Source of the DNA: Punctularia strigosozonata HHB-11173 SS5 | Lineage: Eukaryota; Basidiomycota; Agaricomycetes; Corticiales; Punctulariaceae | Direction: 5' to 3' | Assembly: GCF_000264995.1 (NCBI RefSeq) | Contig: NW_006767441.1 | Location: 942,370-1,006,369 of the forward strand | DNA: 64,000 bases | Shown: positions 1 to 64,000 of the stretch, piece after piece | Numbering within the stretch: the stretch's first letter is position 1 | How the letters are laid out: every line of letters starts with the position of its first letter | Made by a program: the position numbers and the translations under genes | The notes under the pieces: generated by a model | What the model saw: the letters and a program-made list of their open reading frames with translations, nothing else | The model's database searches: none | What the model was told of the DNA's origin: nothing

Positions 1-1893
1 CAAGTGCCTGAAGACCGCACACGGAGTAGTAACGGTCAAAGATATGCTAGACCAAGCGAAAAGAATACGGAAGATCAGTCACTCGCGGCACAATAGATGC
101 CAGTGCGATGAATGCGTTGCTGACCGCGACGCGGGGTGCCAGGACCCGAACATGTGCTGCCAACGGGCGGACACAATACTTCGCCGGATTGAACCGCGAT
201 TCTCAATCCATAGTAAGAGGCGAGACGACGGACTGACCCTGACACACACCAGACAAGAAAAGAACAGGCAAGAGAGAAGACGTCGGGGAGTGATCCGTTT
301 TGACCCATCAGTGTCTCTCAAAACCGAACCCGGCGAAGGAATAAGGATTTTCGCGGGCGAACACGAACCGAAGAGAGGACCTGCTACGCGACTCAGTAAA
401 CCTGCCAGGGGACGAAACGTGGAAGAAGAACGAATGACCATATATACAGACGGATCCTGTACGAACAACGGGTCCCTGGACGCGGTATGTGGAAGTGGAA
501 TATGGGTACCGGACATACCAAGCGCCAGCAGGGCTATCAGAGTACCAGGAGATAAACACTCGAACCAGAGGGGTGAAGTCGCGGCGGTCCTGGTAGCGCT
601 GCAGACGACGGCGCCCTTCGTACCGATACTCTTCAAGACCGATTCGATGTATGTGATTGATGGCCTAACGGCACACCTCCCGAGGTGGGAGGACATAGGG
701 TGGACGGGAATAGCGAACTCCGACCTGCTCAAAGCCACGGCGTTCCACCTGGGGAGACGGTCAGCGACGACGGACTTCCTCTGGGTCAAAGGCCACTCGG
801 GCGAGGAAGGAAACGAAAGGGCTGACGCACTGGCAAAAGAAGGAGCCAACAAAGACGAAGCCGACCCCCTCGACCTCAGCATTCCCCCAGAGTTCAACCT
901 TCGGGGCGCGAAGCTTTCGGCTATGACCCAATCGATGCTGTATGAAAGGGTATTGGCCCACAAAGGACCGAAGACCGTACGCCCGGCAGCACTGGCCCCG
1001 CTGGACATGACACGACACGCAATCAAGGAGACGAACGGCGTGATGCTGGACGACGAAGCTCTGTGGAGATCGATAAGATGCAAAGACCTCCGTCAACCGG
1101 TGAGACAACTATTATACCGCGCAATGCACGGATCCCACAGGCTAGGGAAGTTCTGGCAGAATGTCCCGGGCCTCGTGGAGAGAGAGGCATGCGCCTACTG
1201 CGGGGACGAGGAATCACTGGAACACATAATGACGGGATGTGATAACGGGCCGGGGAAGGTAGTGTGGGACCTGCTGCACGACGCCTGGCCGCAAGGCCGT
1301 GGAGCCCCGCCCAACATCACGCTCGGCCTCATCCTTGGATGCGGCGCGATTCAAATCAAAGAAACAAACCACGAAACAGGAGTTGAACAACTCCGGACTA
1401 ATCGGTCAAGGCTCATGAGGATACTAATCTCGGAGTCTGCGTACCTGATATGGGTGCTCCGATGCGAACGGACGATACAAGACAGGAAGCACAGTGGAGA
1501 AACAATACGACGAAGGTGGGCGATGGCCATACAAAGACGACTTGAAAGCGACCACGCTATGGCATGCAGAACGATACGCACGGAGTCGCACGTGAGGAAA
1601 GTGCAGGGAACGTGGGATGGACTGCTCTTAAACGAGCAGACACTCCCGGAAGACTGGGCCAAACGCCGTGAGGTTTTAGTGGGTATTAAGCTGCCGAGAC
1701 TCCGCAGACCGGAGCCACCTAGGTAGTGCACGAGCCCCACTCGCCCTGGAGTCCCCCCAGGGGTCGTGGTATTGAGCATTTTTCCTCGGACCGGGCTACA
1801 CAAAGCCCGCTATTTAGGAGTAGCTTATTTAGGGCTAGACATGCTTGTCGACTGCTAAATAAGAATATCTGCTCGTCCAAAAAAAAAAAGAAA
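1..1893 (+). mobile_element. 3' end of a LINE-like (non-LTR) retroelement
   Basis: The left edge of the window lies inside an open frame that ends with a type I RNase H domain and a Cys/His knuckle, followed by about 150 bp of untranslated sequence and an A-rich tail near 1879-1896. This order (RNase H, zinc knuckle, 3' UTR, A tail) is what the 3' end of a fungal LINE looks like. The endonuclease and reverse transcriptase parts, if present, lie left of the window. The tail ends about 120 bp before the SAM37 start codon in the same orientation. The alternative is a domesticated or stand-alone RNase H gene, which also occurs in Agaricomycetes. Confidence 0.7.
2..1726 (+). CDS. RNase H domain protein of a retroelement (partial, 5' end outside window)
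   Basis: The frame is open from base 2, so the first ATG at 44 is probably internal. A Cys-rich patch (CxCxxC, then GC and CC pairs) lies near residues 18-39 counted from that ATG. An RNase H fold starts near residue 131: the first catalytic Asp is in TDGSC, the Glu in QRGEVAA, the second Asp in KTDSMYVIDG, and the His/Asp pair in KGHSGEEGNERAD. All four acidic positions and the His are present, so the domain looks active. A C-terminal CxxC-x8-H-x4-C knuckle (CAYCGDEESLEHIMTGC) follows. The function expected from the family is removal of the RNA strand during element copying. No internal stop is seen in this stretch, which suggests a recent insertion or selection. Confidence 0.75.
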   Translation, partial: KCLKTAHGVVTVKDMLDQAKRIRKISHSRHNRCQCDECVADRDAGCQDPNMCCQRADTILRRIEPRFSIHSKRRDDGLTLTHTRQEKNRQERRRRGVIRFDPSVSLKTEPGEGIRIFAGEHEPKRGPATRLSKPARGRNVEEERMTIYTDGSCTNNGSLDAVCGSGIWVPDIPSASRAIRVPGDKHSNQRGEVAAVLVALQTTAPFVPILFKTDSMYVIDGLTAHLPRWEDIGWTGIANSDLLKATAFHLGRRSATTDFLWVKGHSGEEGNERADALAKEGANKDEADPLDLSIPPEFNLRGAKLSAMTQSMLYERVLAHKGPKTVRPAALAPLDMTRHAIKETNGVMLDDEALWRSIRCKDLRQPVRQLLYRAMHGSHRLGKFWQNVPGLVEREACAYCGDEESLEHIMTGCDNGPGKVVWDLLHDAWPQGRGAPPNITLGLILGCGAIQIKETNHETGVEQLRTNRSRLMRILISESAYLIWVLRCERTIQDRKHSGETIRRRWAMAIQRRLESDHAMACRTIRTESHVRKVQGTWDGLLLNEQTLPEDWAKRREVLVGIKLPRLRRPEPPR

Positions 1894-2013
1894 ACGCTTC
1901 AACCTCGTGGGTAACAGAAAGAGGAAGCACGTGATCGTGAGACTGGCACGGGTGGCGGTAATTGCCGGCCTCAAGCAGATTCAAAGGCTGCTCCACCCGA
2001 TCGAATCGCGAGC

Positions 2014-3325
2014 ATGTCGTCTAACGAAGCGCTCATCTTGCATATATGGCCCGGCGCCTGGGGCCTGTCTTCACTCCATCCTACATGTTTGGCCGCGGTG
2101 CTTTACCTACAGCTCGCCGTCCCTGGCCGATTCACCGTTGCCGAGTCCACCAATCCCGACGCATCTCCGAGCGGTAGGTGAGTGGTCGTTCATCTCACGA
2201 GTATATGACGAATGACGGACATCAACGTGGTGCGCAGGCGTATTTCCATACGTGACTCACGATAAGCGGGTCGTATCCTCTCTGGCGTTGATCGTCAAGT
2301 ACGTCTCCGCTTTGCCGGAGTCTTCGCTGCGATCCAACGGGGAAGATAAAGACGCAGACGCGTACATACGACCCGACTTGGACAAGTCGCTCGTGAATGG
2401 TGAAAAGGCCCGAAAAGTAGCTTGGTGTGCTCATGTGGAATCTCAACTAGGCGATTTGGTGGTGCGTCCAGTGCCATCGAAGCCGACTAGTAACCTTACA
2501 CCGGAATTTCACAGGCACACATGCTCTTTTCCCTCAATGCCAACTACTGGTCACTGACGCGACCTACGCTTGCGTCTCAGCTCCCCATACCTCAACGGTA
2601 CTACGTACCGAGTCGCATCCGCGCATCTTACCGACCGCGTCTGGAAGCTTCCGAACTGTGGGGTATACCCGAGCCAGAGGAGAAAGAGTCGGAGACGCAC
2701 GGGCTCTGGAGGAAGAAGAAAGATTCCGAAGTCGAAGAAGAGGCCAAGGAAGCGAGAAAGCATACTTTCAAGAAAGTATTCGAACGAGAGAAAGTGCTCG
2801 AGAAGGCGAGAGCCACGCTGGATATATACGTACGACTACTAGGTGAAAGGTCCTTCTTCTATCATAACCGGTATGTCCCTGTACTTCCCGAAGTAGTTTC
2901 CCGTGGCTCATCCGCACTTTAGTCCTACAACGCTCGACATCACACTCGCTGCTCATGTGCTCCTCCTGACCAAGCCGCCGTACCCGGACCCGCTACTCCA
3001 GAATCTGCTTAACGACTCCTATCCGACACTCGTCGCGCACGCGGAGCGAGTTCACTCGTATTGCATCCCGGATGCTGCTGCGCTGCGCATTGTGTCTGGC
3101 TCATCTACGGGCTTGACGTCGCTCATTCCGTTCTCGCACGGTGTCTTTGGTCAGGATAGCAATCGCGGTACCTGGCCGTGGACGGCGACAGTGGCAGCGG
3201 CTGCAGCCGCAGTAGCTTGGTTTATCTTGCTAGGCCCACGACCTGTTCTGGCGGCCCGACCTGATGATGAGGAGATCTATGACGCCTTGGGCAAGGAGAT
3301 GGATGAGCAGGTTGGAAATGCATGA
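2014..3325 (+). CDS. SAM37: SAM37/metaxin-like mitochondrial sorting and assembly subunit
   Basis: Exons 2014-2173, 2238-2461, 2515-2870 and 2923-3325 join to 380 residues. The start is the ATG giving MSSNEALILHIWPGAWGLSS; the L-x-WPG-x-W opening is the hallmark of the Sam37/metaxin thioredoxin-like N-terminal domain. The family is part of the SAM complex, which inserts beta-barrel proteins into the mitochondrial outer membrane. A GST-like helical C-terminal half follows, and a single Ala-rich hydrophobic segment near residues 335-355 should anchor it in the outer membrane. A basic/acidic loop (about residues 170-215) is rich in Lys and Glu. The end of exon 2 could also be 2458, which removes one Val. 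The A-rich tail of the upstream retroelement lies about 120 bp before the start, so the promoter may overlap the element. Confidence 0.85.
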
Positions 3326-3450
3326 GCTTGGAGCCTGGAGGTACTTACTCCCGATTCACCGTGCTCTGACCCACGTCTGAATAGTGCTTTTTTTCTTATG
3401 CTATGATCAATACTTCAAGCGCATAGGATTATTGGGATACTTAGTGCAAG

Positions 3451-3695
3451 TACTGTAATTTTACGACCTTAGGTTCGGTCCGCCCCCGGGGGGAGACAGC
3501 TACAAGTTCGGGCCCGTGGGAAGTTCGCAAACTGACTGTAGTCAGTGTGCAATATTCTCACAGTAGAAAATATAATTCCCACGGTCAGTTCAAGGCCTGG
3601 ATATTGGTGGCGGGACAGGGGACAACACGGGAAATTAGGTTCAGTTCAGGTTGCCAGGGGACAGGGGACGAACCTAAGGTCGTAAAATTACAGTA
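3451..3695. mobile_element. MITE 1: 241-bp miniature inverted-repeat element with TA target duplication
   Basis: A perfect 27-bp inverted repeat pairs 3451-3477 with 3669-3695. The outermost TA on each side reads as a target-site duplication, leaving a 241-bp core (3453-3693) whose ends start CTGTAATTTTACGACC. It has no coding capacity. A TA duplication points to a Tc1/mariner-type transposase acting in trans, though a PIF/Harbinger three-base target cannot be excluded. Confidence 0.8.
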
Positions 3696-3710
3696 ATGCA
3701 ACATACAGAA

Positions 3711-4212
3711 TAGAGAGCTTCCAAAATCGATATATATCGAGAATTTATTTTCAAATCGTGCGATTTGGCCCGCATTTTTGGCCATAGAATGGGTGACTTC
3801 CCGTAAGGATCTGTAAGGCCGAATAGAATAGATTTCGCTTACAAATCCACTAAGCGAGCAATGCCGAAAAATCGGCATCGTCAAGCCAAGTTATCGGTTT
3901 GTCGGTCGCTCGTACAGACCTTTTATCTGGAAGGGGGGTCGACCCCCCCTTCCAGACCAGAATGCCCGTTTACAGACTGGAATTAATCATACACGTGACC
4001 TTCTCTCTTCCTCATTCGCTGCTCCGCCCTTCTCAACGTTTATGACGTCTGTTTCCGCCCCACACTCGCAGGACCGTACGGGAGCATAGATTTACAGCAT
4101 AACCCACAGATCGGGGTTTCAACTGTTTATTCTGTATTTCTGTCGCTACAGATCTTACGGGAAGTCATCCAATATCAAAATCTCGATATATATCGAAACT
4201 GGAAGCTCTCTA
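3711..4212. mobile_element. MITE 2: ~498-bp inverted-repeat element beside MITE 1
   Basis: The ends read TA-GAGAGCTTCC (3711-3722) and GGAAGCTCTC-TA (4201-4212), again flanked by TA. The inverted similarity extends inward with small gaps: a TCGATATATATCGA palindrome lies just inside each end (about 3729 and 4182), and TGACTTCCCGTAAG followed by GATCTGTA recurs inverted at about 3791 and 4150. The left arm is therefore over 100 bp long. No gene is contained. Its ends differ from MITE 1, so it belongs to another family. It lies only 15 bp from MITE 1. Confidence 0.75.
3926..3956. repeat. GC-rich near-perfect palindrome inside MITE 2
   Basis: TCTGGAAGGGGGGTC at 3926-3940 is followed directly by its complement at 3941-3956, with one extra C in the right arm. 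It lies near the centre of MITE 2 and could extrude as a hairpin with a run of six G:C pairs. Confidence 0.8.
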
Positions 4213-4514
4213 ATGTCAGATCTCCTCATCCACGTTCACGATACGCGCACGTGATATGTGTCCGATGAAGAGGCGCCGATCATATCCTGCCAGAACGTCA
4301 TACATCCGCGTCCTACGTCGTCTGTTGCTGCGATTATGCATATCTTGTTTTACCGTTCCCTCCGTCCAATCTGTCTCTGCGCCTCGCCAAGTTTCGAACT
4401 GCCGCAATAACCAGTCGTTGCGTATCTTACGGGACTGTCCACGCTCGCCATTCTTGCGCCCGGAGTGTTCATAGCTGGCGGAGTTCGCCTTCGCCGTTGC
4501 GGCCCCTGACGACG

Positions 4515-6002
4515 ATGTCCTTTGCCACCACCAATTGGCCAGCAGAGGCGGGAGCGTTGGTTTCTGCACGCAAATTTCTGCGCGAATGGTATGATCCCGA
4601 CCCCTCCGCACGAACGTCTGGTAGAATCCGGATTTCACAGCGCAGCACAGTCGAAGCACACTTTACTTGTTCCTGACAAGGACGCAGACGGCCTTAGTGG
4701 CACGCTGATCATATACCGCACTCTCCGCGCTCTTGGGCATGCTGCCGAAAACATCAGCGTGCACTTCGTCGAGAAAGGGTCGAATCCACATCGGGATGCG
4801 GAACGAGAGCGGCTCGCAGCTCACAGAGCAGAATATGCTGTGGTAGTAGATCAAGGTAGCCGGCCGGGCCCCAGCTTGGTGCCGGGGGCAAAAACCCTCC
4901 TCGTAGACCACCACCTCAGCGATGAGTTTCCTGAAGGAACATTGGTAAGTGGCGCATGCCTTGCCTGACTGTAATCAACTCACATCTTCGCCAGGTTCTC
5001 TCAGCTTGCAAACATGAACCCGTTGCCACATCTGCGACGCTGGCGTACGTACTCTGCCGGCCGCTTCATCGTACCGTTGTGTCCTCTTGCGACTATCTGT
5101 GCGCCATGGGCACCATCGGCGATCTTGGGACAACGTTCAAGTTCGAACCGCCTTTCCCTCAAGAGGAAATGAAGGCCTGCTTCAAGAAGTACACGAAGAA
5201 GAGCATAAATGAAGCTGTCGGGCTAGTCAACGCTCCTCGGAGGACTGCTATCTACGACGTCGAATCTGCCTGGCAGGTATATGCTCAATCTGGCTTGTTT
5301 CATGTTAGCTTCTGACGATTGCGTGCTCATCGCAGGCTTTACTTCATTCCACCTGTCCAACAGATGTAACTTCACCACCTCGGAGCTCTGCCGACAAGGT
5401 CAAATGGTCCCGGCGTCTGCACGACGCACGTCAGGAGATCAACGCAGAGGTGGAACGGTGCAGTCATGTTGCTCCGAAGTTCTCGGGCGATGGACGCGTC
5501 GCCCTTTTGCGCATACATAGCGAGGCGCAGGTGCATCCGGTACACGTTCATCCCGTCTATGGTCAGAATACAATTCTTACATGATCCGTTCTCTATTCCC
5601 TTTCACCAGGTCGTTGCGACTCGCTGGGCGGGCCACCTCAAGTCTCCCAGACTGCGAGTTGTTATGGTCGCCAATACAGGGTATACTCCTGGGATTACCA
5701 ACTTCTCGTGCCGCGTCGCGCGCTGCGCCCGGCGCCCGGACGTTCCAGCCGTCGACATCATTGCGATGCTGAAGGCGTACGCCGCGCGCGAGCCTGGGTT
5801 GACGGAGTCCATGGGTCAGGATTTTGCGCGGGGGCACAAACAAGCGAGCGGCGGTATTGTGAGCACTGAACAGTTTGAGAAGCTATGGCACGTGATGGAG
5901 CAGAGTGATACGGAGGGCGAGGAGAGCCCGAGGAAGAGGCGGAAGGTGGGAACGACGAGCGCTCAGAAGAACACGTTGGAAGGATGGGTGAAAAGAGCTT
6001 GA
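4515..6002 (+). CDS. DHH-family phosphoesterase (RecJ/exopolyphosphatase-like)
   Basis: Exons 4515-4588, 4641-4944, 4995-5276, 5336-5539 and 5610-6002 give 418 residues with consistent phase at all four introns. The N-terminal DHH domain carries PDKDADG (metal-binding Asp cluster, about residue 35) and the signature VDHHLSDEFP (about residue 112). The small DHHA1-type C-terminal domain has GHKQASGG (about residue 335), the substrate-contacting glycine motif. DHH enzymes are metal-dependent phosphodiesterases or phosphatases acting on nucleic acid ends, oligonucleotides or polyphosphate; which applies here cannot be told from sequence. The C-terminus is acidic then basic (SPRKRRK), a likely nuclear signal, which favours a nucleic-acid role. 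The start was chosen because the first 74-nt exon plus a 52-nt intron restores the frame. Confidence 0.8.
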
Positions 6003-6157
6003 TAGCATCCGGCGTTCCTTTGTCACGAGGCAATGATAGATGTAATTGTATTCGCCATAAAATGTGTATTGTACAGATGCATGTATCAATGGCGATATGT
6101 ATCACGAAAACGGTAATGCGCATTCTATGTTGTGTTGCTCCGCTGCTCCCCTGTACA

Positions 6158-7773
6158 TCACTGAGCCTGCACTTGCTCCGGTGTCGCTATGCCAGGGGAA
6201 GCATCATGAAGGGCAGGTACGTGTGCTGGCACGTCAGGCAACGCAGGAGTTGGCTTATCGCGGGCTTTATCCTGTTGTTGTTCTCTGATCAGCGCCTGCA
6301 GTTCTGCTTCCAGATCGCTGTCATCGACGCCGGTCGGCGCGGCAATCTCGACGCCATCCGTAATAGCGTCATCAACCTCCTTGGCGTCTGCCGTGGCGCT
6401 CGCAAGGGCATCCATCGTGTCGTCGATGTGGTCTCTCTGTAAAGAGGGATGCGCCAAAACGCTGCGCAGGGTAGCCGTAGAAAGTTCGTAGGTTTGCATG
6501 ATCTGAGGTGTCCACGTAAGCATCAGAACGCCGTCATGACAGTGAGGGCTGGAGGATAGCGTACCTCAACATCGCCAACGGCTCGCTCGACGTCCAAGAG
6601 AGTGGAGTGAAGCTTTTCAAGAGACAAAAGACGCTTGGAAAGCAGGTCTTCCAGCTGCTTCTTTGCGCGGAGATGGGTTAGCGCCATGGGCTTCCGTTGA
6701 GCCCGCAGTGCAGCCGTCGTTTTCGCTGTCCGACTGAGAGAAAAAGGATCGATGTCCGAGACGCGAAAACAGTGGAACGAGGCTTACTCGTCCATCTGAT
6801 ACTGAATGCTCTCGACTTGGCGTTCGAGGTTAGCGACCGCGGTCTTCAATTCTAGTAAGCCGTGGTCGACAGGGGTGATGCTCGCTTCGGCACCGCTTAA
6901 TCCTGTGGGTATGAACTTGACGAGCTACGAATCATTGTTAGGTCGAGGATTTCGACGGTTTCGAGGTGTCGTTCACCTCTCGCTCAACTTTCACGGCCCC
7001 TTTGTCCCTCGCTAAATACTTGAGCACGACTTTCACGTCGCTGTCAGACAGCCCTCCTTCAACGACACTCCCGAATTCGGTCTTGAACGATTCAAGGCTG
7101 AATATCAAATCCTTGGGCGTCCCATAGCTCCGTTCTTGCATTTCCAGTATCTTCTCGGCGGCGTCTTCGAGCAATGCGAGGACGACATAGTCGCCCTTCG
7201 CAGTTCTCCATCGTTCGCGCTCCGGCTGTACATCATCCGGAACCAAGCCTGTTTGCTTCAAGGCCCACCACACCGGCTTTCCAACAACATTTGAGGCCAC
7301 TCTCCAAGCCAGAGAGGTCGGGGTATAGATGGAGGTCGGTGCGGTCAGGAAAGCCTGGAGGGGAATCAATGGAGGAGGTGACGTAGACGAAGGCGCAGTA
7401 GAGAGCTCGGCCTGTGCTAGTAATCTATTTGTCAATCGTAGATGCCAAAAAAAAGCAGTAGCGCATTTACCGTAACGGTACCGAGGCTGAGCGGTTTGCC
7501 AGCACCTTCGTAGCGAAAGACCTCGGCCATAGTGGGTTCGGCGTGTAGAACCAGTCGTGACCTCCCATTTTCACTCGCTAGCAGACCCTTCTTTACAGCC
7601 TCCTCAAAGGTTTGCTGCCACCATCGAATGTTGGCCTGATAGGACTGGGGATTTGAGTGCTTTTGCCGAGAGAAGTCGGAGTAGAGCGCTTGTAGACGCG
7701 AAGTAGATATGCCGGAATATGATGAGAACGCAGAGAGTGTCTTAGTGGTGGGGTTGAAGGGTGCTTTCGACAT
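6158..7773 (-). CDS. CHM7: CHMP7-like ESCRT-III (Snf7 family) protein
   Basis: Exons (transcript order) 7773-7471, 7411-6977, 6924-6788, 6733-6565 and 6502-6158 give 462 residues. The N-terminal half holds tandem winged-helix-like ESCRT-II-type sequence (LYSDFSRQKHSNPQSY, then VWWALKQTGLVP). The C-terminal half is an Snf7 core of long charged helices (TALRAQRKPMALTHLRAKKQ). The acidic tail ends in a possible MIM-like segment (DLEAELQALI). CHMP7/Chm7 binds the inner nuclear membrane and starts ESCRT-III assembly for sealing and surveillance of the nuclear envelope. The start used is MSKAPFNP; an in-frame ATG 30 codons upstream is less likely. Its 3' end faces the DHH gene 155 bp away. Confidence 0.8.
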
Positions 7774-8044
7774 CGGATTTCGCGCAGTTTGTCGGCGCGC
7801 TGTGTGGTACCGAGGCGGTAACGAATGCCGCAAGAGGAGACCTTGCGCGGCTACGTATGTCACGCGTCGGTCACCTGACCAAGATGCTCAGTGGTGCTTT
7901 TCTAGTCTTTCACAAGACCAAGATCCTCCAAATGGTTTCGCTATATGCAAGCATACTATACACATCGCTTATACTGTGTGGCTCTTCTCTCTCCAATGTT
8001 TCTTTCAAGAAACTAAAGCTATCTGTGCGGGAGAAAGCAACTGT

Positions 8045-9477
8045 TCAAGCGTTGTGGAACGTAGGGACGAACCCAGGACTTAACGGTCCTTTCTCGCGAT
8101 CGTCGGGAGCGTTGTTTCTGGCCCCCTCATCACCGTGCGACTGAGCCTGGACCCCCCTAGTGTGCTGGTCCTTGTTTTTGCTGTCCTTACTGTCTTCGCT
8201 ATCCTTCGGGGGCTGCAACCCGGCATAGATGACCAGGATAACCGAGCAAACAGCCACTACGACCATTTGCGGGAAGAGACCGCAAGAGTCTGCGGCACTT
8301 GATCAGCGCGAGCGCGGCACAACTTGAGGTTTGCATACCAAGTATCAATCCTTTACAGGTGACAAGTCAATGATGGATCCCAGGACTGACGGACCGGGGG
8401 TAGAGGGGGGGGGGCTTACCAAACGCAGGCGCTCCAACCCATAAAGCTCGGAGAGCCGGTATGGTCAAGATAACTGATACAGGCAAGAGCATGATGCCGG
8501 AATCTACCTCGGCGCCGATAGCGACCCTCAGCGTAATCCAGACGACCACGGCTGTCAAGAGCCAGTTGACGACGAAGATTATCACTACAAATGCTTTTGT
8601 TAAGGCCTCTCGACCAAAGCGCGAGTGCGTCGTGCGCGCAGAGGTTGTCGTCCCGTTCACGTCGTTCATCATCACGGGCAGGTCCCAAACCAGATGAGGA
8701 GCGAAATTCTGGGTGGAGTCTACGGCAACGAGGCTGAGGATTGGAAGGGTTTCGTTTGTGTTGTGGTCTTTGGTCATGAAGGTCGTCTCCAGGTCGTAAC
8801 GATCGAACGGGAATGCGGACTGTTGATCGCCACGCGAAAAGTTTGGTACGAACGAAAAGCCGTCGATACTCAGAAGGTGCGTAGTCTCCACTCTATCCGT
8901 AGCTTGAACTCTGTATGCCTGTGAGTGATACTACAGACCACTCCTATATCAATCACTGTACCCAATAACCTGGTTCGTCGATACAGCGATCGGTTTCAGT
9001 CCAGGGTCATACGAGAAGACCTGCTGACCGCTGTAAATAGGTGAGTGCGATGTTCATCCGTTCAGTCAATCACTAACCCATCCACGTAGATGTCGATTGC
9101 TCGTGACAGATCACCGCAGTTCTTCGCGCCCAAAACACCTGCCGTGCCATCCAATAGGAAACCGGCACCGCAGCCAACGATGAGCCACGATATTTGAACT
9201 TGACGAGCATCCACGTCGATGTTGTAGATGTGTCCAAGGAACCTAATCTAGAACAAAATCAGGACCGAAAGATGATTGAACGAGGCTTTTCATAGCTCAC
9301 TCCTGAGCTTCCTGGATCGTCGCTCTCGAGAATCGCCTTCAGATTAGCACCGCCCACAGACACCGTGACTGCAAACAGGATGATCGCTACGATGGCGATG
9401 AAAGATGCGAAGCCTAGGAACAACCATCGCATGCGCGGTCGCTTCCACTGTAGCACGCGTGCAACAGGGAGGTTCAT
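8045..9477 (-). CDS. DUF4436-like fungal membrane protein
   Basis: Exons 9477-9301, 9247-9078, 9030-8970, 8918-8420 and 8289-8045 give 383 residues. One N-terminal membrane segment (about residues 18-41) is followed by an extracytoplasmic beta-rich domain with RAIDIYVDG, PFDRYDLETTF and a WDLP motif. Three C-terminal membrane segments follow: AFVVIIFVVNWLL, IMLLPVSVILTIPALRALW and MVVVAVCSVILVIYAG. The hydrophilic tail is rich in Asp, Ser and Lys. The PFDRY-x-L-E-TTF region and the 1+3 membrane layout match the DUF4436 membrane family; its biochemical function is unknown to me. The 130-nt last intron is longer than its neighbours. Confidence 0.65.
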
Positions 9478-9956
9478 GTCATGAAACGTCGTGCAAAGCG
9501 TAAGGGCGGATTAAGGCGAGCGATCTCATCGTATTGGCGGCCGTGCGCCTTTATACAGGCTCGAGCATCCTGAGGAGCAATCTGTAAGTACGTCTTTTGG
9601 CATCAACTAACGACGGAAATGTGTGATTGCGTTTTGACATGCGTGGCCTCTCGGGTTTGACGGGTTTCGCATGTCGGCTAAGTAGGCGCTCGTTTTAGGC
9701 GGGATCACAACGTGTTGGGCCAGCAAAAGTTAGAAACCGAATTCCATATCAGTAGTCGTCCCCGCACGCTGAATGTGCGAGTAGTACGTAAATATGCCTT
9801 GCTGCCGATTGCACCGAAGGTCCGAGACTACTTACATACAGGTTCGGTGGCGGTGCCGCGGAAGCAGAATTGAATCCAACGTAAAACTCGCATTGGCGGC
9901 AGGCTACAGCATCGATATCTGTTACAACGTACTCGACTTGATCGACGACCGACAAC
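9478..9956. other. Divergent intergenic region, no gene seen
   Basis: This 479-bp gap separates the diverging DUF4436-like and OTU1 genes and should hold both promoters. No repeat or longer coding signal was found. Confidence 0.5.
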
Positions 9957-11305
9957 ATGAGCCCATTGCGTCTCCGTCATCCGGGTGGCGTCACCACCAT
10001 TCAAATCGACATCGGCAATGCAACTGTCCAGGACTTGCAGCAGGAGGTGTACCGAGCTACGAATATACTGCCGTCGCTGCAAGACCGTGCGTCGAGCTTG
10101 TTCCTTGAATCCGATTTCGATCCGTTCAGTTGATCGGATGCTTCAGTGAGGACTGGGTATCCGCCGCGCAGCCTGGAGATCATCCCGGAGCTGCCCGCCG
10201 ATAGCCTCGGATTGAAGGCTGGCGATCAGCTTATCGTGAACACGAAGGCAGGGAGCGTGTCTACCGCAGTCGGGGGCGCAGTAGCGTCTGCGCCTCCTTC
10301 TCAGCCCTTTGGAACCCCTGTACCGCCAGCCGCAGCGGCACCGCAGCCAAGGTCCACACCTCTGGGGCGGCCACCCAAAGCAGCTTCTCCGGATTTCGTG
10401 GAGACAGAAGGTGGCGCCCTAGTACACCGGGCAAGTAGTACCCCTTTCGGGCTTGCGTTACAGGACCTGACAACTGCCTCAGATTGTGCCGGATGACAAC
10501 TCGTGTCTTTTCTCGTCCGTCGCGTTGGTTTTCAGGCAGGATATCGGGAAAGCGTCGGAGATGCGGCAGCGTGCGTCATCGTCCCGGCAAGTCGCAGTAT
10601 TGAAGACAGTAAACGAACACGGGTTGCAGTGGCGGCCGAAGGTATACGTGGAGATCCGGAGACGTTCAATGAAGCCATCCTCGGGTACGTCGCGATCACA
10701 TGTCCACTTCTCATCCATGCAGACCTCTTCTATTGCAGCCGATCTCAGTCCGAATACATCGCTACCATTTTGAAACCCTCCACATGGGGAGGTGCAATCG
10801 AGCTTTCCGTGTTCGCGAAGATGTTCGCAACCGAAATCGATTCCGTGGACGTTGAAACGGGGAGGATTGACCAGTTCACGCCTCCGCCCGAAACGAACAC
10901 GGGCAACCGATGCATCCTGATCTACTCGGGTATTCACTATGATGCAGCTTCCCTGGCTCCAGCACCAGACGCGCCGGGGGAGTTTCACCAGACTGTGTTT
11001 CCCGTGGTGAGTCACCATAACTCCGCCGGGGCTTAAGCATTGATTGGATGTGATATGGTGTAGATTGCATCTGGCGACTCCGATCCGATCTTAGTAGCTG
11101 CAAAGAAACTGGCTGACAAGCTACGAGCGAAGAAGGCGTACACGAACACCTCGACCTTCGACTTGAAATGCGAGGTCAGTTCGGTTACAATCTGGTATAT
11201 GCCCCGCACTGACTTGAACAGATCTGCAAAAAAGGACTCAGGGGAGAGAAGGAAGCCCGCGCACATGCCGCGGAGACCGGCCACACCAGCTTCGGCGAGT
11301 ATTGA
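9957..11305 (+). CDS. OTU1: OTU1/YOD1-type deubiquitinase
   Basis: Exons 9957-10086, 10147-10430, 10483-10570, 10630-10684, 10739-11006, 11064-11174 and 11222-11305 give 339 residues, the normal OTU1 length. An N-terminal UBX-like domain (MSPLRLRHPGG, GYPPRSLEI) binds Cdc48/p97. A Pro/Ala linker leads to the OTU protease: PDDNSCLFSSV carries the catalytic Cys and its Asp, and SGIHYD carries the catalytic His. The C-terminus is a C2H2 zinc finger (CEICKKG...HAAETGH). The family trims ubiquitin chains on Cdc48 clients in ER-associated degradation. The second intron, 10431-10482, starts with GC (GCAAGT) rather than GT; the frame across it is exact. Confidence 0.9.
10431..10482 (+). other. GC-AG intron in OTU1
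   Basis: The exon ends CACCGG, the intron begins GCAAGT and ends CCTCAG, and joining gives VHR-IVPDDNSC, the expected OTU junction. No GT donor in the vicinity restores the frame. Confidence 0.8.
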
Positions 11306-11441
11306 GAGCAATTGCGCGGGCATTGGACACCTCCAGGTTATCGGACGTTCGGAACACTTGTTATGTCTTTCCTGTGTCCCAGAATGCATTGAAATTGCTC
11401 GTCTGCTCGAAGAAGATATTATGCGACCATGTTCTGCATCT

Positions 11442-12855
11442 TCAGAGCTCGCCCTCTATGTCCATAACGATGGGTACATGGTCGCTTGCTCCGTAACACT
11501 CGCTGCGTATTTCGCACATCTTGACGCGCCTGAGTATCCGCTCGCTGAGTACAACTGCGGAGTGAAGAGGTCAGATGCGTAGCACCGCGACCTTGGATAT
11601 ACTCTGAGATACGTACACATGTCGAGCCTCCAGCCAAGACCTTTCATACGTGCATTGAAACGATACGAAAAGTAGGTATAGTGACGCAAGCCTGGATGCA
11701 AGTGTCTCCATACATCCACGAACTTCTTGGGCTCTGAATCTGTGTTACTGCATAAGGCCAATGGTTCTTGGGTGACCGACGCTAAGCCTTACCTGCGTCG
11801 GTGTTTCCAGATGGGTTGAGCACATTCTTGAACCAAGACGTCTCGATTTCTGTATAACCGGGAGTTTTGTTCCAATTGCGCTGTGGATTAGCGAGGTCTG
11901 TAATCGACGCATGTCAGATCCGGAATTTAACGCCTAAGATGCACCAGGTTACCTATTGCTTCTGGCGCTACGTTGAGATCACCAACCCAGATAACGGATT
12001 TTTTGGCATCCAGGGAGCGCAGGTATGCCTCGAAATGTGTTTGCCATAGCTTCTTGGCGTCCATGGTCTGCAAGCTCGCATAAGTCAGGAACATACAAGG
12101 GGGAAATGGCCATAATGACCTTCAGTTTTTCTCCTGCGTTCACCACGTACGTCCCGACAACATATGTTTCCTTGAACTCCAGGGTCACAATTCGTCCTTT
12201 TGTTGTCCCTTCTTCTGGATGACCAGGGAGATGCTTTGTCACGGACAATGGTTCGTGCTTGGACAAGATGGACGTGCCCGCTGGTGTGCGCGTCAGGAAC
12301 CGAAGTACAGTCGAAGTGCAAGGACGGACAATAGGTCTTCTTCTCGGAGATTGACCAGTATCTGTAGGGGTATCGTTTGGTTAATGTCGGGTCGACAGGC
12401 TCGTCGTTAATCTATCGAGAGCCGTGAGTATGTGGAATGCGTATGTTGGTTGAACCATACGTGCCTTGGTCTCCGTCAACACGAGAATATCCGGATCCTC
12501 TGCCTCTACATAATACTTAAAGCCCTGAATCACCGTTAACAGTAAGTCAAGGGTCAAGTACGCGACTCGTGCTGACCTTCTTTTGAGAAGCCGCCAGTCC
12601 ACAGATGTTCCAAGAGGCAATCCGAAGCGTTCCTGCGGCTTTTTTCGGGAACCTGATCTGTACGGGCATGACCTTGTTTGTCGGTTGACCATTGGGACCA
12701 ATGCCGGCGCCAGCAGCGTCGCCCGCCGACCCGTCCCCCTTGGCATTGACATTCCCTCCAATCTTCGCGCGCTTTGTCGCCGTGTCGGGCTGATCTTCCT
12801 CTGGCGATGAAGACAGCTTTCGCTTGGACGTGGATGCACTTCTTTTCGGTGGCAT
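11442..12855 (-). CDS. AP endonuclease, APE1/ExoIII family
   Basis: Exons 12855-12577, 12524-12465, 12411-12330, 12280-12120, 12067-11953, 11897-11793, 11739-11617 and 11554-11442 give 345 residues. An approximately 75-residue basic, Ser-rich N-terminus with KRK and KRAK clusters should target the nucleus. The catalytic domain shows RIASWNICGL (Asn), LTETK (metal Glu), YPYRYWSIS (Tyr), YSGTSILSK, VGDLNVAP (Asp/Asn), GWRLDM and ASDHVPI (Asp-His pair), so every known active-site element is present. The enzyme cuts DNA 5' of abasic sites in base excision repair. The second intron, 12464-12412, must be GC-AG to keep frame. The gene converges with OTU1; the stops are 136 bp apart. Confidence 0.9.
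12412..12464 (-). other. GC-AG intron in the AP endonuclease gene
   Basis: On the minus strand the exon ends ACCAAG, the intron starts GCACGTATGG and ends GATAG. Only this phase-0 junction links LTETK to INDEPVDP; the nearby GT four bases downstream would shift the frame into a stop. Confidence 0.65.
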
Positions 12856-13442
12856 GATTCGGGGAGACAGAGGAGAATGAGATGCAGTACGGGGTTGAAT
12901 ATGCTGACCAGTCGAAAGGAGCCAACGCGCCCGTAACATGAGAAGCACTACTGAGGTCACGGTCACGAACGCGCCCTCTCGCGTGTCCTGATTTGGGAAC
13001 GCGTCCCGGCACTTGCCGTCGGCATGTTCAATGGTTCGGAAATTCTGTGTAGGGCCTAAAGTACTGCGACACCAAGCATATACTATCGCAAGGCTTCATG
13101 CCTGCTACATCGACGAAGATAATCCACCGACATATGCCACCCTCGTAACTTACCCGCTTGTGCGTGCCTCTTTGTCTCATCTCCTAGCCGGTGGGCCTGA
13201 TATTGTGGCCCGCAGATCCACCTTCTCTTTAGCCTTGTCACTTAAAAGTCGTCGAAATCGTATTGCTCTCTCGTCCTGCTATCCTCTCGTCTTGATATAT
13301 TGCTTTTCTCCGCGCTGTCTATCCTCTCTGCTGCTTTCGATCCGCTTGTTTCCGTCCATAGACTCCCGGTGGCTACGAAGACACCTCGTTTGATCATTCA
13401 ACGAACATTCAAGAAGACCTCTTACGAACCCTGCCCTTCCTC
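12856..13442. other. Divergent promoter region, no gene seen
   Basis: 587 bp lie between the start codons of the AP endonuclease (minus) and the DUF7918-like gene (plus). The plus-proximal 200 bp is pyrimidine-rich, as is common before fungal start codons. No repeat or RNA gene was recognised. Confidence 0.5.
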
Positions 13443-15501
13443 ATGCTCACGCTCAACGGATATTCTGCGTGGATTGTCTGTGACGGGAAGCCCGTTCCAG
13501 AATATGAGACTCATGTGGACACGAAGAACAAACGTGTTCGGTGTTGGATTCCGGGTGACGAAGGCAAGGTGCGAGATGTCCCACTAGGACGATGTATGAA
13601 TTCTCAAGGATTATTCAGATCTTTTCCGTTCACTGGAAAGATCTCGGTACCGGCGTTACTAGTATGGGTTTCATTGCACTCGACGGATCCACCTTTCCCG
13701 GTCGTTTCTTGATGGGAAGGGGAGAAACTCAAAGGGACGGTGTTCGTACTGGCCCAACGACGCAGAGGCCGTTCATGTTTGCCCCCGTCAAGGAAGGTGT
13801 GTATCACGTTCTATACCGGCCCCGCGACACGCGGTGTTGATTGCTTCGAAAGCCGATAGAAAGACCCATAAAGACCACGGATCCATCGTCCTGAAGATCA
13901 TGCAAGTCAAAAAGAACGGTCCAGTCAAGAACGACGGTGTCGTGCCTCTCCCCAAACCCTCCAGTCTGCCGCATCAGGATGTCCGCGTAGGGTACGTCTC
14001 GATCAACTCACCCTCGTCCCTTTTGATCATGAGTTCGCCTTTAGGTTTGGCCCAGAGTGTCCAACATGGGAGAAGCATCCTACTACCTGGAGCGTCGAAC
14101 CAGTAAACAAAGCAAACCCGCGTGATCATATCTCTTTCGTATTCCGCTACCGGTCCCGAGGTAGCGTCATTCCTACGTTTGACCGACATAGCGCTAATTT
14201 TGTTCTGAAGCATGGCTTCGTGAACAGGGAATCCTTGCCGATTCGCCCTGCTTCAAGCACGAGAAACTGAACTCTGACGCTTCAACTCCGCCTTCAGGCC
14301 TCGATATCTCTTCGACCTCCCGTCTCAACGCCTCTGCGACTCCACCATCTGATCACAATATTTCCCCGGCGCTTCGTCCTGGTTTCCTCGCCTCTTCGCC
14401 TTCTATTCCGGACGAACATTCTGAATGTGTGCCTGAGAGCCAAGGGGAAATGCCTCCAGATTCCCCGCCGCCCACGACAAGCCGAACTCCGCCGTTGCAT
14501 GATACTCCACCCCTCCCAATTGTCAAAAGTATGGAGGATTTGCGGGCGCTGGGAGTTGGGAGCGCAGAGGGACAGGGAAATGGAAATGATCAAGAAAGAC
14601 ACCGAGTCCCGTCGTTTCGCAAGCCGCAGCTTAACCTCGCTACAAGGCCGGATCTTGTCAGGTCTTCGTCCGTACCACCCCCAGGCCTTGGCGTCCGCGG
14701 GGTCGATCCATATCTAGAAGCACAACCATCACTACAGCGCGCGAACACTGTGCACAACAACGGATCGAGCGCTCGCATTCCGTCCACAGTGAGATTCATA
14801 CACCCAGCAAGAGGCGTTCAGCAAAGATCTGTCAGCGGCACACTGCCAAGAACTTCCGGGACGATGGCGGCACCTGTCGCGTCCAACCCTGCCGCTTTCC
14901 TTCGGTATCAGTTGCTGTGCGCCATGCTTAACGCCGTGACACCCCCGACACAACCTACCATCTCGAAACCACCTTCTGGCACCGTATACACCAAGGACCT
15001 CTTCCCTCCTGTTAACCTTCCGGACGAACATCCCCCCCGTCCCATGTCACAGCCGAACATCAAGCCTCTAGCTTCGCTCCACGTTTCCGGCAGCTCGGGT
15101 CAGCCACTCACGCCGGCTCCCAGCCCGTCTCCTAGCACATCCTCGCTCGCCTTACCTAAGTTCAAAGTTTACGACGGCGGGATTACGAAGGTCTGTGTCT
15201 GATACGTAGACCCATTTTTGACTGCATGCTAACCTGCATTTCATAGCGTAAGCCCTCTAACACAGGCCGTAAGGTGTCTCGCGGCAACACACGCAAGACT
15301 TCCGATACGACGCGTAAGCCCTCGGCACCAAAGGCATCGTCGAAGTTGGGAAAATTCAGCCCATCCTCGTCGACGATATCCTTCGAGCTGCCCGTGGATG
15401 CTGAGATGGTATTCGAGCAAGGGGTTAATGATGGAGAAGCCGAACAGTCGGAGTGGGGTGTTAGTCTTGGGGAGTCTATCAAGCAATTGCAGGACAGTTG
15501 A
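13443..15501 (+). CDS. DUF7918-like basidiomycete protein
   Basis: Exons 13443-13568, 13619-13796, 13853-13991, 14045-14160, 14211-15190 and 15247-15501 give 597 residues. The first ~200 residues form a compact beta-rich domain: YSAWIVCDGKPVPEYET, IFSVHWKDL, GFIALDG and HISFVFRYRSR. This matches the DUF7918 domain found repeatedly in Agaricomycetes; no function is known to me. The remainder is a Pro/Ser-rich low-complexity region with short polar segments (residues about 200-510), then a basic SKLGKF patch and an acidic tail. Phase is exact across all five introns, including the 50-nt intron ending at 14210, where another AG 17 nt downstream would break the frame. Confidence 0.7.
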
Positions 15502-15828
15502 TTGCGTGGACTCTTCATCTTTGTAACCTTGTATTTTGTTCCTGTTCCTGCTTTGTAAATCTTGTCAGCGTTGCTGTATTCCGGATGCGCGTCTGAATGC
15601 TGATTCCTGAAGCGCTGAATCTTCACCTGCACGTGCACATCCCAAGCTCACGTCAGACTCAGAAGGCTGTGGTGTGGTGAACGTTGAGCCGCCCTATATA
15701 CGCTGCATCTACCATTGCGGCATACCGTTCGGTTTTGCTTATCGCTTCCAGCTCGAGGTGCGTCTTCCTGGGCTTTTTTCAACCAGTCATAACCGTGGCT
15801 TCAAGTTCAGTTAACACAGTCACTCATC
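15502..15828. other. Intergenic region, no gene seen
   Basis: 327 bp between the DUF7918-like stop and the small Cys-rich gene; a likely promoter, with nothing else recognised. Confidence 0.5.
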
Positions 15829-16119
15829 ATGGCCTTATCTATGCAAAGTACCCCCGTTGATAACTGCTTCGCCGTCCAGTGCGGCCAGTGCGGCAAGACT
15901 ACCTGGAAGGGCTGCGGCAGACATGTGGAATCGGTATATAGTTGTCTTCGCATCAGCATTGTACCGTGTCTTAGCTCATTGTAGGTCATGAAGGACGTCA
16001 AAGATGAAGACAAGTGCAATTGTCCCCGCGCCGAGGGAGGGTGTGTTATAGCCTGATTGAGCGATCTAGCGCAGGCATTGACAAAAACTATGCATAGCGC
16101 GCCCGCCGCGAGTGTCTGA
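15829..16119 (+). CDS. Very small conserved Cys-rich protein (CGKTTWKGCG motif)
   Basis: Exon 1 is 15829-15933 and exon 2 starts at 15985. The product is about 60 residues with CGQCGKTTWKGCGRHVES and a later CNCPR motif, giving six clustered Cys plus a His that could hold zinc. Two ends are possible: read straight on to the stop at 16054-16056 (tail EGGCVIA), or splice 16041-16097 and end at 16117-16119 (tail EGGAPAASV). The second intron has good GT and AG sites and a plausible branch site, so I favour it. Short proteins with C-G-K-x-T-W-x-G-C-G-x-H are widespread in fungi; their role is not known to me. Confidence 0.65.
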
Positions 16120-16221
16120 ATAGCGACTGCAATAACATCCAGTCCAGGGCTTGCGCGAATTGACTGACATATACGGGGGATGTGTCTTGATATCCGCGGC
16201 AGTATCTTTACACACTATGAT

Positions 16222-17354
16222 TTACTGGTCCATCCACTTTTGCTGTAAGAACGTGCATTTGTGAGTAACATGGAGACACGAGAAGGTCAAGCTACGTACG
16301 AATACCCGATGGTGCACAGCCGAACCCGTGTCGTCGATGATCTTGATCTCCTCGTCGGTAAGATCAGGAACGTTGATCGTGTCGAGGAATTCCTTGATGC
16401 GCTCTGCTTTCGAGGACGTACTGTAACATGCGTGGTAAACACAGGATCACGACGCGAAATCTCATTGCACGTACGTGACTGGCAGTACACCCTTCTGGAG
16501 TAACCATTTCGTCAAAACCTGACCGTCGGAGACGGGCTTGCCGTATGCGCTACTCAGACGCTCGCGAATGCCCGGCAAAACTTTGTCGAGGGGGCCACCC
16601 TGATGGCGAACGATCGGGGAGAGGCCGCCATAAGAGGTGGTGAGAATGCCGTGTTTCTTGTCGAACTCGTATATAGGCAAGGCGGCTACGGGGCGTAACA
16701 GGTTAGCCAACGCGATGCAACAACGTGGGGTCGTCCGCTGACCTTTGTACACATAAGGATGGAATTCAATCTGAAAGCCTTTTCAGTCGTGCTGGCACCC
16801 GATATTGAGCGAACGTACTTGGTTGACCGCAGGAACGACCTTAGCGCCGGCGAGAAGTTCCTCCAGGTCCTGAACCCGGTAGTTGGAAACACCGATGGAT
16901 TTGGTCAAACCGGCCTCCTTCGCGGCTTCCAAGCCCTTCCATATCTCCTGTTGACGACCGAAGAACGAGTCTGCGCTGTGAATAAGAAAGAGGTCCACGT
17001 AGTCCAGCTGAATGCCTATGCGTAAGCTCCCCCCGTGCTCAGGACCGGAGATATACCAACCTTCAGCCTCTTCAAGGACCCTTTGAGATTGTCAATGACA
17101 GTTTCCCCTTCTTGAAGCTTATATACTTTCGTGACGACGTAGAGCTCTTCTCTTTTCTTCCCGGACTTGGCGATGGCGGAGCCCAATGAGTCCTCATTCC
17201 CATAAACCTGAGCGCCATCGAGATGCGTCACCCCGAGCGAGATGGCCTGGACGACGGCGTTCTCAGCGTCACGATTGTAGAGCGCAGTCCCTGTTCCGAA
17301 AGCGATCCACGGAATGGATGTTCCATCGTTCAGTTGAAACGTGGTTTTGGCCAT
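16222..17354 (-). CDS. Aldo-keto reductase
   Basis: Exons 17354-17061, 17007-16819, 16770-16743, 16685-16475, 16420-16300 and 16242-16222 give 287 residues, the usual AKR length. The catalytic tetrad is visible: Asp and Tyr in LDGAQVYGNE, Lys in VVTKVYK and His in FLIHSAD. The NADPH-binding end is present (LTKWLLQKG, TTSSKAERIKEFL). The family reduces aldehydes and ketones with NADPH; the substrate cannot be deduced. Two exons are very small (28 and 21 nt). The frame is open upstream to another ATG at 17447 that would add a 31-residue Arg/Ser-rich leader (MSYFLRRSVYSS), possibly a mitochondrial form; the canonical start MAKTTFQL is preferred. Confidence 0.85.
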
Positions 17355-17982
17355 AGCTTCGAGGATTAAGGGACGATATGGGGAGATCTGTGAGCGCTGA
17401 TGTGCGACTATCGAACTATAAACGCTTCGCCTGAGGAAATATGACATCTTTATGGGATTCATCTGAGTGATGATTACATTACAAGGCTTACTCATGATGC
17501 AAGGAGCCAGCCATATGATGCGTTGAGGTCCGAACTCCATTCATGTCACAGCAGCGATGACTCACTCAGGGAAAATAATCTCACTCAGATTAGCTCGGAA
17601 AGCGAACAGAGCAGAAGATCATATATTGACTGAAGTACGGCTGCTGTAAACATGATGAGAGAAACCTAAGGGAAGTCGAGAGAAGTTGTCGTTACACCAG
17701 GTGACCGACTTCATCCATGAAGATCGAATGGCCAGCCAAAGGGTGCACCTTTCTTATAAGCAGCCGGGAGATGAAGGACTGTCAACTAGGATGAACAGTC
17801 CAGCATGTGGTAAGGCCGGCCCTAGACTTGAGTTAAAAGATGCTGTCCGACGACTGCCAGCGCGACGTCTTATACGCTGGCAGTCCGCACGTGATCATCA
17901 TTATGACTGTATAGCAATTCACACGCCTCCCTTGTCTTTGTCCCCTCAAACTTTCCGGCTTTCTCGACCACCAAGAAGACCA
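17355..17982. promoter_or_regulatory. Shared divergent promoter region of the AKR and RPL7 genes
   Basis: 628 bp separate the two diverging start codons. It contains an 11-bp perfect inverted repeat, GACTGCCAGCG at 17852-17862 and CGCTGGCAGTC at 17875-17885, about 100 bp upstream of the RPL7 ATG. A pyrimidine-rich stretch follows just before the RPL7 start, as is typical of ribosomal protein genes. Confidence 0.45.
17852..17885. repeat. 11-bp inverted repeat with 12-bp spacer upstream of RPL7
   Basis: The two arms are perfect complements. It could be a binding site for a dimeric factor or a hairpin in an early 5' leader; no known factor was assigned. Confidence 0.6.
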
Positions 17983-19172
17983 ATGGCGCCCTCTACGACG
18001 TATGTTTCCTCGTTGACGATGTGCTTATGCTAGCTCAAATATACAATACCGAAGCGTCCCCACCGCTTCGGTTAGTATCTCTTTAGCAATGCCCGAGGCA
18101 ACATGGCGAGATAGCCCACGCTAACTCATGTTCCTGCTGCTCTCGTGGTACGTTATATCTCCATAGGACATTGCAGTCCCGGAGACTCTTCTCAAGAAGC
18201 GCAAGCAAAACGAGAAAGCTCGGGAGGAGCGTCTTGCTAAGGCCGCTGAGGCTCGCAAGGTACGTACAGTGCTTATCCATACTTTTTCTTCTGTTTTCTT
18301 GTGATGCATACATTTTATTGTGGCTAGTACGCTTGCGTGCGAAGCTGCCTCAATCAACCATCTTTCGGGACTGATTTATATAGTTGCCCATATTATGCTT
18401 CGCGGGCAGAGACTTACGCATAGTTGACAGGCTTCCAAGGCGAAGCGTAAGGTCGTCTTCAAGCGCGCCGAGTCCTATGTCAAGGAGTACCTTTCCAAGG
18501 AGAAGGAGGAGGTTCGCCTGAAGCGCACGGCGCGGGCTGCTGGCGACTTCTACGTCCCAGCTCAGCCCAAGGTGTACTTCGTCGTCCGTATTCGGGGGTG
18601 AGTTGTCCGGTGCACGGTTGAGCGTCGGTATAAATCAATGACTTCCCTATTACAGTATCAACGAAATCGCGCCGAAGCCTCGCAAGATCTTGCAGTTGCT
18701 CCGTCTCCTGCAGATCAACAATGGCGTCTTCGTCAAGGTGACTAAGGCTACCCAGCAGATGCTCCGTCTGGTCGAGCCCTACGTTACTTATGGGTATGTC
18801 GCAACAAAAATGTGTGCGCTCCTTTTCTTAACGATGTCTGAAATTCTCAGCGAGCCCAACCTGAAGTCGGTCCGCGAGCTGATCTACAAGCGCGGATATG
18901 GCAAGGTCAACAAACAGCGCATCCCCCTCTCCAGTAACACTGTCATCGAAAATGCTCTCAAAGAGTACGACATCCTCTCCGTCGAAGACCTCGTTCACGA
19001 GATCTACACCGCTGGCCCCAACTTCAAGCAGGCGTCCAACTTCCTCTGGCCCTTCAAGCTCTCCAACCCCACTGGCGGCTGGCGCACGCGGAAGTTCAAG
19101 CACTATGTCCAAGGCGGTGACTTCGGTGACCGCGAGCAAAACATAAACAAGCTCATCCGCCAGATGAACTGA
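17983..19172 (+). CDS. RPL7: 60S ribosomal protein L7 (uL30)
   Basis: Exons 17983-17999, 18055-18070, 18167-18259, 18431-18597, 18656-18793 and 18851-19172 give 250 residues. The sequence follows L7 throughout: [55 protein letters not shown], the [14 protein letters not shown] block and the terminal [19 protein letters not shown]. It sits in the large ribosomal subunit. The first two exons are only 17 and 16 nt; this reading gives [20 protein letters not shown], a normal fungal L7 N-terminus, and all phases agree. Intron 2 (96 nt) and intron 3 (171 nt) are longer than the ~55-nt norm; intron 3 holds a snoRNA. Confidence 0.95.
18297..18378 (+). ncRNA. Box C/D snoRNA in RPL7 intron 3, predicted LSU rRNA 2'-O-methylation guide
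   Basis: Within the unusually long intron 18260-18430 there is a C-box-like GTGATGC (18301-18307, one mismatch to RTGATGA) and a D box CTGA (18371-18374), about 70 nt apart. Just upstream of the D box, ACCATCTTTCGGG (18357-18369) is a 13-nt perfect complement of the conserved large-subunit rRNA segment CCCGAAAGAUGGU. By the rule of the fifth base upstream of box D, the target is the G of CCCG, which I recall as the yeast G805 position (snR39b); snR39 and snR59, which target the nearby A807, lie in yeast RPL7 introns. The flanking terminal stem is weak, so the exact ends are estimated. Confidence 0.8.
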
Positions 19173-19626
19173 CCTCGTGTTTATCGGGGATTAGGGTGAG
19201 GCGGTGTCAGGTTTATGTGACGATATGCTTTGTACATGCTACGCGCGATATGCATGGTTGCATTCTTATGATATATGATTAGCGCGCGAACACAACTATC
19301 GCCGGGACCGGATTCGTATTGTGAATGTTAGCATACGAGCGTTTCGGTGCAGGCAACTGGATGATCGTGCGCGAGGGCGAGTGGGTCACAGAGTTATCGA
19401 CCTGTCAGCATCCGCCCACGATGTGATTACATACATCGGCGTCGCCACCTTTCAGCGATCTCTACCTCGCCCACTGAAATGTCCACCTTACCATGATCTT
19501 TACGCACACGACTGGACAAATTATTCATCAGTCTGTCGCTAGGAGGCTGACTGAGTCGATACCCCATTGATCCGGCGATTGACGTTGACTCGTAATCCTG
19601 CGCTGCGCAATCCCAAATTCACAACC
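19173..19626. other. Intergenic region, no gene seen
   Basis: 454 bp between RPL7 and the next plus-strand gene. An open frame at 19321-19542 has no recognisable motif and is not called. Confidence 0.5.
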
Positions 19627-20802
19627 ATGTCTAGGACGTATCGTCCTCCGCACGCTCAACCTCGGGACTCTGGTCTATCAGATGCAGCGACATCGCGACA
19701 AGTGAATCAACTCCTTCACACTCTGAGGTATGTGTACACTCCCTTTTCACACGAATTAGCAGCTCAACAGACCCGCAGAGGAGAGCATTTCCGACATTCC
19801 CAGAACATACGTCGCTCCAGGGCTCATCTGGCATCTGGAAGTTCCCGTATGAGTACGACGTTGCCCGTATCTCTTATATACGGCGGCGATGTGGATGCCG
19901 AGCCTGCGAACGCCGTTAGGCCCGCCGCGGCTCAAGAGGAGGTGAAGCGAGTCGCTGGTCCCATTCCGAGGAGCTGGGTTAAATCACGATCACAGCACAC
20001 GGATGTCCGATATACGCCGGAATGGCGCTCCAATGCCCTATCCTTGGTGTTCTCGCACCTCCCTTCCGCCGACACGGCACGATCCTGCTTGATACAGTGC
20101 CCGAGCAAAAACGGATACACGACATCATCACAGAAACCTGCAGTACTTCCTCTTACCATCCAGTGCCTCCGTCTTGTCTTAGCGGAGTATTTCGATGATC
20201 TCGAGTTTCCCGAGGACCTTATACCATGGATCTCCCCTCATATGAAGCGCGATCTCATCCGGTTCGCAGCTGTGCATTTGCCACTCGGCAACTCAAAACT
20301 GTACCAGCTTTGGGGTCATGAAGGTCACGCCGCGGGCGAGATGATCATTATCGGTCCATATGCTTCGGTTCGACTGGGCGCTTTCCGGCGGGGTCAGCCC
20401 TCAGAAGCCGTGGTCAACAAAGTAGAAGATGACTGGGATGCGCCAGCCAGAGATGCGGAGACACCTCTCCAATCACTTGTGATCGTTTCGACTCCCCTGC
20501 CTGTGTCCTTGATATCGTCCCTTCCCCCAACGCTGACTCATGTGGCCTTACTCGACCTACCGCCGTCAATACAACCTCACATTCATCGCCTGCCCGGCAT
20601 TTGCCCCTTGCTAGAAGTCCTTGATTTCTCGTATAATACGTGGCTAGCCGGAGCTGGGAATGAGAAGACGCTGGACCGGGTCGAGTGGGGTCGATGGACC
20701 AGGCTGCGTGTTCTAGGTATGCGAGGCTGTTACGTGGACGACCAGTTTTCGCATAGAGTTCAGAAGTGTCGCTGGCAAGATGTAGAAATCGTTTTGCAAT
20801 GA
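19627..20802 (+). CDS. Unknown conserved-looking protein with weak leucine-rich repeats
   Basis: Exons 19627-19727, 19771-19846 and 19903-20802 give 358 residues. An alternative unspliced reading through 19728-19902 is open, but splicing at GTATGT and GTATGAGT gives a smoother product (RPAEESISDIPRTYVAPGLIWHLEVP). The C-terminal third shows LRR-like spacing: SLPPTLTHVALLDLPPS, ICPLLEVLDFSYNTWL, WTRLRVLGMRGCYV. A central helical region (IQCLRLVLAEYFDDLEFPEDLIPW) precedes it. I do not recognise the family; an F-box/LRR-like adaptor is possible but no F-box is evident. Its 3' end converges with the CTLH gene, with 134 bp between. Confidence 0.65.
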   Translation: MSRTYRPPHAQPRDSGLSDAATSRQVNQLLHTLRYVYTPFSHELAAQQTRRGEHFRHSQNIRRSRAHLASGSSRMSTTLPVSLIYGGDVDAEPANAVRPAAAQEEVKRVAGPIPRSWVKSRSQHTDVRYTPEWRSNALSLVFSHLPSADTARSCLIQCPSKNGYTTSSQKPAVLPLTIQCLRLVLAEYFDDLEFPEDLIPWISPHMKRDLIRFAAVHLPLGNSKLYQLWGHEGHAAGEMIIIGPYASVRLGAFRRGQPSEAVVNKVEDDWDAPARDAETPLQSLVIVSTPLPVSLISSLPPTLTHVALLDLPPSIQPHIHRLPGICPLLEVLDFSYNTWLAGAGNEKTLDRVEWGRWTRLRVLGMRGCYVDDQFSHRVQKCRWQDVEIVLQ

Positions 20803-20936
20803 GGTCATTGTACCAGCCACAGCCCGTGGAAACACCGAAAGGACAGAAGTACACAGGAAATGAAGGGTAAATGCGAATGTATGCTACAGATGAGGATCGT
20901 GTCCGTCAAGAAGTATCCGGAATTGTGTCGTCTCCT

Positions 20937-22220
20937 TCATGTGCTGGAGTCTAAGAACTGCCTGAGATCGAAGCCCAGTGTGGGCTGGGGCCTCTGCATT
21001 GCCGTTAGCGACTGGCAGTGAATCTGGAATGTTGACGCACCTCTGGATTCCTTACACCGGTCATGCGCATCTTGGGGGCGGATGAATCCGCCAGGCTTAA
21101 CTGGGGTGGAGTGCCAATGCCAGGAGGCTTGTTGGCGCTGGTTGGTGGAATATGTATATCTTGTATGAAAGACCACAGCACCGTCGTGTAACGAGCGTAC
21201 AGCTCGACGTTGGAAACAGAGCCCCGCCCTGTACGATCTATCACAGCCACGTGAAGTCAGGATCAGCTTCACGGATGCTCGGTAAAGCGGCATGACATAC
21301 ACAGGATGGCGCTGTTGATTTGGTCCGCAACGGCCTCACGCCGTTCTTGGCTGAGATACTTGACCATGGGGCTGCTCTCGGGAACAGTGTAGGCAAGTAA
21401 TCCGCTGACATGATTGAGTTCCTCAAGGAACCGGGCACGATCCGTCGGCTTGTCCAGCGCGTTCGCCTGCGCATATAATTTCCTCGCTCGCTGGAGCAGA
21501 TCCCTCTGCTTGTCGTCCGGATGATCACATGAAGACAGTGACCTTACTTTGCTGTGAGATGAGGGAGATAGACTGGAGGCGCTGTCGGTCGAAGGGTTGT
21601 ATTCGAGAGGCACGGTGCGGCACGCTTCGATGAAAGCTTGGATGCGCAGATTTAGGGCGAGGTGCCCGGGATCGACAGTGCGTGCGATGAAGCATCTGGA
21701 CGGGGAAGTCGCCTCGACGGCCAATTCGTCTGAGCTTAAAGAGAGCACAGAAGGAAAGTGTATGTTCAGTGCAGCGGTTGCATCGTCAATACGACCGGAT
21801 AACAGGTGTATCTTGATCTCTATAGCAGACGACGGAATGAATACAACTCATAGCCTTCAGCCAGCGAGGGTGCAATCAGAGCTCACCTCGTCTTCTGTCC
21901 ATATCCTGCAGTGCATCGTCCGTTAAACGGCTGCTGTCGTCGGTGAGCTCGCTATGCCCGTGCATGATTTCGTCTCCATCTGCGTCGAGTTGTCGCACAG
22001 AACTATCCCTGGCAAATACCCGGGCAGTGTTGGAGTACGAGTTATGCGCAAGGTAGTCAAGGACGAGTGAACGCTGAATGTCAGCGTTAATGTTGGGCTC
22101 CATGCGGAGACTCAGAACTGATGTGCGCACCAATATGCGGGGATCAGGGTTGCTGAACTTGCGGCCCGGTAACACCGATTTGGCGGATGTCGTCCGCGAC
22201 GTGGAGGGCTTGTTGCTCAT
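20937..22220 (-). CDS. LisH-CTLH-CRA domain protein (RanBPM/GID complex type)
   Basis: Exons 22220-21887, 21819-21301, 21237-21041 and 20993-20937 give 368 residues. A LisH motif lies at about residues 46-75 (IQRSLVLDYLAHNSYSNTARVF). A CTLH segment follows with IKIHLLSGRIDDATAALN. The CRA domain includes RIQAFIEACRT, the Ser-rich insert and RREAVADQINSAIL, ending with the distal helix RQFLDSS. This order is that of RanBPM/Gid1-type subunits of the CTLH (GID) E3 ubiquitin ligase, but no SPRY domain precedes the LisH in this model. Either the start lies further upstream in the unexplained 22221-23236 region or this is a SPRY-less paralogue. Confidence 0.7.
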
Positions 22221-23236
22221 CGTCGGCCGTGCACAGAACGAGTGGGAAGACGAACAGCGGGAGCATCGCGAATTCGGTTCTTCCTGCTTGTCCGGCGCGC
22301 GTCAGCGACGGCGACATTGATCGCGAGAGCTCCTCACGTGACATCATCTCCCTTGCAGCAAACCGTCGGCATCTGGCATCTCGAACTTGGCTTCACCTCC
22401 GTGGAATATTACCGTGCAGTTCTGAGACCCTAGCAATGGCAAACATGTGTCCGGTCTCGGCGAGGCTATGGCGTACTCGCGATTCTGCAAGTATACCACG
22501 GGAACGCAACGGGACCTCTTCGAACCTGTCCCAGGTTCGTAACGTAGGAAGCGCGCCCGAACGCCTATTCGTCGTCCAACGTCGGACTCGCAATTCAAGC
22601 TTGCATGCGGTCGTGGGACTCGCAACCTCCGCTGGGGCATCTGGCTTTCTATGATTCTTGAAGCATCAAATGGCTGGCGCTTCTGATTGATACATTCACT
22701 TGGGAGGCGATGTTGCGAGCTTCGTTATCTACCAGTGTGAGTGGAGAGTGCAATCGGGACTTGTCTTGGTTGAAGCAGAGAGGACTTACATTTTGACATA
22801 TATTGTACAAGTGTCTACCACCGATCGAAAATTGAACGTTTACCTACTCGGGCTCTAGCGCTGCTTCAAAGTCTGCCTTCCCGATACGAGACCGTGCGAG
22901 CGGAATATGAGGTCGTATATGATCGGCCTGGTTCTGAAAATGCATGGGAAGTGGCCTTGCGAAGTGTAGCCAGCAAGTGCACAGTACCTACGGCACCATT
23001 GACTAGTGGAGGTTCTGTAGATTCGGAGACGAAATCTCACTCAGGCGTGATATGACAGCGCAGTACTACTTTCACTTGCGTAGTCGACGTCCCCTCCACT
23101 TGCCGTCATATGCCTTCAACCGACTTGATATACACATTACTGCAGTATATTACAGCTACAGTATGCCAAAGACGTCCCAAGATTGCGGAACATACAGATG
23201 TTTTACGAGCAAATCAATTGCATATGTAAGACTTTG
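22221..23236. other. 1-kb region without a convincing gene
   Basis: This stretch separates the CTLH gene start from the 3' end of the YPQ1-like gene. Open frames exist on both strands between 22187 and 22654 (155 codons plus; 99 codons minus at 22640-22344), but none shows a family motif or a clean splice pattern. It could hold missing 5' exons of the CTLH gene. Confidence 0.4.
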
Positions 23237-25198
23237 CTATCCGGCGGCTCTTGTGCCCGCACTCGAGGTCGTTCTGCGCGGCCTCGAAAGACTCTCGACG
23301 GACTCCGCGAGCGCATCTCCGCTCAAGAGCCCCGCCTCTTCTTCGCTGGCGGTCGCAGCATGAGGCTTCGTGGAGACGGATGCCCGGCGTGGGCGACGCG
23401 GTCGATAGATGATGGTTTGAGTGACAATTGTCACGTCGAACATGAGCGTACCACCGCTTCCTAAGAGGTACCTATATCCAAATCATGAGCGAGGTACTCG
23501 AAAGATGGGAGGGCGATGACTCACGGAATACTTTCCTTCAGGAAAGCTGCTGCCTCCGGTGCTGGCTTACCCAGGTTCGGCGACGTAAGGATCGACGCAA
23601 CGTAGAAGAAGTTGCCGAGAAAGGCGAAGATGAAAAGGTAGACGGAGAGACCCTATTTGCTAAAGCGTCAACCGAGTCCGATTATCTGAAGGCAGAGGCT
23701 GCATACTTCAGCGGATTTCCGAACCCACTGAAATGGAGGTATCAGCAACGGACTTGTGAGCAGGTCCGTGAAACAATTCTTACGTTTTTCCAAATTTGAG
23801 GTAGTCGTGACGTGAGGTATAACCTGAGACACACCCATAAAAACCGTCATTATTATTGAGCAAGGACAGCAAACGAGAGACCTACGTGGTACAGACCCAA
23901 GCAAAAATGCGGCCAATAACACGTTCCGTAGATGGCGGAACTTCATCGTGAGCCTCGCCATGCCAACGGGGCATCGACTCGTCATAGGGGTTCGCGAAGG
24001 AAACAAGGATCGGCGTAGTTATATCCACGGCATCGGGTGGTTGTGCTAGAATAGGAGGGCTGGCGACAGGCACTTCTGATGCAGCCACAACATGTCCGGT
24101 CCTTGTTGCACTTGGGGAGATGGCAGGATCCCGCTTCATGCCAGACCAATGACTGATCCCAAACAGAGCCCAAACACCGAGGAATACTAAACTAGCGCCT
24201 TGTCTGCCCGCCCTTGAATTGCGACGGTTGGTGAGCACATCTGCCTCTTCTTCTTCTGCACGTTGCGTAGATCGACCACGATTTACGAGGGTCTCGGGCA
24301 ACTCCTCTGGCGGGATGTTAGGGGACAAGGGTGAGACGAGATGCCGAGTTCGGCCAAGGCTCCCTCCCCGTCCTCCCCGGCGTTCCCTGCTCCAAGATAC
24401 GTGCTTTCGAGCCCTCGTTCCCCGTTCCGAGTGGAAGCTGTCGGCAAGCGTCGCCAAGGCCTGTTCGTCAACTTCGTCGGCTTCCTCCGAGACTCGCGAG
24501 TTGGAGCGTCCTCGATTTAGGTAGTCGCCAGTGGTTCGACTTCGGGTCCTACGGTGATGTGGTGATGTTGCCCGAGACTCTTGTTGTGCTGCAAGTGCTG
24601 CGGCGGCAGCAACGTTGGCCGCAACATGTGAGAGGGTACGGTATCGGGATGCTTCGCGTTCATGAGAAACGCGACGGCTGCCCGTAAACGAGTCACTCCG
24701 ATCATGGACGTAGCTTGCGTACGGCTTTGACGGAGGATTGAGGCGAGTGTAATATAAGTACTGCGACAGCAGGCTGAAGTCGACGAAGACGAAGTAACCG
24801 GCAAGGTACGTCTGCATCACGCGGATGATTGCATATGAGATTCAGTATAGGCATGGTGAGGGGTACTCCTGACCTGGAAAGGCAACTGCTTGGTCAAGAT
24901 GCATCCGAGGAGGTTCGTTATATCCCCTGCCAATTGCGGAGTATAAGCGGACCCAGGTAAACCAGGGAGGCCAGTCGAACGTGCGCGTACCGAATAACCA
25001 GTTTGCCAGGAATGGAAGGGCGAGCCCGTCCGCGGATTGTCTTTGGTAGTTCTCAACGACTTGTCTAGCAGGTCACGTACAAATGTCGTTCGTGAACGCG
25101 ATCATAGCGCCATAGGAAGCCAGGCATACGCACGGGAATTGGGCGCCTAACCAGCAGCCTATCGACACCCATCCCAAAGTATCGCTCAAGTCCAGCAT
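23237..25198 (-). CDS. YPQ1: PQ-loop vacuolar basic amino-acid transporter (YPQ1/RTC2-like)
   Basis: Exons 25198-25134, 25064-24991, 24926-24874, 24811-23886, 23823-23784, 23727-23707, 23652-23525 and 23471-23237 give 513 residues. PQ-loop 1 is GWVSIGCWLGAQFPQVVENY; PQ-loop 2 is SRLPQIWKNWVRKSAEGLS. Seven membrane segments are expected, with a long polar linker (about residues 110-300, many RGRS and SRE motifs) between segments 3 and 4. The family exports Lys, Arg and His from the vacuole. Exon 6 is a 21-nt microexon (WVRKSAE) that completes the second PQ loop. The C-terminal tail contains EEEAGLL, a possible acidic dileucine sorting signal. Confidence 0.85.
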
Positions 25199-25592
25199 GT
25201 TGATCGTTAAGAGGATGTTTGAGCTTCTTGTACCACACCTTCCGGACCGTCGGGTGAATGGTATGCGGTTGACTCCTAAGACGGAATGACTCGGAACTTG
25301 GGAGAGAAAGCTGGCTGTGGGCAATTGCAGTGTTCGTGCTAAGCCGGGGTCTATATGAAGGATCTGGTCTATATCGCGCGGAGAGCCACGACGACAATCA
25401 TGAGTAGCACGATACAAAGGACCAAAACGGTCGACCTTCCACGCGGACCGGCGGGAGTGTGGGGAGACGCGCCAACCGCGTACAAGGGGTTGGCACACCA
25501 CTCCAACTCAGCATCTGCAATCACGGACAGCCATCGGCTGGCCCTCAAGAAATCTGCCTTGTTGTGCTTCATCATTGCAATTGTGATAGAAA
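25199..25592. promoter_or_regulatory. Divergent promoter region of the YPQ1-like and LIN1 genes
   Basis: 394 bp between the two diverging start codons. No repeat was recognised. Confidence 0.45.
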
Positions 25593-26830
25593 ATGCCACC
25601 TCGTCTGGCCCAAAAGCGTGCTGCACGCTCCGAGTCGCGTGGAGAGGGATCATCGTCTCATGCGCCCAAGAAAACGCGCTTTTTGGACCCGTCAGAAGAT
25701 CCTGTCAACTTCGCCGAAGAGGTCGATGCACAATTGGATAGCGCGAAAGCGCGGGGAAACAGGAGAGTAAAGACAGACGGCTACGATTCGGACTCGAGCG
25801 GGGAGGAGGGAGAGAGCGTGGTATGGAGCCGAAAGAAGCCAGCAAAGGAGGAGGAGGACGATGACATGTTCGCGATGGGGGAAGCACAGGACAAGAAAGA
25901 GGACGAACCGGATGCAAAGAAGGAGGAATACCTGAAGCTCGGCGATATCGAGGGCCAGGAATTCGGGAATGAGAAAGGCTCTGATGAGGAGTCGGAAATA
26001 TCAGATGAACCTGAGGACGAGGACGACGCTGAGCGCCGCAGAAAGGCAGGTATGGGCTATGAACTGTCGTCTTTCAATATGCGAGAGGAGATGGAAGAAG
26101 GGAAGTTTACCGAGGACGGGATGTACGTCCGGACTTTCGATCAACATGCGATACACGACAAATGGCTCGATGGCATGGACGAGCGGGAAGTGAAGCAGGC
26201 ACGGAGGAGGAAGAAGGCTCGGGAGAGGCTTGAGAAGGAGCGCATCCGGGCAGAGGAGGAGGAAATGAAGCGATTAGGAGGGAAGGATGCTGTCGAGCAA
26301 GAATTAATTGGAATGTTGAAGAAGGGCGAAACTGTGCTGGAGGCCCTGCAACGACTGGGTGCACAAGCCAAGAAGGCCAAGAAACCACCTAAAGGGTGAG
26401 TGGCACGGTCTGCCTCACCGTGATTAATGCTCACCCGTGTTTACTCAGGAAAGCCCATGATGGCGGCATGGATGTGGACAAACCATCCGCAGCGCCCTCC
26501 AACATCGACCATATAACACATCTTGCGTCCACACTGATGTCGTTGGGGGATACTGATATATACTCGAGGACGTACGAAGAACTTGTGCGCTCGATCCGGT
26601 CATCCGGCAAAGTCGGTAACGATTGGGTACCTCCCTCTGCCGACGTCAAATACGAGTACAAGTGGGACGTGCCGGATACGACTGCCCAAGAAGGCCAGGT
26701 CTTCGGTCCTTACAGCGAAGAAGAGATGAAGGCATGGCATAGTGCTGCGTATTTTGGCGTTGCCGGAGAGAAAGTTAAGGTTCGGAAGGTTGGCGGGGAA
26801 TGGGGGAGCTGGGAGGATGTTGTAGTTTGA
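25593..26830 (+). CDS. LIN1: LIN1/CD2BP2-like U5 snRNP protein with GYF domain
   Basis: Exons 25593-26395 and 26449-26830 give 394 residues. The N-terminus is basic with a nuclear-signal-like PKKTRFLD block, followed by a long acidic stretch (about residues 60-155). A conserved motif region follows: GYELSSFNMREEMEEGKFTEDGMY, then HDKWLDG. The C-terminal GYF domain (about residues 335-394) reads YEYKWDVPD, VFGPYSEEEMKAWHSAAYFG; GPYS replaces GPYx in the proline-rich-ligand pocket. CD2BP2/Lin1 associates with Prp6 and Prp8 in the U5 snRNP and leaves before tri-snRNP assembly. The domain order and length match the family. Confidence 0.9.
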
Positions 26831-27120
26831 CCGATTGTCAGCCCAGTCGTTCGTGTATCATTATATCTGCTGTATCGATAGTATTTGCTCTGGTCAGTGC
26901 GTAGAGGATCGAGCAAAGATTGATTCATTTGTACATCGGTGAATATGATACATAAAGGTATGTAGGGAATGCCATTATCTTACAGAGAAGGTGCAAGGGA
27001 GAAAACGTAGACATAAAAGCAGGGTAATGCATAACAGTCGACGAGACACGGATAAGTCAATATACTGTAGAGTTCATGCTCCGGGAGATTATTAATGAGA
27101 GTTGATGAATGAGCGATTAT

Positions 27121-30100
27121 CTAAGTGCTTGTAGAAGGATAAGGATGGAGCCGATTTGTGATCAGGCAATCTTTGATCCAAGGGAGGTGCACGACGTGTC
27201 CGTTGGCGGGCTGAACATCCTCCATATCATCCGGCGATTTCACCATGATGAGGTCGAAGGCAGATAGGTCGGGGCTTGAAGACAACGCTGGCTCGGCTGC
27301 TGCCTCGACCAGATCTGCGCCCATGGCAAGCACAATGCGAGGTACGACTGCCACGCCTTCGTTAACTGAGTTCTTGCTGGCCTATCATATGCAGTCAACA
27401 AACACTCCTTCGTGTCGGATACGATGGTCTGCGCACCCTCGAACCGGCTCTGGGATTTGGAACGAAGTCCAATCCTAGGCACAGCACAGTCTTACCGCGA
27501 AGAACCTTCATGGGACACTGGAGGTTGATGAGTTGAGAGACATGATCCGCCTGGCCCCAGTCCCAGTTGATCAACTGGCTGACGGAATGCGTGAACTGGT
27601 CTGAGCGTCCCGCTGGGAGGAGGTACGGATGCCAATCAGGCGCGAAGGACTGACGAACCATGTCAGTTCCTGTCATCAACCTGAGCTGGCAGATCCACGT
27701 ACTTCGTCACATTCGTGCAGCCATCGAGTAGACACACAAGGAATCCCGAGAGCAAGAGCCATTAGATAACGGGGTTTCTGCGTGGCTTCGTCCGACAGGA
27801 GAAAGACGCGCTTTATGGTGGGAACGGCGGCGACCTTGACGTCCTTGTTGCGAATGGTCCACCTTCTATTGGCATTGCTAAAGCTGCCGTCCATGTTCAA
27901 AATAGAAGTCCAGTCGTCGAGAACCCTGCCGCCTAGACGCTTAATTTGGTCTATCACCGCGTCGCGTTCCGTATCATCGTTTCCGACGCTCATAGAGACC
28001 ACGAAAGCGCTGCCTTGGAGTGGCTTCGAGGAGGACGCAGAGCTGGCGATGGAAAGCTTCGAAGGAGAGTCCATGTTCTTGAGGGAGTCCGGATGCTGTG
28101 AGATGACGATGCCTGGAGTATAAACCATCCTATCTTTCCATTGCGCAAGGATGATGTCCTCGGGAATCCGGATTTCTGACATCTTCCGTTCAAAATGGTC
28201 CAGCTCCTCCCCATTGTCCACCTCTACGCGAACCCGGCGTGAAGTCTGGAAAACCTTGGTGATCATTGCGACCTCCCCCCGGTCAATCAGCACCTGATCT
28301 CCCTCGCGGAACTCGCATTTGCGCAAGTCATTGGTGGCGATAGCTGACGCCCTCGACCCGTCGTCGAAGTAGACACTCCACGCCCCACTGCTTGGGCGAT
28401 CGACGATCGTCCCGGAGTAGTAGCAACCATCCTTGTCCCATTTCGCCACGACGCGAGTAGGTGGTTTCGGAGGATCACTGTTGGCGCCTTTATAACGTTT
28501 GGAAAGCCGCGATGCAGTGGAGACGTCGGACATCTTGCTCGTAGCCCTGGTGGATGCTCGCGAGAATCGACCAATCGCCGTGTTCCCAGACACAACGCGT
28601 TTGCGTTTCCGAGATCCCTCGACATCTTGGGGCGGATCATCGACCCGCATCTCGTCCGGGTCAGCTAATTCCGTCTGTTGGTCATCTTCGGGTTCTGGGA
28701 TCACGACAGTCTCCGCAGAGTCGGATTCCTGTGCATCAAGCTCCATGGTTTCGTCCGCTGGTTTGACTTTGGGCTTGGCGGGGGTCACCTTCTTACCGCG
28801 TCCCTTTCGAGCGGATGGCTTCTTGGCTAAAGTGGAAGGCGGTTGGTTGCGACCCTTCGCAGACTTCGCACCGGTCTCGGGCGTCTTGGCTGCCTTGCGG
28901 GAGGAACCACGGACAGGCGTGCGTTCTTGGTCTTCGCCAGGCTGTAGCTCAGCTTTCTGCTTGCCTTTCGCTTTAGCCGACGTGGCAGGCTACGGATGTC
29001 ATTAGAAGTGATTACAAAAGAAGTAGGAACCTCATGTTCGTACCTTTTTCAATGACGACTTCGCGGCGGTGACTGCTAGGGGTAGTTCTTCGTCGCTGTC
29101 GTCCGAAGTCGCAGGGTCCGGTACTCCTTCGCCATCCCACGAATCCGGAACGACATCCACCTCCTCGGCCTCCTCCTGTGGTTGTCTGCCCCGGCTCTTT
29201 GCGCTTGCTGACACAGTTCGTTTCGCTACCGCTGAAGACTTCGGAGGGGGCAGTGGTGTGGCATCGCGAGCATCAGCCTGTGTCGGTTCCGAGTCTGGGA
29301 CAGTCTCGTCCGCTTCCTCTCGTAAAAACTGGCGTGCCCGAGGCGGAGGGAGGGTTCGACGAACGGGTGGTTCGGATTCCGCGACGATCTGCGCATTTCC
29401 TGGAATTGGCGAGGGAGGGCGAGGGGACACCCGCTTGGTCGCAGCAGTCGAGGACGGCACAGTGTTGTAAGTAACTTGGGCGAGAGCGATGTGACCTTGG
29501 ACAGGTCGAGGGTGGTCCTCATCCGGCTGGGTGGATTCGTCGACTATCAGCGTCTCTTGCCCTGTCGATAGCGCCGTTTGTCTGGCAGGAGACGACGTCA
29601 AGCCTCTGGCAGCGAGGTTCCTCGCACGCAAGCTTTCCAACCCTTGACGGAAACCTGGCTGAGCAAGTCGGCTCCGGTTGCTTGCCGGGGGAAGCGATCG
29701 GGGAGCAAACGCGTTGGAGGTCTGGGGCCGGTCGGTTTCTCGCACCTGATCCGACTGTACTGCAGATCGCATTGATTGATCGACGATTAGAGGAGCAAAA
29801 TCCCCGACAGCAGCGGTTGTAGAGAGTGGTCGGGCTTGATGAACGTCCGGTTGCTGTGGCTGGACGGGTGGAGCGACAGCAGGCGGACTCGACACCCTCG
29901 CGCGGCGAGCATTCAACGCCCGAAGCCTTTCCAGGTTCGCCTTGCGATCTGCCGTCGGTAAGTGGTGAGCGTACCGTTCCTGCTTACGCGGATCACCGGC
30001 TGCGAATAGGGAGACGACACTGCGAGGGTCATGCGTCGCCGTGGTTGCGGCCGTGGCGCCTGCAGTCGACAGGCCCGGAATGTCCGAGGACTTAGCAGCG

Positions 30101-31801
30101 GTGGAAGTCCCAACTATTGACGGCCCAGGTAGGTTTATGTTGCTGGTTGCGATTGGAGATCTAGCACGACCTGCATGGAATAGGCCAGGAATGTCCGTAT
30201 TGCTGGCGACAGTTGGAGACGCAGCGTTCCCTGCGTTGAAAAGTCCAGGAATGTTCGTGTTGTTGGACATGATCGGCGTCCTAGAGGTCTGGAGACCAGG
30301 AATGTTCGTATTGTTTGTCACGATCGGCGTCCTGGAGTTTTGGAGGCCAGGGATGTTCGTATTGTCGGGCACAATTGGCGTCCTGAAGTTCAAGAGGCCG
30401 GGGATGTTCATGCTGGTTTCGGTGACATTAGTCCCTACAAGAGGAGGACTTGCGCGGTTAGGAGGAGGGCCAGCCTCTGCGACTCCTTGGTTATAGTTGC
30501 CACCGTAGATACTCGACTCCGTGCGTTCGGCCTGAAGACCAGGAGGCACGGCCTCGCTAGCTCGACCGCCAGTCGTGATCGGTCCGATCGGTTGCGTTTC
30601 GATGATCTGCGTCGGTTGAGACAACGGTTGGGTGGGGCCATCCATATTCTGCGATGACGACTCGCTGCCGAAGAACTGCGACGGGCGTGGTTGGCTAGAA
30701 GAGTTGGACCGGTGACTGCGCGAGGCAGGAGTGGGCGGAAGACTGATGACGTCTACAGCGCTCTCGATGCGCGAGAACTCAGCCTCGTCCAGAGGAGCGT
30801 CGTCGATCTGCCTAGCTTGGAACATCTCGAGGTCATCCGGAAGGGACTGGTGGCCGCCCCACGGTGACTGAGATTGAGACTGGGACGACGACCTCTTGGA
30901 GGTATCGGCCGCCGTGGTCGTTTGGTCGGGATGCAACATACTGGCTTTGACGGCGGCGATCTGTTGCAATAAACTATCGGAGGGAGTGGCGTCCTGTGAG
31001 TCGGTGATCGTCTGGTTGAATACCTTGGATTCAGCCATAAAGCGGCGGACCTCGTCCTGCGGGGCCTGAATAGCGAACGAGTCTTCGGATGGAAGAGGAG
31101 AGGGTGAGCGACGAGATGAAGGAGCGGCTTGACGGATGGGATGCGTCTTGCTCCGGGGGAGACTCGTATTTACGCATGCAGGCGAGGCTGTGCTTGGCTG
31201 CACAAAGGCAACGCTTTTTGCAGCTGCCTTTGCGTGAGCTGTCAAAGGGGGCCGAGACAAAGACGGGGGAGGTCCGTCAAAGGACGGTGGTAGCGTTTCT
31301 TGTTGTACATCGGAGTTGGAACGCGTCTCATGCGAGCCGTTATACGCGTGTTGGAGACGGGGAGATCGCGATGGGCTTTTGGGAGGAGACGGGAGACTCA
31401 AAGAGCCGTGGACAATGGCACGCTGGGACGTTGCGTCGTTGGGGAGTGGCGCGTTTTCTTTCTGCGAGTTTTCGTTGATCTCACTGTCGTCAATCTGAGT
31501 TTGGGTCTGGGTGATCGCAAGACCGTGATAATGATAACGAGGGGTCGAGCCGTTGACGGAAGACTCGTTGGATCGATCTCTGGGTAGGACTGCGTCTCCC
31601 GACGTACGAGTCGACGACGCCGCGGTCGCACCTTCCGCTGGCATCCTCCGTGCTGGTTCCTTGGGACCTCCCAGAAGATCAGATATAAGTTGCGTGGCTT
31701 GCGAGTCCTCCCTTGCGGAATCGCTCGGGCTACAACGAAAGCAGGTCAACAATGGCGAGCTATTTTTAGCCTTTGCGCACTCACCTGTTATCGCCCAGCA
31801 T
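27121..31801 (-). CDS. CRB2: Crb2/Rad9/53BP1-type checkpoint mediator (Tudor plus tandem BRCT)
   Basis: Exons 31801-31785, 31729-29044, 28989-27703, 27649-27437 and 27372-27121 give 1484 residues. The first exon is only 17 nt (MLGDNS); it is preferred because the frame further upstream has no ATG. The long N-terminal region is disordered and rich in SQ/TQ sites (TQTQTQID, NSQKEN), expected ATM/ATR targets, and has a 17-19-residue tandem repeat. A Tudor-like domain near residues 1070-1130 (VVAKWDKDGCYYSGTIV, WSVYFDDG) should bind methylated histone H4. Tandem BRCT repeats fill the last ~260 residues (VFLLSDEATQKPRYLMALALG, GKTVLCLG, WIKDCLI). The family links DNA-break histone marks to Chk1/Rad53 activation. 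Confidence 0.88.
30075..30412 (-). repeat. In-frame tandem repeat, ~51-57 bp units (NIPGL motif) in the Crb2-like gene
   Basis: About seven units each encode a variant of NTNIPGLQNSRTPIVTN (17-19 residues). The core ATTCCTGG/CCAGGAATGT recurs every 51-57 bp. Units near 30241-30412 are most alike; those at the 30075 end are more diverged. The array lies in the disordered N-terminal half, near residues 445-560. Confidence 0.85.
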
Positions 31802-32340
31802 GCTCCGCAAACACGCGTTGGCTCGTACAAAGAGCCTTCAGCAGTTGGCTTGGCGTCGTGACGGTCCCCAGGATTCCGCTCTTTGCAGTGGCAGAAGGGG
31901 TAGCGCGTCGTTGTTGATTTCGAGATTAGTTTTATGGGTTCCCGTTGCGCTGTTGCGCGTCCTCCGAGTATCGCCAATGTTGGGTGGGTATATGAGCTCG
32001 ATATCGTTGGAATGACGACGTCGAGAGATTGAGGAAAAAGCAACTGAAGCACGACCAACTCTGACGGAAATGTGCTGGTAATTGAGTTTCAGAAAGTGGT
32101 GGCGGTACGGTCAAGTTATGACAGGGCACGTGCGACGGGCTTAGCCGGTCGGTTCGTTCCCGCGTTCGCGTCTGGATCTGTCTGGATCTCCTTCGCGCCT
32201 ATACGTTTCTACTCCCTTCGTGCCCGCCCACTGCTGCGCTGGTCGCCCGCCCCGCAACATCCGCTCGTTACGTTACTGCTACTCCTACCCACCTATTGCA
32301 AGCTAGTCAGCACCTGTTACAAGCTAGTCAGCCACCTGCT
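31802..32340. promoter_or_regulatory. Divergent promoter region between the Crb2-like gene and the membrane protein gene
   Basis: 539 bp between the start codons. The right end carries a 21-bp tandem duplication, listed separately. Confidence 0.45.
32299..32340 (+). repeat. Two 21-bp direct repeats ending exactly at a start codon
   Basis: CAAGCTAGTCAGC followed by ACCTG occurs at 32299 and again at 32320, the second copy ending just before the ATG at 32341. The copies differ by one inserted C and two bases. Confidence 0.75.
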
Positions 32341-34290
32341 ATGTTCTCCAACCTAGAAGACGCGTCCAAGACGCGTAAAACCATCCGCGCCTCACGACCA
32401 TCAGGCCGCGTTAGGGAACCGCACTCGCGGGTGCCTGCGGCCCAGACCACGACGGCGAGGAAAAACGTGAAATTGGAGGCTCAGACGGTCCTCAGAACTT
32501 CCGCTACCTCCGTTGTCCGTACGACCTACACGGCGACTCCAATCGCTACTACGCAGGCGAGCACTGCCAAGGCGAAGACACCGGACGTGACCGCCACCTC
32601 CACTCCTAACGCATCGGCCACTGCTGTGAAGGACAACTCGGAAGGGATCGTTCAGAATGTACCTGTGCCTGTACCTGATACTGGTCTGCCTCCCGTGTCC
32701 GACGTGATGTCTCAAGTGACCGCTCTGCTGACTTCGGCGTCCTCTTCGACAACCCAACCATCAAGTGCATATAGCTCGACGTCCTCGACCATGGCTGTTC
32801 CGACTTCTTTACTGTCTGCTCTCGGCGCTGGTTTCACGCTTCAAAGTGTCTCTCCGTCCGCGACGTTCGGCCTGCATGAATCTACGTCTTTCGCCTCGAG
32901 CCTCTCTGCCTCTGCGAGTCAGGCTACAAGCCAGCGGGCGAATCCTTCTTCTGCATCTCACGGTATCGGAACGGTGATCATCGTGTTAGTGGCCGTGGGC
33001 GCGTGCATGTGTATCGCTGGCATCTGTATCATACGCAAGGTGTGCACACGGCCTGTTCGAGGCAAGAAGATGAGGGGCTTCCCGAAACCGTCGAAGCCGA
33101 CTCTGCACCAGGACCTCTCGACCGGGCTCGCTGGCGATGTGGAAGAGTCTCCTCTGTTCGGCGGCAAGGAACACTTCAACTCTACCAGTGGCAGCCAAGA
33201 CGGCTTTCTCCAACCCTGGACGCAATACTCTGCCCCTGGTGGGGAGAAGGCCCATCCCAACTGGACGAGCTCCCCCTTGGCAACACCACCGAGGGTGGAT
33301 TTCGTGACTGCGCCGGTGTTTGATGGAGCGACTCCAAGTATGGTGCAAGCTCCCACTGCCGCGTCGAAGGCGTATCAAATGCAAGGCATACTCAAGAGCA
33401 CCGCATCACGTCTCTCGACTATGTCGTCGAGATCTCTGACCGCGGGTGGTGCCGCTGATGTTCAGGTTGGCCTGGCGGTCACGAATTCTCCTCTCACCGG
33501 CGATGGCCATGCTACTATGGGGCGCGCAGCAGCCGATCGGCGCAGATCGAGGTCGAAGAGCCAGGCCAGCTTGCAGAGGGCGTCCGTGTACGACGGAGTG
33601 GATGTGGCCTCGCCCGAGCCGCCCGTAGCACCGATGCCTCGCCGACCCCCTATTGCCCGATCGGCGACCTCTGGCGCCGGCAGCCGCGAGCGGGTCAAGA
33701 GCCCGGAGGCGCACAAGGCCTCGATATCGTCGCCCTCGCTGTATCGGATGAGTCGAGCGTCGAACCCGTTCGAGGACGGGTACGATCTGCCCGCGAAGCC
33801 GCAAACGGCGAGGAAGGGGACGCGGGCGCAGCAGGACGTCAAGGCTCTCTCGGCGCTGACCTCGGCGCTGGGCTTGGACGGGCCGACTTCTCCGGGGCTC
33901 GGGCCCGACGACTCGCTGAGCATGGTGGGCGGGTACGATCGTGCGCCGGCCGGGAGTAAGAGGAGGTTGCAGGAGGCGCTCGCTGCGGTGGAGGCCGACC
34001 TGGCGAGCCCGAGCGAGTCGTTAGGGGGGCTCATGCTCCTGGATTTCGATAAGCCGTCGCAGTCGTCGTCGCGGTCTGTGGAGGCGCTGGTGAAGGAGAG
34101 GAAGCGGATGTCGAAGGCGACGAGCGTATATTCTGTGAGCACGGCTGCGGATGGGCCTCCGCGGGTGCCGTCTCCGCCGCCGTTGCCGTCGCTGGCGCAG
34201 ATGGGGTTGGAGCACTCGGATCCGGGGTACGACGACTATCGGAGCCCCACGTACAGCCTGTACGCGATGTACGGAGAACGCAAGAGCTGA
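32341..34290 (+). CDS. Single-pass Ser/Thr-rich membrane protein (possible wall-stress sensor type)
   Basis: Single exon, 649 residues. Residues about 40-200 are rich in Ser, Thr and Ala, typical of heavily O-mannosylated ectodomains. One membrane helix follows (GTVIIVLVAVGACMCIAGICII, about residues 206-228), then a basic stop-transfer patch (RKVCTRPVRGKKMRG) and a ~400-residue Ser/Pro/basic cytosolic region with RRPP and many S-P sites. The layout resembles Mid2/Wsc-type sensors, but no Cys-rich WSC domain and no N-terminal signal peptide are present (it begins MFSNLEDASKTRK), so the membrane helix would have to act as a reverse signal anchor. The family cannot be named from sequence alone. 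Confidence 0.7.
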   Translation: MFSNLEDASKTRKTIRASRPSGRVREPHSRVPAAQTTTARKNVKLEAQTVLRTSATSVVRTTYTATPIATTQASTAKAKTPDVTATSTPNASATAVKDNSEGIVQNVPVPVPDTGLPPVSDVMSQVTALLTSASSSTTQPSSAYSSTSSTMAVPTSLLSALGAGFTLQSVSPSATFGLHESTSFASSLSASASQATSQRANPSSASHGIGTVIIVLVAVGACMCIAGICIIRKVCTRPVRGKKMRGFPKPSKPTLHQDLSTGLAGDVEESPLFGGKEHFNSTSGSQDGFLQPWTQYSAPGGEKAHPNWTSSPLATPPRVDFVTAPVFDGATPSMVQAPTAASKAYQMQGILKSTASRLSTMSSRSLTAGGAADVQVGLAVTNSPLTGDGHATMGRAAADRRRSRSKSQASLQRASVYDGVDVASPEPPVAPMPRRPPIARSATSGAGSRERVKSPEAHKASISSPSLYRMSRASNPFEDGYDLPAKPQTARKGTRAQQDVKALSALTSALGLDGPTSPGLGPDDSLSMVGGYDRAPAGSKRRLQEALAAVEADLASPSESLGGLMLLDFDKPSQSSSRSVEALVKERKRMSKATSVYSVSTAADGPPRVPSPPPLPSLAQMGLEHSDPGYDDYRSPTYSLYAMYGERKS

Positions 34291-34751
34291 TTCGCAGGCG
34301 ACGTCATGATGGAGGTTCGAAGAGGGTGATGGTGATCAGCGCCGGGGGGACGAACTGATACACGCTGGTCCCGCCTTGATTTGTATATGTACCGCTACTG
34401 TACGCCTGCCCGCTATCCACAAACTGCTCTCCGCTCCGCCTCCCCCTCGTGCACGGTGTCCTGAGCAGGAACTCGGTGCCCGTGCTGCGCGTACAAGTAT
34501 TCACTGCACCCTCGTCGCCAGACCACGGGCTGCGCTTCGCCCCAAATTCCCACGGTGAAGGCTCAACCTTCGCGCTGAGGTGATCCGAATAAAGGCCTCG
34601 CCCTGTGCTCGTCGTTGGCCGTCGCCCCCGCCCCCCGCCCCGCCTCTCCCCCGACCACGGCTGGACACCGTAGAGCCCACATAATCTAATACCCCCCATA
34701 GACGCATCCGGTCCAGCCCTGGTGCTCGCCCTACCCAGCGTATTTCCCCCA
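34291..34751. other. Intergenic region, no gene seen
   Basis: 461 bp, C-rich on the plus strand near 34620-34660; a probable promoter of the transporter gene. Nothing else recognised. Confidence 0.5.
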
Positions 34752-36622
34752 ATGCCTCATACCCAGTCCGCCGACGGTGCACGCGATGTCGAAAAGCTGC
34801 CCTTTATCAAATTCGAGGAGAACGATGAGCCCCAGCCTCAGCGGAATGCCCCGCTCGACGACGCGCAGCCGCCTACCTTCCTCGGCATGCCGCTCAAATA
34901 CGTTTCGTGAGTGCACAACGGCGTGGTGTTCTGCCTCTTCTCCCCCGCGCGCGTTGCACGACTTCTGACGCACGCTCGATCCCCGCAGGCTGGTGACCCT
35001 CGCGGTGCAGAACGCGCTCCTGACGATCATCATGCACTACTCGCGCGTGTCGACGCCCCCGTCGCGAGCGTACTCGGCCGCCGCCGCGGTGCTCATGAAC
35101 GAGCTCCTCAAGGGCGGCATCTCGATGGCCATCGCGTTCGTCCGTCTGGACTACTACGCCAGCGCGTCCAACGCCTCGTTCGCCGTCTCCACGTCGCTCT
35201 GGCGCCCGCAAACGCTCCTGTTGCGCTTCCGGCGGTTAGGGAGGGAGGTCTTCAGCCCCGACTGTTGGAAATTGTCCATACCGGCTATCCTATACGGTCC
35301 GTCCTCTGCACGCGCGGAACTGGCCCACATTCACGTTTCTCACTCGGCTTCCTCCCACAGTCATCCAAAATAATTTGCAATACGTGGCCGCTTCCAACCT
35401 CGACGCGGCGACGTTCCAGGTCACCTATCAAATGAAGATCCTCACCACCGCCTTCTTTTCCGTCCTCATGTTGCGCAAACGCCTCAGCCCCGTCAAGTGG
35501 GCCGCGCTCATCTTCCTCGCACTGGGAGTCGGCGTGGTCCAAATCCAGTCGGGCGCGGGACACGCTCCCTCATCCGCGCCGGATGTTCACACTATGTTCC
35601 CCTTCAAGGGCTTCCTCGCCGTCACCGCCGCCTGCTTCACCTCCGGGCTCGCGGGCGTGTATTTTGAGATGGTGCTGAAGAACTCGCAGGCGGACCTGTG
35701 GGTGCGGAACGTGCAGCTCTCCTTGTTCTCGCTCCTTCCCGCGCTCGTGCCCATTATATGGAACGGCGCGCCGAGGGAAGCCGGAGCGTGGTTCGGCGTG
35801 CACCTTTTCCGCAACTTCGGCCCCTGGGCGTGGGCGACGGTCGCGATCCAAGTCTTTGGTGGGCTCATCACCGCGCTCGTGATCAAGTTTGCGGACAACA
35901 TCCTCAAGGGCTTCGCAACGAGCTTGAGCATCGTTATCAGCTTCTTGGCCAGCGTCGCGCTGTTCGACATGCAGCTGACGTTCAGCTTCATCCTCGGTTC
36001 GAGCATCGTGCTCGTGGCGACTTGGCTGTATAACCAGCCGGAGAATCAGAGGAGGGCAAGCGGCGACTGGAGCTTCATGGGACGCCGGCCTGCGCTGTCG
36101 CGCTCGGCTTCGGCACTCGGACAAGCGGGTCTCGTCATGTCGCAGGCGGCGAGGAAATTGTCGGCGTCTTCGCTATCGTTGTCCTCCTTGACCACCCTCT
36201 CGACCCCGCCTAGCCCGACGGAAGACACGCTGCCGATGTACCAGCCGTCGTCATTGTTCGATTCGGACAAGATGGACGATAAGCTCGACAAGCCGGTACC
36301 ACAGAGCTTCAAGACGGTCGCCGCCGCGTTCGGTCTCTCGAGCCCACCACCACCGCAAGAAATCCTCGTCGACATCGACCTCAGCTCCTCCGTCACCATC
36401 GACGACTTCCGCAGCCAGTACCCCGCTGGTCAACACTGCTTCCTCGCGCCATCGCTATCGCGCGGCTCGTCATCACAAAGGTTGCCCTCGCGGGCGCACT
36501 CCCCCGACCTCATACCTACAAAACCCTACCACCAGCTATCGTCGCTCTCCGGCACCCGCCCACCCTCACGACTCGCGCAATCGACGTCCGCGCCGGGGGC
36601 GTTCAGCAACCTTTCGTCATGA
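34752..36622 (+). CDS. GMS1: Nucleotide-sugar (UDP-galactose type) transporter
   Basis: Exons 34752-34906, 34989-35296 and 35361-36622 give 574 residues. The core carries the SLC35A signatures: LVTLAVQNALLTIIMHYSR in helix 1, VIQNNLQYVAASNLDAATFQVTYQ, MKILTTAFFSVLMLRKRLS, then GLAGVYFEMVLKNS, LWVRNVQLS and GLITALVIKFADNILKGFATS near the end. About ten membrane segments are expected. The family carries UDP-galactose (or a related nucleotide sugar) into the Golgi in exchange for UMP; the specificity is an inference. A C-terminal cytosolic extension of about 170 residues, Ser/Pro-rich, is much longer than in yeast members. Confidence 0.85.
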
Positions 36623-37390
36623 CCCCGCCTCTCAGTCGGATAACTTATCCTTGCTATTCGTCTTCACGAACTCTCCGCGCACGAACATTCATCTGTTTAT
36701 AACGTCCGCTACCAGCACAGCACTGACTACCCAATCCACACTATTCGTTTCACGCTGTCCTTCACGTTGAACTATGACTTTCTCATATTATACGCAGCCC
36801 CCCTCCCCCCCGCGAGCTCTCCTTCTATCTATCCCTTTCGTACAACTAGACGAGCGCTCAGCTGCCATTTTCCGTGTGTGTGTCTACGCTGATATCGTTT
36901 GGGACTTGCATAGCCGACGCCATCACCGCCACTACCCTCGCGTTTTACCCCATCTTTGGCTCGGAACAATGTATACAGTAGAGACTTCGACTTCTAATTG
37001 CACCAGGAAACAAGAAACAGAAACGGCATTTTTTCTCGCATACCGTGTGCAGCTTTGCGTAGTTCGCTAGCCGATGGGCGCCCATAATATGATGGGGTGC
37101 GCGACCCCTTGCCTTTCTGGGAAAGCGCCCGTCCAGGCTGGAGCGACCGCCTACATAGCCGTTCGGTCGTGTGCCTGCAGCCCGTCTCCCGTAAACCTTC
37201 CCGTCCACGCCGTCCACCGCAGCGAGCGCACCCCGTCCATCCGTCCGTCCGTGACGCCGCCCGCCCGCCCACCGTCTACCGCCGCTACCCCGCATCCCCC
37301 CGTTGCATGCACAGACGCGCGTACAGCCCTCCCAGGCTAATAACAATAACACCCCTCGTATAGCATACGCTCCCTTGCCCCGGTCGCGCC
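36623..37390. other. 768-bp intergenic region with simple-sequence tracts
   Basis: It contains a C-rich run near 36788-36812 and CCGT/CCGCC-type tracts near 37230-37280. No gene or RNA was recognised; open frames here are low-complexity. Confidence 0.5.
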
Positions 37391-39436
37391 ATGATCGACT
37401 CCTCCTCGCCGCCCGCACCCGCGAGCCCGTACCTCCTCTCGATGGCCGAGCCCCTAACCGACCCCGCACCCGCCGACGTGGTAGCTGAGCGGCCGCCCAC
37501 CGCCGCCCGATCGTTGCCCGTCGCCGCACCGACCTCGGCGGTGCCGCCACCGGGTGCGGACCTATCCATCCAGGACCTGCTGCGTGCCGTATTGTGGAAG
37601 CTGGACCGAGAGCGCCGCGGGTGAGTGACAGAAAAAGGATTCACGACCGCCACGCGCGCAGCTCGGTACTCACGCATCCCCGCATCCCACCTCGACAGGA
37701 CCGTCGAGGAAGCACCGATCAAGAACCTCCAGGAGGTGCGCGCCCCTCTGTAACCGTGCTCTCACCGCTCATCTCTGACGCTGGGAAACATGACACAGCT
37801 CGAAGTGGCCGAGGCCCAGCTCTCCCGTGCCCTCTCCCTCCTACGCTGTCACTACAACTTCGGCCTCGCCGTCGACCGTCTGCTACCGGAGCTGCTCGTC
37901 CAAGTATTCGAGTTCGTCATCCAGGACCCCGAGCTCCCCGATGCGAGCTACAGCGGACGGATGAAGGCGCTGAACAAGCTCGCGTCCGTCTCGCGTGCAT
38001 GGCGCGCCGCCGCGCTCGGCTGCGCCTCCTTCTGGACCACCATCGACTCGGCGTACCCGGAGACGTCGCAGCTGTGTCTGGAGAGGAGCAAGGAGACGCT
38101 GCTCGAGATTCATGTGGACGGGGATACGGCCCACGGGCTGCAGGTGGCGGAAGCGTTGATCGACGCCGTGCCGAGGTTTAGGCGGTTGAGGGTGAGGGAC
38201 CTCGAGCTGCAGCCGGAGGGCGAGGACGATGCTTTGCGGAAGCTACTGACGAACCCCGGGCCCGTGCCGCACCTCGAGAGCTTGGTCGTTCGGACTTCCG
38301 AAGTGCCTGTCCTGCCCGCCAAGCTCTTCGGAGGCCACACACCGAATCTCAGCGTGGTCTGCCTGAGCGGGTGCTATTTCCCGATAGACAGCATCTCCAC
38401 CACGGCGCTGCGAAATCTGCATATACTCAGCATCAACCTGAAGTTGGACTGGGTGCTCGACGTCCTGCGCTCATCGCCTGTGCTCGAAGAGTTCCTCTTC
38501 CAGTCTGCCAAGATCGAGGAGCCGCGCCATCCCATTCCCGACGGCACGCTCGTTCACATGCCCAACTGCCGGGTATTCAACATCGAGGATAAGGCCATGT
38601 ACTCGATGATCCCCGACCTCCTCACGTACATATCCCTCCCCAAAACGTCGTGCTTGTACGTGCACCTCGGCGTCACGCAGCCCCGTCGGTTCGCGAACAT
38701 CCTCCCGCCTAAGAGGACGCGCTGCTTCGAGAGCCTGACCGGGATCACCCACCTCCGCGTGCGCGACTCGGGCAGCGGCGACATGATCCGCTTCTCCGGA
38801 CAGTCTCACGATGTTCCCTTCGAGGTCCAAGTGGACCTCGGTGACCAGGACGACATCGATTTCGTCGAGGCGGGCGAGGACGTGTTCCGCTTCCTCGCCA
38901 CGCTGGATCTGGACCTGGTCGAGGAGCTCGAGATCGACCTGGACCTCAAAGGCGCCCACACCTTCGTCGACGACTGGCGCAAGCTGCTCAGACAGATGCC
39001 CGCACTACACACGCTATACCTGGGCGAGGCCGGACACAGTCATTCCATCCTCACCGTGCTCTCCGAGCTGGACGAAACTTCGCGCGCGTTCCTCTGCCCG
39101 AACCTGCAGACGCTGTACATGGGCAAAGACACCTCCTGGTCGCCTCTGGACATCTACCTGTTCGTGCAGGAACGTGCCCGGAACGGGCTCACGATCCGCA
39201 GGATATGTCTCCGGGTGCGGCAGTATCGGGCGGACAACGACAGCGACACGGAGGACGACCTGGAGGAGGTCCCAACCTTCATACGGAAGCGGGACCTGAC
39301 CGTGCTCCGGGGCGTGGTGGAGAGCGTGGAGATGGTGCCGTGGGTGACGCCCCGGAGGAGGGACTGCGATCGCATCGACAGGGTCATGTTGGAGTTGCCG
39401 GAGATACCCGCACCGGATCGCACGTTTTGTTTCTGA
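37391..39436 (+). CDS. F-box-like protein with leucine-rich C-terminal region
   Basis: Exons 37391-37620, 37699-37735 and 37799-39436 give 634 residues; exon 2 is 37 nt. An N-terminal Pro/Ala-rich segment leads into a helix (DLSIQDLLRAVLWKLDRERRG) and coiled-coil-like EAQLSRALSLL. The F-box-like motif follows at about residues 110-160: DRLLPELLVQVFEFV, then ASVSRAWRAAALGCASFWTTI. The rest contains repeated LRR-like strands (HLESLVVRTSEV, NLSVVCLSGCYF, LHTLYLGEAG). This architecture is the very large Agaricomycete F-box/LRR expansion; the family supplies substrate receptors for SCF ubiquitin ligases. The substrate is unknown. Confidence 0.8.
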
Positions 39437-39717
39437 ATACGCCGCAGACGCTTTTTTGAGCCATCGCAGCGGCAGACTAACGACATACTGACTAACGCCT
39501 TCCTCATATTAGATTTGTGTACATCGTGTTTTCGTGCTTCACGTTTTCGCATCGTTCGATGACAACCACCCTCTGATTAGGTTACTCTGCATTTGTACAA
39601 TATCATGCTTGCACTATGGATACACATCTTGTCTAACAGATTCCATTTGATTATCGAACGTGATGATAGTCCACTAGAAGAGAGAGAAAATGCGAGAGCA
39701 ATGCGCGACGAAAGAGA

Positions 39718-42700
39718 TCAATGGCTGATATATTGGAACACGAAAGACACCTCTGGCAAGCTGACTTCCTGACGCAAGAGGTCGTCGTGATTGTTCCTTA
39801 ATTCGGGATTGGTATAATGATTCCATCTGGTTTTGAAGTGAGCAATGATGTGTCGATATGTAGACCGGAATACATACGTGCTAGCGTCGCCGTACAACAT
39901 CGCAGGTACCTTGATGAGCTGCTTGCCGTTCTTGCACCGCTTGCACTTGAACGTCTCGTGCGTTTCCGAGAGCGTGTTCTCGTTGAACAGGAACAGCTCT
40001 CTGAGCTGCGAGAGGGAAAAGTGGCGTTCCGCGTCTTCCTTCTCGTCGACGACGGCTGAGGACAAGGCTTGCTTGGACGCCTGCCGTTGGAATATCTTCT
40101 CTTCGATGGTACCCGTACTGATGAAACGATAGACAAAGCCTATACGCGACGTCAGCAATCGCCTCCCGCGTTGCGCGTGCGAACTCACAAGCTTTCTTCT
40201 GGCCATCACGCCAGACTCGGGCAAGCGCTTGCTGGTCAGCGGCAGGATTCCAGTCTGGTCCAAAGCCCGGTCAAAAGAGGGGCCAGCTGAGCAAGACATG
40301 GGACGTACCAGGATCGAACAATATCAATCGGTTTGCCCCAATAAGGTTGATACCGCATCCGCCGGCTTTACTGCTGAGTAAGAAGATGAACTCCTTGCTG
40401 GTCGGGTTGTTAAAGTCGTCCACGAGCTTCTGACGCTTCGGAATGGTCATGGTACCATCCAGGCGGTAGTAATGGTACCTGTTAGAGTAACCACTGAGTG
40501 CGTCGGTAGCGAATGAAGCGGAAAATATCGTACTTTCTGGCGCGAAGGAGGCGCTCGAATAAATCCAAGGTTTGCGTGTAGTTGCTGATCAACACAATCT
40601 TGTCCTTATTCTCCTTGTCCGCATTCCCCGCGTTTATTTGCGCAAGGAACCTGCACGTTCGTGAGTGTCACAGATCACGCCCAACCCAACGAGACCAGCG
40701 CACCTATCAAGCACGACGAATTTCCCGCTCCACTCGGGGTGCACGATCTGTGCGCCGCCGCCACCGCGGCTTCGGGAACTGGAGCCTCCGCTCCTGGTTG
40801 CGCTCTCTCCCATCCCGCAAAAGTCGTCGGGGATTAATGAGCCTGATCCATGCAAGTCTTTCGGCAGATCTAACAACTCTGGATGATTGCATAGCTTCTT
40901 GAGAACGTTGATGGCCTTCAGAGGCTGTGACTCTTTGCCGCGCAAGAGGGCTTTGATCTCGGGGGAGGCAATGAAGAGGCGATACAACGACAACTGAAGC
41001 GGCGATGGCTTGCAGAACACGACCTGTTCGTACTTGACGGGCACTGAGGCAGATAGAAGAGGGTCAGGAGCGTGATCTACGAGATGCAGGTGCGCGAGAA
41101 CTGACGATATTTGGACAGCAGGTCATTCGTGCGCCGGATGATGAATTTGGTGACCAGTCCACTGAGCTCTTTGAGCTTCTTCTCGCAGTCTTCCTTCGCC
41201 TTGTCCGTGGCGTCGGCATCTCGTCCGCGGATGATGATGTTCTCAAAGTTCTTTCGGAATTCGTTCCGAGTGCCGAGATAATTAGGGTTTGCGAAGTCGA
41301 GCAGTGAAAAATATTCGGTGAGATCGTTCTAGAGCGAGCGGCGAACGCAGGGAAAGGCGAGTATGTCAAATAGATACAGATGAGGATGAACGCAAGAGAC
41401 GCACCTGGATCGGTGTGCCAGTCAGGATCACACGACGCTTCACGTCAAGGCCGGTGAGCGCCTGATACGTCTGTGATTCTGTTTGACTGCATTACAGACT
41501 AAACGAGTACGTAAAAGAAGGCAACTTACCAGCGTTCTTCAATCTATGGCCTTCATCGCAGAGCAAGAGTCCGATTTTGCAGCCGTTGAGATAAACTGTG
41601 AGCGTTCGCAGGGTTTCGTACGACACGATCATCACTTTCGACATGTTCGGCGATTTAGTGACGCGATCTACGAGAGAAGCAGGTCATACCTGGTTGGGTG
41701 ACATTGCGCCCGCTGGCCGCAGTCCAGCGGGCCACTCTTTCGAGAAGTTCGCCTTTGCTACCTTTGCCATCAACTGCAAGAGCCGAGATTGCGTCCTTGC
41801 CGAGCCATTTGACTGCGCATGGCGTGAGTCTAACCACTCGCGTACGTAAATGTGGATACCGGACCTACCCAATTCGTTGGCCCAGTTCTTAACCAGACTG
41901 GAGGGACAGGCGATGATGCACTTCTCGATGGTCGGCTTGCCCGCGTGGGGTGACTGCTTGACGAGGGTCCACAGAAGGGCAATGCATTGCAAGGTTTTGC
42001 CGAGCCCCATCTCGTCCGCCATGATGCAGCCGTATTGATTCTCGACGACCATGCCGGAGGTACATCTGAACAGGAACTGGCATGGCATAAACTGAGCAGG
42101 AAGCGATTGGGGGTTGGTATAGACCATACCTTGACTCCCTCGACCTGATGTGGCCGGAGAACCTTGGTAAGGCGCGGGTCGATGACGACGGCAACCTTAT
42201 GGGCCGTCTTCTTCTTCTCCTTCCCTCCTCCGAGGAGCTCCCTCAGGCTCTTGTGCGGGTTGAACATGCCGACGGTTTTGTCTCTTGCAGCCTTCTCCGC
42301 CTGTTCGCGAGCCTCCTCCTTCTCCCTTTCCTTCCGTTCCTCGTCGGTCTCTCGATCGTCGATAGTAGGGTCGTACAGGACGATCGCTTGATCCTCCATC
42401 GGATCGTGCAGTGGTCTCGGTATCAGGTTGGCTTGTGGTCGTAGGCCGAGAGACACGTTGGTAAGGACGACGGGCACGATATTGCCATCCTTGTTTCGCA
42501 TCTCTGGCATCGAATACCTGCGATTGTGGAGCTGATCGAAAGGCTTCGGCTTAAAGACGGGATACTTGTGCGTATTGTCGACGGGCTCGCATTCGTCCGG
42601 ATCACCTCTCTTCTTCTTCTTCTTGCGCCCGCCGTCGTCCGAGTCGTCGTCGTTCTCATTCTGAGCGCCCTTGTACGAAACGGCGCGCTTGCGCTTCCGG

Positions 42701-42825
42701 AGGGAATCGGTTCGCTCCTGCACAGCAGCAATGGTGGGCGGTTTAAAGGGCTTGAATACGCGAGTGCTCTCCTGCAGTCTGTCGACCACCTTCCCGTCCA
42801 TCGTCGTGGGCATTCGTCGCAGCAT
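39718..42825 (-). CDS. RAD54: RAD54 recombination motor (Swi2/Snf2 ATPase)
   Basis: Exons 42825-42130, 42076-41869, 41812-41690, 41634-41530, 41478-41405, 41328-41106, 41043-40704, 40650-40534, 40478-40309, 40254-40189, 40139-39878 and 39826-39718 give 830 residues with all eleven phases exact. A basic N-terminus ([19 protein letters not shown]) precedes the helicase core: Walker [11 protein letters not shown], the DEGHRLKN box, [28 protein letters not shown] and RVWRDGQKK. The C-terminal Rad54 zinc-finger-like region is present (CKRCKNG), followed by [16 protein letters not shown], which marks RAD54 among Snf2 proteins. It moves on double-stranded DNA and promotes Rad51 strand exchange. Confidence 0.95.
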
Positions 42826-43195
42826 GGTGCAGGAGTCACAGCGAGGGAAACGATGACCAACGCGGCGCGTACGCCTTTATGAGTATCACGTTATCGCGAG
42901 GCAGCCGCACGTGATCTTACTTGACAGCTGCGTCGGCACGTCGGCATGGAGGACAGAATACCTTCTTGCGTCTTCCTTCTGTCGGCGTCGGGCTCAGCCA
43001 ACAGGGATCCGTGTCTTCCCGTCTTCTAGTCCGATCGGCGTCGGGGATGATAACAGTCGAGATGACAGCACAGGCTTCTGCTCTTCGGTCTCTGCCCGCA
43101 ATAAAAAGGCAACCTCACATGAGGCCGGCACGTTTCAGCTCTAACACGCACAGCCCGGGCATAAAGACTCGGCGGCGCATCTCGCAACGAGAACG
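42826..43195. promoter_or_regulatory. Divergent promoter region between RAD54 and a small gene
   Basis: 370 bp between start codons; no repeat recognised. Confidence 0.4.
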
Positions 43196-43755
43196 ATGTC
43201 CCACTCTTTGTCCACCACCGTGCACCCCCAGCTGGCTTGCCTGCCCGAGCTTCGGAGGGATGCCCCTCGTCACGCACCCGTGGTGACACCGCGGAAATCC
43301 GCTGCACCCACCTCTAGCTCGATATCCCCGCCACCGCCAGCGCCCAACGAACCGCCGCCTTCATACGACTACGCGGTCTCCACGTCACATCTCGGGTCGA
43401 AACCCTCAAGCTCGGACTGCCGTTATGTCGCCTCTGTGACCAGCTTGTCCGCATCGCTCTCGAAAGCGTCGCTCTCGAAGAAGACCCATTGGCATCCAAG
43501 CCGTACGTTCGATGCCCCGCGTCCATGGAACGATTCGCTCATATTCTGTCGGTCCCGACAGATGACAACTGTGATATGTCAGCCATCTCCGAGCGCCGCG
43601 GCTGGTTCATCGCCATTTTACGGCGTAGCTCGTCCAAAAAGCGCCTGCGATCTCGTAAGTACTATATGCCATGACTTATCATCTGCTACGGCTAGCTGAC
43701 TCTGTCGTCCCATCTCCTAGCTTCACGGGAAGGCGACACGAGCCCGGCTTCGTAG
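43196..43755 (+). CDS. Small proline-rich protein of unknown function
   Basis: The ATG at 43196 opens a frame with SSISPPPPAPNEPPPSYDYA. A frame switch is needed to reach a second coding-like block (VRCPASMERFAHILSVPTDDN, SERRGWFIAILRRSSSKKRLRS). Joining 43196-43375 to 43444 (68-nt intron) or to 43411 (35-nt intron, below the usual minimum) keeps the reading open. A final intron 43655-43720 leads to the tail PSREGDTSPAS ending at 43755. The PPPSY motif could bind WW domains. I do not recognise a family, and the first intron is uncertain. Confidence 0.45.
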
Positions 43756-43973
43756 AATTCCTCAAGTATTGAAAAAGGGTCTGGATCACGTCACTCATGC
43801 TAATATGGAAGGATCACCACTCGCTATATATTCCTCATCGACGCCATGCATTTGCATTCACATGTTCTGTATAATTATTCATAGCATTAACATATAGGTT
43901 GCGAAAATATGCGGGATAGCGCAAAAAAGCAATACGACATAGAGAAGATACAGATTTGGATATATAATCGACT

Positions 43974-46900
43974 TCACCACTTGACGTTGGCGGCTTGCAC
44001 GGCGGCGTTCGCGTATGCCATCCCGTCGACGATGTCGACCGGTGTGATCAGGATTGCCTCAGTAGACTTAAGCAGAGACGGGTGCACGTTGAATCGTTGC
44101 GTCGCGAGTCCGTTCCCGGAGGAGTATACTGCGAATGTACGGCCTTCAATCAACTCGACGAACTACGCATAGCGCGGTGCGTGAGCGGGAAGGCAAGTCA
44201 TGACACGGAACGCGGGGTTGAAGTGCACGCACCACGCCGTTGTTCTCCAGTCTTTCTCTGAACCGCTGCCACAAGTCAATCTGCTTCTCGTCGTCGCTGT
44301 TTCGATCTCTCTCGACCCTGGCACTGGAGACGACGCCGACCTTGCCACTGATCTTTGCCAATGCACCGACCATGACTTGCATCGCCGGAGGCTCATATAG
44401 CTTGCCTGGCACTCCGGGATTCGCTTTGCCCAATGCTTCCAGCACAGAGTAGTCGTCGTGCAGATCGTGCAAAGCCACGTGAAGGTAAGCGACGGTATCG
44501 AGGCGGAGCGAAAACGCAGGCGCCCGCATTGGACGGCTTGAGCTAGCATGGTATGATCGGGTCAGTGGCAAGCGTAGCGAACCTTGCTGGCGAAGACTTA
44601 CCCGGTGATCGGCGAAACTGGGAAAACGGGTGCTGGCTGAACTGACAATCGGTTACCGCTGTGACGAGTTAGTGCATGTTCAGTCACAACATAATGGAGC
44701 AAAACGTACAACAGGGAATTGACAACATCATGGGACGGCGGTTGAGGGGCGGGGATGGTCGTAGCAACGCTGAAAAATCATGTTCAGTCCCGGGCATGAA
44801 GACGTCCATGAGCATCACTACTTACTTTTCCTGAGATATTGGAACTTCAGGAGCGGGTGCATCGTCCTCGTTGAAATCTGGGAGATCCGCAGTATCATTC
44901 ACTCCGAGGCCGTGTGCCTTCAGTATATCTTCTCCAGTTGGGACAACTTGCCCGACATCAGCGTCGGCCTCGGTTTCATCGGGCTCGCTGAATAGCGACG
45001 CCATATCTGCGTTGTCCTTGTCAGGAGAATTCTCGAAAGGACCTGTGTTCTGCTGCTCGGCCAACGACGACTGCACGATAGGCTTCCCCGTCGAACGCGG
45101 CATGACAACGCCTCTGCCCACGCCCGCCTTGCTGCCTTTGTTAAAGGTAAGAAGACTACCACCTCGCCTCGGGAGCGTGGTCTTCGTCACTTTCGCATTC
45201 GAAGAACCAGAACCGAGCGGCCCAGGTCTCGACATCTGAGCGATCGCGCGTTGTTTTGCCCCAATCGATCTTCCCGCTGGCTCGTTCTTGCCTACAGAGG
45301 TGGTCGGAAGGGTCCGTACCCGAGGATTTGTTTGATGTTGTCTGTGCGCCGGCTGAGCGGACTCAGAAGCTGCGTTGCGCACGGGGGGATATCGACGACC
45401 ATCCTCAAGCTCAGGATGAACGTCCGATCCTCCCGGACCAGCGCCCACGCTACTGGTAGCATGTAGCTGAACATCAGCTGTGCCGTCATTCGAGTCTGTG
45501 GGCCCACCAAACGGAAGAGAATTCGGCGGTGGCGGCGTGAGTGTGCGAAGGGACTCATCGCGGTTGCCAGAGGCTAAATCAGGTCCAGGGGACGGAGAAA
45601 CGGATGCAGGGATGACCTCGTTCTCTGTGTTTGCCCTCGAGAGCACGCCGGAGCTCAAGGGAGGCGTTGGCTGTGGCACTCCTTGGGATGTTGATGGATT
45701 GCGACGCGGCTGGGTGGCTCGAGCTTTAGCAGGTATAGAGTTGTTTCTCGGAACGGTGTCGAATGTTTTGACACGGGGCACCTTGTTCCTATGCGCAGGA
45801 ATCCTGGGCTGATCCACCTTTGGTGGTCCTGGCAATCGCAGAGCGGTTGAGCCTGTGGCATCTTCGGCTGGCCTCGAGGCCGTCAATGGCGACGGCAGCA
45901 TCTCCTCGCGGCGCTCGGCCGGGGCAACATTGTCATTGCCAGCCTGCGGGGAGGTGGGTTCGGGGCTGTCCAGAAATAAGGGCTCCGAGGATTCATCGTG
46001 TCGCTGATCTGCACCTGAGGCAGAATGATGGGACTCATTTTCCACAGCGAGGCCGCGATGCTTCGTCGCTTCTGGGGAAGGGACGGTCGGGGATGGGGCA
46101 TCAGTGTCCAGTAGGCCGGTGGGCACCAAGTCCAATGTGGAATCGTCATCGAGCTGAAGGGAAGGGGATTTCTGAGATTTGGATGACTTGTTGTGACTGT
46201 TGTGCCCTCGTTTACTACCGGTAGGATTGTGTAGCCCCTTGTCATCGGCGTTGCGGGAGAGTGTCGCTTTCATTACTCGTTGTTGATGTAGTTTCTCCCT
46301 TTCCCTTATTATCGCCCGTTTAGCCAGTTCCTTCTCGTGTAGATTATCCTTAGTATCGTCGATGTCCATGCGTGACGACGCCTTCGGTGACCGAACCTTT
46401 CGTTTGCCTTCGTTCCGTATGCTGTCTCCTGTTGCATGCCCCTCAGACCCTTCGTCAGTCTCGACAACAGCCCTTCGCTTCCCTTTGCTCTTCCGCGTCG
46501 ACGGGGTTGGCTCCGAGTCCATCTCGGGCCGAATGTCGGATAGAAGCGCTGAGTTGCGGCCGGGCCCGGCCCTGCTCTTCTTGACCATATTCTTGCCGGG
46601 AGACGATCGGTGATCGCTGACAGAGGCAGCTTGAGAACTGGGTCCTTCCTGAAGGAAGCGTTGAGCAAGTGCAGGTTTCTTCGGCAATTTCCGCGGCCTG
46701 CCGCGTACTATGGTCGATTCCACGATTTCGACAGAGACACTTCGTGAAGAACCGCTCCCTGCAGAACCATCGTTGGACTTGGTGACCCAATGGTTGGCAC
46801 CAACGGATGGAGACCGTCGTGCCACGGACCGAGGACGCCGGCTAGGCCGGGGCTTCACCTTGCTCGTCCGAGCAACCTCGGCATTGTCTGGACCGTCAGA

Positions 46901-47889
46901 ATCATCCACCTCAACAAGATCATTGTGCACAGTGTTGAACACATTTTGGAATTGGTGCGCAAACTCAACATGACTCGCGTCAAGCGGTTCATCTTCGTCC
47001 TCAAAGCGAGGCCTCGCAATCTGCTTTCCCCTCTGCTTTCGAGACTGCGCACTGTAGGTCTTAAGATTCGCAGATGAGCGACGTCGTTTCCGCAGCGCGA
47101 ACACGTCTTCGGCTTCCTGTGTATCCGGAGCAACCTGTGCTTGGCGTTCGTATCCTCCGTTCCGGATGCCCTGAGAGATACTTTGTCGCGGCTTCTTGGG
47201 CGGTGGGGATATGGGTTCCTCTGATTCGGGATCCGAAACATGGGCCGCATAGCGCCGCTTTTGCCGGGGAGTAGATGCGGAGGCGCGGCTACCAGTCGAA
47301 AGAGAAAATTCGCTCGGTTTCTTTCCTATTATATACGAGTCAGAACAGCGCGTCTAGGATCTGCCTAATACTGGGCTGGTGTCGGGGACGCAAAGGACGT
47401 ACGCGTGGTAGACTTCCGTATTTCCTCGCCGGGATCAAACTGACTCAAGTTGCTCCAATCCCGTTCGCGGGTATCTGCGGATAGCCAAAACTCGTTGATG
47501 AGGTCGTCATCCGCAAAGGAGCTGACCGGCTCCCATCTGCGTTAACCGTTGATTAGTCATTGAGGTGGCCACATAAAGCGTGGACAACGAACGTGTTTTC
47601 ATTGGTATCGTAGCCCTTCCACTGCGAGCCGTCAGGACGCAAGGGTCAAGTATTGAGTATGGACCTACTTTGACGAAATATTTCTAGATACACGTCGTTC
47701 ATCAATTGTCGGGATGGAAAGGCAAATGGGACGATGGCTTCAGCTCACCCAGATCCTCCCGCCACCTTCCTTGAACACCTTGGCTTTCTCGATTCTCTCT
47801 GTATTGCGTTCACGTTGAGTCCCGCATCCAACGCAGTGCTATTTTCCAGACGCACCAACTTCGTATGTCTCGTTGTCCGACTCCGACAT
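43974..47889 (-). CDS. Large chromodomain protein with an unrecognised C-terminal module
   Basis: Exons 47889-47856, 47798-47749, 47683-47669, 47621-47593, 47536-47403, 47325-44826, 44769-44710, 44658-44602, 44542-44233 and 44162-43974 give 1125 residues. The chromodomain at the extreme N-terminus reads ETYEVERIEKAKVF, then KYFVKWKGYDTNENTWEP and DLINEFW, with the aromatic cage (Tyr, Trp, Tyr) that binds methylated H3 tails. It is built from five exons, one only 15 nt. About 800 disordered residues follow (many SP, KR and acidic patches). The last ~190 residues form an ordered alpha/beta-looking block (FSLRLDTVAYLHVALHDLHDDY, AMQVMVGALAKISGKVGVV, WQRFRERLENNGVFVELIEG). This suggests a heterochromatin reader in the sense of Chp1 or HP1, but the C-terminus is not a chromoshadow domain I recognise. 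Confidence 0.8.
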
Positions 47890-49251
47890 GGCGGCCAAGC
47901 TCGAACGCACCGCGTGCATGCAACCTGGTCCTCAAGGACCTTCAAGAACGATCACATGATCGACTTGAATTTGCAGCAGCACAAGTCGTCGTCGGTCGAC
48001 TGTCAGACCATATGTATCCTCTGCGGTTGGCGACCTCGGCTTCTCCTTTGTTTGGTCGCCGATCCCGCAGCAGAGGCGACACCAATCCTTCCGGCGGTGA
48101 CTGCTACTTCCGTCACGGACGCGCCAGAGTTGTCCGACCAAAAGCGATACTTAGGCGAAACAGTGTCTGTCCAACTTATAAACTTTCGCTGGCCTGGGTC
48201 TGGTCTATCAAATCATGACCACATACTACGTGAAGATATCGTCCTCAGGTTACCATTCAGCGTTGTGCGAACCCTGCGCGCGCAATCTTGACTACATCAT
48301 ATTCATGATATACCAGACTGATTACGGTACACTGGGCAATCCTGAATGCTTATCAATGCCCAAACTGATCACTGGTGCTGTATCCGTTGTTGCCATCGCT
48401 CGCTCGAAATAGCCTTGGGTGTAGGATGATTGGGGTAGCCGTAGTGAAGAGCATTTCGTAAACGCGGGTGCCATGGAACTCCATGCACCACCTTTATGCG
48501 TGCAATCAGCGCTAACAATCTTCGAGCAGTGATTTGGTCACACAAGCACTACTGCGAACGCTCAGCTACGATGCTCCATCAATTTGCGCCAAGCGCTGTC
48601 GCCTTCGGGATGGGTGCCGTTTTCGAAGGCTCTGCTCGGTGGTATCAAAGTCCGAACATGCTATGACTGCCTGGCAATCCGTGTCGTCCCTCGCAGTGGG
48701 TCTTGTGGGATTTCAGGTATCTCATATCGCGATACATGAGAAGTGCAAGCCTGCTGGTGCATCAGTATAACTTGATGAGACCTATTTTCAGACCACGCAC
48801 GCAAAGCACCCAAACTTCTTGAATGGCCTACATTTCAAACGAACTTCCCGCTTCCGGCGTAGTAGATGTCCATTGTCCAAAAGACCAAGACTGGATGAAC
48901 AAACAACTTGCTACAAGAAATAATATGAAATATCCCGACACTATTTGTCGAGCTCGTAAAAGACCTATCATCCGGCTTTGTATGAGGCAACTTCCTGTAA
49001 GTACGGTCAATTGCCACTGCAGCGATCATACAGCGAGCGCTAGGGGTTGATATGCCGGGGCGATTCTCAATGCCAACGGTTCAAATTCCTCGGCGCTGGC
49101 ATCGCTTTACTGATCGTGATGGTCAGTCAAGGCATGCATCCATGAGTTGTGCACATAAAAAGCTGAAAGGTGCAGCTTGGCATACCTCCAACGGCCTTTT
49201 CGCTCTCGTTTGCGCTCTCTCTTTCTTTCTTCCCCAGTTCATCATTCAAGA
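47890..49251. other. 1.36-kb intergenic region, no gene seen
   Basis: Only short open frames are present. None showed the conserved C-terminal motif of the neighbouring BRI3-like genes, so I do not call a fourth copy. Confidence 0.45.
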
Positions 49252-49680
49252 ATGTCCGCACCCAAGATGGTTCGCACGCAGATCGATATCAATACCTTGC
49301 TCGACTTACCTTGCCTACGTAGTCGTATGCCCCAGATGGCACACAACCTATGCCCATGCAATCCATGACGCCTGCGGCGAACGTTGGAGAGCAGTACAGA
49401 AACAACAGTTAGCGTCCATTTTGTCAAACATCGCCCAGTTTTTGACAGCGACTGCGAACCTACCAGTGATGGCGCAGTGCGCCCAAGGACATCACGATCC
49501 TAAGACGAAGTACGGAGTGCCCGGGATCATCGGTGCCATCGTCTGCTTCCCGTGCGGATTGCTATTCTTGCTGTTCGTATAATCCCTGCGATTACTTATC
49601 TATGCATTTGCTGACCATTTATCGTTGCCAGATTTGACAAGGAGAGACGATGCGCTCGTTGCGGCGAGAGGCTTGCTTAA
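49252..49680 (+). CDS. BRI3-like small membrane protein, copy A
   Basis: Exons 49252-49269, 49323-49407, 49467-49572 and 49632-49680 give 85 residues. The conserved part reads MAQCAQGHHDPKTKYGVPGI, one hydrophobic segment IIGAIVCFPCGLLFLL, then DKERRCARCGERLA with two CxxC-type pairs. It resembles the C-terminus of animal brain protein I3 (BRI3), where a membrane helix is followed by a CxxCG zinc-like knuckle. The role is unknown; BRI3 is endolysosomal. The first intron donor (GTTCGC) is weak, so the first six residues are less certain. Confidence 0.7.
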
Positions 49681-50083
49681 GCATCCATCCTCAACACCTC
49701 AGTGGCAGATTGTAGATTCTGTGCATATACATATCATTCTAATTTTGCCGGGTCAGTTTTTATGTAAGAGGATGGTATGGTATATATATAAGCTTCTCAC
49801 CATCTCGTAACTTTCGCTTGTACGTGCATTGCCAAACCGGGGCGCGCTCACGAGTGCATCGCCGTGGCTCTTCACCATCAGTCGGTGATCGCAGTCAGCC
49901 GCAAGGCCTGCTGCTGGATACTGGATACTTGAAAGAGTCAACCGCGTAGGACAAGGGGCAGGAGTGTAGTGAGTAGATATAAAAGCACCCTGTCGTGCTG
50001 GCTGTGGCAGCCTATCCCAGCCCCCCATGCTCGACGACAAGTTCGCATATATGCAAAACATCTTATAAAGGCTACTCACGAAG

Positions 50084-50724
50084 TGAACAATGCACCACCG
50101 CCACAATATTCCTCCGGCACTGGACCTGGAAGCACTCAAGCGCCTCATCAACATCATGGTGCATCGTGACGGCGCATCTTCCATGCTGCTACCTCTTACA
50201 TGCAAATCATACCCAGGTTCTCCCCAGGCGGTTAGTCCAGGCAGCCAGATCTCAATGCCACCTCCGGTAGCCTACTACCCGCCCTCAACTGCACTGAGTA
50301 TTGCAAACGCGCCTGGACAGAACCATCCAGGCTTCCCTGTCACATAACGCAGCAATCCACCACTGGGTATCAGGGAAGGAGACCTTCAAATGGACCCGAC
50401 AATGAATGCTCAACTGAATATGGTCTGTCTCCGATACAAGCAGCCACGTAAGTTGTTCGTCAGCTTTCATCTGTGCGATCTGTAAGTTGGTTATTGTAGC
50501 TGCCCTGCGATGCGGAAACAGTCACAGCCCCAAAACGAAGTTTGGCATCGTCGGCATTATATTTGCTGTTGCATGTTCCCCGTGTGGTTTACCTGCCCTT
50601 CTGTGAGTAATTCCTGCCCAAAGTCTGTCAAGAAGCCTGGAATAACATTTCGGTGCCCCCACCCCACCCAAGTTTCGACCGAGAACGGCGATGCAGACGT
50701 TGCGGCGTACTCTTGCCTAGCTGA
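50084..50724 (+). pseudogene. BRI3-like gene, copy B, probably decayed at its 5' half
   Basis: The C-terminal half is well formed: an exon ending at 50447, then 50500-50602 and 50673-50724, encoding RCGNSHSPKTKFGIVGII, a hydrophobic segment with CSPCGLPALL, and DRERRCRRCGVLLPS. The 5' half shows a proline-rich frame (APPPQYSSGTGPG near 50090, then SPGSQISMPPPVAYYPPS), but a TAA at 50345-50347 separates it from the domain and I found no intron that removes it. A short intact product of about 70 residues could still start at the ATG at 50390. It is either a pseudogene or a truncated gene. Confidence 0.55.
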
Positions 50725-51186
50725 GATCCAATCATTCTGAGCATGCGCGCGAGACAAACACCGTCTGCTGCGGAGGGCGACAATTTCGAGAGCGGTTACA
50801 TACTCTCACACAACGCATATAAATATACGTGCTTCTTGACTTGCAGCCAGTTTGGTTATTCTCATCCGCGTCTTTCCTCAGTTTGCCGTCAGAGCCTGAT
50901 TTCTGGTCCTCGAGACGGGGCCAGTACGGTTTATGATCGACGCCGGTCAAGGACCCGGGATGCACCTCAGTACAAATGTACAAGGAATCAGAAGACAAGG
51001 AGGAGCTTCAGAAGGCAACATGCATATGATCGCCACCGAACCTGTCTGCCTGCTGCGCCCGCGGTTGCCCCTCCGAAAGCTGTGTAAACGTTGACGCATA
51101 TGAGCGGACGCGATTGTTGCCTTAGCCTGTTCATCGAGTCGTTTTCTATCTCAATCAGCTGGGATTTGCCTTGCCTTGCCCCACCG
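50725..51186. other. Intergenic spacer in the BRI3-like array
   Basis: 462 bp, no gene seen. Confidence 0.45.
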
Positions 51187-51766
51187 ATGATCACGGAAGT
51201 GAAACCAGACACTACAACCACCCATATTGCTCGCCAGCCTGAAGCGGCCCCTCCCCCTTTATACACCCCACCCACCGACCTCACAGACTCGAGCACATTA
51301 CCACAAACGCCCGCGCGAGCTTATCCTGCGCAAGGAGCACCGGGATACGTCGCACCTGGCCCCGGGCCAGCGACTCAAACGTATTCGTCTTGGGATCTGC
51401 AGACGTCTGCCGTTCAGCATCCGGAGGCCGTCCAGCTACAGCCTATGACTGAAGCAGAGAAGCAGGCACAGATCGGACTGCAGTATCAACAACGACGTAT
51501 GTTCCTTCCATGACATGATTGAGCTCACGCGAGACTTATATATACGAAAGTCTTTGCGCAGTGTGCCGCTGGCAACCACGCCCCTAGAACACACTATGGC
51601 GTGCCAGGAATCATCGGGTCTATCATATGCTTCCCTTTCGGACTGCTTTTTCTCTTGTCAGTCATCAACAATCTTCTATTCATGTGCCATGCTGACAGGG
51701 TCTCTCGACGTTCGCAGGTGCGACCAGGAGAAACAGTGTGAACGGTGCGGGGAAATCTGTCCGTAA
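51187..51766 (+). CDS. BRI3-like small membrane protein, copy C
   Basis: Exons 51187-51496, 51551-51656 and 51718-51766 give 154 residues. A Pro/Thr/Gln-rich N-terminus (EAAPPPLYTPPTD, PGPGPATQTYSSW) precedes AQCAAGNHAPRTHYGVPG, the hydrophobic segment IIGSIICFPFGLLFLL and CDQEKQCERCGEICP. The last two exons are 106 and 49 nt with the same phases as in copy A, direct evidence of tandem duplication. The PPPLY motif may recruit a WW-domain ubiquitin ligase, as in many such adaptors. Confidence 0.75.
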
Positions 51767-52026
51767 GAAGTCCATCGACACTTGGTTGATAACTCTGCAA
51801 CAGTTGCTTCGTCGGCCTTCCTGCTCATCGAATACATAATATATTAGATCTATCTGTTTTCCGTCCCTTTACACGCGCTTGCTCATAATGTACCATGCCA
51901 TTTTTTGTATCGAAGTTTCGAGGACTGTAGCGCGGATATATACTTTACCGGGGAGAGCGAAAACGCGCACCCGAGTATATTTTTACCTCCCGCCACAGCG
52001 CCGCTGCCAACTTCAAGGATTGACGG

Positions 52027-53944
52027 ATGGGTTCGTGGGTTCTTGAGTCGGGAACTGAGCTGCCCAACCGCTCCTACTCTCGCGAGCTGGGCCAGACAGA
52101 GCTTGGCTTCTACTGGGACGCAGCCTTCAATCGCACTGCGGACACGACTCAGCACGTTCACCTCAAGCTATCCCCTGAGGCGATCAAGCGCAACATCTGT
52201 GGACCCGACCACATCCGGCGTACTTGGGTTGCACTGAAGCAACGATACCCCTTGCTGGCTGCGCGATTCGACGACCGGGATGTGCACGTCAACGGACGCG
52301 TGTGGTTTGTGGTTGAAGAGCAACGTCTGCGCGATGTCGGTACCGACGAGCTTGTCTTCAAGACCGTGAACACCCTCGACGATTGCGATGTCGTTATCGA
52401 CGCGATCCTCAACGATGACCCACCACTCACGAACGATATGCTGGCTCAGGTCGTCGTGATGCATCGCACGGACGACCCGGACTCTATTCATGTCGTGTTC
52501 AACGTCGCCCACGCCATCACAGATGGGATGGCTAACGCGACCGTAAGCCGGACATTCTTCGAGCTCCTCTGTTCGGCGGACGACGTGCTGTCGGAGGCAC
52601 AAAGTCTGCCGGAACGTCTGGCTATGGCCGTGTGTTCGGAGAGCCTGGACCCCGGTTTGAGAATGACCAAGGCCAGAAGGCGGTGGAGGCTTGCTATCTC
52701 CCGAGTGATCTGGGAGAAACGGCAGGATAAAATGAAGGTACGCTCGAAAGGAGTGCGATCGTGAGCTATACAATGTTCTGATCATCTCCTTAGGGTGGAC
52801 ACTCGCTGCCCAATCGCCTCTCCCCCTCTTCATGGCTCACGCCGGCTCAATCACGTCTGATTGGCACTTCGTTCGATCCTGCCACCTCGAAGTCGATCAT
52901 ACATGGATGTCGCCAAAAGGGCATCACCTTCGGTCATGCTTTCCCTGTTCTAGGTCAGGTCGCTGCAGCCCGCGTGTTGCATCGACGCTACCTACGTGGT
53001 GAGATCACGGACGAGGAGATGCAGTATCGCCTACGACAACCAATGCACACCGGCGGGCCTCTCAATCTCCGTCCGTACCTTGATCCCGCCTGGTTTGAGC
53101 ATGGAGGAGCCACGGAAGTTTGCTTATGCATCAGCTTCTTCTGGACTACGTTACCCTTCTTACCGCGTCCTCCTGGAACGCGATCAAGAAAAGATGCTAG
53201 CGTGGTCCTTCATGACGGCGCGCCGACAGTATTTGAATTGCTTCCTTCAGACCGTTTCCTTCTCAGGGCCCGCTCCATAAAACGGCAGGTGACCATGCAG
53301 ATGAAACATCCTTCCTTCCTGGAGATAATTCTGGCACGTCTACCATCGCGAATTGACCGTATGCGAAGTGCGGTTACCGAATGGAGGACCTTGAAGGCTG
53401 CTGGAACAGACCCACGAACACTCTACACAGACCGACCCATTGATGTGAGCACTCTGCAGGATGGCCTCGTCTTGACGCACGGCGGTTCCAGTATGGGCAA
53501 CGTAAGCGTCTTTGATTTTTTTATACATTCTCTCCTGCTCACGACCTTGTGATTGCACAGGTCGATGTGATCCAACCACTCAGTTATCCGCTCTCGAAGT
53601 CGCATCCTCTGTCAATTTTCGGCTCTCGCGGCAGGGAGAAACAGGTTCCCGCCTTTACGCAAACCGTCGCACCGCACAAGGCGGCTCAGTCTGATAACGG
53701 CGTGACTGTCGAGCGGCCTTTGCTGGAAGTCCTGCTGCATCGAACGCATCTACATTGTCGCCCTGGAGAGCTTTACCTCGGATCGACTACCTCCCGAGGC
53801 CAGCTTCATATGCATATTTTTTGGGACGAGAACGTATATGATGAATCGGTTGTGACGGAATGGTTGCACGAAGTGAAGCAAGCGGCCGAACACTATCTTC
53901 CGGACTCGCCCAGGGGTCCCGACATACCTCGCTCAAAATTGTAA
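52027..53944 (+). CDS. CoA-dependent acyltransferase-like (condensation-fold) enzyme
   Basis: Exons 52027-52737, 52794-53501 and 53561-53944 give 600 residues. The HxxxDG catalytic motif is present as HAITDG near residue 162, preceded by the beta strand SIHVVFNVA, as in chloramphenicol-acetyltransferase and condensation folds. Further family features are QKGITFGHAFPVLGQVAAARVL, then the ALR-type substrate-tunnel strand CLCISFFWTTLPFLPR and the C-terminal strand GQLHMHIFWDENVYDE. Enzymes of this type transfer acyl groups from CoA to alcohols or amines in secondary metabolism or lipid modification. The acceptor is unknown, and no biosynthetic cluster surrounds it. Confidence 0.75.
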
Positions 53945-54794
53945 CCGGCCCCTTGCGGCGCATGTTCCACGAAAGGAACCTCTTACTATCGCGGTCGCCG
54001 CAACGCGAATTTCGACGTCGACGTCTCGTTATTGTAGCCCTATTGCTTCCATTGGTTTTTGTAGCGTGCGTCCGCCGCTGCGCCTTTCCGCCGACTCCTA
54101 CTTCAGAAACCAGGTTGTATCACATGCGATGAAGAAGATGTTTTGATACTCCCGTGATGATGGTGGCTCATGTCAACGCTGTATTTGGTGCCGGCGGGAG
54201 GCACAACCTTGCAGATGACCCGATCCCGAGAATAGGAACTTCCGAAGGCGTATTTGTGGAGTATGTTGAAGTCTTTCGGATAGCATCAGTTACCCGCCAT
54301 CAACGTCCGCGCCGAGCTCCGGCGACGACTTCCATCTCGTGTTTTGTATAGGTGATGCTTCGATCAGCCCTTTTACGTGACATTGTGCATGCAATCTTGA
54401 GCTTGACACCTCTATCGGTAGATGAAGCCCTGATATGGAACCTACTGCCAGACGACCTGAATTCGCAGATAGATGTGACTGCCCGACCAGCCACGCGTCC
54501 ATATATGTGAATCATAATAGCACAATAATACACAGGGCAACGTTTCTAACCATGAGTGCAGGCCAAATGCCCCCGATTCTTCGTGTATGTCATCGCAGTG
54601 ACGCCTATCAACCGAACAGGCGCAGCCTATTGGAGCGCAGCCGCATGCCGAGCATGGCCAGGCCAGTCGCCGTGATCAACAATGACACCCACGCCCGCCC
54701 GCTCCAACGAAGCCCAAAGCGACCCCAAAACCTGACCCGAACGGCGGCGGGTAAGAGACACAGTGTCGACCCTAGGCCTCCTCGGCGCTGGCAC
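53945..54794. other. 850-bp region without a gene seen
   Basis: This lies between the stop codons of the converging acyltransferase-like and DapA-family genes. The open frame on the plus strand at 54435-55112 runs antisense through DapA-family exons and is not called. Confidence 0.45.
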
Positions 54795-56294
54795 TCACTT
54801 GCTGCCAGCTTTGCCGCTCAGCTGCCGCTCGAGCTGGACGAGATCCTGTACGTCCGGGTGTACCCAGAGCTCCTCTCCGGCAGCAGACGAGATCGGGGGC
54901 AGGGGCTTGCGAGGGGCTCCGCCGTAGCCGTAGAGCTTCTCCAGGAGGTACTTCGTGCCGGCTATGGACGCCTTCGCGATGGTGTAGTCGCCACGAGCGA
55001 CGATGCCTTGCAGACGCTGAGCCTCGGCAAGGGCAGCCGTATCGGAAGGATTCGTGTAGGCACGGACAGAAAGCTCCTGGAGGTGAGCAGTGGCATACTG
55101 ACTCCGTATTAGCATGGTCGGTCAGCGCTGTTGTATGACTGATAGAACTCACCGGTGCTACATTGGCTAATCCGATGATAGCCCCATGACCCTTACTGTA
55201 AGTTGAGGGCAGGATGAAGTCGGCAAAACCGCCGAGGACGAGGAAGGGTGCATCCGGGTTTTTACGGGGGCTTGTCTTGTCAAAAGACGGAGAAGAGACC
55301 GTAGCGCAGACCCTCGTCAATTTCCCGACATCACCACATCTGTGAGTAACGAATCAGTCAGAGATTCTCAAGGTGGCTTCAGTCGGAAGATATAACAAAG
55401 AGATGGAGATTGAACGAAGCAGGCATGCCCCGACGGCGGTATGGTGCCGAAGTTGTCAGACCCAAAGAGAGCCCGAACTTGGGGGTCCATGTACCATCGA
55501 GATCGGAGCGAGGTCCGAAAATGAATGCCGAAGGCTTCGTCGTTTCGCATAGCAAAAACGGCAATGAAAGTTTAGGTGCTAGGTAACGCAAATATCGCAG
55601 ATAAGGCAGGCAGGGCACCCACGTTAGCTTGACACCCGCGAGGTTGGGGCATTCAGTCGCGAGTTCGACGAGAATGTCCGAGTCGAGGTTGATCCCTCCA
55701 CTCGCCCCAGGATCTGGGTAATCCCGAAGAATGAGCGAGGGTGCCACACATAATAAGGACAAGCAGCGTACAATTGTATGCAATGACTGGTATCGGGCTC
55801 TTCTCGGAGACCTCGGTGAAGAACGCTTTCAGGGCGTTCTTGTTCCCTGCCAGCACGCCAGCATAATACCCGCTGGTGATGACGATGGAGTAGTCAGCAC
55901 CTGCAGCGGCGGCTTCGTTGGTGAGCTCGAGCGTTTCGCGGGTGCTTCCCGCTCCGGTCCCAGCGATGACGGGCACGTGCGGAAGATCCGCAGCATCGAG
56001 TGCGCTGCGAGCAGCCTTGATGAGGGTCACCCGCTCCGAATGGGATAGATGGTGCGCTTCGCCCATGGACCCAGCAAGAAGAGGGCCAACTCCCGCCTTT
56101 GCGAGACGGACAACATGAGTCTCGAATGAAGGGATGTCTGCAATGCGGTTCAGGACATGCGCCCCAGTCAATCAGTAGGGATCGTGCTCACCAAGGTCCT
56201 CCGTGTCCGGGAGGAAGAAGGTGGGGATGGGGGCGAAAATGCCGGGACGAAGAGGACGAGAGACCTTGTGCCCGTTAACGCCGTTCGAGACCAT
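54795..56294 (-). CDS. DapA-family (dihydrodipicolinate synthase-like) aldolase
   Basis: Exons 56294-56192, 56137-55772, 55713-55623, 55339-55153 and 55097-54795 give 349 residues. The (beta/alpha)8 features are visible: PGIFAPIPTFF at the start, GSMGEAHHLSHSER (pyruvate-binding loop), VIAGTGAGSTRETLE, the YNYPGASGG Tyr and the Schiff-base Lys in LAGVKLT. In fungi, where lysine is made by another route, such enzymes usually act as 4-hydroxy-2-oxoglutarate, 2-keto-3-deoxy-sugar or related aldolases, so lysine synthesis is unlikely. Intron 3 (55622-55340) is 283 nt, about five times the local norm. Confidence 0.85.
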
Positions 56295-58001
56295 GACTGT
56301 AGCGGCGGAGGGAAATATCGCGACATGGATGCGGAGGTCATGTACTTATACAGGTTCAAGTCCAAATCGGGGACTCGGACCGCGCCCGTCGCGGGCGCGC
56401 TCCCCGCCGGGCCGGGCTCGGTTACTCCCACTCTCCGACCCGCCGCACCGTTCGCGTCAACTCTCCTGCCTCATCCACGGCCTGCGCATCGGAGCGGCTC
56501 GCGCCACACGTTGGCGAAGGAACGGTCGGCCTCTTGTCATCTGCTTGCCTTCAGTGATCACATGCAGTGCCTTCCGGACTTTGCAAACGGAGTTCGCGGT
56601 GGTTGCTTACCTGGGAACCGCAACGCGTGTCGATGCCAAATTTACCGATATTTGCAACTTCTCTCAGGAAACGACGGGACGGAGTAGTGATAACGAGACC
56701 GCGATGATTGGAGTTGTTTACTTTCTGGTGCATCGATGAACGCGCTGCACTACAAACTCTTCGCTGAACCCACGTGCACATGCGGCCGCGCTACCTGAAA
56801 GTATCTTGAAGGCTACGCAGCATTGCGATCAATCGTGCCCAGATCGTGCCCGTATTCGTAACGTTCATCGAAGCGTTTGCCCCTGTCAGATTCCATCTAA
56901 CCTTGAGCCATGCAAGTGCAGCCGGTTTTGCGGTCAGGTCTAGCCATTACTCATGCACCTCGCGATCGGGGCCTAGATACTGCGCGGAGATACACGAAAT
57001 GCTCCGCGACCCATGACTATGATTCTATCGTAAGCATCGGCCTTGTATTCCGTTTTTTGCAAGTTCTGATGGCAATTCGTATTGCAGACAATCTCTGCAA
57101 AGGATGCATGAGTTTGTGTCATTCATGGCATACATGAACCGAAATATAGTGCACGAGATCCGAAGACGATAGATCCTGATTATCAAATGAAGTTCGTTGC
57201 TCGTGTGTTCATTGGCGCGAAGCTCCAGTATACCAGCGATGTTCGTTGCGGGGTAATCGACAGGCACCGAAGCGTGGAACACGGGCGCGGGGTCATAATT
57301 GAAAGCATCCGTGAACGTGCGGACGGTCTATGATACCATTCGATGCAGCTCTTTCTGGGCGCTTGATGTGTTAAAGAACATGTATAGTACATCATCACGA
57401 AAGCCATGGTCCATGGCTCTTCATTTCTGTGCCTCGATGTCTATGGTTAGCGTAGAAGTCCCACAAATTCGAGAGATAGTCGAGCAATCATTGCATCGTA
57501 GCGAGTGCAATCGTAATGGGCGTATGGCGAGAGGTAGGCTTCACCTCGCAAAGAGCAGGGTCGGAGGCAAACCTACAGCAGATAAGGCTACCCATCATCA
57601 AGGAGTGTCGGAAGAACGCGGGCCGGGTGCAGAAGTCGGGTGTTCCGGGACTGAATGTAGAACGTGCATGTTGTAAGTTAGGAGTGACGAGAGGAAGCAA
57701 TTTCGTTGTAGGCGTGAGTCCGGCCGAGTTGAAGCCGAAATTGGAGCGTCAACGTGGAATATCAGAACGATGGGCCGGTTTGTGGACCACGACCACAATG
57801 AGATTAATATTCGATATTCTGTATGGATATTGTGCAACCTTGGACGTGCCGTAGGTCAGCTGGGGAACCAGAAAATCGTCAGCTGGACCGATCGTAGATA
57901 TCCAGACCCATACCTGGTATCAACAGCATGCTCAGAAGGTCACCCACAGATAGCGAGGGTGCGAAGCCCTCTTCTCGTCATGAGCTCAGATAGCTATCCT
58001 C
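56295..58001. other. 1.7-kb region without a recognised gene
   Basis: This is the longest gene-free stretch in the window. Short open frames occur on both strands but show no motif or splice structure. It is upstream of the DapA-family gene and downstream of PUS4, so it may hold a promoter and possibly a non-coding transcript. Confidence 0.45.
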
Positions 58002-59164
58002 CTACGAATCCACAACTTGCAGATGGTTCATGACCTCCCGTTCCCAATCTTTGAGACCATCTTCACCAGGTTCTGCGGCGATGCCCTCATCTATCGCCTT
58101 CTCGAATACATCCCAGGACACGCATCCGAGCTCTTCTCCAGATGGTTCCAGTGCGAAACGACCCTGTTTTGAACGCGTGAGGGTGACTACATGGCCAGCA
58201 GAGCCAACGGCATGTGCCAACTCGTGCACTATGCTCCGGACGTAGGTTCCTCCCGATACCGTCATCCTCAAGACGAACGCGGGGGGGACTTCGTCGGACT
58301 CTGACTCCGACGCTCCGGGGTCATCTGCCACCGTCGCGGCCGCGTCAATGCCGCGTAGCGATTTTTGTAGTGCAATCTTTTGTTCGTCCGTCAGAGCCTT
58401 CGCAGGCTGACGCCATGAATGGTCACGGCCAAGCCATTCAACAAGTTCAAGCGCGTGCACGGTCACTTTTCGCTTCTCAATGGGCCGGGGAAGTGGTATT
58501 CCCTCTCGGGCATACTCGTGAAGGGGTTTCCCGTCCATCTTGAGGGCAGAAAATCTATTATGGATGCCCCATAAGCAAGTATCGACCAAGTAGTGTAGTT
58601 TACTGACATTGGTGGCGTTTGCTCGATGTCTCCTCGGAATTGAGCAAGAGCATCTTCGATTCTCTCCTTCGTAATATGACGCCATGGTGCAGATCGTACT
58701 CTTGCACCTTCGCTATCGTACGAGTCGGTCTCGCAGCCTAGCAAGCAAGTCGTGCGGTATTCCTAGACATTCTTAATCTCCATGCGTCTTGCGAATAGGC
58801 AGTTCGCACCTTTACGCAATCCAAGAACCCTGATAACTCCTTCGTTCCTTTACCCACACCCATGACTGTAGATGACGCGTGATTCGTGTACACATCTGCA
58901 TGATGTGCGGAGCATACCAAGGACGCCATCAGCCAGTGGATCCAGAGTACCGCCTTGACCAATCTTCACCGCCTGTCGCCCAAACCTACCTTTCTTCTTC
59001 TGCTTCGCGTCGACTTTTCCAAGCTTGCTCTTTTCAACGAAGAGCGCCGAATTGTTGATCAAGGGTTTCATGTCATTGATCAACTTCATGGAAGTTGGCC
59101 CTGAGGGTTTGGCGACAGCAAACAGACCAGATATAGGTAAAGACGACGGTGTAACTTTGGGCAT
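58002..59164 (-). CDS. PUS4: tRNA pseudouridine-55 synthase (TruB/PUS4)
   Basis: Exons 59164-58918, 58865-58810, 58762-58608 and 58554-58002 give 336 residues. The TruB catalytic loop GQGGTLDPLADGVL carries the active Asp; VGKGTKEL, EYRTTCLLGCETDSYD and the [21 protein letters not shown] block (base-flipping region) follow, then GGTYVRSIVHELAHAVG near the C-terminus. All match PUS4, which makes pseudouridine 55 in cytosolic and mitochondrial tRNA. The acceptor at 58763 was chosen because it restores EYRTTCLLG, which a later AG would delete. An acidic insert (SESESDEVPP) is species-specific. Confidence 0.92.
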
Positions 59165-60207
59165 GTTTCAAACGTAGGGTCGGAGGGAATAGTTCAAGAG
59201 AGAAGATACCGTGCAGTCCCTGCACGTTTGGTAGCAGCTGGCTTGCAGGACCGGGTTAGTATTCGGACCTTCGGTGGCGGTGGCGGTACAGTCATGGCTG
59301 CATTAGGCAGTATTACCCGCAGAATTTTCACGCGAGCACATCGGCGCCTCCGATTGGAAAGTGGCTTCTGCCTCGAGCTCACCTTCAGACTGCCAGCATC
59401 ACCTGGAGACTGATCGTATATCCTTGTATGACCGCTGATACGAATGGACTGTCGATGGCCGGATTCAAATATGTCTGTCGCCGGTGCTCTGTCAAAGCGC
59501 GATGTATTGCTCATTCACGTCCCGGACGAGGTTAGTCATGTTGCTCGCTTTCCTTGACATGCGCATTTGTTGGACTGCGCGCGGGCAAGTCGGTGGACTC
59601 GGTACACTAGTACTCCGCCCCATGGACGGATCGTACCTTTCGAAAATGGCGCACGCTTACGCTGGGCTCCGGAGAACCGCTTTGCACCGCATCCGTATCT
59701 CGTGGCGCCAGCGCTCACCTGCGCTCACTCGTGGATGTCTCTGGTCGTTCCGCATGTCTCCAGACAGCCAGACAACAAGGAAGGTCTACCGTCCCTTTGG
59801 GTCTCCCAACGCGATCACTGCGGAGTCTAGGTCAACTGAGACTTGCAAGCTTCCGAGACAGCATCCACACCTTACTGCAGCCATATGGCTGTCCTTGCTC
59901 TCGTCGAATTTGCTCTCCTGTGCCGTAGGCTCTGTTCCATTGCGTTACGGATAGGAGTCCGCATATCTGTTGATCCTCAGGACTGCTTCGTGACTCGCAC
60001 GTCTTGCCTCAATGGGACATGTGTGGGGTATCGTTCTCAGAGTCTCATCGTCGTGACGCCGACCCGCCCGACACGGTCATGAGCGCAATTTGCGCATCAA
60101 TCAGATGCAGGGCAGTCCGCCGCCCAATAAAAGCCCAAAAGCTCGGCGGTTGCTCTTCACCTCTCGTCCGGTTTAGTTCCCTTCTCCTTCTAACGCACCA
60201 GACGATA
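59165..60207. other. 1-kb region, possible unresolved plus-strand gene
   Basis: See the low-confidence model at 59471-59928. The last 120 bp before 60208 look like the promoter and pyrimidine-rich leader of the cupredoxin gene. Confidence 0.4.
59471..59928 (+). CDS. Weak candidate gene of unknown function
   Basis: The ATG at 59471 begins MSVAGALSKRDVLLIHVPDE and is followed by GTTAGT (59531). Splicing to the AG at 59608-59610 keeps the reading open for ~105 further codons to a TAG at 59926. The joined sequence shows no family I recognise, and composition is not clearly coding. It may be chance. Confidence 0.25.
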
Positions 60208-61896
60208 ATGAGCCTTTTCATGATCTATTCTTTTGTCCTCGCCGCTGTGACCCTTCCGTCTGCTCTCGCGGCGACGGTGGATGTCTCTGTCGGCGACGGA
60301 GCTCTTCGCTTTAATCCTGAGTTTATCACCGCTTCTCCAGGGGACGTCGTCAACTTCGTATTGTGCGTACATTGCCATTGTACCATTCGCACCCTCGATG
60401 CTGCAGAACTCACTCTCGTAATTCTAGCCATCCGAAAGCGCATTCTGTTACGCAGTCGTCCTTCGCTTCGCCCTGCTCTCCCCTTTCAGGCGGCTTCGAC
60501 TCTGGACTGTCAGTTTTAGGCGCTTCGACACCGAGAAATAACATCTAATGAAGTCGGGGTTACAGGATGCCTGTGGCCGCTGGAACTACTGATCTACCCA
60601 GCTACCAGGTCAAGGTCAACGACACGAATCGTAAGCTACTAATGCCATGGCCTTGTCGGAATTGGCGAAGGCCGACTGAATGGCTTCTCAGCGGTCTGGG
60701 TGTACTGCAAGCAGCCCGGTCCTCCTGCGCACTGTGGTCAAGGTTTGTTATTCGCTCGTGCTCGACTGGGTGCGGCTGCTAACGCGGCTCTAGGAATGGT
60801 CTTCGCTATCAATGCCCCGGCGGATCCGAACCCGCACTCCTTCTCCGCCTTCCAGGCACTTGCTAATGCTACAGCCTCAAACACCACGTCGAACTCTATC
60901 ACCAGCGCTGCTACCTCGACATCGACATCCGCATATGTTACGCCTCCTCCACCATCGTTTGTGACGGTCACCGCGACTGTGACTCTTGGTGCATCTACGT
61001 GGACAACCACATACGCCTCGTGAGTGCCCCATCGCTTCATAAATATGACGTACTGACCTGCTTGCAGGTACGACGGCACGCCGCGTAAGATCCACGAAAG
61101 TTATGCTCAATGATTGAAGACTCATTATAATCACCTCAGCCCCCACTCCCGCGGCTCAGCCGGTTGAACACGAGATTCTGGTCGGTGCGAACAACCAGCT
61201 TGCATTCAGCCCTCCCAACATCACCGCTTCCATCGGAGATACCGTTAAGTTTTTCTTCAACCCCAAGAACCACAGTGGTAAGTCAATATTCGCTCATGAT
61301 ATGACCTCCCAATATAAATTCTCGGACACTACAGTCACCCAATCCAGCTTCCTCAAGCCTTGCAACAAGCTGGCGGATGCGACTACTGGAGACCTCGTCG
61401 GCTTCGACTCTGGATTGTAAGCCCCAATTAAGCGTTCTTCATCCACTAGCGCTGACTGGCGGGACGTTAGCATGTTCATCGATCCCTCGGCCCCTGTCAA
61501 CCAGACGACCTTCACCATCACAGTCAACACCACTGGTGAGAGTCTTGCGTTGCTTTCGCACTGACCCAGAGAGAGACTCATCGTGATTTCATAGCGCCCA
61601 TCTGGGGCTACTGCCGTCAAACTAATCCCGTTGATCACTGCGGATCTGGCATGGTTTTCAGCATCAACGCAGTCGAGTCCGGCCCCAACAACTTCGCCGC
61701 CTTCCAAGCTTTGGCCAAGCAGATCAACGGGACTAGTACCGCTTCGGGATCCGGATCTTCCACTGGCTCCGGCACTGCTTCGTCGTCCACCTCCACCAGT
61801 ACCAAGAGCGGAGGTGCTCGCATCGCCAGTATTAACACGATCCCGATGGTCATCGCTCTTGTCCTGTGCGCGGGTGTGTTTGGGGTAGTCCTATAG
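60208..61896 (+). CDS. Secreted GPI-type protein with two cupredoxin domains
   Basis: Exons 60208-60362, 60428-60508, 60566-60630, 60692-60742, 60794-61019, 61068-61084, 61140-61277, 61335-61416, 61471-61535 and 61595-61896 give 393 residues. A signal peptide (MSLFMIYSFVLAAVTLPSALA) is followed by two cupredoxin-like domains. Each has a ligand-type His in PKAHSVTQSSF or PKNHSVTQSSF, a FDSG turn, VYCKQPGPPAHCGQGM or GYCRQTNPVDHCGSGM, and a terminal FSAFQAL or FAAFQAL. Ser/Thr-rich linkers separate them, and a C-terminal hydrophobic tail after STSTKSGG fits GPI attachment. Such extracellular serine-rich cupredoxins are cell-surface proteins of fungi. The last position usually held by Met varies, so copper binding is not certain. 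Confidence 0.85.
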
Positions 61897-62271
61897 GAGA
61901 CGTTGAACGGCTAGATTTGCACCTCGGTGTTTGGACTTATACTATATATGTTTCCTGCTAGTTATCTCTGTGTATCTGTTACAGTTGGTAACATCGGTTA
62001 ATTTGTGTGGAGCGACTTGGCCCGGAAGAATATACCGCGCTGCTTGAGGTATGTAACTCAGATAATAACCTACGACATAGCATTCGAGCCATCGTGCCAA
62101 AGCAGCTTTTTCTACCATACTTAGCGGGAGCATGCGCCGATGCATGAAATGTCGTAGTTCTGTAGTGGATCACTGGAATGGGTGGCGAAACCTACTAGAG
62201 ACAACCGGAGCGAGGATGGCAACGAAGACGCTGCATACAGTAAGCGTGTCCTAACAACAAGAACAGTATCG
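61897..62271. other. Convergent 3' region, no gene seen
   Basis: 375 bp between the converging stops of the cupredoxin and MED16-like genes. Confidence 0.5.
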
Positions 62272-64000
62272 CTATACAGAGCTATGTATCCAAGAACCGC
62301 CACATATGCATCGCGTAGCCCAGTTCCTTTCCCAGCTCGCCCACTTCCTCGAAATGTGGGGCAGCAAGCCGATTTGTGACCGACCATCGCAGCGCAGGCA
62401 CGCGTATGCAAAGTTAGGGCGGACTAGTGGCATCTTCGTCACAATATCCAAGGTCTTCTCCTTCTCCGACGTCCCGCGTACCATGGGGTCAAACGTCGAG
62501 AGCTGCGATATACCGTCGAGAAGATCGTTTGGCTTGATGAACAGACGAGGCTTGTCCACGAGCTCAGGGGAGGCAATCTTTTGACTGGCTTGCAGCAAGA
62601 AGAGTCCTAATCCCGGGCCCGGGCGACCCATAGCTAGAGCCTTCCGCACAATGGGAGCTACAACGGTCTTAGGCGAAGAGACTAACATGAAATGAGTATA
62701 TTCACCTGGGAGTTGGCCCACATCCTTCTCCATGTCATTGAAAGCAGACTTGAATGCGGTCAAGTTCAAGCCAGAGCACTCAATGAGATCAAGCAGGATA
62801 TCCTTGGCGATTTGAGCTGTCTCTCCACTGGGACTACACGCCTGGAGATGCTCTCTCAGACCAATAACGTGACCCAGCAGGCCATGAATATGATTTAGTG
62901 CGAAGGGGTGTGAGATAAGCAGGAAGATAGCCGAATGACTTGTTTTCGCGGATGCTGCTTTGACTCCAGAAGAAGGGGTGCCTATGGCCTGCTTAGTTGC
63001 ATGAATGTGTAAGATACGAACACCGGTACCTGGCGCAGATCCGAAGAGGTCATCCTCCACGTCGTCTTGCTGTTCATTGTCCTTAGACCCCGACGAGATG
63101 TCATCACTGCCATTAGCTTGAAGAACACATTCTCTGGCGAGCTTTTCGAGTAAGTCCAGAAACCAGGTTGTTACGCCAATCAACTGCCACACAGCATCTG
63201 AACATCGCATTAACCAGGTGATTGGGGTGCTCGTAGCTTCGAGGCACACACCCACGTCATACACATTGCCCTCTTGGCATTGTTCAAAGGCGCTTTGACA
63301 GGCTACCAAGGAACAGATGTTCCGCAGAGTGGAAAAGCGAGCATCTAGATCCCGCCTAATATCCTCTGCTTTAGCGACTTGGGACCTTGCACTGTGAATG
63401 GTCATGCGGGACGTGAGATCGTGAGATATGTATGTACGTATCGACGTGATGGACTGACCCGTAAACTTGACACGCTATGCCGGAAGCATCAGTTATCCAT
63501 TGGTTGAGGTGCCCCAAGTGCCGGTTCTCAAGTATACGCAGGACATCGTCGAAAAAATCTTCAAGAAGTGGCAACGACAGGCTTGGCTGGGCAAGGGCAT
63601 GAACGACATCAGATGCGGTCCGACGCGAGTAGATAGCGGCCAGCAGCTCGATAGTATATCGCTGGCTTTCGCTCGGGCCGCTTTGAAGACGGTAAGATGG
63701 TATAGGATGTATGGCGGTCCGAACGGACGAAGCAGACGCCAATGTTGCTGCACTGAGAAAAACCTTGCCCGGCGACATGACAGCCTGAAAAGGAACTGAA
63801 GGAACCTTGTCAGCAGATAAGAAGCTGAATTAGCGAGCTTTAACTACCGTCTCTGCCGATGTCATCAGCCGAGCATAAGAGGGGAGTCGCATCGCAGTCA
63901 TCCTCAACAAGATCTGGTCTATCGTTCATTATATGTTAGATAGATCAAGTGATCAAACAACTCCGGAAGTACGCACAAGCGAAGTACCGTGATCTTTCCC
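62272..64000 (-). CDS. MED16: MED16-like Mediator subunit, C-terminal part (5' end outside window)
   Basis: Exons 64000-63977 (partial), 63913-63848, 63805-63459 and 63391-62272 encode 518 residues with exact phases. The 5' end runs off the right edge. The sequence is helical, with LARLMTSAET-type repeats, TWFLDLLEKL and FLLISHPFALNHIHGLLGHVIGLREHL. It ends in a Cys-rich module: CLRCDGRSQIG, WASWERNWATRCICGGSWI, a CxxC...CxCGG pattern that could bind zinc. I recall this ending as that of fungal Mediator subunit 16 (Sin4), which sits in the tail module and contacts activators. The WD40 half expected at the N-terminus is not in view, so the assignment is tentative. Confidence 0.6.

Follow-up and report, generated by a model that had tools for sequence, protein, structure and literature searches.

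The window, that is, the whole 64,000-nucleotide stretch of Punctularia strigosozonata DNA that was analysed, carries on its plus strand a six-exon RPL7 gene, the third intron of which contains the elements of a box C/D snoRNA. The gene model is based on the spliced reading frame, on Pfam domains and on matches to ribosome chains. The predicted protein comprises the domains Ribosomal_L30_N and Ribosomal_L30, which are also found in its homologues at 84-92% identity (best 120 of 7618 matches; 7996 candidates scored), with Gloeophyllum, Mycena and Trametes named among the matches listed. Moreover, the L7/uL30 chains from solved ribosomes align with it over most of its length. A six-frame search of the 33.57-Mb assembly with exons 4-6 gave three matches, all inside the RPL7 gene, and in the viral-contig scan none of the 36 pattern matches to the RPL7 protein was confirmed. 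An open frame on the minus strand at 17016-17540 presumably resembles the start of an aldo-keto reductase.

17983-19172, plus strand: RPL7 (uL30) host gene, six exons, 250 aa
17983-17999, 18055-18070, 18167-18259, 18431-18597, 18656-18793 and 18851-19172, plus strand: RPL7 exons, from the spliced reading frame
18260-18430, plus strand: RPL7 intron 3, 171 nt, phase 0 after codon 42, GTACGT...ACAG, from the spliced reading frame

The five introns measure, in order, 55, 96, 171, 58 and 57 nt. The sequence-only reading had described intron 3 as three times the local intron length; this holds against the median of the other four introns but not against intron 2, relative to which it is just 1.8 times as long.

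Boxes, guide and methylation register

The features of intron 3 that bear on a snoRNA are the following:

18301-18307, plus strand: C box GTGATGC, one mismatch to RTGATGA, at the final position
18357-18369, plus strand: guide ACCATCTTTCGGG, 13-nt complement of LSU rRNA CCCGAAAGAUGGU, no mismatch
18366, plus strand: C, fifth nucleotide 5' of the D box, opposite the G that is the predicted 2'-O-methylation site (Gm805 in yeast)
18371-18374, plus strand: D box CTGA, identical to the consensus CUGA
18296-18379, plus strand: putative mature box C/D snoRNA of about 80 nt, deduced from the boxes, with Rfam matches below gathering
18291-18383, plus strand: possible external stem of 4 bp, CTGT 18291-18294 with ATAG 18380-18383, including one G-U pair; weak, and may be due to chance

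A C-like box and a D box within this intron, a guide perfectly complementary to 13 nt of the LSU rRNA and a D-box spacing predicting methylation at the G of CCCG had all been put forward by the sequence-only reading, and each was recovered in our analysis. At the RNA level, the C box GUGAUGC agrees with RUGAUGA at six of the seven positions; it is spaced 63 nt from the D box, and a single A separates the guide from the latter. In box C/D snoRNAs, methylation falls on the base that pairs with position five counted upstream from the D box. Here a single nucleotide separates GGG from the D box, which puts the C that faces G805 at position five; C18366 pairs with the G of CCCG, which corresponds to the register of Gm805 and not to that of Am807. 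The target thus matches that of yeast snR39b, by which Gm805 is made, as had been claimed. Inspection of 18308-18356 by eye showed no clear pair of C'/D' boxes.

The target CCCGAAAGAUGGU is a segment that we take to be conserved in eukaryotic LSU rRNA, and complementarity was scored against this conserved sequence, not against the rRNA of P. strigosozonata. A 30-letter pattern for the LSU just downstream of the target is absent from the assembly at up to three mismatches, so that the LSU stretch near the target seems to be missing from it. In the viral-contig scan the target had one match (L007), on a small contig piece with no Rfam match at gathering.

The ends of the putative snoRNA were set by assumption at 5 nt beyond each box. 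The C box lies 41 nt from the 5' splice site, and the presumed end of the snoRNA ∼36 nt from it, slightly shorter than the 41-60 nt given as the usual distance from 5' splice site to snoRNA in N. crassa (PMC2780460).

Taken together, these features lead us to propose, with a probability of about 0.92, that RPL7 intron 3 encodes a box C/D snoRNA of the snR39b type. We infer that this RNA is expressed, processed, assembled into a snoRNP and active in methylation. The RPL7 pre-mRNA would be spliced, and the intron-3 lariat would be debranched and trimmed to the box C/D core, on which the C and D boxes would assemble a fibrillarin-containing snoRNP. The 13-nt guide would then pair with its LSU rRNA complement, and a 2'-O-methyl group would be added to the G that faces the fifth guide position counted from the D box (Gm805 of yeast 25S rRNA). 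In Fusarium, five putative intronic snoRNAs, including SnR39, are reported to drop upon deletion of the debranching enzyme gene (PMC9606315).

Chance, decay and an alternative register

The elements described above might have come together by chance in an ordinary long intron in which an rRNA-complementary 13-mer stands beside a CTGA. The boxes taken alone are indeed not rare, since an RTGATG...CTGA pair was present in 198 of 20,000 dinucleotide shuffles of intron 3 and at 19 sites in the window, nine on one strand and ten on the other. The guide behaves differently: the combination of a C box with a D box and, next to the latter, the core guide ATCTTTCGG was found in none of the 20,000 shuffles and at one site in the window, where the 13-mer ACCATCTTTCGGG likewise has one site at up to one mismatch. 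Genome-wide, 0.004 copies of the full guide followed by NCTGA are expected, and for any 13-nt rRNA complement directly at a D box the expectation is ∼0.0001 per intron of comparable length, calculated for evenly distributed bases and rRNA totalling 5.4 kb. In addition, this 13-mer is the established guide for an established site, and RPL7 is already on record as host of such a snoRNA. We therefore regard a chance origin as very improbable, even though two further observations would suit it, namely Rfam scores under gathering and the lack of a stem abutting the boxes.

The Rfam models were run with lax filters on 17000-20000 and gave four matches, two of them in intron 3; none reached gathering anywhere in the window. 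The snR39 model (RF01197) matched 18297-18376 over all 95 model positions with 22.5 bits (gathering 40, E 0.79), and the Tetrahymena model TtnuCD19 (RF02295) matched 18300-18376 over all 71 model positions with an E of 1.1. The gathering score is a statistical cut-off and not a biological feature. At E ≤10, RF01197 also gave weak matches, none above the cut-off, at a second site in this genome and in eight of the 14 control genomes, so the RF01197 score is not evidence alone; the evidence for the snoRNA is the guide at the D box. The second site (C18:368530-368625, 22.1 bits) was seen by eye to be without the full guide, in line with the genome-wide exact matches of the 13-mer, none of which lies there, and was dropped. 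The guide in the snR39 consensus, which shows the Gm805 register (UUUCGGGGCUGA), and that in the TtnuCD19 consensus are both identical to the guide of intron 3. Upstream of RPL7, weak matches to snoU13 (17446-17550, plus strand; 17 bits, gathering 46, E 2) and to sR35 (17437-17492; 13.5 bits, gathering 60) are probably due to chance.

In the 33.57-Mb genome as a whole, the exact 13-mer has 2 copies; the second (L001) is followed by GCTTT, with no D box, and was taken as chance. The C box-guide-D box pattern had two matches in a prokaryote collection of 257 billion bases, where 0.9 are expected under even base composition, and none in the viral-contig scan. The prokaryotic match at L004 lies, by eye, in an open coding frame and was rejected. 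A match on a Poribacteria MAG contig (L003, 4313-4384, minus strand; ACCATCTTTCGGGGCTGA) fits chance, and no tRNA or tmRNA was found at that locus.

The flanks of the boxes were searched for a terminal stem, which in box C/D snoRNAs is usual but not required. No stem of at least 3 bp has its inner end within 4 nt of the boxes. The nearest is the CTGT/ATAG stem, 5 to 6 nt outside the C and D boxes, and the longest flank pairing joins 18289-18296 with 18404-18411 (8 bp, including four G-U pairs); either could serve as an external stem. The Rfam snR39 model has two pairs at this place, which are flagged as non-standard in the alignment with intron 3. As a whole, the intron folds no better than its shuffles (z 0.36), 125 of 200 of which fold equally well or better. 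A possible hairpin, TTGCCC...GGGCAG (18384-18409, plus strand), noted by eye downstream of the snoRNA and ahead of the 3' splice site, is not the pairing that the folded intron prefers.

The missing abutting stem, together with a C box, GTGATGC, that is without its last A, would also be expected of a decayed copy, that is, a once functional snoRNA that lost its processing through these changes, with the working Gm805 guide located elsewhere. Against this, guide and D box are intact, and an exact search of the genome gave one other copy of the 13-mer, which has no D box. For the unusual final base of the C box, TtnuCD19 offers a precedent, as it shares UGAUGCAUA at this place (UGAUGC), and two terminal pairs are all that the Rfam snR39 model itself has. 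Decay thus seems to us a rather remote prospect.

A further possibility concerns the target and not the existence of the snoRNA: the guide could direct Am807, instead of or besides Gm805, as do the yeast snoRNAs of RPL7 introns. For this, the D box would have to be two nucleotides nearer, whereas its actual place puts the C at the fifth position opposite G805, and we hold an Am807 guide in intron 3 to be highly unlikely. If the intron 3 snoRNA makes Gm805 only, another RNA should guide Am807, provided that this base is methylated here. The genome contains one exact match to CATCTTTCGNCTGA, with 1.0 expected by chance, which is the sole copy of CATCTTTCGGCTGA and has a 10-nt complement in the Am807 register (L008 1501-1514; G000:C15:120541-120554, minus strand). 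It sits in a short palindrome, ACGCAT...ATGCGT, noted by eye; the sole C-like box at up to one mismatch in the 110 nt upstream, GTAATGA, precedes the D box by 39 nt; and its Rfam matches, sR9 (14.6 bits) and SNORD74 (13.6 bits), belong to other families and are far below gathering. Given the palindrome, the poor, close C box, these matches and the expected number, it was taken as probably due to chance. An exact search of the genome for TGATG N{2,32} ATCTTTCGNNTGA gave no match.

Relation to known snoRNAs

A box C/D snoRNA in an RPL7 intron is an arrangement already known in other fungi (PMC8476143). According to Lim et al. 2021, 82% of fungal species keep the RPL7 intron position, and each of the eight intron-poor fungi that they studied has it together with box C/D snoRNAs; the eight include Ustilago, Malassezia, Meira and Pseudozyma, with basidiomycetes such as Ustilago and Malassezia among them (PMC8476143). 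The snoRNA in intron 3 shares with theirs the RPL7 intron, the conserved position and the box C/D type; theirs is described under the yeast name snR59, which would imply A807 (PMC8476143), and the register found here is that of Gm805. The sequence-only reading had suggested that host gene and target region are conserved from yeast to this basidiomycete; this is sustained by what has been published (PMC8476143) but not by a comparison of DNA, for which one genome was used here. Among the titles listed in the literature searched, with subscription journals mostly outside it, none dealt with box C/D snoRNAs from an Agaricomycete, and such work may well exist.

In budding yeast, snR39 and snR59 are encoded by intron 2 of RPL7A and of RPL7B, respectively. 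They resemble the intron 3 snoRNA in their RPL7 host, their intronic location and the rRNA stretch that they recognize, and differ in that A807 is methylated, two bases from G805, as had been stated; these RNAs were compared by target site. The Gm805 register in an RPL7 intron is thus the sole, mildly new point of this work, as budding-yeast RPL7 introns carry Am807 guides. In yeast, the gene for snR39b lies outside RPL7. One scenario, which we offer only tentatively and consider rather doubtful, is that the fungal RPL7 intron ancestrally carried a Gm805 guide of the snR39b type, retained here, and that in budding yeast the D box shifted by two bases to give the Am807 guides snR39 and snR59, while Gm805 moved to the separate snR39b gene. 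Alternatively, the Gm805 guide may have entered this intron independently of the yeast Am807 guides. If this were true, basidiomycete RPL7-intron snoRNAs published as snR59 would be Gm805 guides. In any case, the intron described here would add an Agaricomycete to the fungal RPL7-intron snoRNAs and suggests that one host gene can carry the guide for a neighbouring nucleotide. This bears on the question of long-term linkage between snoRNA and intron (Lim et al. 2021, PMC8476143) versus the colonization of the same introns by unrelated snoRNAs (Hoeppner and Poole 2012, PMC3511168).

Outside the fungi, the host of snR39B in chicken is reported to be intron 3 of EIF4A2 (PMC2653536), which indicates that its host varies among eukaryotes, in agreement with Hoeppner and Poole (PMC3511168). 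The rpl7 motif of Li and Breaker, of about 30 nt, is described from introns of L7 mRNAs in 17 species. For TtnuCD19, ACCAUCUUUCGGGACUGAUU of intron 3 is identical to the family consensus, and the alignment with intron 3 has 20 nucleotides in common at the guide and D box; the organism is distant, and the score is 29 bits against a gathering of 70.

A close counterpart is snR39b itself. In N. crassa it is represented by CD47, an intron-encoded RNA of 75 nt with its guide at the D box and Gm785 as its site, and the term Am787 is absent from the main text of that paper (PMC2780460). CD47 is thus intronic like the RNA described here, and differs in a duplex of 16 bp as compared with 13 bp in P. 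strigosozonata (PMC2780460). The covariance score of intron 3 with the snR39b model RF01197 is low. In yeast snR39b (Gm805), in CD47 and in the RF01197 consensus, the guide, the position of the D box and the register are the same as in RPL7 intron 3.
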